From assembly GCA_902574345.1 (NCBI GenBank), contig CACGNF010000006.1, positions 1 to 44,984 of the forward strand: a stretch of 44,984 nucleotides of DNA, given 5' to 3'. Positions 1-44,984 of this stretch are shown here, piece after piece. The notes under the pieces were generated by a model. That model searched no databases. It was not told the origin of the DNA and was given only the letters and a program-made list of their open reading frames with translations. Every line of letters begins with the position of its first letter. Positions within the stretch are counted from its first letter, which is position 1. A program made the position numbers and the translations under genes. This stretch comes from an uncultured Pelagibacteraceae bacterium. GTDB taxonomy: Bacteria; Pseudomonadota; Alphaproteobacteria; Pelagibacterales; Pelagibacteraceae.

Positions 1-2
1 AG

Positions 3-1280
3 ATAAAGTCTCACCAGCTAATGTTAAGAGTTGGTATGATAAAACAATCTTCAGCAGGTATATATTCTTGGTTGCCTTTAGGTTTCAAAGTAATGAAAAA
101 AATTGAGAGAATCGTTAGAGAAGAGCAAAATAAAATTGGTGCACAAGAAATACTAATGCCCACAATTCAATCTAGCGAGATTTGGAAAGAGAGTGGGCGT
201 TATGAGGATTATGGCGAGGAAATGTTACGAATTAAGGATCGTCAAGATCGAGAAATGCTTTATGGACCAACAAATGAGGAATTAGTCACTGATATTTTTC
301 GATCTTCTCTAAAATCATATAAATCATTACCTCAACTTCTCTATCATATTCAATGGAAGTTTAGAGATGAAATTAGACCAAGATTTGGAATTATGCGATG
401 TCGGGAATTTTATATGAAGGACGCATACTCTTTTGACATTTCTGATGAAGACGCTTTATTTTCATATAATAAATTTTTCTTATCTTATTTAAAAACTTTT
501 AAAAGATTAGATCTTACAGCAATTCCGATGGCAGCTGACACAGGTCCGATCGGTGGAAATCTTTCTCATGAATTTATTATCCTAGCAGAAACTGGAGAGA
601 GTAAAATTTATGCAGATAAAAGAATATTTGACTTAAATTTTGAGGGAACAAAACTTGATTTTAAATCCCTAATTGAACTGAGAAATCAATATGAAAAATT
701 TTACTCAGTTACTGATGATAAATTTAAAGAGGATGAGTTTAATGAAAAAGTTTCAGAGAAAAATAGATTGAAAACAAAAGGTATAGAAGTTGGTCATATT
801 TTTTATTTTGGAGACAAATACTCTAAACCAATGGATGCAGCAGTTGATTTACCTGGAGGTAAAAAAGACTATGTAAAAATGGGATCTTACGGAATAGGGG
901 TTTCAAGGTTAGTTGGTGCAATTATTGAGGCAAAATATGATGAAAAAAATGAAATCATGAAATGGCCAATTTCTGTTGCACCATATGATATTGCAATAAT
1001 TCCTATGATTAATAAAAATGATACATCTGCACTTGATAAAGCAAACAAAATCAGTTTTGAATTAAATCAAAATAATATCGATACGATTATTGATGATACT
1101 GATGAGAATTTATCCTCAAAAATAAAAAAAATGAATTTGATTGGTGCTCCTTATCAAATAATTATTGGAAAACAAACCGAAGGTGATTTATTTGAATTCA
1201 AAGAAATAAATAATGAAACTCAAAAAATTAATTTAAAAGAAATTATTAAGATTATAAATAAACAAAAAGCTCACAATTGA
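3..1280 (+). CDS. proS: Prolyl-tRNA synthetase (5' partial; frame is open to the window edge)
   Basis: In-frame upstream residues IKSHQL precede MLRVGMIKQSSAGIYSWLPLGFKVMKKIE; class II aaRS motifs (GPTNEE, FRDEIRPRFGIMRCREFYMKDAYSF). Short form with no large editing insertion, as in alphaproteobacteria. Confidence 0.95.
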   Translation: MKSHQLMLRVGMIKQSSAGIYSWLPLGFKVMKKIERIVREEQNKIGAQEILMPTIQSSEIWKESGRYEDYGEEMLRIKDRQDREMLYGPTNEELVTDIFRSSLKSYKSLPQLLYHIQWKFRDEIRPRFGIMRCREFYMKDAYSFDISDEDALFSYNKFFLSYLKTFKRLDLTAIPMAADTGPIGGNLSHEFIILAETGESKIYADKRIFDLNFEGTKLDFKSLIELRNQYEKFYSVTDDKFKEDEFNEKVSEKNRLKTKGIEVGHIFYFGDKYSKPMDAAVDLPGGKKDYVKMGSYGIGVSRLVGAIIEAKYDEKNEIMKWPISVAPYDIAIIPMINKNDTSALDKANKISFELNQNNIDTIIDDTDENLSSKIKKMNLIGAPYQIIIGKQTEGDLFEFKEINNETQKINLKEIIKIINKQKAHN

Positions 1281-2509
1281 TTTCAACTCTAGAAAAAGAA
1301 ATTACATTTAGATTTTTAAAAGCAAGAAAAAAAGACGGCTTTTTAAATGTTATATCTATTTTTTCATTTATTGGAATAAGCTTAGGGGTTGCAGTCTTAA
1401 TTATTGTGATGTCGGTAATGAATGGATTTAGATCCGAATTAATAAATAAGATAGTTGGTTTTAATGCCCATATAACTGTTGATACTTATGAAAATCAAAT
1501 TCAAATTGATAAAGTAAAGAATACTAATCTTAATCTTATCGTGAGTGAAATGATATTAAGTAACTCAGGAGAAGCAATAATAATTAAAAAAGACACTTCT
1601 AAAGGTATTGTTTTGAGAGGTTATTCAAGAAAAGATTTTCCTAAACTAAAGATAATTAAAGATAAAACATTTATAGGGAATAAAAGTAATTTAACAGGTA
1701 ACTATATTTCTTTAGGAAAAGAGTTAAGTTTCACATTGAATCTTAAGGTCGGTGATGATGTATCAATAATGTCATCATCAGGTGTAGACACAATAATTGG
1801 TAGTATCCCAAAGAAAAAAACCTTTACTATTGTTTCATTGTTTGAAAGTGGCTTAGCAGATTTCGATAATAATGTAGCATTTATTAATATTGATACTCTT
1901 GATGAATTTATGAATCTCTCAAAAAATGATAGAAAATTAGAAGTTTATTTGAAAGATCCTCAAAATATTGAAAATCAAAAAGAGATCGTTCAAAAAATAT
2001 TTCCTAATGATTTTGTATATAGTTGGGCTGATACTAATAGCTCTTTATTCTCAGCATTAAAAGTAGAACGCAATGTGATGTTTATCATATTATCTCTTAT
2101 AATTATTGTTGCAGCTTTTAATATTATTTCAGGCTTGACGATATTGGTAAAAAATAAAACTAGAGATATTGCTATTTTAAAATCTATTGGTGTATTGAAT
2201 AAATCTATCATAAAGATATTTTTTTTAGTTGGGGTAATAATAGGTACATCTGCTACATTGTTTGGAATAATATTAGGGGTAACATTTTCAATGTATGTTG
2301 AAAATGTTAGAAAATTTCTAAGTGATGTTTTTAACATAAGTTTATTTCCTGAGGAAATATACTTTCTAAGCACAATGCCGTCTGAAATAAACCCATCTTC
2401 AATTTTTATTATTTCATTGTGTTCAATTTTTATAACTATAATTGTATCCATATTTCCAGCTATGAGAGCTGCCAAACTAGATCCAATAAAAGCATTAAAA
2501 TATGAGTAA
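1277..2509 (+). CDS. lolC: Lipoprotein-releasing ABC transporter permease LolC/E
   Basis: FtsX-type permease with N-terminal TM, periplasmic domain and C-terminal TMs; adjacent to lolD; TTG start overlapping the proS stop (TTGA). Confidence 0.9.
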   Translation: MISTLEKEITFRFLKARKKDGFLNVISIFSFIGISLGVAVLIIVMSVMNGFRSELINKIVGFNAHITVDTYENQIQIDKVKNTNLNLIVSEMILSNSGEAIIIKKDTSKGIVLRGYSRKDFPKLKIIKDKTFIGNKSNLTGNYISLGKELSFTLNLKVGDDVSIMSSSGVDTIIGSIPKKKTFTIVSLFESGLADFDNNVAFINIDTLDEFMNLSKNDRKLEVYLKDPQNIENQKEIVQKIFPNDFVYSWADTNSSLFSALKVERNVMFIILSLIIIVAAFNIISGLTILVKNKTRDIAILKSIGVLNKSIIKIFFLVGVIIGTSATLFGIILGVTFSMYVENVRKFLSDVFNISLFPEEIYFLSTMPSEINPSSIFIISLCSIFITIIVSIFPAMRAAKLDPIKALKYE

Positions 2510-3179
2510 TTTAATTCAGTTATCAAACATTAATAAAACCTTTTTAAGTTTAAAAAAAATAAATGTTTTAAAAAAAATTTCATATAAATTTAAGTCTGGA
2601 AAGATTTATTCTTTAATGGGACCCTCAGGCTCAGGTAAATCAACTTTATTAAATTTATTATCCTTAATAGATCGACCTAGTTCAGGATCTATAATTATTG
2701 ATAATAAAAAGATCGATCCAAACAATTCTAAAAAAAATGATCTATTAAGAGCTAATAAAATCGGGATAATCTATCAACAAGATAATCTTCTGTCTGATTT
2801 CACAGCAATAGAAAACTTAACCCTAGCCAGTTTAGCAAGTGGTAAAGATAAAGAGTACGCTTCAAATATATCAAAAGTAATGCTCAAAAAAGTTGGCCTA
2901 GCAAAAAGATTAAATCACTACCCCTCACAATTATCTGGTGGTGAGAAACAAAGGGTATCTATTGCAAGAGCTTTGATAAACAATCCACAAATTATTCTTG
3001 CAGATGAGCCTACTGGAAGTTTAGATATTGAGACTGCAAAAGGAATTTTTAAGCTTTTAAAAAAACAGATAAAGCCCAATAGAATAATAATATTTGCAAC
3101 TCATAATAGATTTTTTGCCAATAAGTCAGATTGCTTGTTGGAAATAGTTAATGGTAATATAAAAACCATTAATGGCTGA
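2502..3179 (+). CDS. lolD: Lipoprotein-releasing ABC transporter ATPase LolD
   Basis: Walker [10 protein letters not shown], signature LSGGEKQR, Walker B IILADEPTGSLD; overlaps the lolC end by 8 nt. Confidence 0.93.
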   Translation: MSNLIQLSNINKTFLSLKKINVLKKISYKFKSGKIYSLMGPSGSGKSTLLNLLSLIDRPSSGSIIIDNKKIDPNNSKKNDLLRANKIGIIYQQDNLLSDFTAIENLTLASLASGKDKEYASNISKVMLKKVGLAKRLNHYPSQLSGGEKQRVSIARALINNPQIILADEPTGSLDIETAKGIFKLLKKQIKPNRIIIFATHNRFFANKSDCLLEIVNGNIKTING

Positions 3180-6100
3180 GTCTCAAATTCAAAACTTTAA
3201 TCATCTTAAAATACACTCTCAATTTTCAATCTGTGAAGGAGCAATTAAAATTGATGACTTAAAAGAAATATCTAAAGAAAAGAAAATTAAATCTCTAGCT
3301 TTATGTGATACATCGAATTTATGTGGTGCCCTAGAATTTGCAGAAAAGATATCTAAAGTTGGAACTCAACCAATTATTGGTACTCAGATAAATTTTAAAT
3401 TAGATGAAACTATTGGTTTATTACCATTATTCGCATTGAATGAGATTGGATATAAAAGAATTATTGAATTATCTTCATTATCATATCTTAATAATGATGG
3501 AACCTCCGATCCACATTTAAATTTTCAAGAATTGTTAGAGAATAATGAGGGAGTTGCTATTTTATCAGGAACAATAAATGGGTTAGTTGGTCAATTATTC
3601 AATAAAGGAAAATTTTCAGAAATTGAAAAATTATACTCTAAACTCAAACAAAAATATGGTGATAAATTTTATATAGAAATTCAACGTCATGGAGATCAAA
3701 ATGAGATTTCATTTGAAAAGTTTAATCTATCGCGGTCTTTAAATTTAAAAATACCAATAATAGCCACTAATGAAGTTTTTTACTCAGTTAAAGACATGTA
3801 TGAGGCTCATGATGCATTGATTTGTATTAAAAACAAAACTTACGTAAATGAGAAAAATAGGATTAAATACTCAAATCAGCACTATTTAAAAGATAATTCT
3901 GAGATGTCAGAATTATTTTCTGATTTACCTGAAGCGTTAGAAAATAATTATAATTTTCCTTATCGTTGTAATTTTCGACCACATTTTTCGAAACCCATAT
4001 TACCAGATATTAGTTCAGATAAAGGTGGAAATGCAGACGAGATATTAAAAAAAAATTCTTTAGATGGATTAAAAGAAAAATTCAAAAATATTTTTAATAT
4101 TAAGGATGAAGATCTTTCAAAAAATGAAAAATTTTTACTTTACAAAGATAGATTAGATCATGAACTAGATATCATTGTTCAAATGAAATACTCTAGCTAT
4201 TTCCTAATTGTTTCTGATTATATTATATGGGCAAAAAAAAATGATATCCCAGTTGGGCCTGGAAGAGGATCCGGTGCGGGTTCTTTAGTAGCATGGTGTC
4301 TTTTAATTACAGATGTTGATCCAATAAAATTTAATCTTATTTTTGAGAGATTTCTAAATCCTGATCGTATTTCAATGCCAGACTTTGACATTGATTTTTG
4401 CGAGGAAAAAAGAGACCAAGTTTTTGAATATTTAACTGAAAAGTATAAGGATAGCGTTGCTCATATAATTACTTTTGGAAAATTGAAGGCTAGAATGGTA
4501 ATTAGAGATGTTGGAAGAGTCCTGGGGTTATCATATGGTTTTGTTGACAGTATATCTAAAATGATACCTTTTGATCCTTCAAGACCTCAAAATTTAACAG
4601 AATGTATTGCTGGAGAGCCAAGACTTCAAAAAATAATTAAAGATGATCCAAGAGTAAAAAAACTTACAGAACTTTCTTTAAAACTGGAAGGATTGAACAG
4701 AAATGTTGCAACTCACGCAGCAGGGGTTGTAATAGCTGACAGAAAATTACAGGATGTTGTTCCTTTATATAAAGATACAACTGCTGATTTACTATTGCCT
4801 TCAACTCAATTTGATATGTATTCAGCTGAGGATGCTGGATTAATTAAATTCGATTTTTTAGGATTAAAAACATTAACAGTTATTAATAACACTCAAAACT
4901 TAATAAAAAAAAAAGAGAAAGATTTTAATATTGAGAATATTAATTATGAGGATAAGAAAGTTTTTGAAATGTTATCTTCAGGTAATACAGTTGGCCTATT
5001 TCAAATTGAAAGTTCCGGAATGAGAGAAGCGTTAACTCATATGAAGCCTAATCATATTGAAGACATAATTGCATTAGTTGCTTTGTATAGACCAGGTCCT
5101 ATGAGCAATATCCCAACTTATAATGATTGTAAGCATGGTAAACAAGAACCAGATTATTTACACCCTTTATTAGAAGATATTTTAAAACCAACCTATGGTG
5201 TAATTATATATCAAGAGCAAGTAATGCAAATTGCACAAAAATTATCAGGTTTTACTGCTGGTCAGGCAGATATTTTAAGAAGAGCGATGGGAAAGAAAAA
5301 AAGATCTGAGTTGGAAAAACAAAAACAAAATTTTATTGCTGGTGCTGTTAAAAATGGAATTAGCAAAGAGGTGGCAGCTGGGATTTTTTTAAAAATAGAG
5401 CCCTTTGCAGAATATGGTTTCAATAAAAGTCACGCTGCTGCGTATGCAATTATATCTTATCAAACAGCATATTTGAAAACTTATTATCCAAGTGAATTTA
5501 TTGCAGCCTCAATGACTATGGATATATCTAATCAAAATAAACTGAGTGAATTTTATGAAGAGCTTAAAAGATTGAATATTGAAATTGTTAGACCAGATAT
5601 AAACCAATGTTTCGCAGATTTTAGAACTGAAAATGGCAAATTTTATTATGCTTTAGGTGGTATTAAAGCAGTGGGGTATGATGCTGTTTCTAATATTGTT
5701 CAAGAAAGAATAAAAAAAGGACCATTTAAATCAATTAAAGATTTTTTAAATCGTGTAAATCCAAAAGATATAAACAAATTACAACTAGAAGGGCTTGTTA
5801 AAGCAGGAGCTTTTGATAATTTAAATATTAATCGACAATCTTTATTTAATTCTATTCCTAATTTTATTACAAAATCAAAAAGTATTTTTGAAAATAAATC
5901 TGCTAATCAAATAGATTTATTTGGTGAAAATGCCAATGAAGAAGATGAGATAACTACTAATATTGATGACTGGAAGTTTGAGGAAAGATTATCTAAAGAG
6001 TTTGAAGCAGTAGGTTTTTTTATTTCAGATCATCCATTAAGTCAGTTTAAAGATATATTTGAAGATTATAATATTTATGATTATCAAAAATTTAATAACC

Positions 6101-6588
6101 AAGACGATCTAAAAGAATCAAATATAGCTGCAACATTACTAAAAATACAAGAGAGAAAAACTGCAAAAGGCAACCCCTATGCAGTTTTAAAGCTTACTGA
6201 TTTATCGAGCGTTTTTGAGTTGTTTATTTTTTCAGACACTTTGGAATTAAATCGAGCAATTTTAAAAGAGGGTAATTCATTTATTTTGACTTTATTTAAA
6301 TCCTCATCAGACTCAGAAAATAGATTTAAAAGATTAAATGTTCAAAAAATTGTATCTTTAAAGGATTTATTAAACAGACCAATTCAAGAAGTAACATTTA
6401 ATTTAAAATCCACAAAAGAACTGGATGAAATATCAAGATATTTGCCTCAACACGGAAACACATTGATAAAGATTAATATTAGTGACAATAAAAATGATTT
6501 AAAGTTTCACTTAAAAAACAAGAGAAATATTGACAGAAAAACAATAAATATTTTAAGAAATAAGGAAATTTCATCAATAATTGGATAA
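3172..6588 (+). CDS. dnaE: DNA polymerase III alpha subunit
   Basis: PHP domain N-terminus, VGPGRGSGAGSLVAWCL, PDFDIDFCEEKRD, ALYRPGPM, GVIIYQEQVMQIA; 1138 aa. Confidence 0.97.
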   Translation: MAESQIQNFNHLKIHSQFSICEGAIKIDDLKEISKEKKIKSLALCDTSNLCGALEFAEKISKVGTQPIIGTQINFKLDETIGLLPLFALNEIGYKRIIELSSLSYLNNDGTSDPHLNFQELLENNEGVAILSGTINGLVGQLFNKGKFSEIEKLYSKLKQKYGDKFYIEIQRHGDQNEISFEKFNLSRSLNLKIPIIATNEVFYSVKDMYEAHDALICIKNKTYVNEKNRIKYSNQHYLKDNSEMSELFSDLPEALENNYNFPYRCNFRPHFSKPILPDISSDKGGNADEILKKNSLDGLKEKFKNIFNIKDEDLSKNEKFLLYKDRLDHELDIIVQMKYSSYFLIVSDYIIWAKKNDIPVGPGRGSGAGSLVAWCLLITDVDPIKFNLIFERFLNPDRISMPDFDIDFCEEKRDQVFEYLTEKYKDSVAHIITFGKLKARMVIRDVGRVLGLSYGFVDSISKMIPFDPSRPQNLTECIAGEPRLQKIIKDDPRVKKLTELSLKLEGLNRNVATHAAGVVIADRKLQDVVPLYKDTTADLLLPSTQFDMYSAEDAGLIKFDFLGLKTLTVINNTQNLIKKKEKDFNIENINYEDKKVFEMLSSGNTVGLFQIESSGMREALTHMKPNHIEDIIALVALYRPGPMSNIPTYNDCKHGKQEPDYLHPLLEDILKPTYGVIIYQEQVMQIAQKLSGFTAGQADILRRAMGKKKRSELEKQKQNFIAGAVKNGISKEVAAGIFLKIEPFAEYGFNKSHAAAYAIISYQTAYLKTYYPSEFIAASMTMDISNQNKLSEFYEELKRLNIEIVRPDINQCFADFRTENGKFYYALGGIKAVGYDAVSNIVQERIKKGPFKSIKDFLNRVNPKDINKLQLEGLVKAGAFDNLNINRQSLFNSIPNFITKSKSIFENKSANQIDLFGENANEEDEITTNIDDWKFEERLSKEFEAVGFFISDHPLSQFKDIFEDYNIYDYQKFNNQDDLKESNIAATLLKIQERKTAKGNPYAVLKLTDLSSVFELFIFSDTLELNRAILKEGNSFILTLFKSSSDSENRFKRLNVQKIVSLKDLLNRPIQEVTFNLKSTKELDEISRYLPQHGNTLIKINISDNKNDLKFHLKNKRNIDRKTINILRNKEISSIIG

Positions 6589-6595
6589 TTAAGAC

Positions 6596-6624
6596 TTGTC
6601 TAATTCAAAAATTCTTTGTAAATA
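6596..6624 (+). promoter_or_regulatory. Possible rpsB promoter (TTGTCT-N17-TAAATA)
   Basis: -35-like TTGTCT at 6596-6601 and -10-like TAAATA at 6619-6624; would put the start just upstream of the leader structure. Weak consensus in an AT-rich background. Confidence 0.3.
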
Positions 6625-6644
6625 ATCTCCAATTTTAAATTAAA

Positions 6645-6719
6645 ACGCACACAGTTTATTGGTTTTAAACCTCCGGTCCTTAATTGGAAATAACTGTGGT
6701 GGCTTAACCGGGAAAAAAT
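6645..6719 (+). promoter_or_regulatory. Candidate structured 5' leader of rpsB (ribosomal protein S2 mRNA)
   Basis: CACAGTT (6650-6656) pairs with AACTGTG (6692-6698); inner hairpin GGTT/AACC (6661-6664/6668-6671); loop CCGGT (6673-6677) complementary to ACCGG (6707-6711) next to the ribosome-binding region, i.e. pseudoknot-compatible. Unusually G/C-rich for an IGR here. Confidence 0.6.
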
Positions 6720-7535
6720 ATGAAGATACCAAACGTTACTATTCAAGAACTATTAGAAGCAGGAGTTCATCTTGGTCACAAGACTTTAAGATGGAATCCT
6801 AAAATGAAGAAATATATATTTGGAAAAAGAGATAGTATTCACATTATCGACCTTACCCAAACTTTAGAATTAACTAAAATTGCTTTAGAAAAAGTTTATG
6901 AGACAATTTCAAACAATGGAAAAATCTTGTTTGTATCAACTAAAAAACAAGCTTCCGAAGCAATCGCAGAGGTAGCGAAAGAAACAGACCAATATTTCGT
7001 AAATTATAGATGGTTAGGTGGAATGCTCACAAATTGGGGCACCATTTCAAATTCAATTAAAAAATTGAAAAAATTAGAGACAGATTTAGTTGCTGAGAAT
7101 AGAGGATTTACAAAAAAAGAGCTTTTAAAAATGAGTGTAAAAAAAGATAAATTACAAAGATCGCTCGGGGGAATAGCTGAAATGAAAAAAATTCCTGATT
7201 TAGTATTTATTATTGATACAAATTACGAGTCACTTGCAATTCAAGAGTCAGTAAAATTAGGAATTCCAATTATTGCAATATTAGATAGCAACTCAAATCC
7301 TGATGGAATTGATTTTCCAATACCTGGCAATGATGATGCTCGAAGATCAATAGATCTTTATTGTAATCTTATTAAAGAAACAATAGTAGCTGCTAAAAAA
7401 GCTGCACCAGTTATTGAAACAAAGAAAGATACTGAAAAAAAAGAAAAAGTTGATAAATCTAAAACTATTGCAGAAACAGACCGAGAAAAACTGGAAAAAA
7501 GATTCTCTAAAAAAAAGCCAGAAAAATTAAATTAA
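6720..7535 (+). CDS. rpsB: 30S ribosomal protein S2
   Basis: [38 protein letters not shown]; Lys-rich C-terminal tail. Confidence 0.97.
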
Positions 7536-8387
7536 ATGAGTGATATAGAAAAAGTAAAAAAACTTAGAGAGGCAACAGGTGCAGGATTTAAAGATTGCAA
7601 TTTAGCAATCAAAGAATCTGGAGGTGATTTAGATAAAGCTGTTGAAATTCTAAGAGTAAAAGGAATTTCAAAGGCTTCCAAAAAAATGTCAAGAGATGCA
7701 AAAGAGGGAGTTGTTGCGGTTAGTGGAGATCAAAATAAGACATCAATTATTGAAGTAAATTGCGAAACAGATTTTGTTGCTAAAAATGATGATTTTATAA
7801 ATTTTGTTAAAGAATTAAGTGAACTAAACAATCAAAATAACTCAGATGTTGAAAAATTAAAAAAATCTAAAATGAGAAATGATATTACTGTTGAGGAAAA
7901 TTTAGTTGCTTTAATTGCTAAGATCGGAGAAAAAATTACAATTGGCAAAACAAAAACAATTTCAAATTCTTCTTCAATAAATTATCAATATTTACATACT
8001 GTAGTGAAAGATAATTTAGCTAAATTAGCTGTGATTGTTTCATTAGAAACTAAAGATAATTCTGATACTGTAAAAACATTTGGTAAACAGTTATCAATGC
8101 ACATAGCAGCATCAAACCCTTTAGCTTTAGAGTCTAAATTAATTGATAAAGCCATCATAGAAAAAGAGCAGGAATTAGTAACTGAAGAACTTAAAAATTC
8201 AGGAAAACCTGAAGAGATTGCGAAAAAAATAAGTTTAGGTAAAATGAATAAATTTAAAGAGGAAAATGCTCTTTTATCCCAAGCTTGGGTTATGGAACCA
8301 AAAAAAAAAGTTCAAGATGTTTTAAAAGAACTTGCTATTAATGATTTAAAGATCAAGGAGTTTAGCAGAATTAAAATAGGGGAATAA
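7536..8387 (+). CDS. tsf: Elongation factor Ts
   Basis: [32 protein letters not shown]. Confidence 0.97.
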
Positions 8388-8939
8388 ATGTTTGATGAAA
8401 AATCACATAGCCTCAAAATGGACAAATCTATAGAAGCATTTACTAAAGAATTATCCTCACTCAGAACCGGAAGAGCAAATGCTGCAATGTTAGATATTGT
8501 TAGAGTGGATGTTTATGGACAACAAATGCCAATTAATCAAATTGGCAGTATAACAACACCAGAACCGAGAATGATAAATGTTCAGGTTTGGGATCAGAAT
8601 AATGTTCCTTTAGTTGATGCAGCTATAAAAAAATCCGAATTAGGACTAAATCCACAAATTGATGGTCAATTAATTCGACTACCAGTGCCAGAACTTAATG
8701 AAGAGAGAAGAAATGAATTAAAAAAATTAATTAAATCTATGGGTGAAAAATGTAAAATTTCTATTCGAAATATCCGAAGAGATGCAAATGAGGAACTTAA
8801 AAAACTTTTAAAATCAAAAGAAATTGGTGAAGATGAAGAAAAATCTTTTGAAAAAAATGTTCAAAACATTACTGATAAGCACATTCAAATTGTTGATGAA
8901 AAAGTTTCTTTAAAAGAAAAAGAAATAATGACCATATGA
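8388..8939 (+). CDS. frr: Ribosome recycling factor
   Basis: ELSSLRTGRANAAMLD, RRNELKKLIKSMGEKCKISIRNIRRDANEELKKL. Confidence 0.97.
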   Translation: MFDEKSHSLKMDKSIEAFTKELSSLRTGRANAAMLDIVRVDVYGQQMPINQIGSITTPEPRMINVQVWDQNNVPLVDAAIKKSELGLNPQIDGQLIRLPVPELNEERRNELKKLIKSMGEKCKISIRNIRRDANEELKKLLKSKEIGEDEEKSFEKNVQNITDKHIQIVDEKVSLKEKEIMTI

Positions 8940-9610
8940 ACCCTTTAAATCATGTAGCCATTATCATGGATGGTAATGGAAGATGGGGTTTAAAATATAA
9001 AAATTCTAGAAACGTTGGACATAAAGAAGGTTTAAAAACAGTTGAAACTATAATTAAATCCACAATAAAAAATAAAATAAAGTTCCTAACATTATATGCT
9101 TTTTCAACTGAAAACTGGAAAAGACCAAAAAAAGAAATTAATTATCTTTTTAAATTATTAGAAAATTTCTTAACAAAGAAACTTGATGATATTCATAAGC
9201 AAAATATTAGAATCAAGATTTTAGGATATAAAAAATTTTCAAAAAAATTGAATTTTCTTCTTAACTTCGCAGAAAAAAAAACAATAAAAAATTCAAAATT
9301 ACAAATTAATTTGGCTTTAAATTATGGTTCGAAATCAGAGCTTATAAATGCTTTTAAAAAGGTTAAAAGAAATAAGATTAAAATTAACGAAAAAAACTTA
9401 GAAAAACATCTTCAAACTAAAAATATTCCAGATCCAGATATATTAATTAGAACTGGGAATACAAAAAGATTGAGCAATTTTCTTTTATGGCAACTGGCTT
9501 ATTCAGAAATTTTCTTTGAAAAAAAATTATGGCCAGCATTTACCGAAAAGGATTATACGAAAATCATTAATGAGTATAAAAATATCAAAAGAAATTTCGG
9601 GAAAATATGA
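8936..9610 (+). CDS. uppS: Isoprenyl (undecaprenyl) diphosphate synthase
   Basis: HVAIIMDGNGRWG, LTLYAFSTENWKRP, PDPDILIRTGNTKRLSNFLLWQLAYSE. Confidence 0.95.
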   Translation: MNPLNHVAIIMDGNGRWGLKYKNSRNVGHKEGLKTVETIIKSTIKNKIKFLTLYAFSTENWKRPKKEINYLFKLLENFLTKKLDDIHKQNIRIKILGYKKFSKKLNFLLNFAEKKTIKNSKLQINLALNYGSKSELINAFKKVKRNKIKINEKNLEKHLQTKNIPDPDILIRTGNTKRLSNFLLWQLAYSEIFFEKKLWPAFTEKDYTKIINEYKNIKRNFGKI

Positions 9611-10281
9611 TTAATAAGGAATTACAAAAAAGGATTTTGAGCTCAATAATTTTGTTACCAGTATCATTTTTTTTTATTATTCAGGGATCTTTTACTTTTA
9701 TATTTTTTTTGAGTTTAATTTTTTTGGCAACAAGTTTTGAATGGTTTAAAATGACAAAAAAAAATAATTTTATAAGAATTTTTGGATTGTTTTTCTTATT
9801 TTTTTCTTTTTTTTCAACAGTCTATTTAAGACAATATATAGGTTTAAATTTCTTCCTATTTTTAATTATAGTTTGTATATTTACTGATATTGGCGGTTAT
9901 ATCTTCGGAAAAACTTTTAAAGGTCCTAGGTTGACTAAAGTAAGTCCAAAAAAAACATATTCAGGAGTTATTGGAAGTTTTCTCATCTCATTATTATTCG
10001 GGTTAATTTACATAAAATATTTAGGGCAAAAAAGTAGAATTCTTTTAGAAACGGACTTTATATTTATAATTATGCTAATTTTATTTATTTCATTAGTGAG
10101 CCAAATAGGGGATCTAATTATTTCTTTTTTCAAAAGAAAAGCTAGATTAAAGGATACTGGGAAAATTTTACCAGGCCATGGAGGTTTTTTAGATAGGATT
10201 GATGGCATAATTTTCGTAATGCCAATAACTTATCTTTGTGTATTACCCATTTTAATTAACAGATTAGATCTAATTAAATAA
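9607..10281 (+). CDS. cdsA: Phosphatidate cytidylyltransferase
   Basis: Multi-TM protein with C-terminal signature KRKARLKDTGKILPGHGGFLDRIDGI. Confidence 0.93.
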   Translation: MINKELQKRILSSIILLPVSFFFIIQGSFTFIFFLSLIFLATSFEWFKMTKKNNFIRIFGLFFLFFSFFSTVYLRQYIGLNFFLFLIIVCIFTDIGGYIFGKTFKGPRLTKVSPKKTYSGVIGSFLISLLFGLIYIKYLGQKSRILLETDFIFIIMLILFISLVSQIGDLIISFFKRKARLKDTGKILPGHGGFLDRIDGIIFVMPITYLCVLPILINRLDLIK

Positions 10282-11444
10282 TGAAAAAAAAAATTGCTAT
10301 TCTTGGTTCTACAGGTTCAATTGGTAAATGTTTAATTGATATAATTAAAAAAAATAAAAGAAATTTTGAAATAATCCTTCTTTCGGCAGATGAAAATTAT
10401 AAAGAACTTTTAAAGCAAGCTAAATTTTTTAATGTAAAAAATTTAATCATTACCAATCATAAAAGTTTCGATACAATTAAAAAAAATAAATACTCAAAAA
10501 AAATAAATATTTATAATAATTTTAATAGTCTCAAAAAAATTTTTAAGAAAAAAATCGATTATACAATGAGTTCTATCTCAGGAATCCAAGGACTTAAACC
10601 TACGATTGAAATCATTAAATATACTAATAAAATAGCAATCGCTAACAAAGAGGCAATAATATGTGGATGGGATTTAATAGAGAAAAACTTAAAAAAACAC
10701 AAGACACAATTTATTCCTGTAGACTCAGAACATTTTTCTATTTGGTATGCATTAAATAATATTGATAGAAATCTTATTGATAAAATTTATTTAACCGCAT
10801 CAGGAGGACCTTTTTTAAATAGTCCTATAAACAAATTAAAAAAAGTAAATATTAAACAAGCAACGAAACACCCAAATTGGAAAATGGGAAAAAAAATATC
10901 AATTGACTCAGCTACTATGATTAACAAAGTCTTTGAGGTGGTGGAGGCAAAAAAGATATTTAACGTACCATATAATAAGTTATCAATTATTGTTCACCCA
11001 AAATCCTATGTACACGCTATTATCAAGCTAAAGAATGGGTTCACTAAAATTATTGTGCACGACACAAATATGAGAATTCCTATTTTTAATTCCTTATATT
11101 CATCTAAAAGAATCATAAATTCAAAAAAATTGAATTTTAAAATTTTAAATAATTTGGATTTTAGAGCCGTTGATTTAAAAAAATTTCCACTAGTCCGAAT
11201 CTTAAAAATATTACCTAACAACACCTCATTATTTGAAACAATTTTGGTAACAATTAATGATAAATTTGTAGAATTATTTTTAGATAATAAGATTAAATTT
11301 ACTGATATTTCACAAAAAATGAATAAAATGCTGAATCTTAATAGTTTAAAAAAATATAAAAAAATAAAACCAAAAAGTATTGATGAAATTATTAAAACGA
11401 ATAAAAAAATAAGACACGATGTTGAACTTTTGACTAAAAAATGA
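10281..11444 (+). CDS. dxr: 1-deoxy-D-xylulose-5-phosphate reductoisomerase
   Basis: ILGSTGSIGK, IANKEAIICGW, PVDSEHFSIW, ASGGPF, HPNWKMGKKISIDSATMINK. Confidence 0.95.
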   Translation: MKKKIAILGSTGSIGKCLIDIIKKNKRNFEIILLSADENYKELLKQAKFFNVKNLIITNHKSFDTIKKNKYSKKINIYNNFNSLKKIFKKKIDYTMSSISGIQGLKPTIEIIKYTNKIAIANKEAIICGWDLIEKNLKKHKTQFIPVDSEHFSIWYALNNIDRNLIDKIYLTASGGPFLNSPINKLKKVNIKQATKHPNWKMGKKISIDSATMINKVFEVVEAKKIFNVPYNKLSIIVHPKSYVHAIIKLKNGFTKIIVHDTNMRIPIFNSLYSSKRIINSKKLNFKILNNLDFRAVDLKKFPLVRILKILPNNTSLFETILVTINDKFVELFLDNKIKFTDISQKMNKMLNLNSLKKYKKIKPKSIDEIIKTNKKIRHDVELLTKK

Positions 11445-13693
11445 ATATGTCTAAGCTTTTCTGTAAAATCAAATTATTATTAATATTTATTTTGCTTATC
11501 TTTACTTCTGTTTTGAGAGCAGAGATTATCAATGAGATTAATATTGAGGGAAATCAACGTATTTCGCCAGAAACAATTAAAATGTTTTCTGGTGTATCTA
11601 TTAAAAGCGATTTATCAGAGAATGATTTAAATAAAATATTAAAGCAATTGTATCAAACAAATTTTTTTGATTTTGTATCAGTTAAGATTGAAAATAAAAT
11701 TCTAATTATTAAAGTAAAAGAAAACCCAATCATACAAAATATAAATTATGAAGGAATTAAATCATCTGAAATGTTAGATGATTTAAAAAAAGACATATTT
11801 TTAAAGACAAGATCTTCTTTTAATCAAGTTTTATTAAAAAAAGATGAGGAAAATATTAAAAATTTTTTAAAAAAAAAAGGATATTATTTCTCTGAAATAG
11901 AAATATTAATAGATGAATTAGAGGATAATAAAATTAATTTAACTTATAATATTTCTTTAGGTGAAAAAGCCAAAATCCGTAAAATTACCTTTATAGGAAA
12001 TAAAATTTTCAAAGATAAGAAGTTAAAAAGTGTAATTTTGAGTGAAGAGCATAAACCATGGAAATTTTTATCTGGAAAAAAATATTTAAATGAGTCATTG
12101 ATTGAATATGATGAAAGATTGCTTAAAAATTATTATCTAAACAAAGGTTATTACAATGTTATTGTAAACTCATCATTTGCAAAAATGACTGATAGAGAGT
12201 CATTTGAATTAATTTTTAATATTGAGGCAAATTCAAAATTATTTTTTGGCAATCTAAACATAGATTTACCAAGTGATTTTTCCAAACCTAATTATGATAA
12301 AGTGGAAAAATTTTTTAAGAAGTTAGAAAATGAACCTTATTCCATAAATCGAATAGAAGATATAGTAGAAAAAATAGAAACCATAACAATCAATGAACAA
12401 TATGAGTCTATCAAAGCTAATATAAAAGAAACTATAATTGATGATAAAATTAATATTGATTTTAAAATAGAAGAAACTGAAAAATTTTTTATTGAAAGAA
12501 TAAATATTTTTGGAAATAATATTACTTTAGAGTCAGTTATAAGAAATCAAATTGAAATAGATGAGGGTGATCCATTCAATCAAATACTTTATGCAAAGTC
12601 TATAAATAATATAAAATCTCTAAATTTCTTTGAAAGTGTAAATGGTCAAATTGTAGATGGTAATGAATTTAACTCAAAAGTTATTAATATAACTATAACC
12701 GAAAAAGCTACTGGTGAAATCTTTGCTGGTGTTGGAACAGGAACAGAAGGCTCTTCTTTTTCATTTGGAGTAAAGGAGAATAATTATTTGGGAAGAGGTG
12801 TAAAAGTTGATAGCAACTTAAATGTCTCAGATGAAAGGATAAAAGGAAAGTTTATAGTTTCTAATCCAAATTATAAAAATTCTGACAAAAGAATTGATTT
12901 GGCGCTTGAAGCTACTTCAGTTGATAGACTAGGAACATCTGGATATAAATCTAATGTTACTGGATTTACAATTGGTACACAATTTGAGTATTTGGATGAT
13001 TTTAGGCTTGGATTATCTACCAAAAATAATATTGAAAAAATAGATGTCGATGGAAGTGCGTCTGCTAAACAAAAAAAACAAGATGGAAATTACTTTGATA
13101 GCTTCATTGGTTTAGACTTTATTTATGATAAAAGAAATCAGAGATATCAAACCACAAGTGGTTTTTTAAGTGATTATAATGTGAATTTACCAATTTTGAG
13201 TGACACAAATACCCTTACCAATGTTTATAACTATAAAGTTTTTAAAGAATTATATGAGAATAATGTCTCCTCATTTTCATTTTTATTTAAGGGAGCGAGT
13301 TCACTAAGTGGTGATGATATCAAACTTTCTGAGAGAATGTTTATACCTGGAAGAAAATTGAGAGGTTTTGAAACAGGCAAAATTGGACCTAAAGATGGAA
13401 GTGATTTTATCGGTGGAAATTATGTTTCAACTATTAACGCTACAACTTCTTTACCCAAAATATTAGAAGATGTTCAGAATGTAGATATCGTTATGTTTGC
13501 AGATGCAGCAAATATATGGGGTGTTGATTATGATAGTTCACTTGATAAAAGTGGCATTAGAAGTTCGGTTGGAATAGGACTAGATTGGTTGACACCTGTG
13601 GGACCTTTAACTTTTTCATTTGCCAAACCAATAACCAAAGAACCTACTGATATCGAGGAAACATTTAGATTTAATATAGGTACCAGTTTTTAA
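11441..13693 (+). CDS. bamA: Outer membrane protein assembly factor BamA
   Basis: Signal peptide, serial POTRA-like repeats, C-terminal barrel with RGF motif (GRKLRGFETGKIGP) and terminal Phe. Confidence 0.93.
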   Translation: MNMSKLFCKIKLLLIFILLIFTSVLRAEIINEINIEGNQRISPETIKMFSGVSIKSDLSENDLNKILKQLYQTNFFDFVSVKIENKILIIKVKENPIIQNINYEGIKSSEMLDDLKKDIFLKTRSSFNQVLLKKDEENIKNFLKKKGYYFSEIEILIDELEDNKINLTYNISLGEKAKIRKITFIGNKIFKDKKLKSVILSEEHKPWKFLSGKKYLNESLIEYDERLLKNYYLNKGYYNVIVNSSFAKMTDRESFELIFNIEANSKLFFGNLNIDLPSDFSKPNYDKVEKFFKKLENEPYSINRIEDIVEKIETITINEQYESIKANIKETIIDDKINIDFKIEETEKFFIERINIFGNNITLESVIRNQIEIDEGDPFNQILYAKSINNIKSLNFFESVNGQIVDGNEFNSKVINITITEKATGEIFAGVGTGTEGSSFSFGVKENNYLGRGVKVDSNLNVSDERIKGKFIVSNPNYKNSDKRIDLALEATSVDRLGTSGYKSNVTGFTIGTQFEYLDDFRLGLSTKNNIEKIDVDGSASAKQKKQDGNYFDSFIGLDFIYDKRNQRYQTTSGFLSDYNVNLPILSDTNTLTNVYNYKVFKELYENNVSSFSFLFKGASSLSGDDIKLSERMFIPGRKLRGFETGKIGPKDGSDFIGGNYVSTINATTSLPKILEDVQNVDIVMFADAANIWGVDYDSSLDKSGIRSSVGIGLDWLTPVGPLTFSFAKPITKEPTDIEETFRFNIGTSF

Positions 13694-14206
13694 ATGAATA
13701 TTATTAAAAAATTTTTCACTATCTTTGTAGTGTTATTTTTATTTGTGCCCTCATCACATGGTGAGGATAAAATTGTATATTTAGATTTAGATAACGTTGT
13801 GACTAACACAAATGCTGGTAAATCAATTTTAGATCAACTCGAAAAATCTAAAAAATCGGCGCTGTTAAGTTTTGAGAAAAAAGAAAAGGAATTAAAAATT
13901 ATTGAGGATGAAATTAAAAAACAAAAAAATATCATTTCTGATAAAGAATTACAAAAAAAATTGCTTGAATTTAGAAAAGAGCTTTCAAATTTTCGTCAAG
14001 AAAGACAAAAAGTTGTAAATGAATTTAATCAAAAGAAAAAAGTAGAATTTGATCAATTTTTTAAAAAAATCACACCTATTATAGAAAGATATGTTAGTGA
14101 AAAAAATATTGATATGGTACTTGATAGAAAAAAAGTTTTTGTAGCAAGTAAAAAAAAAGATATTACAAAAGAAATTATAAAGATAATTAATACTAATTTA
14201 AAATGA
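13694..14206 (+). CDS. skp: Skp/OmpH-family periplasmic chaperone
   Basis: Signal peptide, YLDLDNVVTNTNAGKSILDQLEK followed by coiled-coil; located after bamA. Confidence 0.8.
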   Translation: MNIIKKFFTIFVVLFLFVPSSHGEDKIVYLDLDNVVTNTNAGKSILDQLEKSKKSALLSFEKKEKELKIIEDEIKKQKNIISDKELQKKLLEFRKELSNFRQERQKVVNEFNQKKKVEFDQFFKKITPIIERYVSEKNIDMVLDRKKVFVASKKKDITKEIIKIINTNLK

Positions 14207-14652
14207 AAACTCATTTAGATAAAAAACAAATCATTGAATTATTACCTCATCGTGAACCTATGCTTTTAATAGACGAACTTTATGATATTAAAAAATTATT
14301 TTCTGCTACAGCTGTTGTTAATGTAAAAAAAAATAGTTTTTTTGTTAATGGTCATTTTCCAGGACAACCTGTTATGCCTGGTGTTTTAATTGTAGAGTCT
14401 TTTGGTCAAGCTGCTGCTGCTTTAACAGCCCATGGTTTAGATAAATCAACCTATGAAAATAAATTGGTATTTTTAATGGGTGTAGAAAAGGCAAGATTTA
14501 GAAATCCAGTTATTCCTGATTGTAAATTAATCTTAAAGATAGAGGCTATTAGATCTCATGGTCGTGTTTGGAAATATAAAGGAGAAGCATTTGTGGATGA
14601 TAAAAAAATGGCGGATGCAATATGGTCAGCTACAATTGTCGACAAGAAATAA
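14203..14652 (+). CDS. fabZ: 3-hydroxyacyl-ACP dehydratase FabZ
   Basis: IIELLPHREPMLLID, NGHFPGQPVMPGVLIVESFGQAAA. Confidence 0.95.
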   Translation: MKTHLDKKQIIELLPHREPMLLIDELYDIKKLFSATAVVNVKKNSFFVNGHFPGQPVMPGVLIVESFGQAAAALTAHGLDKSTYENKLVFLMGVEKARFRNPVIPDCKLILKIEAIRSHGRVWKYKGEAFVDDKKMADAIWSATIVDKK

Positions 14653-14703
14653 TTAGCAATAATTCTTGATAACACAACAACCTGTGCTTTGATAAAAGCA
14701 ATT

Positions 14704-15681
14704 ATGTCTAATCCATTTTTTACTAATAATGGACCATTTAAAATTTCAGAAATCTTCAAAATTTTAAAAATTGAACTTAAAATTGAGGAAAACCTGTTAG
14801 TAAAAGATATTCAGGATTTAAATAATGCTGATACAGATTGTATTACATTTTTTCACTCAAAAAAATATAATCAAATAGCAAGAAAAACCAAAGCCTCATA
14901 TTGTATCACAACACAAAATTTAAAAGACTATCTTCCAAACAATTGCACTCCTATTGTGGTTGAAAATGTATTAGTTTCAACCTCACTTGTTACTCAAAAG
15001 TTTTATCCAAATTCAATTGAGGATGAGTATGATGCCTCCGCTGTCGATATAAAAGATACCACTCTAAAAGATATAGTAACTGCTGGAAAAAATGTATTAG
15101 TTGGAGACAACGTCAAAATTGGAAAAAATTGTTTAATTGGACATAACTCAATTATAGAACGAAATGTTCAAATTGGTGATAATTGTAAAATTGGATCTAA
15201 CACAATTTTAAGAAATTCTGTGATAAAAGATAACGTGACTATTTTAGATAATTGTGTAATTGGAAAAAAAGGATTTGGTTTTTTTCCATCACAGATTAAA
15301 AATTTGAGATATCCTCATATAGGTATCGTTATAATCAATGAAAATTCTGAAATTGGATGTGGATCTACAATAGATCGTGGTTCTTTATCTAATACAGAAA
15401 TTGGTAAAAATACTTTTTTAGATAATCAAATTCATATAGCTCATAATGTTAAAATTGGTGAAAATACAATTATAGCTGGACAAGTCGGAATTGCAGGGAG
15501 TTCGATTATTGGTAATAATGTGAAAATTGGCGGTCAAGCTGGAATATCCGGACATCTCAGAGTAGGAAATAATGTTGAAATCGGTGGTGGCAGTGGTGTT
15601 ATAAAAGATATTCCTGATAATGCAAAAGTTATGGGTTATCCAGCAAAAAGTATTAGAGAATTTTTGAAAGATAATAGATGA
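14704..15681 (+). CDS. lpxD: UDP-3-O-acylglucosamine N-acyltransferase
   Basis: Left-handed beta-helix hexapeptide repeats, IGKKGFGFFPSQ, HIAHNVKIGENTIIAGQVGIAGSS. The ORF track starts at TTG 14689; ATG 14704 is more likely. Confidence 0.9.
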   Translation: MSNPFFTNNGPFKISEIFKILKIELKIEENLLVKDIQDLNNADTDCITFFHSKKYNQIARKTKASYCITTQNLKDYLPNNCTPIVVENVLVSTSLVTQKFYPNSIEDEYDASAVDIKDTTLKDIVTAGKNVLVGDNVKIGKNCLIGHNSIIERNVQIGDNCKIGSNTILRNSVIKDNVTILDNCVIGKKGFGFFPSQIKNLRYPHIGIVIINENSEIGCGSTIDRGSLSNTEIGKNTFLDNQIHIAHNVKIGENTIIAGQVGIAGSSIIGNNVKIGGQAGISGHLRVGNNVEIGGGSGVIKDIPDNAKVMGYPAKSIREFLKDNR

Positions 15682-16460
15682 TACATAACACTGCTATCGT
15701 TGATCCAAAATCTAAAATTTCATCTAACGTAGAGGTAGGTCCCTATTCAGTAATTGGACCAAATGTTGAGGTAGGAGAAAATACTATCATCCAGTCTCAT
15801 GTTAGTATTGTGGGAAACACTAAGATTGGGAAGAAAAATAAGATTTATCCATTTGCTTCTATTGGAAACGATCCTCAAGATCTTAAATTTAATGGTGAGA
15901 ATACTAAATTAGAAATTGGAGATAACAATAAAATAAGAGAATATGTAACAATAAATCCAGGCACTAAAGGTGGCGGTGGTATTACTAAAATTGGTAATGG
16001 ATGTTTATTTATGGTTTCTTCACATATAGCACATGATTGTTTAGTCGAGGATAATGTAATACTTGCAAATAATGTTCCACTTGGCGGACATGCACATATT
16101 GAGCAAAATGTAATAATCGGAGGTAATTCAGCTGTACAACAGTTTACTAGAGTAGGTAAGTTTGCAATGATAGGTGGAATGTGTGGAGTTGTAAGAGACA
16201 TCATCCCATATGCAATGGTACATGGAAATAGAAGTGTTCTTCAAGGTTTAAATTTAATTGGTTTAAGAAGAAAAAATATACCCAATAAAGAAATCTTAGT
16301 CTTAAGTGAAGCATACAAAGAAATCTTTAAAAACGAAAATTTGACGGAAAATTTGAAAAATTTAAACGCTGAGATTAAAAAAAATAGTCTTGTAAAAGAC
16401 GTTGTTGATTTTTTAGAAAAAGATAAAAAAAGACCAATATGCACACCTTTTTCAAAATAA
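15678..16460 (+). CDS. lpxA: UDP-N-acetylglucosamine O-acyltransferase
   Basis: HNTAIVDPKSKISSNVEVGPYSVIG, DPQDLKF, GGHAHIEQNVIIGGNSAVQQFTRVGKFAMIGG. Confidence 0.95.
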   Translation: MIHNTAIVDPKSKISSNVEVGPYSVIGPNVEVGENTIIQSHVSIVGNTKIGKKNKIYPFASIGNDPQDLKFNGENTKLEIGDNNKIREYVTINPGTKGGGGITKIGNGCLFMVSSHIAHDCLVEDNVILANNVPLGGHAHIEQNVIIGGNSAVQQFTRVGKFAMIGGMCGVVRDIIPYAMVHGNRSVLQGLNLIGLRRKNIPNKEILVLSEAYKEIFKNENLTENLKNLNAEIKKNSLVKDVVDFLEKDKKRPICTPFSK

Positions 16461-16461
16461 A

Positions 16462-17247
16462 ATGATAGGTTTATTTTTAGGTGACACAGACTTTTCGAAA
16501 ATCGTTCTTAAAAAAATAAAAAAACTGAAAAAAAAGCACTTTATAATTGATTTTTCTAATAAGAATGATTTTGCTAAAGAAAAAAATTCTTACAGAATTA
16601 GTATTGGAAAATTTGGAAGAATAATAGACTTAATCAAAAAGCAAAAATCGAATAAAGTTCTTTTTGCTGGAAAAATCGCTAAACCAAAATTTTCTACATT
16701 GAGATTAGATTTGAAAGGTATCTATTACATGCCGAGTATTATAAAAGCTGCTAAATTAGGAGATGCAGCTATAATTAAAGTCATAATTGAAATTCTTAAA
16801 AAAGAAAAAATTGATGTCATAAGTTCAACTCATTTCAATCCAGAGTTAACCGCTAAAAAAGGTTTACATACAAAGATAAAACCTTCTCGAGCTGATATTA
16901 AATCAATCAATAGAGGTATAAAATATTTAGCTAAAACTAATAGTTATGATCATATTCAAGCACTAGTGGTGAGAGATAATAAGATAATAGCGAAAGAAGA
17001 CAATAGAGGTACTAAAAAAATGATGACTAAATTAAAGAATAATTCTGGCGGTATTTTAATAAAGTTTCCGAAAAAAAAACAAGATTTGAGAATGGATTTA
17101 CCAACAATAGGGATACAAACCATTAAAGATTGTAAAAAATATGGATTAAAAGGAATAGTTCTTAAATCAAAAAAAAATATCTTTTTAGATAAATCTAAAA
17201 GTATTGAATTTGCTGATAAAAATAAAATTTTTATTTTGATAAAATGA
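16462..17247 (+). CDS. lpxI: UDP-2,3-diacylglucosamine pyrophosphatase LpxI
   Basis: DUF1009/LpxI-like: GKIAKPKFSTLRLD, GTKKMM, DLRMDLPTIGIQTI; located between lpxA and lpxB. Confidence 0.85.
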   Translation: MIGLFLGDTDFSKIVLKKIKKLKKKHFIIDFSNKNDFAKEKNSYRISIGKFGRIIDLIKKQKSNKVLFAGKIAKPKFSTLRLDLKGIYYMPSIIKAAKLGDAAIIKVIIEILKKEKIDVISSTHFNPELTAKKGLHTKIKPSRADIKSINRGIKYLAKTNSYDHIQALVVRDNKIIAKEDNRGTKKMMTKLKNNSGGILIKFPKKKQDLRMDLPTIGIQTIKDCKKYGLKGIVLKSKKNIFLDKSKSIEFADKNKIFILIK

Positions 17248-18380
17248 AAAAAATATTTGTGCTTACAGGAGAACCCTCAGGGGATAAATTGGCTTCCACA
17301 GCAATTTCAAAACTTCAAAAAGATTATACCAATATTGAATATTTATCTGTAGGTGGATCAAATTTAAGAAAAATTGGCATAGAGTCTATCTTTGATTTGA
17401 AAGAAATAACTTATTTGGGTTTTACGAGTGTTTTGTTAAATATTTTTAAGATTAATAAAAGAATTAATCAAACTGTTAAAGAAATCTTGAAATTCAATCC
17501 AGATGTTTTGTTTAGTGTTGATAGTCCAGATTTTACTTTAAGAGTTGCAGAAAAGGTTAAAAAAATTAATCCTCAAATTAAAACAATTCACTATGTAGCT
17601 CCACAAGTTTGGATTTGGAGAAAAGGAAGGGTAAAAAAGATTAAAAAATTTATTGATCATATTCTTTTATTATTTGATTTTGAAAAAAAATTTTTTGATG
17701 AAGAAAATATAAATAATACTTTTGTAGGTCATCCATTAATAGAAAATAACAAAAATAATAAAACAGATATCAATAATTTTATTTCTAATAATAAAAAGAT
17801 AATCTCTATATTTCCGGGTAGTCGAAAATCAGAAACAAATGTTTTATTACCAATATTGATTGATTTTATAAATATGATGAACAAAAGAAATTCAAATTAT
17901 AATTTTATTTTTCATGCTACTGAAGAAAACAAAAATAACATTGTTGAGTATATTAAAGATAAGAATTTGAATAATATTGATGTAATTTCAGATGAAAATA
18001 TGAAAAAAGAAATATTATCAAATTCAATTTTTGCTGTATGTAAGTCAGGAACAATATCTCTCCAAGTCTGTAATGCTAATGTTCCTTCAATAATTATTTA
18101 TAAGTTAAATTTTATAAATTTTATGATCTTTAAATTATTGGTAAATGTTAAATTTGCAAATATCATCAATATAATTAATAATAAAGAAGTCATTCCTGAA
18201 TTGTTGCAAAGTGAGTGTAATGCAAAAGAAATTTATAATTCTGTTTTATATATGCTTAAAAATCCAGAGATTGGAAAAAAACAATTAGAACAATGCAATC
18301 AAACTTTAAAAGGAATTAGATCGAACTCTTCATCATCTAATGAAGTAGCCACAATATTAAGAAATAGTCTTGTTGGATAA
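17244..18380 (+). CDS. lpxB: Lipid-A-disaccharide synthase
   Basis: FVLTGEPSGDKLAS, SVDSPDFTLRVAEKVK, HYVAPQVWIWRKGRVKKI, FVGHPL, FPGSRKSE. Confidence 0.95.
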   Translation: MKKIFVLTGEPSGDKLASTAISKLQKDYTNIEYLSVGGSNLRKIGIESIFDLKEITYLGFTSVLLNIFKINKRINQTVKEILKFNPDVLFSVDSPDFTLRVAEKVKKINPQIKTIHYVAPQVWIWRKGRVKKIKKFIDHILLLFDFEKKFFDEENINNTFVGHPLIENNKNNKTDINNFISNNKKIISIFPGSRKSETNVLLPILIDFINMMNKRNSNYNFIFHATEENKNNIVEYIKDKNLNNIDVISDENMKKEILSNSIFAVCKSGTISLQVCNANVPSIIIYKLNFINFMIFKLLVNVKFANIINIINNKEVIPELLQSECNAKEIYNSVLYMLKNPEIGKKQLEQCNQTLKGIRSNSSSSNEVATILRNSLVG

Positions 18381-19757
18381 TCTTTTTTTAACCTCTTCTT
18401 TACCCAGAGATACAATTATATCATAAATACCAGGACCAAATTTTGACCCTGTTAAAGCCACTCTTAAGGGCTGACCAACACCTTTAAAATTGGTGTTATT
18501 AGATTTTATTAGTTCCTGAACTATTGGTTCTAAATTTTCCCTTGTAAAGTTGCTTATTTCTTTAATATTATCTTTAAATTCAGAGATAATTTTTCGTGCA
18601 TTACCATCAATTAATTTTAGATCTTCTTTATTAAAATTAACTTCATCATTAATAATATATTGGCTATTATTGTATATATCCTCTAGTGTTTTAGCTTTAT
18701 TCTTGAGAAAAGTTAGAGATTTTTTAATTTTATCTTTTTTTTCCTCAATAATCTTTTTTTTAAAAATCTCACAATAATTAATTAGTTGATTAAAAAGTTC
18801 GTTTTCATCAATGCTTTTTATATAGTGTTCATTCATAGATAGAATTCTACTCAAATCTAATTTTGATGGTGATTTTCCAATACCTTCAAGATTAAAATAT
18901 TTTACACTTTCATCTAAAGTAAAAATTTCTTTATCTTCGTATGACCAACCCAATCTTAAAAGATAATTTCTCAAAGCATCTGGCATAATACCTATTTTAG
19001 AATAGTCCTCCAGAGTTGATGCTTTATCTCTTTTTGATAATTTTTTCCCCTCAATTGTATGAATTAATGGTATATGTGCAAATGTTGGTAAAGCCCATTC
19101 CATTGCATCATAAATTTGAATTTGTTTAAATGTATTGATTTTATGATCATCACCTCTAATAATATGTGTCATATTCATCTGATGGTCATCAACAGCAGCA
19201 GATAAATTATAAGTTGGTGTGCCATCATTTCTTAAAATTATAAAATCTTCGATGGTATTATTTTCAATTTCTACATTTCCCTGAACTTTATCTTTTAATA
19301 TTGATGTACCATCAATTTTACTTTTAAATCTTATGACAGGTTTTACATCTTTAGGAGCCTCATTCTCATTTTTGTCTCTCCATTTTCTGTCATAAACGTA
19401 TGGAATTTTTTTTTGCTTAGCTCTTTTTTTTTGCACTTCAATTTCTTCAGTTGAGCAATAACATCTATAAGCACTACCTTTTTTTAATAGTTCATTTGCA
19501 ACTTTTATATGATCATCAATTTTTTGAGATTGTATATATTCTGTTCCATCATGATTGATACCTATCCATTGCAAAGATTTTATAATTTGATTTTTATATT
19601 CCTCTTTTGATCTTTCTTTATCTGTATCTTCTATCCTTAGATAAAAATTACCTTTTTGGTTTTTTGAATATAACCAATTAAATAAGGCTGTTCTCACCCC
19701 ACCAATATGCAAAGGTCCAGTAGGTGATGGAGCAAATCTAGTTGCTACTTTTTTCAT
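18357..19757 (-). CDS. gltX: Glutamyl-tRNA synthetase
   Basis: TRFAPSPTGPLHIGGVRTALFNWL, KLSKRDKA motif, 466 aa. Confidence 0.95.
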   Translation of the reverse strand: MKKVATRFAPSPTGPLHIGGVRTALFNWLYSKNQKGNFYLRIEDTDKERSKEEYKNQIIKSLQWIGINHDGTEYIQSQKIDDHIKVANELLKKGSAYRCYCSTEEIEVQKKRAKQKKIPYVYDRKWRDKNENEAPKDVKPVIRFKSKIDGTSILKDKVQGNVEIENNTIEDFIILRNDGTPTYNLSAAVDDHQMNMTHIIRGDDHKINTFKQIQIYDAMEWALPTFAHIPLIHTIEGKKLSKRDKASTLEDYSKIGIMPDALRNYLLRLGWSYEDKEIFTLDESVKYFNLEGIGKSPSKLDLSRILSMNEHYIKSIDENELFNQLINYCEIFKKKIIEEKKDKIKKSLTFLKNKAKTLEDIYNNSQYIINDEVNFNKEDLKLIDGNARKIISEFKDNIKEISNFTRENLEPIVQELIKSNNTNFKGVGQPLRVALTGSKFGPGIYDIIVSLGKEEVKKRLSNKTIS

Positions 19758-19780
19758 TAAAAATGGTTTAGACTATTTTT

Positions 19781-20458
19781 TTAGAAGTTTCTATATAAAG
19801 ATACTAAAACACCTTGAACTTTTACTCTATCAGGGCCAAAAATTTTGGTTTCATAGTTTTTATTAGCGCTTTCTAACGCTACTACTTTACCTTTTTTTCT
19901 AATTCTTTTAAGCATAGCTTCATGTTCATCAATTAAAGCTACCACTATTTTTCCATTATCGGCTGTATCGGTTCTTTTGATGATGACTGTGTCTCCCTCA
20001 TGAATTCCAGCTTCAATCATTGAGTCTCCTTGAACTTTAAGGCCGAAATAATCTCCATTTTTTTCTAAGTTATTTGGTAATGGAATTCTAGAAACTTCAT
20101 TTTGAATTGCTTCAACAGGTGTTCCAGCTGCTATTTTACCTAAAACTGGCACCTCTGCATCGTCGGATGAAGGTTTTTCTTCATCCAAACCCCCTTTAAT
20201 AACACTTGGGGAGAAATTATTGTAAATATCATTTGCAGAAGCAGTCTCTGGTAATTTTATAACCTCCAAAGCTCTAGCTTTATGTGGAAGCCTTTTAATG
20301 AAACCTCTTTCTTCTAAAGCACTAATTAATCTGTGAATCCCAGATTTTGATTTAAGATTTAGAGACTCCTTCATTTCTTCGTAAGAAGGGGATACACCAG
20401 AGCTCCTCAACTTCTTGTTGATAAATAAAAGCAAGTTTTTTTGTTTTTTTGTTAGCAT
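19781..20458 (-). CDS. lexA: LexA repressor
   Basis: N-terminal wHTH, cleavage site KIAAGTPVEA, catalytic GDSMIEAGI and MLKRI lysine. Confidence 0.96.
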   Translation of the reverse strand: MLTKKQKNLLLFINKKLRSSGVSPSYEEMKESLNLKSKSGIHRLISALEERGFIKRLPHKARALEVIKLPETASANDIYNNFSPSVIKGGLDEEKPSSDDAEVPVLGKIAAGTPVEAIQNEVSRIPLPNNLEKNGDYFGLKVQGDSMIEAGIHEGDTVIIKRTDTADNGKIVVALIDEHEAMLKRIRKKGKVVALESANKNYETKIFGPDRVKVQGVLVSLYRNF

Positions 20459-20460
20459 AA

Positions 20461-20475
20461 GAACAAATATCGTAC
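20461..20475 (-). promoter_or_regulatory. Second LexA-box-like site (GTAC-N7-GTTC on the minus strand, one mismatch)
   Basis: Plus-strand GAACAAATATCGTAC; minus strand GTAC GATATTT GTTC versus the alphaproteobacterial GTTC-N7-GTTC box; ends 2 nt before the lexA start codon. Confidence 0.5.
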
Positions 20476-20482
20476 AAACAAT

Positions 20483-20497
20483 GTTCTATAAAAGTTC
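20483..20497 (+). promoter_or_regulatory. LexA (SOS) box GTTC-N7-GTTC
   Basis: GTTC TATAAAA GTTC, exact match to the alphaproteobacterial SOS-box consensus, in the lexA upstream region. Confidence 0.85.
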
Positions 20498-20546
20498 TTT
20501 GTAATTCACAATAGTTTAAAAGTGAGGAAAATATTGACTTTTTTGA

Positions 20547-21338
20547 CTATAAAACTGAAAAAATAGAATTATCGTCTAAATTTTTTAAAAGTGATTCACC
20601 AATTAAAAAGGTTTTGATGGATGTTTTATTTGATAGTTCCAATAGTTCTTCTTTAGATTTAATTCCACTTTCAGAAATCAATGGGCCAGGGTGATTAACC
20701 AAAATATCGTGGATATCATAAGTTGTATTAATATCAGTTTTTAAAGTTTTTAAATTTCTGTTGTTGATACCTAATAAAGCATTTTTAAATCTAAGTGCTT
20801 GTTTAGCTTCATTAACAGTATGAACCTCTATAATAACTGACATGTTCAATTTTAAAGCTTCTTCATATAACTCATCAGCCAATTTATCTGAAACTCCAGC
20901 TAAAATAATTAAGATAGCATCGGCACCATAACTTTTAGCTAAAGGAATTTGAAATTTATCTATAAAAAAATCTTTACAAAGAATTGGTAAATTAACATCT
21001 TGTTTAATTTTACTAATATGCAGTAAGTTTCCTAAAAAAAAATCCTCCTCAGTTAAAACAGATAAACAGGTTACTTTATTTGATTTATACATATTAGCTA
21101 TTTTTACAGGATCGTAGTCTTTAATAATTATCCCTGCAGAGGGACTCGCTTTTTTTATTTCAGCAATAATTGAGAATTTTTTATTTTCAACATTTTTTTT
21201 GATTGTATCTTTAAAATCAAAGTATGTACTATTTTTTTTTATTAATTCCTCGAGTGACTCAAGACTTATACTTTTTTTAAGCTCTAAAATTTTTTTATTT
21301 TTAATATTTATTATTTTTTCAAGAACATTTTCAGCCAT
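20547..21338 (-). CDS. trpC: Indole-3-glycerol phosphate synthase
   Basis: FSIIAEIKKASPSAGII, PILCKDFFID, LGINNRNLKTLKTD, SESGIKSKEEL. Confidence 0.96.
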   Translation of the reverse strand: MAENVLEKIINIKNKKILELKKSISLESLEELIKKNSTYFDFKDTIKKNVENKKFSIIAEIKKASPSAGIIIKDYDPVKIANMYKSNKVTCLSVLTEEDFFLGNLLHISKIKQDVNLPILCKDFFIDKFQIPLAKSYGADAILIILAGVSDKLADELYEEALKLNMSVIIEVHTVNEAKQALRFKNALLGINNRNLKTLKTDINTTYDIHDILVNHPGPLISESGIKSKEELLELSNKTSIKTFLIGESLLKNLDDNSIFSVL

Positions 21339-22323
21339 TTTGAATTTTCTCTAACTGTTTAAATGTTTGACCTGATAAAATGTGTTTTCTAGTATCATTA
21401 TAAGCTTTATCAAAATTCTGATGAGTTTCATTAACAACTAATCCTGCTGCAGCATTTAAACAAACTGCTTTAGAAAAATCATTATCCTCACCTTTAAATA
21501 TATTAATCATTCTATCTGCATTAAAAGCTGCATCATTTCCAATGAGATTTTCAAATTTATCTGCTTTTATATTTAACTCATTTGGATCAATAATAATCTC
21601 AGAGATGACACCATCTTTTAATTGAATTACATTAGTCTTAGCATAAGGTGAAATTTCATCTAATCCATCTTCACTATTAACTATCCATGCAAATTTAATA
21701 TCTAAATTTTTTAAAGCATGAGCAAATATTTTTAATAGTTTTTTATCAAAAACACCAATAACTTGTCTTTTTACTAAAGCAGGACTACTTAAAGGTCCGA
21801 TCATATTGAATATAGTTCTTTTTCCAATTTTTTTTCTTGTAGGTCCAACAAATCTCATTGCGCTGTGATAGTTGGGTGCAAACATGAATCCAAAATTATT
21901 ATTATTAATTTGATTTTCAATATCTTTTGGCTCTAAATTTATTTTTATATTTAAAGCCTCTAAAACATCACCAGATCCACATTTTGAGGATACAGCTTTA
22001 TTTCCATGTTTAGCGACTTTAACACCCATGCTTGAAAGTAATAATGCTGAGGCTGTTGATATATTAAGTGTATTCATACCATCTCCACCAGTCCCACAAG
22101 TATCAATACAGTTTTCTACATTTACTCTTTTGGACTTATTTCTCAGCACAAAAACTCCACCAGCTATTTCATCTGAAGCTTCACCCTTAGCTGATAAAAG
22201 TGTCAAAAAATCAAATATTTCTTGGTCTTCTGCTTTACCCTCCATCAGTAATTCAAAAGCAGATTTACTTTCATCGAAAGTTAAATTTTCCTTTTTCTTA
22301 ATTTTTTCAATGAATTGTTTCAT
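21331..22323 (-). CDS. trpD: Anthranilate phosphoribosyltransferase
   Basis: DTCGTGGDGMNTLNISTA, KHGNKAVSSKCGSGDVLEALN, FNMIGPLSSPA. Confidence 0.96.
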   Translation of the reverse strand: MKQFIEKIKKKENLTFDESKSAFELLMEGKAEDQEIFDFLTLLSAKGEASDEIAGGVFVLRNKSKRVNVENCIDTCGTGGDGMNTLNISTASALLLSSMGVKVAKHGNKAVSSKCGSGDVLEALNIKINLEPKDIENQINNNNFGFMFAPNYHSAMRFVGPTRKKIGKRTIFNMIGPLSSPALVKRQVIGVFDKKLLKIFAHALKNLDIKFAWIVNSEDGLDEISPYAKTNVIQLKDGVISEIIIDPNELNIKADKFENLIGNDAAFNADRMINIFKGEDNDFSKAVCLNAAAGLVVNETHQNFDKAYNDTRKHILSGQTFKQLEKIQNG

Positions 22324-22328
22324 TAATT

Positions 22329-22898
22329 TTAAATTCTTATAAAATTTTTTAAAATTTTAATTCCTAATTTAGTTTTAATACTTTCAGGGTGAAATTGCAC
22401 TCCATGTATATGATATTTCTTATGTTGTACTCCCATTATAAGTCCATCTTGAGTCTGAGCAGTAATTTCAAGATCTTTAGATAATGATTTTTTATCGATA
22501 ATTAAGCTGTGATATCGAGTGGCTTCAAACGTTTTAGGGAGATTTTTTAAAATACCCACTTTTTTTGAAAAAATCTTACTAGTTTTTCCATGCATTAGCT
22601 TTCTAGCTTGAATAATTTTTGAGCCAAATACTTGACCTATAATTTGATGGCCTAAACAAACTCCAAGTATTGGTATTTTTTTATATAAAGATTTAACGAT
22701 TTTAAGACAATTACCTGATTGATTAGGGTTACCAGGTCCAGGTGAAATTACGATCTTATGATATCTTTTTTTTAAAATTTCATGAGATGTAATTTGATCG
22801 TTTCTAATTACTTCAACATTCACTTTTAATGAAGACAAATAATGGTAGAGATTAAAAGTAAAACTATCGTAATTATCAATTAAAATTATCTTTTTCAT
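22329..22898 (-). CDS. trpG: Anthranilate synthase component II (glutamine amidotransferase)
   Basis: LIDNYDSFTFNLYHYL, ISPGPGNP, LGVCLGHQ, HGVQFHPESI. Confidence 0.96.
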   Translation of the reverse strand: MKKIILIDNYDSFTFNLYHYLSSLKVNVEVIRNDQITSHEILKKRYHKIVISPGPGNPNQSGNCLKIVKSLYKKIPILGVCLGHQIIGQVFGSKIIQARKLMHGKTSKIFSKKVGILKNLPKTFEATRYHSLIIDKKSLSKDLEITAQTQDGLIMGVQHKKYHIHGVQFHPESIKTKLGIKILKNFIRI

Positions 22899-24355
22899 TT
22901 TAACGCATTAATTAAAGCTTTTGCTTTATTTACAGTTTCTTCATATTCTTTTAATGGTTTGCTATCTGCAACAATTCCTGCTCCAGCTTGGACATAAAAT
23001 CTGTTTTTTTTTGCAACAGCTGTCCTTAAAGCAATACATGTATCAAATTCTCCATTTGCAGAGAAATACCCAATGCCACCGGCATAAACCTTCCTTTTTG
23101 TGGACTCTAGTTCATCAATAATTTCCATAGCTCTTATTTTGGGAGCTCCAGATACAGTTCCAGCTGGAAAACCCGCTAAAAGAGACTTAAATTTAGAAAA
23201 TCTTTTATCATGTTTACCTATTACGTTCGAAACTATATGCATTACATGTGAATACCTTTCAATAATAAAATTTTCAGTTACTTTGATGGAGTTAGTTTTA
23301 GATACCTTTCCGGCATCATTTCTTCCAAGATCTAATAACATTAGATGTTCAGAAAGCTCTTTTTTATCTCTAAGTAAATCTTTCTCATAAAAACGATCCT
23401 CTTTAATTGTTTTCCCTCGAGGTCTTGTTCCAGCAATGGGTCTAACAGTTATTTCACCATCTCTTAACCTTACTAATATTTCTGGACTGGCACCTATTAT
23501 TTGGAAATCAGTAAAATTAAAAAAAAACATAAATGGAGATGGATTAGTTATTCTCAATTTTTTATAAATATCGATGGGTTTTTTTGTCAACTTAGTCTCA
23601 AATCGCTGACTTAAAACGACTTGAAAAATATCTCCTAATTTAATGTATTTTTTTGCCTTATTAACTATAGATAAAAATTTATTTTTAGAAGTATTTGAAT
23701 TAATTATAATTTTTTTTGACTTATTATTTATTACATTATCAATTTTTTGAACAGATGATTGCAAAGAAAGCTTGAAAAGATCAGATTGGATATCTTTATA
23801 CTTATCTTTATAATTCGTAATTTTTTCATCTTTAAAAATATTATTGATAAAGAATATTTCCTTTTTTAAATTGTCATGGATAATGAGTGTTCTTGGACGT
23901 AATAATCTAACATCAGGTAATTTTAGGTCATCTTTACAATTGTTTGGAATTTTTTCGATGTATCTAATTGCATCGTATGAAAAATATCCTGAAATCAAAG
24001 AGCAAATTTTTGGTAATTTTTTAGGAGTTTTAAACTTAAAATCCTCAATTATTTTCTCAATCAAATATTTAGGTTTATCCTTTAACTTAATTTTTTTATT
24101 TTTTTTTATTAAATAAGAATTATTATTATTAAATTCCCAAATTTTATCAGGATTTTTACCAAATATAGTGTATCTACCTCTAATCTTACCTTTTTCGACT
24201 GACTCAAATATAAAGCTATTTTTTTCAGTTAAAAAGTTATCAATTAAATTAATTATTTCTTCATCAGTCCTTACTTTTTTTGATGTATAGATTATTTGAT
24301 TTTCGTTGTTTCTGTGTCGAAACTCGAATTCTTTGAAGCTTCGATTAATTTTCAT
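22895..24355 (-). CDS. trpE: Anthranilate synthase component I
   Basis: GDIFQVVLSQRFE, TNPSPFMFFFNF, RPIAGTRPRGKT, GFPAGTVSGAPKIRAMEIIDELE. Confidence 0.96.
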   Translation of the reverse strand: MKINRSFKEFEFRHRNNENQIIYTSKKVRTDEEIINLIDNFLTEKNSFIFESVEKGKIRGRYTIFGKNPDKIWEFNNNNSYLIKKNKKIKLKDKPKYLIEKIIEDFKFKTPKKLPKICSLISGYFSYDAIRYIEKIPNNCKDDLKLPDVRLLRPRTLIIHDNLKKEIFFINNIFKDEKITNYKDKYKDIQSDLFKLSLQSSVQKIDNVINNKSKKIIINSNTSKNKFLSIVNKAKKYIKLGDIFQVVLSQRFETKLTKKPIDIYKKLRITNPSPFMFFFNFTDFQIIGASPEILVRLRDGEITVRPIAGTRPRGKTIKEDRFYEKDLLRDKKELSEHLMLLDLGRNDAGKVSKTNSIKVTENFIIERYSHVMHIVSNVIGKHDKRFSKFKSLLAGFPAGTVSGAPKIRAMEIIDELESTKRKVYAGGIGYFSANGEFDTCIALRTAVAKKNRFYVQAGAGIVADSKPLKEYEETVNKAKALINALK

Positions 24356-25770
24356 TTAAAATAGTTTTTAACTCGTTCAATAGTCTGTTGATTTAAAGAA
24401 ACATCATATTTGTCATTTAAAAATGCATCATAAGATTTCAATAATGAATTTTTGCTTTTAGAATTTTGTTTAACAATATATTGTTTAAATTCCTCTTTAT
24501 TTGTATCAATGATTTGTTTTTCAAATTTTTTGACTTTTGCTAAATAAATATTGTTATTTTCGTCATTTATTAAAGTAAATGATCTCTCAGGTAAGCTATA
24601 TAAGACTTCAACAGCATTTATATCAAATTTTTTATTATCTCGCACAGAATTCAATTTTATCATTTGGATTTTTTCTTTTCCTAATTCAAAAAAATTATTG
24701 TTGTCAAATTTTTTATTAGTAATTTCATTTAACAATTTTTGGTTATAGTCAAATTTATTTTTTTGAAAAACTAATTCAAGTATTTCCTGTTTAATTTGGT
24801 TATCATTTAAGTCTGGTTCCCTTTGTGAAATACTTTTGACATGATAAAGAATATAATCATTACCAATCTCAAAAATATCAAACTTATTATTCCTTAGCTC
24901 AAAAATTTTTTTTTCAATTTCGTTACTATCTGTTGAAAGTTTAAAGTCTTTGATGTTAATTGATGTTAAATTAAAATTAGATATTATTGTTTCAAAATCA
25001 AATTCATTAGAAATGTCAATTTCTATTTGATCAATTTTGTCAAAGAATGTTTGATTAAAATCATCAATTCCGATCAGATTTTTAGGATTTATTATAGAGT
25101 AACTGAAATCAAGATATTCTACTTTTAGTTGATCTTTATTTTCAATAATAAATTTATTTAATTCTTCCTCATTAATATTTTCTTTTTTTACATAGAAATC
25201 ATTTAAATCAATGAATTCTATCTCAAGTTTCTGACTTTCTTCTTCATAAAGTTTATTAATTAAAAATTGTGGAGATGTTGTACCGGCACCGATATAATCA
25301 AAAAGATTTTTTTGGAGTTCTCTTGTTTTTAATCTTTGCTCAAAACCTGGTGCAGACAAATTATTTTCTAGTAAAAATTTTTCATATTTAATTCTTTGAA
25401 AAATACCATTCTCATCTCGAAAATTTTTATTTTCTTTTATTTTTTTTAATAGGATAAGTTCAGAAATACTTAACTCAAAATCTTTAATTTCTAAATCAAG
25501 TAATGTTGTAGAAACTAAACCAGAAAGAAGTTCCTCGATTATATTTTGGTCTAAGTTTTCTCTAATTGTTTTTTCAGGAATTCCAGAACTATTTAAGTAA
25601 TCAATAAATTCTTCAGTAGAAATACTTTTTTCATTAATCTTCACTACATTGTTTGTATTTCCACTGCTAAACATACCTCCCATTCCCCAAAAAACAAATG
25701 GTAAGATAATTATACCAACAAAAACACCGGCAAGTTTTGTTTTTGCAAAATTTCTTAGACTACTAATCAT
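24352..25770 (-). CDS. ppiD: PpiD/SurA_N-type membrane-anchored periplasmic folding factor
   Basis: N-terminal single TM (LRNFAKTKLAGVFVGIIILPFVFWGMGGMF) then SurA_N-like region; divergent from tpiA as in other alphaproteobacteria. Parvulin core not recognisable. Confidence 0.75.
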   Translation of the reverse strand: MISSLRNFAKTKLAGVFVGIIILPFVFWGMGGMFSSGNTNNVVKINEKSISTEEFIDYLNSSGIPEKTIRENLDQNIIEELLSGLVSTTLLDLEIKDFELSISELILLKKIKENKNFRDENGIFQRIKYEKFLLENNLSAPGFEQRLKTRELQKNLFDYIGAGTTSPQFLINKLYEEESQKLEIEFIDLNDFYVKKENINEEELNKFIIENKDQLKVEYLDFSYSIINPKNLIGIDDFNQTFFDKIDQIEIDISNEFDFETIISNFNLTSINIKDFKLSTDSNEIEKKIFELRNNKFDIFEIGNDYILYHVKSISQREPDLNDNQIKQEILELVFQKNKFDYNQKLLNEITNKKFDNNNFFELGKEKIQMIKLNSVRDNKKFDINAVEVLYSLPERSFTLINDENNNIYLAKVKKFEKQIIDTNKEEFKQYIVKQNSKSKNSLLKSYDAFLNDKYDVSLNQQTIERVKNYFK

Positions 25771-25824
25771 TACTATAAATTCATTGATCTATAAAAAGCA
25801 AACCTATAAATTAAAAAACGTCTC

Positions 25825-26562
25825 ATGACAAATAAATATATGTACTTTATTGCAAATTGGAAAATGTTTGGTGTTTTAAATTCCTTAAATTCACTGAATA
25901 AAGTCGTCAAATTTTTTAAGAACTTTAAAAAAAGAAAATCTTTGAGAATAATTTACTGCCCACCAAATACCTTGATAGGAGCAATGTCAAAAAAATTGAG
26001 AGGATCAAATATTGATGTTGGTGCCCAAAATTGTCATGAGCAGGATGTTTATGGTGCTTTTACAGGTTCAGTCAATTCTTCAATGTTAAAAAATATTGGT
26101 GCTAAATACGTCATTATTGGTCACTCTGAAAATAGACAAGCTGGTGAAACTGATAAATTAATAAATTTAAAGATTAAAAGTGCATTGAAGTCTGGGCTGA
26201 GGGTAATTTTTTGTATTGGTGAGACGCTTAAAGCAAAAAGAAAAAAAATTACCAAAAGTGTTTTAAACAGACAAATTAAAGCAGGTTTGAAAAATATTAA
26301 AAATAATAAAAAAATTATAATCGCATATGAACCAGTTTGGTCAATTGGTTCAGGAATTATACCAAAATCTGATGACTTATTTAAGACAATCAGTTTTATT
26401 AAAAAAGAAAAAAAAAATTATAAAGTTCTTTATGGTGGCTCAGTAAATCCAAAAAATATTAATCAATTGAAATCTATAAACAATATTGATGGTTACTTAA
26501 TAGGTGGGGCATCTCAAGATCCTAAAAAATTTATTGATATAATTAAAAAAACATATAATTAA
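25825..26562 (+). CDS. tpiA: Triosephosphate isomerase
   Basis: FIANWKMFG, VIIGHSENR, IAYEPVWSIGSG, LYGGSVNPKN. Confidence 0.96.
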   Translation: MTNKYMYFIANWKMFGVLNSLNSLNKVVKFFKNFKKRKSLRIIYCPPNTLIGAMSKKLRGSNIDVGAQNCHEQDVYGAFTGSVNSSMLKNIGAKYVIIGHSENRQAGETDKLINLKIKSALKSGLRVIFCIGETLKAKRKKITKSVLNRQIKAGLKNIKNNKKIIIAYEPVWSIGSGIIPKSDDLFKTISFIKKEKKNYKVLYGGSVNPKNINQLKSINNIDGYLIGGASQDPKKFIDIIKKTYN

Positions 26563-26568
26563 CCCCTC

Positions 26569-26871
26569 ATGGAAAATATATTGTTAATTTTGAACATCAT
26601 ATTTGGATTAATATTGGTGTTACTAGTTTTGATGCAAAAGTCTGAGGGTGGTGCTTTAGGAATTGGAGTTTCTCAGGAAAGTTTTATGTTTTCCAGATCA
26701 GCAGGTAATTTTATGACTAAAGCAACAGCCGTTGTTGCCACTTTATTTATAATTTGTAGTTTAGCACTTACAATTGTATCTAGAGGAGAATTAACACCTA
26801 CATCATCTGTTTTGGATACTATTGAAGAAAAAGCAGAGGATACTCCCGCTATTCCAGAAAATAATAATTAA
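26569..26871 (+). CDS. secG: Preprotein translocase subunit SecG
   Basis: 100 aa, LVLLVLMQKSEGGALGIG, two TM segments. Confidence 0.9.
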   Translation: MENILLILNIIFGLILVLLVLMQKSEGGALGIGVSQESFMFSRSAGNFMTKATAVVATLFIICSLALTIVSRGELTPTSSVLDTIEEKAEDTPAIPENNN

Positions 26872-26911
26872 TACTTTTAATTTTCTTTTTTATTCGCTAT
26901 AAGATACTTCC

Positions 26912-28528
26912 ATGGCGCGATTTATTTTTGTCACGGGCGGCGTGGTTTCATCGTTAGGAAAAGGTCTCTCTTCTGCATCTCTAGCTTATTTACTTCAATC
27001 GAGAGGGTATAAAGTTAGATTAAGAAAATTAGATCCTTATTTAAATGTAGATCCTGGAACAATGAGCCCATTTCAACACGGAGAGGTTTTTGTAACTGAT
27101 GATGGTGCTGAAACAGATTTAGATCTTGGGCATTACGAGAGATTTACTGGAGTATCTGCAAAGAAGTCTGATAATATTACAACAGGTAAAATTTATAATG
27201 ATGTATTAAAAAAAGAACGCGAAGGAAAATATCTCGGAAAAACAGTTCAAGTTATTCCACATATAACTGATAGAATAAAAGAGTTTATAAAGAATGACTC
27301 GTCGAAAGAAGATTTTGTTATTTGTGAAATTGGCGGAATTGTTGGTGATATTGAGAGTCTACCATTTATTGAGGCCATAAGACAATTTGCAAATGATATA
27401 GGAAAAAAAAATGCATTATTTATACATCTTACCTTAGTACCTTATTTAAAGTCCTCAGATGAAATTAAAACTAAACCCACTCAACATTCTGTTAAAGAAT
27501 TGAGAAGTATAGGTGTTCAACCTGACATTATAATATGTAGATCAGAAAGACCTATCCCGTTAGAACATCGTAAAAAAATCTCACTTTTCTGCAACGTAGA
27601 TATTAAAAATGTAATAGAAACTGTTGATGTAAGAACAATTTATGAAGCACCGATAAGTTTTTTTAGAGAAAAACTTGATGTTCAAGTATTAAATTATTTT
27701 AAGCTTAAATCAAAAAAACCCGCAAACCTTAAACCATGGAAAAAAATAACTAAAATTATTTTACAAACTAAAAAACAGGTGAATATTGCAATAATTGGTA
27801 AATATGTTGAGTTAAAAGATGCTTATAAATCTTTAGATGAAGCTCTTACTCATGGAGGTATTCAAAATAATGTAAAGGTAAATTTAGTAAGAATTGACTC
27901 TGAAAAATTAAAAGTTTCTGAGATTAAATCAAAACTTAAACACATTTCAGGTATATTAATACCTGGTGGTTTTGGTAAACGAGGAACAACTGGAAAAATA
28001 GAGTCAATAAAATATGCTAGAAAAAATAAAGTTCCTTTTCTTGGGATATGTTATGGAATGCAAATGGCAATTATAGAATTTGCGAGAAATCAATTAAATT
28101 TAAAAAAAGCAACTTCGAGTGAATTTGATAGAAATGGCATACCTGTAATTGGATTAATAAATGAGTGGATTAAAGATGGAAAAACTATCAAAGGAACAGA
28201 TAAAAATCTAGGTGGAACAATGAGATTGGGTTCTTATGATGCGAAATTACAAAATAATTCTAAAATTAAAAAAATTTATGGAAAAAAGATTATCAAAGAA
28301 AGACACCGACACAGATATGAAGTTAACATCAATCTAAAAGACAAATTTGAAAAAAAAGGAATGAGTTTTTCTGGTTTATCGCCTGATGGTTTTTTACCTG
28401 AAATCATTGAGTTAAAAAATCATCCTTGGTTTATTGGCGTACAGTTTCATCCAGAATTTAAATCTAGACCTTTTGCTCCACATCCATTATTCTCATCTTT
28501 TATCAAAGCATCAAAAAATCATAAATGA
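26912..28528 (+). CDS. pyrG: CTP synthase
   Basis: MARFIFVTGGVVSSLGKGLSSASLA, DPYLNVDPGTMSPFQHGEVFVTDDGAETDLDLGHYERF, GATase GICYGMQ. Confidence 0.97.
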   Translation: MARFIFVTGGVVSSLGKGLSSASLAYLLQSRGYKVRLRKLDPYLNVDPGTMSPFQHGEVFVTDDGAETDLDLGHYERFTGVSAKKSDNITTGKIYNDVLKKEREGKYLGKTVQVIPHITDRIKEFIKNDSSKEDFVICEIGGIVGDIESLPFIEAIRQFANDIGKKNALFIHLTLVPYLKSSDEIKTKPTQHSVKELRSIGVQPDIIICRSERPIPLEHRKKISLFCNVDIKNVIETVDVRTIYEAPISFFREKLDVQVLNYFKLKSKKPANLKPWKKITKIILQTKKQVNIAIIGKYVELKDAYKSLDEALTHGGIQNNVKVNLVRIDSEKLKVSEIKSKLKHISGILIPGGFGKRGTTGKIESIKYARKNKVPFLGICYGMQMAIIEFARNQLNLKKATSSEFDRNGIPVIGLINEWIKDGKTIKGTDKNLGGTMRLGSYDAKLQNNSKIKKIYGKKIIKERHRHRYEVNINLKDKFEKKGMSFSGLSPDGFLPEIIELKNHPWFIGVQFHPEFKSRPFAPHPLFSSFIKASKNHK

Positions 28529-29349
28529 GTAGCATTAAAGTAAATTGTGGAAAAATAGATATTTCGAACAATGATAAGATTTGTATAATTTCTGGACCTT
28601 GCCAGCTTGAAAGTGAACAACATGCAATGGATATGGCAGGAAAAATTAAGGAAATTACTTCAAAATTTGGTCTTGGATTTATTTACAAAACTTCATTTGA
28701 TAAAGCGAACAGAACAAGCTTAAAAGGCAAAAGGGGAGCTGGATTAGAAGCTTCTTTACCTGTGTTTGATAAAATTAAAAAAGAATTAAATGTCCCTATC
28801 CTAACAGATATTCATAATGTTGAGCAATGTTCAGTCGTTTCAAAACATGTTGATGTTTTACAAATCCCGGCTTTTTTATGTAGACAAACAGACTTGTTAA
28901 TTGCTGCAGCTAAAACAAATAAAATTATTAATGTAAAAAAAGGTCAATTTCTTGCACCATGGGATATGGTTAATGTAACAAAGAAAATTTCAGAATCTGG
29001 AAATGACAAAATATTAGTAACTGAAAGAGGTGCAAGTTTTGGATACAACACTTTAGTTTCCGACATGAGGTCGTTACCAATAATGGCTAAGAATGGTTAT
29101 CCAGTAATTTTTGATGCAACACACTCAGTGCAACAACCTGGTGGTCTTGGAGAAAAAAGTGGTGGTCAAAGAGAGTTTGTTGAATATTTAGCAAGAGCTG
29201 CAGTTGCAGTTGGAGTTGCAGGAGTTTTTATTGAAACCCATCAAGATCCAGATAATGCTCCATCTGATGGACCTAACATGGTGCCATTAGATAAATTAGA
29301 AGATCTCCTAAAACAATTAAGCGATATAGATAATCTTATTAAAAATTAA
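28525..29349 (+). CDS. kdsA: 2-dehydro-3-deoxyphosphooctonate aldolase (KDO8P synthase)
   Basis: ISGPCQLESEQHA, YKTSFDKANRTS, FDATHSVQQPGG. Confidence 0.96.
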   Translation: MSSIKVNCGKIDISNNDKICIISGPCQLESEQHAMDMAGKIKEITSKFGLGFIYKTSFDKANRTSLKGKRGAGLEASLPVFDKIKKELNVPILTDIHNVEQCSVVSKHVDVLQIPAFLCRQTDLLIAAAKTNKIINVKKGQFLAPWDMVNVTKKISESGNDKILVTERGASFGYNTLVSDMRSLPIMAKNGYPVIFDATHSVQQPGGLGEKSGGQREFVEYLARAAVAVGVAGVFIETHQDPDNAPSDGPNMVPLDKLEDLLKQLSDIDNLIKN

Positions 29350-30606
29350 GTGAGTAAAATTCTAAAAGTTAAAGCAAGACAAGTTTTTGATAGTAGAGGA
29401 AATCCAACTATTGAAGCAGTGGTTTATGTTAAAAACAAAAGTGCCAAAGCAATATGTCCTTCAGGAGCTTCTACAGGTACTTATGAAGCCTATGAAAAAA
29501 GAGATACAAACAATAAAAGATATTTAGGCAAAAGTGTATTCTCAGCAATAAATTTAATTAATTCTAAAATATCTAAAGTTTTAAGAAATAAAAATATACA
29601 TGATCAAGAAAGAATAGATGAAATACTTATTAATTTAGATGGTACTAAACAAAAAACAAAACTAGGAGCTAATGCAATATTAGCGGTATCGATGGCTGCA
29701 AAAAAATTATCAGCAAAAGTAAAAAGAATTCCTCTTTATAAATCTTTTTATGCTACAAAAAATTTTCAATTACCTTATCCATTAATGAATATTATTAATG
29801 GTGGAGCACATGCAAATAATGGTCTTAGAATTCAAGAATTTATGATTAGACCAGATAAAGCAAAATCTTTTTCTGAAGCAATGAGAATATGTTATTTAGT
29901 AATAAAAAACTTAAGTAAATTAATTAAAGCAAAAGGTTTAGCCACATCGGTTGGGGATGAAGGTGGATTTGCACCAATGATTAATAGCAACAATCAGGCC
30001 TTAGATTTGATTGTTTTATCAATTAAAAAATCAGGATTTAGAAATGGTAAAGATGTTTCAATTTGTTTGGATGTTGCTGCAAATGAATTGTTTAAAAAAG
30101 GTAAATATTCTATTCATTCAAAAAAATACGTTACTGTTGATAAAACAATTTCAGAATACAAAAAAATGATTAAAAAATACAAAATTAAATCTATTGAAGA
30201 TCCATTCTTTGAAAATGATTGGACATCGTGGAGTAAATTTATGAGATCTACTAAAAAAGTGCAGATAGTTGGAGATGATCTTTATGTTACGAATTTGGAA
30301 AGATTAAAAAAGGGATTTCTAAATGTTTCATCAAACTCAATTTTGATAAAACTAAATCAAATTGGTACAGTTACCGAAACACTTGATGTCATAAGATTTG
30401 CTCAAACTATTGGGTTTAATACTATTATTTCACATCGATCAGGTGATAGCGAAGATACATTTATTGCCGATTTAGCGGTAGGTACCAATTCCAACCAAAT
30501 AAAAACAGGATCTTTAGCTAGATCTGAAAGAGTGGCTAAATATAATCAATTAATTCGTATAGAAGAAGAACTTGGAAAAAAAGCCAGAATGAATAAGATT
30601 CATTAA
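29350..30606 (+). CDS. eno: Enolase (GTG start)
   Basis: ARQVFDSRGNPTIEAVV, GDEGGFAP, SIEDPFFENDW, SHRSGDSEDTFIADLAVG. Confidence 0.97.
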   Translation: MSKILKVKARQVFDSRGNPTIEAVVYVKNKSAKAICPSGASTGTYEAYEKRDTNNKRYLGKSVFSAINLINSKISKVLRNKNIHDQERIDEILINLDGTKQKTKLGANAILAVSMAAKKLSAKVKRIPLYKSFYATKNFQLPYPLMNIINGGAHANNGLRIQEFMIRPDKAKSFSEAMRICYLVIKNLSKLIKAKGLATSVGDEGGFAPMINSNNQALDLIVLSIKKSGFRNGKDVSICLDVAANELFKKGKYSIHSKKYVTVDKTISEYKKMIKKYKIKSIEDPFFENDWTSWSKFMRSTKKVQIVGDDLYVTNLERLKKGFLNVSSNSILIKLNQIGTVTETLDVIRFAQTIGFNTIISHRSGDSEDTFIADLAVGTNSNQIKTGSLARSERVAKYNQLIRIEEELGKKARMNKIH

Positions 30607-30908
30607 TGCTTCAAAGATTAAAAAAAAATTACCTTTTATTAGTTTCTACTTTTCTGATTCTTTATTTCTTTTTTAATCTTTTATCCGGTCAAAGAGGGTT
30701 AATTTCATATTTTGAAAAAAAAGAGATTTTAAAAAACTTAAAACAAGAAGAATCTTTAATAATTAACCGAATAAGTGACTTGGAATTTAAGAATTCATTG
30801 TTAAGTGACAATCTAGATCTTGATTATATAGAATCTTTGATTAGAGAAAGGTTCGTATTTGGTAAAAAAAATGAAAAAATTTATATAATTAAAAAAAATG
30901 AAAATTAG
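30606..30908 (+). CDS. ftsB: FtsB/DivIC septum formation protein
   Basis: 100 aa, one TM then coiled-coil; position after eno is typical of alphaproteobacteria. Confidence 0.75.
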
Positions 30909-31818
30909 ACATCCAGAAAAACAGAATAAACCAATAAATCCAATTAAAAAAAAACCAGATTGGATAAGATCAAAATTAGTAAATAGTAAAGAATTTTTTT
31001 TAACAAAAACTATTGTAAATAAAAATAATCTTGTAACAGTTTGTCAGGAAGCTAATTGCCCAAATATAACTGAATGTTGGAGTAAAAGACATGCTACTTT
31101 TATGATTATGGGTGATACATGTACAAGAGCATGTGCTTTTTGTGATGTAAAAACTGGTAAGCCCGGAAAACTAGATAATCTTGAACCAATAAAAATTTCT
31201 CAGGCTGTAAAAAAATTAAATTTAAAACATGTTGTAATAACATCAGTTGATCGAGATGACTTAGATGATGGTGGTTCAAATCATTTTTTTGAAGTTATTA
31301 ATCAAACAAGAAAAACAAATCCAAATACTACAATTGAAGTTTTAACTCCTGATTTTTTGAGAAAGGGTGATGCTTATAAAAAAGTTTTAGAGGCCAATCC
31401 TGATGTTTTTAATCACAATATTGAAACTGTTCCTAGTCTTTATCTTAAAGTAAGACCAGGTTCTAGATATTTCGCGTCTTTAGAACTTTTGAAAAACGCT
31501 AAAATGATAAATAAGAAAATTTTTACGAAATCAGGAATAATGGTTGGCTTAGGTGAAAAAAAAGATGAAATTTTACAGGTAATGGATGATTTAAAAGCTG
31601 CTGATGTAGATTTTTTAACTATTGGTCAATACTTACAACCATCTGTTAGACATCATCCTCTTGATAGATACTACACACCAGAGGAATTTGATGAATTAGG
31701 AAGTATTGCGAAAGCAAAAGGTTTTTTATTAGTTTCATCATCACCACTAACAAGATCTTCTTATCATGCAGATGAAGATTTTGCTAAGCTACAACAAAAT
31801 CGAATTAACAATCATTAA
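30898..31818 (+). CDS. lipA: Lipoyl synthase (radical SAM)
   Basis: [14 protein letters not shown] and [10 protein letters not shown] cysteine motifs. Confidence 0.97.
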
Positions 31819-32276
31819 TGCCAAAAGCTTCAGTTAAGCGATTAATTGAATGTGAAAAAAAAGACTTAATTGAACTTGTTTTAGATATAGAAAAATACCC
31901 TGAATTTGTTCCATTTTGTTTCGATGCTAAAATATATGAAAACAAACAAGATGGTGATTTACAAAAAATTATTGCTGATTTAACCATCGGTAAAGGACCA
32001 TTTAAAGATACATACAAAAGTGATGTTTCCTTTAATAAAAAAACTGACTCAATCTATGTTAAAAACATAGAAGGACCCTTAAATCATTTAACAAATAATT
32101 GGACGTTTAGTGATAAAAATAATGGTATTACTGAAGTTACCTTTGATATTGATTTTGAAATAAAGAATAAATTTTTAAATTCTTTAATGGTGGTCTCTTT
32201 TCAATTTGGCTTAGAAAAAATAGCTGATGCATTTCAAAAAAGAGCTGAAGAATTATTTAGAAATTCTAAGAATTAA
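31818..32276 (+). CDS. Coenzyme Q-binding protein COQ10/RatA-type START domain
   Basis: ELVLDIEKYPEFVPFC, VSFQFGLEKIADAFQKRAEEL; follows lipA. Confidence 0.88.
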   Translation: MPKASVKRLIECEKKDLIELVLDIEKYPEFVPFCFDAKIYENKQDGDLQKIIADLTIGKGPFKDTYKSDVSFNKKTDSIYVKNIEGPLNHLTNNWTFSDKNNGITEVTFDIDFEIKNKFLNSLMVVSFQFGLEKIADAFQKRAEELFRNSKN

Positions 32277-32714
32277 ATCTAAAGTTTTTTTAACAGTCGC
32301 CTTTTGAATTGAAGATCTTTTTTTACTTTTAAATAAATACCTATTAATCATTACTTTTTTACCTTTTTTAATACCAATATAAACTAGACCCACAGGCTTT
32401 TGTTTGGAGCCACCTTTGGGGCCAGCGATTCCAGTTATAGAGACGTTTATGTGAGCTTTTGACATTTTAGATAAGTTATTTACCATTGCCAAACAACATT
32501 GGTGACTAACTGCGCCGTAATTTCTAATAATATTTTTATTAACTTTAAGAATTCTAATTTTAGCTTGGTTAGAATAGGTGATTAGTCCTAAATTAAATAT
32601 TTTTGAAGCACCACTTATTGAGGTAATTGAACTAGCTAATAGCCCTCCAGTACAAGACTCAGCAAAAGAAAGTTTCAACTTTTTTTTGGTTAAAAGTTTG
32701 ACTAAAGATTTCAT
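32253..32714 (-). CDS. pncC: CinA C-terminal domain / nicotinamide-nucleotide amidase
   Basis: SFAESCTGGLLASSITSISGASKIF, ITGIAGPKGGSKQKPVGLVYIG. Confidence 0.92.
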   Translation of the reverse strand: MKSLVKLLTKKKLKLSFAESCTGGLLASSITSISGASKIFNLGLITYSNQAKIRILKVNKNIIRNYGAVSHQCCLAMVNNLSKMSKAHINVSITGIAGPKGGSKQKPVGLVYIGIKKGKKVMINRYLFKSKKRSSIQKATVKKTLDLILRISK

Positions 32715-33217
32715 TAAATTAAATAACTACTTAACAACATAAAACAAATTAATGATAGAACAACATATAATCCTGCACAAACATCGTCCATTATTACACC
32801 GAAACTATTTTTATAATTTTTGTCAAAATAATTTACTGGAAATGGTTTTAGAATGTCAAAAAATCTAAAAAGCACAAAGCAAATTCCATAAAAAATTATG
32901 GCTTCATCAGATGTTTTTTGTGTTCCGTGAGATATTTCATAGAGATAAATTGGTATAGATTGACCAATAAATTCATCAATAATAACTTCTTTTGGATCTT
33001 TATTTTCTTTCTCTTTGATGTGTGATGCAACTGCTATGAATGAATAAATAAAAATAATAAATAAACTTATTAAAACTATATTTGGTGATAATTTTAGTAT
33101 GTGAAAAACAAAATAAAGAAAAATAGCTGTAACTAAGGATCCAAAAGTTCCAGGAATAATCTTAATTTTTCCTAGCCCAAACATTGTTACTAATAATGAG
33201 TCAAAAGTTTTAATCAT
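32714..33217 (-). CDS. pgpA: Phosphatidylglycerophosphatase A
   Basis: GLGKIKIIPGTFGSLVTA, DPKEVIIDEFIGQSIP, FRFFDILKPFPVNYFDK, GVIMDDVCAGLY. Confidence 0.93.
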   Translation of the reverse strand: MIKTFDSLLVTMFGLGKIKIIPGTFGSLVTAIFLYFVFHILKLSPNIVLISLFIIFIYSFIAVASHIKEKENKDPKEVIIDEFIGQSIPIYLYEISHGTQKTSDEAIIFYGICFVLFRFFDILKPFPVNYFDKNYKNSFGVIMDDVCAGLYVVLSLICFMLLSSYLI

Positions 33218-34316
33218 ATTTTGTAATTGAAATTATGGTTTCACAAGCGATAGCCTTTTCTTTTCCTATTAAACCTAATTTTTCAACTGTTTTACCTTTT
33301 AAATTAATTTTATTTTCATTAAGGCTTGTTAGTTTTGAAACTGATTTAATTATTTTGTCTCTATGTTTTGAAACTCTAGGTTTCTGGCAAATTAAGTTTA
33401 TATCTAAATTATTTATAAATAAATTAGATTTATTAAGATCAAATATGATTGGTTTTAGCATTTTTGGAGATCTAATATTTTTAAATTTTTTTGTATTAGG
33501 AAAATATGTTCCAATATCTTTTTTTCTAAGAGCTCCTAAAATAGAGTCTATAATTGCATGTAGAATTACATCTCCATCTGAATGACCCTCAAGACCTGAA
33601 TGAAAAGGAATCTTTACACCTCCAAGATAAAGTTTCTTATTTTTTACTAACTTATGGATATCGAAACCTATACCATAAAAAGTTTTGGGAGTCTTTATAT
33701 CATCAATATATGTAATTTTATTATTTGTTTTTTCACCTGGTATAAATTTGATTTTGAAATCTTTATTAATAAATAATGTTGCTTCATCAGTGACTTTACT
33801 TTTTTGATCTTTTGCAATTTCATATAGTTCTTTAAATCTAAATGCTTGAGGCGTTTGTGTTAATAACAAATTATTCCTATTAAGATTAAATATTTGATTT
33901 CGAGTTTTATATTTTGTTGTATCTTTTGAATTGATAATTGGAACGACGGCTTTATTATTTTTCAAATTTTTAGCAATATTTTTAAGTAATCTAATTGAGA
34001 AATTAGGTCTGGCAGCATCATGTATAAATACATTTTTTGGCTTATATCTTTTAAGATATTTCAAAGCTTTTAAAGAAGAGTCTGATCTTTCTTTTCCACC
34101 TTTGATTACGCTTATTGATTTTGGATATTTCTTTTTTTTTAAATGTTTAAGATTATTTGTAACAATTAAAATTTTTTTAAATAACTTTGAAGTGAGAGAT
34201 TTTTCTATTGAATGATCAATTATTTCTTTATTTTTGTACTCAAAAAACTGTTTTGGTATTTTTTTGCTAAATCTCTTACTTTTTCCAGCTGCTAATATTA
34301 CAAAATAGTTGTTCAT
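33210..34316 (-). CDS. ispDF: Bifunctional IspD/IspF
   Basis: N-terminal IspD (ILAAGKSKRFSKKIPKQF, VFIHDAARPN) fused to C-terminal IspF (GIGFDIHKL, GLEGHSDGDVILHAIIDSILGA). Confidence 0.95.
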   Translation of the reverse strand: MNNYFVILAAGKSKRFSKKIPKQFFEYKNKEIIDHSIEKSLTSKLFKKILIVTNNLKHLKKKKYPKSISVIKGGKERSDSSLKALKYLKRYKPKNVFIHDAARPNFSIRLLKNIAKNLKNNKAVVPIINSKDTTKYKTRNQIFNLNRNNLLLTQTPQAFRFKELYEIAKDQKSKVTDEATLFINKDFKIKFIPGEKTNNKITYIDDIKTPKTFYGIGFDIHKLVKNKKLYLGGVKIPFHSGLEGHSDGDVILHAIIDSILGALRKKDIGTYFPNTKKFKNIRSPKMLKPIIFDLNKSNLFINNLDINLICQKPRVSKHRDKIIKSVSKLTSLNENKINLKGKTVEKLGLIGKEKAIACETIISITKYD

Positions 34317-34325
34317 TTGTTTTAA

Positions 34326-34334
34326 TGTTATAAT
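34326..34334 (+). promoter_or_regulatory. Extended -10 promoter element for ntrY (TGTTATAAT)
   Basis: Exact TGnTATAAT, 8 bp upstream of the ntrY ATG; reverse strand of the same site reads TATAAC toward ispDF. Confidence 0.5.
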
Positions 34335-34342
34335 TCTAAATT

Positions 34343-36139
34343 ATGTTAGAATTTTTGAAAAAAAATATATTCATTATTGTTCTATCTAGTATCACACTAT
34401 TTATAGGTTTTTTAACTTTTTTAACATTCATTGATAGAAGTTTTGTTGAATTAAATCAGAAAAATTTACAATATTTATTAATTTTAAATATTTTTTTACT
34501 CGTTTTATTATTTATATTTATTTTTGTTGAAATTAAAAATTCTATAAAGAGCGATATTGATAAAGATGGTTTAACCTCTAATAAAAAATATATAACTTAT
34601 TTCTCTCTATTTACTCTTATTCCATCAATCTTAATTTCAATCTTCTCTTTGTTTCTTTTTTCTTTCGCTTTAGAAAAGTATTTTGATAAAAAAGTTACAA
34701 CTGTTGTAAATAATTCTTATGAACTTGCAAAAAATTATGTTGAAGAAGTAAGAAATAAAATTCAATCAGATATTATTTTGATTGCCTTTGATACAAATAA
34801 AAGTGCTAATTTTTTGAATGAAAATGCCAATGAGTATTTAAGGTTTTTAAGGACACAAAAATTAATAAGAAATGTCGATGAAATTCATATTATAGATAAA
34901 AATAAAAAACTATTATACTCAACTGAAAATCAAGATAGTTATATTCCGCCTGTTGATAAAGCTTTAAATTTAGTTCTTGAGGATGATAGACCATTAAAGA
35001 TAATTAACACAAAAGCAAATATATCTGCTGCTATAATGCGACTGCAATCATCTGAAGATCGTTTTTTGTATGTTGTAAAATTTTTAGACAAAAATATATC
35101 AAACTATTTAACTGAGTCTCAAGAGGCAATAAATTTCTACTATACTGTTGAAGAAAGAAGTACAGGTATTAAAATTTCCTTTTTTATTATTTATATAATT
35201 ATTGTTTCATTGTTGTTATTTATCTCTATTACAATTGCGATTAGATTCTCGTCAAGATTTTTTAGATCTATTAATAATCTTATTTTTGCATCAACAGAAA
35301 TAGGCCAGGGAAATCTTAATACAAAAGTACCAGAAATTAAAACTGATAAAGATATGGAGGTCTTAAATAAAAATTTTAATTCTATGATTAGTAGACTAAA
35401 AAATCAGCAAGAAAAATTAATCATAAATGAGAGATATAAAGCATGGGGAAATTTATCAAGAAAACTAGCCCATGAAATTAAAAATCCTCTTACACCTATA
35501 CAATTAACAATAGATCGAATTAAAAGTAAATATTCAAAACAAATAACTAATGAAGATCAAGATTCATTTAGAGAAAATTTGAAAATTATAAATTCTCAAA
35601 TAAAACAAATAGAAAATTTAGTGAACGAATTTTCAGATTTTGCAAGAATGCCAAAACCAATTTTAAAGAGAAATAATTTAGTAAAGTTATTAAATGAAAA
35701 TATTAAGTTACTATCAGCAATTAATAAATCTATTGAAATAGATTTAACTAAAAGAGATGAGGAGATTTTACTTGAATGTGACAAAGAACAAATTTCAAGA
35801 GTTTTTATTAATCTAATTAAGAACTCTATTGAGAGCATAGAACAAAAAGTTGAAAAAAACGTTGATTTTAAAAAGAAAATTTCAATTGATATTTCATCAA
35901 ATAATGACCATATTTTAATATCAATAGAGGATAATGGTGTTGGTTTTGATAAAAATAATATAGAGGAAATTTTAAATCCATATTACACAACAAAAAAAAA
36001 TGGAACTGGACTAGGTCTATCTATAGTAAATAAAATTATAAATGATCACAAAGGTGAACTCGAATTTATTCCAATTAGTAATGGTGCAAAAATACAGATA
36101 AGATTTTACTTAAATGACAACAGAAATATTAATAGTTGA
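34343..36139 (+). CDS. ntrY: NtrY-family sensor histidine kinase
   Basis: TM segments, HAMP, H-box LAHEIKNPLTPIQLTIDR, HATPase GTGLGLSIVNKII. Confidence 0.92.
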   Translation: MLEFLKKNIFIIVLSSITLFIGFLTFLTFIDRSFVELNQKNLQYLLILNIFLLVLLFIFIFVEIKNSIKSDIDKDGLTSNKKYITYFSLFTLIPSILISIFSLFLFSFALEKYFDKKVTTVVNNSYELAKNYVEEVRNKIQSDIILIAFDTNKSANFLNENANEYLRFLRTQKLIRNVDEIHIIDKNKKLLYSTENQDSYIPPVDKALNLVLEDDRPLKIINTKANISAAIMRLQSSEDRFLYVVKFLDKNISNYLTESQEAINFYYTVEERSTGIKISFFIIYIIIVSLLLFISITIAIRFSSRFFRSINNLIFASTEIGQGNLNTKVPEIKTDKDMEVLNKNFNSMISRLKNQQEKLIINERYKAWGNLSRKLAHEIKNPLTPIQLTIDRIKSKYSKQITNEDQDSFRENLKIINSQIKQIENLVNEFSDFARMPKPILKRNNLVKLLNENIKLLSAINKSIEIDLTKRDEEILLECDKEQISRVFINLIKNSIESIEQKVEKNVDFKKKISIDISSNNDHILISIEDNGVGFDKNNIEEILNPYYTTKKNGTGLGLSIVNKIINDHKGELEFIPISNGAKIQIRFYLNDNRNINS

Positions 36140-37469
36140 TGATAATGCGGATATAAGAAATATCCTAAATGAATTAATTGTTGATGCTGGTTACAAAACT
36201 AGAGTAGCAGCTAATTACAATCAAGCATTAAAAGAAATTGATAAAAAAATGCCAGATGTAGCTATTCTAGATGTTAAACTAGATAAAGGTGATAACGACG
36301 GGATAGAGCTACTATCACATATTAAATCTAAAAATAAAGATGTACCAGTAATTATTATTACAGGTCATGCAAATATTGAGATGGCAGTAAACTCATTGAA
36401 ACATGGTGCATTTGAGTTTGTGGAAAAACCTTTTGATCAAACAAGATTATTAAATTTTGTCAGCAGAGCAGTTGAAAATCTTCAATTAAAAAAACAAAAT
36501 AAAGATTATGAAAATAAGTTATTTTCTTCATATGATTTAATAGGTGATAGTAAAAATATATCTACAATACGAGAACAAATAAAAAAAATATCTTTAACTG
36601 AAAGTAGGATTCTTATAAACGGACCATCAGGGTCGGGGAAAGAATTAATCGCAAGAAAAATTCATAAAAATTCAAAAAGAGAGAAAAATCCATTTATAAT
36701 TCTAAATGGAGCACTTCTTGATTCAGAAAAATACGAACAAGAGTTATTTGGCGAGGAAAAGAGTGATGGTTCTATTTCATATGGTGCTTTAGAGAAAGCT
36801 AATAAAGGTACTTTATTAATTGATCAAGTTTCTGAAATTCCCCTAGTTATTCAGTCAAAAATATTAAGAGTTCTTATTGATCAAAAATTTAAAAGATTAA
36901 ATGGGAATAATGATATCAATGTTGACGTTAGGTTAATTTGTTCATCAAGTAAGGATTTAAAAGATGAAATAAAAATAGGTAATTTTAGGGAGGATCTTTA
37001 TCATAGACTAAACGTTTTTGAAATAAACATCAAATCTTTAAATGAAAGAATCTCAGATATACCTTTGCTAATAAGATATTTTTCAAAGATGATTTCTACA
37101 AATTATAATATTAAAGAATTGGATATTGATGAAAATGATTCATATATTTTGAATCATGATTGGAAAGGCAATGTAAGAGAACTAAGAAATTTAATTGAAA
37201 GAATTGCAATTTTACAACCTGATACAAAAGACAAAATTTCCAACATTGTAAAAGAGTCGTTAAAAAGCGACAATTATGATGATAAAATTGGTGAAAATAG
37301 CCTATCTGTACCTTTAAAAGAGGCTAGAGAAAACTTTGAAAAAGAGTATTTAACTATTCAGCTAAAAAAATTTAATGGAAATATATCTAAAACAGCTAAC
37401 TTTGTTGGTATGGAAAGAAGCGCTCTTCATAGAAAGCTTAAAGGCCTAGGAATAAAAGAATTTAACTGA
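36114..37469 (+). CDS. ntrX: NtrX-family response regulator (REC + degenerate AAA+ + Fis HTH)
   Basis: REC ILIVDDNADIRNIL...VAILDVKLD; AAA+ GPSGSGKELIARKIH; C-terminal Fis-type HTH GNISKTANFVGMERSALHRKLKGLGI. Confidence 0.92.
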   Translation: MTTEILIVDDNADIRNILNELIVDAGYKTRVAANYNQALKEIDKKMPDVAILDVKLDKGDNDGIELLSHIKSKNKDVPVIIITGHANIEMAVNSLKHGAFEFVEKPFDQTRLLNFVSRAVENLQLKKQNKDYENKLFSSYDLIGDSKNISTIREQIKKISLTESRILINGPSGSGKELIARKIHKNSKREKNPFIILNGALLDSEKYEQELFGEEKSDGSISYGALEKANKGTLLIDQVSEIPLVIQSKILRVLIDQKFKRLNGNNDINVDVRLICSSSKDLKDEIKIGNFREDLYHRLNVFEINIKSLNERISDIPLLIRYFSKMISTNYNIKELDIDENDSYILNHDWKGNVRELRNLIERIAILQPDTKDKISNIVKESLKSDNYDDKIGENSLSVPLKEARENFEKEYLTIQLKKFNGNISKTANFVGMERSALHRKLKGLGIKEFN

Positions 37470-37470
37470 A

Positions 37471-38862
37471 ATGAATATAATCATCTGTGGTGCTGGTAGA
37501 GTAGGTTTTACTATTGCAAAGTTATTAAGTGAACAAGGTCATTCGATAACAGTTATTGATCAATCAAGTGAGGATATCCAAAAAATTAATGACAGTTTGG
37601 ATGTTAAGGCCATCGTTGGAAAAGCTACATATCCATCAATTCTTGAGAAGGCCAATGCTGCTGAAACAGACATGATTATAGCAGTTACAAGAAATGACGA
37701 AATTAATATGCTTATTTGCCAAATAGCATTTTCTATATTCAATATTCAAAAAAAAATAGCAAGAATTAGGTCTCAAGACTATCTTAACCCAAGATTCACA
37801 AGAGTTTATAATAAAGAAAATTTACCAATTGATGTAATCATTTCTCCTGAAATTGAAATTTCTAGATCAATACAAAGAAAATTAGAGGCTCCGGGTGCAT
37901 TAGATAGCGTGCCATTTGCTGATAATAAAATAAGATTATTGGAAATATTTATTAAAGAAGATTGTAAATCTATAGGTATTAAGTTTAATGAACTCACAAA
38001 TAAATACCCAAAATTAGAGGCAAATATTATTGGAATTAATCGAGATAATAAATTTTTTATTCCAAAAAAAACAGACTCAGTAAAAAAAGATGACAAAATT
38101 TATGTAATTATTAATTCATCACAAATGTCAGAAACTCTCGAAGCTTTTGGTCATGAAGAAAAAATTTCAAAAAAGATTTTAATCATTGGTGGAGGAAATA
38201 TTGGTTTTAATTTAGCTAAGAACATTGAAGAGACCTTGGAAACAGTGCGAGTTAAAATCGTTGAGAAGAATAAAGAGCGAGCAGAGTTTTTAGCAAATCA
38301 ATTAAATGATGCTATTGTTATTAATGGTGATGGATTAGATGAAGAAGTTTTAACTGAAGCAAATTTAGGGGAAGCCGAAACTGTATTAGCTCTTACAAAT
38401 GATGATGAAGATAACTTAATGGTAAGTGTCTTAGTTGAAAAATTTGCTAAAGACCAAAAAGATATAGATGATAAAAGAACAATGGCATTGATTAACAAAC
38501 CAAATTATTCACTTCTCCAATCGTCATTAAAAATTGATGATTTAATCGATCCAAGAATGACTACTGTTTCAAGTATTTTAAAGCATATACACAAAGGAAC
38601 AATTGAAAATGCTTATACTTTATCAGATGGTGAATACGAGGTAATTGAAGCTGAAATAATTGAGACTTCTGAACTAATTAACAAAGAAATTAAAAATTCT
38701 AATTTACCAGATGAATTAAGAATTGGCGCTGTATTAAGAGATAAAAAAATAATTATACCTAGATCCAATTTTGTTTTCAAAAAAGATGATAGAGTTGTAT
38801 TTATTGTAAAAAAAGACTCTATATCTTTTGTTGAAAATATCTTTAGATTAAGTTCAGTATAA
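37471..38862 (+). CDS. trkA: Trk potassium uptake regulatory subunit TrkA
   Basis: Two RCK repeats, IICGAGRVGFTIAKLLSEQGHSITVID and ILIIGGGNIGFNLAKNIEE. Confidence 0.95.
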   Translation: MNIIICGAGRVGFTIAKLLSEQGHSITVIDQSSEDIQKINDSLDVKAIVGKATYPSILEKANAAETDMIIAVTRNDEINMLICQIAFSIFNIQKKIARIRSQDYLNPRFTRVYNKENLPIDVIISPEIEISRSIQRKLEAPGALDSVPFADNKIRLLEIFIKEDCKSIGIKFNELTNKYPKLEANIIGINRDNKFFIPKKTDSVKKDDKIYVIINSSQMSETLEAFGHEEKISKKILIIGGGNIGFNLAKNIEETLETVRVKIVEKNKERAEFLANQLNDAIVINGDGLDEEVLTEANLGEAETVLALTNDDEDNLMVSVLVEKFAKDQKDIDDKRTMALINKPNYSLLQSSLKIDDLIDPRMTTVSSILKHIHKGTIENAYTLSDGEYEVIEAEIIETSELINKEIKNSNLPDELRIGAVLRDKKIIIPRSNFVFKKDDRVVFIVKKDSISFVENIFRLSSV

Positions 38863-38866
38863 TTAG

Positions 38867-40273
38867 ATGTTTGGATTGCAAATTAAATATCTAAGTTTCT
38901 TTTTCGGATTAATTTCAATTTTATCTTTTTTTAATATAATTTATTCTTACTATTTCAATCTTTACCTAAACTTAGATACTTATTATTTAAGTTTATTTTT
39001 ATCTTCGATATTAGCAATTCTTTTCTATAGTTTAAAAATATCGCCTAAAAAAACATCAATTTTTCAAAAAATTTTAACTGTTTTTTTGGGATATATTTTA
39101 CTACCTTTAATTTTATCTATTCCTTTTTACCTAAGTATTTATAACTTAACTTTTATAAATTCTTTTTTTGAAGCAGTTTCAGGTTTTACATCTACTGGTT
39201 TTACAATCTTTGAAAATATTAAAAATATAGATCAGAGTTTGATTTTATGGAGGTCAACTACCCAATGGATTGGTGGATTGTATTTCTTATTTTCTATAAT
39301 TTATTTAATAGATATTTATGATGAAAATTTTAAAAAAACTTTAACAAATTTTTTTTCATTTAATACTTCAGAAGTATTTAAACAAGCTATAAAAGTTTTT
39401 TTTATTTATTCTGGTATAACTTTAGTAATTTTTGTAATACTAAATTTATTTTCTATAAGAATTTTTGATTCTTTAAACTTAGCATTTTCATTAATTTCTT
39501 CAGGCGGTTTTTTACCTACAAATGATTTATCAAGTATAATCAGAGATGACACTCAAACTATTATTTTGTCATTTTTGATGTTAACTTCTTTTTTTAGTAT
39601 TTTTTTTAGTTACAACTTATTTTTCTTCAAGAGAAAAAATATTAATTTTCTATATGAAGATCTCAATTTAATAATATACTTCGTTATAGTCTTAATTATC
39701 TTTTTTTTATTTTTTAGTTTTAATCAAAACTTTTTGAATTATTTTTTGTCAATATCAAGTAGTATGTCGAATATTGGTTTTACACTAGATAATTCAAATA
39801 TAAATTTGACTTTCATTTATTTGATTTTGGTAATTATTGGAGGATCTTTTTTTTCCACAAGTTCAGGATTGAGATTTATGAAGATTTATTCTTTATTTAT
39901 ATATTCAGTTAATCAAATTTTATCATTCAGTAGACCAAAAAATATATATAAGAATAAGTTATTTTTCTCTGAAGTTAATTTTGACTTTAATGAGATAAGT
40001 AAATATTTTTTATCAGTTCTCATATTTATTTTATCACTTTTTATTTTAACAACATTATTGACTATAAGTGAATTTAGCTTTGAAAATTCATTCAAGTTAT
40101 CTATTTTAACATTAATGAATACTGTCAATTCAAGTTCATATGGTTTAAGTGATCTAACTTTTTATAACCTTTCATATTTTACCAAATATTGTCTTATTTT
40201 TTTCATGATTGTTGGACGAATTGAGTTATTAACAATTTTGCTTCTTGTGAAAAAATTTCTTTTTAAAAATTAA
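38867..40273 (+). CDS. trkH: Trk potassium transporter TrkH
   Basis: Multi-TM; EAVSGFTSTGFTIFENI, WRSTTQWIGGLYFLF, GGSFFSTSSGLRFMKIY. Confidence 0.93.
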   Translation: MFGLQIKYLSFFFGLISILSFFNIIYSYYFNLYLNLDTYYLSLFLSSILAILFYSLKISPKKTSIFQKILTVFLGYILLPLILSIPFYLSIYNLTFINSFFEAVSGFTSTGFTIFENIKNIDQSLILWRSTTQWIGGLYFLFSIIYLIDIYDENFKKTLTNFFSFNTSEVFKQAIKVFFIYSGITLVIFVILNLFSIRIFDSLNLAFSLISSGGFLPTNDLSSIIRDDTQTIILSFLMLTSFFSIFFSYNLFFFKRKNINFLYEDLNLIIYFVIVLIIFFLFFSFNQNFLNYFLSISSSMSNIGFTLDNSNINLTFIYLILVIIGGSFFSTSSGLRFMKIYSLFIYSVNQILSFSRPKNIYKNKLFFSEVNFDFNEISKYFLSVLIFILSLFILTTLLTISEFSFENSFKLSILTLMNTVNSSSYGLSDLTFYNLSYFTKYCLIFFMIVGRIELLTILLLVKKFLFKN

Positions 40274-40301
40274 TTAATTATTGTATATGTAGTATGTTTT
40301 T

Positions 40302-40378
40302 GCGCCCTTAGCTCAGCTGGATAGAGCATCGGTTTTCTAAACCGAGGGTCGTAGGTTCGAATCCTTCAGGGCGCGCCA
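40302..40378 (+). tRNA. tRNA-Arg (anticodon TCT), 3' CCA encoded
   Basis: GCGCCCT/AGGGCGC acceptor, D arm GCTC..GAGC, anticodon arm TCGGT-TTTCTAA-ACCGA, T arm GTAGG-TTCGAAT-CCTTC, discriminator G + CCA. Confidence 0.96.
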
Positions 40379-40506
40379 TTACTAGCACATTTTTGGTTAA
40401 AATTTATCTTGACTAGATTTTCAATTAATTTGAAATGAGATTAAATTTCCCTTGAACACCTATTTCTATCATGCTTAAATTAAGAATATTCAAAAGTAAT
40501 TTTGGA

Positions 40507-40524
40507 TTATTTGTTAACAAATAA
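40507..40524. repeat. 18-bp perfect palindrome TTATTTGTT|AACAAATAA upstream of aapJ
   Basis: Direct base-by-base inverted repeat with no spacer, 19 bp upstream of the aapJ ATG. Confidence 0.9.
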
Positions 40525-40543
40525 ATAAACAATAGGAAGAAAT

Positions 40544-41584
40544 ATGTTTAAATACTTAAAACAATTAACTTCTTTAGTTGCTATGGTTGCTGTGTTGTTC
40601 ACTTTTACAACAGAGTCTATGGCTGCTAAAAAATCTAAAACACTTAAAAACACTCAGAAAAAAGGGTTTGTAAGATGTGGAGTATCTCAAGGTCTTCCAG
40701 GATTTTCTAATGCTGATGCTGCAGGAAATTGGACTGGTGTTGACGTTGACGTATGTAGAGCTGTAGCTGCTGCAGTATTAGGTGATGCAAACAAAGTTAA
40801 GTTTACACCACTAAGTGCTAAAGAAAGATTTACTGCTTTAACTTCTGGAGAGATTGATATCTTATCAAGAAACACAACTTGGACTCTTTCTAGAGATGCT
40901 GATATCGGACTTACTTTCGTTGGAGTAAACTTCTACGATGGTCAAGGCTTCATGGTAAGAAAAAGCTCAGGTATCACTTCAACTAGCCAATTCAAAGATG
41001 GTATCTCAGCTTGTACAAATATTGGTACAACAACTGAGTTAAACATGAGAGACTTCTTTAATTCAAAAGGAATTTCTTATGAGCCAGTTGCATTTGAAAA
41101 AGCTGACGAAGTTGTTGCTGCTTACGATGCGGGTAGATGTGATACATACACTACTGATAAATCTGGTTTAGCTGCTCAAAGAACAAAAATGAAAAACCCT
41201 GATGAACACATTGTTCTACCAGAAACTATTTCTAAAGAACCTTTAGGACCAGTTGTTAGACAAGGTGATGCAGTTTGGGAAGATATCGTTAGATGGTCTT
41301 TGAACACTATGATCGAAGCTGAAGAATATGGTATTACTTCAGCAAATGCAGACATGATGAAAACTTCAGACAACCCAGCAATCAAAAGATTAGTTGGAGC
41401 TGAAGGTGAATTAGGTGCTGCTTTTGGTCTAGACAACGACTGGAGCTTAAGAATTATCAAGCAAGTTGGTAATTATGGTGAAAGTTATAAGAGAAATATA
41501 GCTGACACTGGAATTTTACCAGACAGAGGTCCAAACCAATTATGGACAAAAGGCGGAATACTTTACGTTCCACCTGCAAGATAA
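40544..41584 (+). CDS. aapJ: General L-amino-acid ABC transporter, substrate-binding protein
   Basis: Signal peptide; GFVRCGVSQGLPGFSNADAAGNWTGVDVDVCRAVAAAVLGDANKVKFTPLSAKERFTALTSGEIDILSRNTTWTLSRD. Confidence 0.95.
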   Translation: MFKYLKQLTSLVAMVAVLFTFTTESMAAKKSKTLKNTQKKGFVRCGVSQGLPGFSNADAAGNWTGVDVDVCRAVAAAVLGDANKVKFTPLSAKERFTALTSGEIDILSRNTTWTLSRDADIGLTFVGVNFYDGQGFMVRKSSGITSTSQFKDGISACTNIGTTTELNMRDFFNSKGISYEPVAFEKADEVVAAYDAGRCDTYTTDKSGLAAQRTKMKNPDEHIVLPETISKEPLGPVVRQGDAVWEDIVRWSLNTMIEAEEYGITSANADMMKTSDNPAIKRLVGAEGELGAAFGLDNDWSLRIIKQVGNYGESYKRNIADTGILPDRGPNQLWTKGGILYVPPAR

Positions 41585-41602
41585 TTGTAGTTTAAATAAA
41601 TT

Positions 41603-41634
41603 AAAAAGGGCTAGATTTTTCTAGCCCTTTTTTT
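41603..41634 (+). terminator. Rho-independent terminator between aapJ and aapQ
   Basis: Perfect 13-bp stem AAAAAGGGCTAGA-TTTT-TCTAGCCCTTTTT followed by further T's. Confidence 0.93.
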
Positions 41635-41658
41635 ATAAACTCATATATTATCGGCAAA

Positions 41659-42810
41659 GTGAATTTTAAACTTAAAGATATAGTCCCACAATTAATTACA
41701 GTTTTAGCTGTAGTCTTAGTTTTTGGTTTTTTTACTTATAACGCCCAAATCAATATGGAAAATAGAGGTATTGATTTTGGTTATGGTTTTCTATCTCAAG
41801 AATCATCTTTTGATGTTCAGTTTTCACTAATTGAATATGATGGATCACACTCATATTTTAGAGCTTATTTAGTTGGTCTTTTAAATACAATTCTTGTTTC
41901 AGTCATTGGGATAATTATTGCAACAATTCTTGGAGTAATTGTTGGTATAGCAAGATTATCACCTAATTATCTAATTAATAAATTTGCTGCTTTCTATGTT
42001 GAGTTTTTTCGAAATATTCCATTACTACTTCAAATTTTCTTTTGGTATTTTGCTGCATTACGTGCTTTACCACTTCCACAAGATGCTGAAGCAATGTTTG
42101 GAGTTTTTTTTCTAACTATAAAAGGGTTATACGTCCCAGCATTTATTTGGCAAAATTTTAATATTTTCTTTTATTCAATTATAGCTGCAGTTATAGCAAT
42201 CATTGTTATACGAGCGCATGCCAAAAAGGTTCAGGAAAATCAAGGCAAACAAATTCCAGTTTTTTTAATTTCTATAGGACTGATATTTATTCTTCCACTA
42301 TTAAGTTTTTTAATTGGAGGCGTAAGACTTTCTTTTGAAGTTCCTGTTTTAAAACAATTGGCAACAACATCATTTATTTATGAGGGTGGAGTTAGCTTAC
42401 CCCCAGAATTGATAGCATTAACATTATCTTTATCTTTATATACAGCAACATTTATCGCAGAATGTGTCAGAGCTGGAATTCAAGGTGTTGGTAAAGGTCA
42501 AAAAGAGGCAGCAGCATCAATTGGACTTACCCCTAATCAAGTACTTAAATTAGTAATTATGCCTCAAGCTTTGAGAATAATAATTCCGCCAACAACAAAC
42601 CAATACTTAAATTTAACTAAAAATTCATCTTTAGCAGCAGCAATAGCTTATCCAGATTTAGTATTAGTTTTCGCCGGAACAGCATTAATGCAAACAGGTA
42701 AGGCAATTGAAATAGTATCAATCACCATGTTTACTTATCTAACTTTGAGTATTTCAATCTCAATTTTAATGAACTGGTATAATAAGAAAATAGCTATTCA
42801 GGAGAAATAA
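41659..42810 (+). CDS. aapQ: General L-amino-acid ABC transporter permease (GTG start)
   Basis: HisM-type permease; FFRNIPLLLQIFFWYFAAL, EAAASIGLTPNQVLKLVIMPQALRIIIPPTTNQYLNLTKNSSLA. Confidence 0.93.
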   Translation: MNFKLKDIVPQLITVLAVVLVFGFFTYNAQINMENRGIDFGYGFLSQESSFDVQFSLIEYDGSHSYFRAYLVGLLNTILVSVIGIIIATILGVIVGIARLSPNYLINKFAAFYVEFFRNIPLLLQIFFWYFAALRALPLPQDAEAMFGVFFLTIKGLYVPAFIWQNFNIFFYSIIAAVIAIIVIRAHAKKVQENQGKQIPVFLISIGLIFILPLLSFLIGGVRLSFEVPVLKQLATTSFIYEGGVSLPPELIALTLSLSLYTATFIAECVRAGIQGVGKGQKEAAASIGLTPNQVLKLVIMPQALRIIIPPTTNQYLNLTKNSSLAAAIAYPDLVLVFAGTALMQTGKAIEIVSITMFTYLTLSISISILMNWYNKKIAIQEK

Positions 42811-44252
42811 TGTCTAATATTAATTTTTTAAAACCTGATAGAACTAACCTTAATACCTTTTTGTATCTTGGTTCTTTCTTATTTTTTATTAGTATTTTAG
42901 ATGTTTTTCTAAATTCTTTTTTTAGATTAAATTTAACTGGTTTTTTACCTAATTTTTTAAGTTTCTTATTACCTCTAATACTTGGTTTTGTTGGTCTTTA
43001 TTTCATTCGAATAGAGTACAGCGGAATAAAAAATTTAGATCTTTTAAACAAACATATTAATACAAATAATTTTAACGCTGTTTTATCATTATTGATAATA
43101 TTCATAATCATCAAATCTCTACCACCTATATTAAGCTGGTTTGTTATTGATGCCAGTTTTGCAGGAGATACAAAAGATGTTTGTACGGGTTCTGGCGCAT
43201 GCTGGACGTATATTAAAGTTTGGATGAGAAGATTTATGTATGGAATGTATCCAAATGCAGAACAATGGAGAATTAATTTATCATTTGTAGCTTTAGTATT
43301 ACTCGGATCTGTTGGATACTTTGCGACTGATAAATTTAAGAAATATTTAACACTTTATTATGTAGTTATTTATCCTTTAATAGCTTTTTTGTTTATCTTC
43401 TTTTTTATTTCTGGTGGCCCTGTATTTTTTGACTTTTCTTATGGAATTATTGCTGCAATTTTATCTATCATTATTGGTTTTTTTATTCCAAGTAAATTTA
43501 AGTTTTATTACTTTTTAATAGTTCCTTTAGCGCTTTATGTAATTTTGAAATATTTTCTTTTTTTTGAGGAATACATTGAGCTTGGAAAATTAGATGGTTT
43601 AAATTGGGTTGAAACGGGTGCTTGGGGAGGTCTGTCGCTAACATTTATTATTTCTTTTTTCTGTCTTATTTTCTGTTTTCCAATAGGAATGGCTTTTGCT
43701 CTTGGCAGAAGATCAGAATTTCCATTAATTAGATATATATCAGTTGGCTTTATTGAGTTCTGGAGAGGCGTTCCACTAATTACAGTTTTATTTATGTCTG
43801 CCGTAATGTTTCCGATGTTTTTACCAGAGGACTTTTTCATTGATAAATTAGTCAGAGCCATAATTGCAATTTCTTTATTTGAGGCTGCGTATGTTGCGGA
43901 AGTTATCAGAGGTGGCTTACAAGCTTTACCAAGAGGCCAATACGAAGCTGCAAAATCACTAGGGATGGGTTATTGGAAAATGCATATTTTTGTAATTTTA
44001 CCACAAGCTCTTAAATTAGTAATACCAGGGATAGCAAATACTTTCTTGGCACTAGTAAAAGATACTCCATTAATATTTGTTGTTGGATTATTAGAAATAG
44101 TTGGAATGTTAAATTTAGCTAAAACAAATCCGAAATGGTTAGGATTTGCAATGGAAGGGTATGTATTTGCTGCTATAATTTTCTGGATTATTTGTTATGC
44201 AATGAGTAAATATAGTTATAATCTAGAACAAAAATATAAAACCGATAGATAA
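42810..44252 (+). CDS. aapM: General L-amino-acid ABC transporter permease
   Basis: FWRGVPLITVLFMSAVMFPMFLP, GQYEAAKSLGMGYWKMHIFVILPQALKLVIPGIANTFLALVKDTPL. Confidence 0.93.
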   Translation: MSNINFLKPDRTNLNTFLYLGSFLFFISILDVFLNSFFRLNLTGFLPNFLSFLLPLILGFVGLYFIRIEYSGIKNLDLLNKHINTNNFNAVLSLLIIFIIIKSLPPILSWFVIDASFAGDTKDVCTGSGACWTYIKVWMRRFMYGMYPNAEQWRINLSFVALVLLGSVGYFATDKFKKYLTLYYVVIYPLIAFLFIFFFISGGPVFFDFSYGIIAAILSIIIGFFIPSKFKFYYFLIVPLALYVILKYFLFFEEYIELGKLDGLNWVETGAWGGLSLTFIISFFCLIFCFPIGMAFALGRRSEFPLIRYISVGFIEFWRGVPLITVLFMSAVMFPMFLPEDFFIDKLVRAIIAISLFEAAYVAEVIRGGLQALPRGQYEAAKSLGMGYWKMHIFVILPQALKLVIPGIANTFLALVKDTPLIFVVGLLEIVGMLNLAKTNPKWLGFAMEGYVFAAIIFWIICYAMSKYSYNLEQKYKTDR

Positions 44253-44258
44253 AAATTT

Positions 44259-44984
44259 ATGTCAGATAGTATTATCCAAATAAGTAATATGAATAAGTGG
44301 TTTGGTGATTTCCAAGTTTTAAAAGGGATAAATTTAGAAGTTAAACCAAAAGAAAAAATTGTTGTTTGTGGTCCATCTGGATCAGGAAAGTCTACATTAA
44401 TTAGATGTATTAATAGATTAGAAGAGCATCAAGAAGGTAATATTGTCGTGGATGGAACTGAATTAACAGAGGATACAAAAAATATTGAACAAATAAGAGC
44501 TGAAGTTGGAATGGTATTTCAACAATTTAATTTATTTCCTCACTTATCTATTTTGGATAACTGCACATTAGCTCCTATTTGGGTTAAAAAAATGCCTAAA
44601 AAAGAGGCGGAAGAATTAGCATTAAAACATCTAGAAAGGGTGCAAATTCTTGATCAAGCACAAAAATATCCAGGTCAATTATCTGGAGGACAACAACAAA
44701 GAGCTGCAATTGCAAGAGCTTTATGTATGGAGCCAAAAATTATGCTTTTTGATGAACCCACTTCAGCTTTAGACCCTGAAATGATTAAAGAAGTGTTAGA
44801 TGTTATGGTTAATTTGGCAAAACAAGGAATGACTATGATCGTAGTTACACATGAAATGGGTTTTGCAAAAGAAGTTGCAGATCAAATGATATTTATGGAT
44901 GAAGGAATGATAGTAGAAAAAGCTGATACCAAAGAATTTTTTGCTAATCCAAAGAGCGATAGAACCAAACTTTTCCTCAGCCAG
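44259..44984 (+). CDS. aapP: General L-amino-acid ABC transporter ATPase (3' partial, not in the supplied ORF track)
   Basis: My translation [28 protein letters not shown]..., Walker [37 protein letters not shown]; open to the window end. Confidence 0.95.

Follow-up and report, generated by a model that had tools for sequence, protein, structure and literature searches.

What occupies the gap between dnaE and rpsB in this SAR11 genome, and could it regulate the gene that follows? The window, by which we mean the whole stretch of 44,984 nucleotides analyzed here, had been read from its letters as carrying in this gap a pseudoknotted RNA leader that hides or exposes the ribosome-binding region of rpsB. 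We found that the leader upstream of rpsB is the published rpsB motif, an element already known and not a new one. We are highly confident that it constitutes the cis-acting leader RNA of the rpsB-tsf mRNA in Pelagibacteraceae (SAR11).

Architecture of the dnaE-rpsB gap

As read from the sequence, the stop codon of dnaE ends at 6588 and the ATG of rpsB begins at 6720, leaving a gap from 6589 to 6719. The downstream open reading frame contains an in-frame match to TIGR01011 (rpsB_bact, 6735-7400) that scores above the cut-off. Rereading the sequence confirmed to the base the elements that the original prediction had named upstream of rpsB. The long stem that it proposed, CACAGTT/AACTGTG with ATT/AAT, is present as well, but runs three pairs further than claimed. 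The features are as follows.

6646..6711, plus strand: rpsB motif (S2 leader RNA) in its full conserved extent; from the RF01815 match, the SAR11 model and its presence in 90/90 leaders
6646..6656, plus strand: P1 5' strand, CGC-A-CACAGTT with bulged A6649; from sequence and pair changes in SAR11
6692..6701, plus strand: P1 3' strand, AACTGTGGTG; from sequence and pair changes in SAR11
6661..6671, plus strand: P2 hairpin, GGTT-TTA-AACC, 4 pairs; from sequence and replaced pairings in relatives
6678..6687 (6678-6679/6686-6687), plus strand: P3, two C-G pairs CC/GG, C6678-G6687 and C6679-G6686
6673..6677, plus strand: pseudoknot 5' arm CCGGT, in J2-3; invariant in SAR11 and covarying across Pseudomonadota
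6707..6711, plus strand: pseudoknot 3' arm ACCGG, 8 nt upstream of the start codon
6720..7535, plus strand: rpsB (271-aa ribosomal protein S2), heading rpsB-tsf; from the ORF list and TIGR01011

The core of P1 is read from the sequence as CACAGTT at 6650-6656 with AACTGTG at 6692-6698. Outside the bulged A6649 the Rfam alignment adds three further pairs (C6646-G6701, G6647-U6700 and C6648-G6699), bringing P1 to a total of 10 pairs. ATT at 6658-6660 and AAT at 6689-6691 extend the stem past a bulged T6657, an extension that is not constant among relatives.

The folding energy of the 147-nt region was not unusual, and energy was therefore not used as support; the evidence for the leader is its conservation. 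In the minimum free energy structure CCGGU lies in a local hairpin and not in the pseudoknot. This hairpin, UCCGGU/AUUGGA (6672-6688 of the window), ties up the 5' arm of the pseudoknot. Comparison by eye indicated that relatives do not preserve it, and it was rejected as a conserved element and regarded as a competitor in the window sequence only.

Identity with the published rpsB motif

The rpsB motif was first described from the 129-bp dnaE-rpsB gap of 'Candidatus Pelagibacter ubique' HTCC1062 and was reported in most Alphaproteobacteria and in marine metagenomes (Meyer et al. 2009, PMC2704228). In the published anatomy a long P1 leads into a three-stem junction that bears P2 and P3, both short, and J2-3 forms a pseudoknot with the strand that continues P1 on its 3' side, with five pairs in most groups; in P. 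ubique P2 has three pairs and P3 two (PMC2704228). The window shows the same arrangement, with a leader position immediately upstream of rpsB (element end at 6711, ATG at 6720), a long covarying P1, P2 and P3 that are short and variable, and a J2-3 pseudoknot. The flanking genes, the three stems, the five-pair pseudoknot and the two-pair P3 are all as in P. ubique. The P2 of the window can form four pairs instead of three, and there is no other substantive difference. The suspicion that this leader might match a published Pelagibacter motif was thus well founded, and the pseudoknot, offered at the time as an inference, had already been described by Meyer et al. (2009, PMC2704228).

The search of Rfam that had been suggested as a check returned RF01815 (rpsB) at 6646-6729, over the full length of the model (1-132), with 34.5 bits and an E-value of 3.8e-5, a score that does not reach the gathering cut-off of 40 bits. 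Two other SAR11 leaders scored 36.1 and 34.8 bits, and leaders from other families of the class (L103 and L092) scored 49.3 and 46.5 bits. The model and the window leader have in common the P1 stem and the sequence CUCCGGU ... UUAACCGG, whereas P2 and P3 are far longer in the model.

Conservation and compensatory changes within SAR11

We took advantage of rpsB upstream regions from 90 genomes, namely the one that contains the window and 89 others from its family. The element occurs in every one of the 90, and AACCG[GA] is located 5-12 nt upstream of the ATG. Removal of near-duplicates left an alignment of 57 sequences, in which 6 of the 10 P1 pairs show changes on both sides. Such changes amounted to 47 cells compared with 13.6 in shuffles, the covariation score was reached by none of 500 shuffles, and the signal was lost when partners were slid. 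The compensatory changes expected of the long stem among SAR11 relatives were therefore found. P2 also remains paired in relatives with other sequences (AGGGC/GCCCT, GGGTA/TACCC, GGCT/AGCC and GGTCA/TGACC), and P3 consists of exactly two CC/GG pairs in 49 of the 90 leaders, reaching up to 5 pairs in others.

No covariation of the pseudoknot was detected within SAR11, CCGGT/ACCGG being identical in 57/57 aligned sequences, so the SAR11 sequences by themselves speak neither for nor against this pairing. One near-duplicate outside the 57 (L083) has ACCGA in place of ACCGG.

A model (R1) built from the 57 sequences, the window sequence among them, found a single place in the genome, the rpsB leader, with 81.3 bits; no second copy was found in this genome, which is ~68% complete. 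A search for phage copies of the element likewise found none. Elsewhere, the SAR11-only model matched at the start of rpsB in many other Alphaproteobacteria and gave a weak match in E. coli.

Pseudoknot covariation across Pseudomonadota

In leaders from the class and the phylum, the 3' arm was anchored on the P1 sequence GGNGG followed by AAC, and the 5' arm was the best-pairing candidate ending in GT, the same rule being applied to both sides of the comparison. Among the 82 leaders compared, with failed anchors left out (38/118) and kinship uncorrected, the three variable pseudoknot positions were fully paired in 88% of cases with a leader's own arms versus 18% with arms from leaders having a different 3' arm. 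CCGGT/ACCGG occurs in 48 leaders, five of them SAR11. Alternative pairings include CGGGT or TGGGT/ACCCG (7 leaders), GGGGT/ACCCC (4 leaders), ATTGT or GTTGT/ACAAT (4 leaders) and CTGGT/ACCAG (2 leaders), and TCGGT/ACCGA and TGGGT/ACCCA were also encountered in the phylum. Judging from these aligned arms, the pseudoknot clearly covaries across Pseudomonadota. Hence the pairing of CCGGT with ACCGG, invariant in the SAR11 alignment, did show the expected covariation at the scale of the phylum. Overall, the predicted pseudoknotted rpsB leader proved real, being present in every SAR11 leader sampled, with compensatory changes in P1 and a pseudoknot that covaries beyond SAR11.

The most diverged version of the pseudoknot that we found, ATTGT or GTTGT with ACAAT, belongs to genera of one family of the same phylum and another class (f94; L130, L131, L133, L134, L142 and L146). 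In a separate case (L109), a motif-like stretch, GCAGAGGTTTAACTGGA, lies ~80 nt upstream of the rpsB start codon, much farther than in other leaders.

Relation to the E. coli S2 operator

The S2 operator of E. coli, t44/tff, resembles the window leader in place and anatomy. Against the t44 model (RF00127) the E. coli leader reaches 83.5 bits, and it has a pseudoknot, GGGGT/ACCCC, in the corresponding places. It differs from the window in the sequence of this pseudoknot and in having a standalone Shine-Dalgarno (SD) sequence (AGAGG) farther downstream. RF00127 and RF01815 are separate Rfam families, with no clan for either. In E. coli, excess S2 represses rpsB-tsf translation with the help of S1, and a small deletion of a conserved bulge may abolish this repression; the ribosome-binding site is reported to lie outside the S2 operator, and the mechanism of repression was called unclear in this 2024 review (PMC10931766).

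Spacing and Shine-Dalgarno sequences at the rpsB start

The spacer between the pseudoknot and the ATG measures 5-12 nt (median 8) in the 90 SAR11 leaders versus about 16 nt in 78 leaders from elsewhere in Pseudomonadota. Within this spacer 6/90 SAR11 leaders have an SD of at least 4 nt, versus 73/78 of the others, and counting the pseudoknot arm adds a GGAG in 5 more of the 90. The window itself has only a 3-nt GGA, which overlaps the last G of the pseudoknot 3' arm, and on sequence grounds its 'GGGA' is not convincing as an SD. Among window ORFs (for example those at 6720, 7536 and 8388), an SD of at least 4 nt is found upstream of 6/42, against an upstream background of 26%. The anti-SD CCTCC is kept in relatives, probably at the 3' end of 16S rRNA. 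From these counts, absence of the SD looks general in this lineage.

What the leader may do in SAR11

The regulatory part of the original prediction, in which the fold alternately hides and exposes GGGA as an SD next to the pseudoknot, fared less well than the fold itself and appears unlikely. The last G of the 3' arm does overlap GGA at good SD spacing, the arm ending 8 nt before the AUG, and family relatives retain the anti-SD. Against this, the match is of 3 nt at most, 84/90 SAR11 leaders have no SD of at least 4 nt there, leaders elsewhere in the phylum have their SD downstream of the pseudoknot, and the E. coli ribosome-binding site is reported to be outside the operator (PMC10931766). 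The rarity of SD motifs both in SAR11 spacers and before window ORFs makes masking of GGGA a weak idea.

Somewhat less probable still is a constitutive 5' structure that serves mRNA stability or S1-dependent initiation, with no regulation by S2 in SAR11. The near invariance of the pseudoknot sequence in SAR11 and the streamlining of SAR11 genomes would be compatible with such a role; on the other hand, 90/90 leaders retain the element in genomes with little intergenic DNA, and it is shared with the leader that S2 acts upon in E. coli. That the element is a separate small RNA is very improbable, even though Rfam types both RF01815 and t44 as 'sRNA' and the E. coli annotation lists tff/T44 (L212:213-348), which overlaps the rpsB leader, as a putative small RNA. 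A scan of 6400-6900 for promoters and terminators found no terminator and no promoter better than chance. Only 8 nt separate the element from the start codon, and in the genomes surveyed it sits immediately 5' of rpsB. That the pairings arose by chance in an AT-rich gap, with which the unremarkable folding energy (z = -0.55) would agree, is ruled out by conservation and covariation and has a negligible probability.

We infer instead that S2 represses its own synthesis in SAR11 as it does in E. coli, and that it would do so by a steric block of the start region and not by SD masking. P1 with its bulged A carries the junction of the short P2 and P3 hairpins, and CCGGU in the P2-P3 junction pairs with ACCGG just 3' of P1 to form a compact pseudoknot ending 8 nt before the AUG. 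S2 in excess over 30S subunits would most likely bind or stabilize this fold, which would stop ribosome loading at the rpsB start and lower the output of S2 and of the co-encoded EF-Ts. A block of the start region seems to fit the geometry better than masking of GGGA, yet the reported position of the E. coli ribosome-binding site outside the operator means that such a block is not a given. We propose only tentatively, as a possibility with less than even chances, that SAR11 has compacted the leader and lost the standalone SD, so that the S2-bound pseudoknot would block the start-codon region and give an SD-independent S2 control unlike that of E. coli.

SAR11 bacteria rank among the most abundant in the ocean. 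Our analysis confirms a published regulatory RNA from an independent set of genomes, in which it probably balances S2 and EF-Ts in SAR11, and phylum-wide covariation is now given for the pseudoknot of the rpsB motif. The compact, SD-less SAR11 form is a modest addition that may offer a small natural construct for the study of how S2 blocks initiation.
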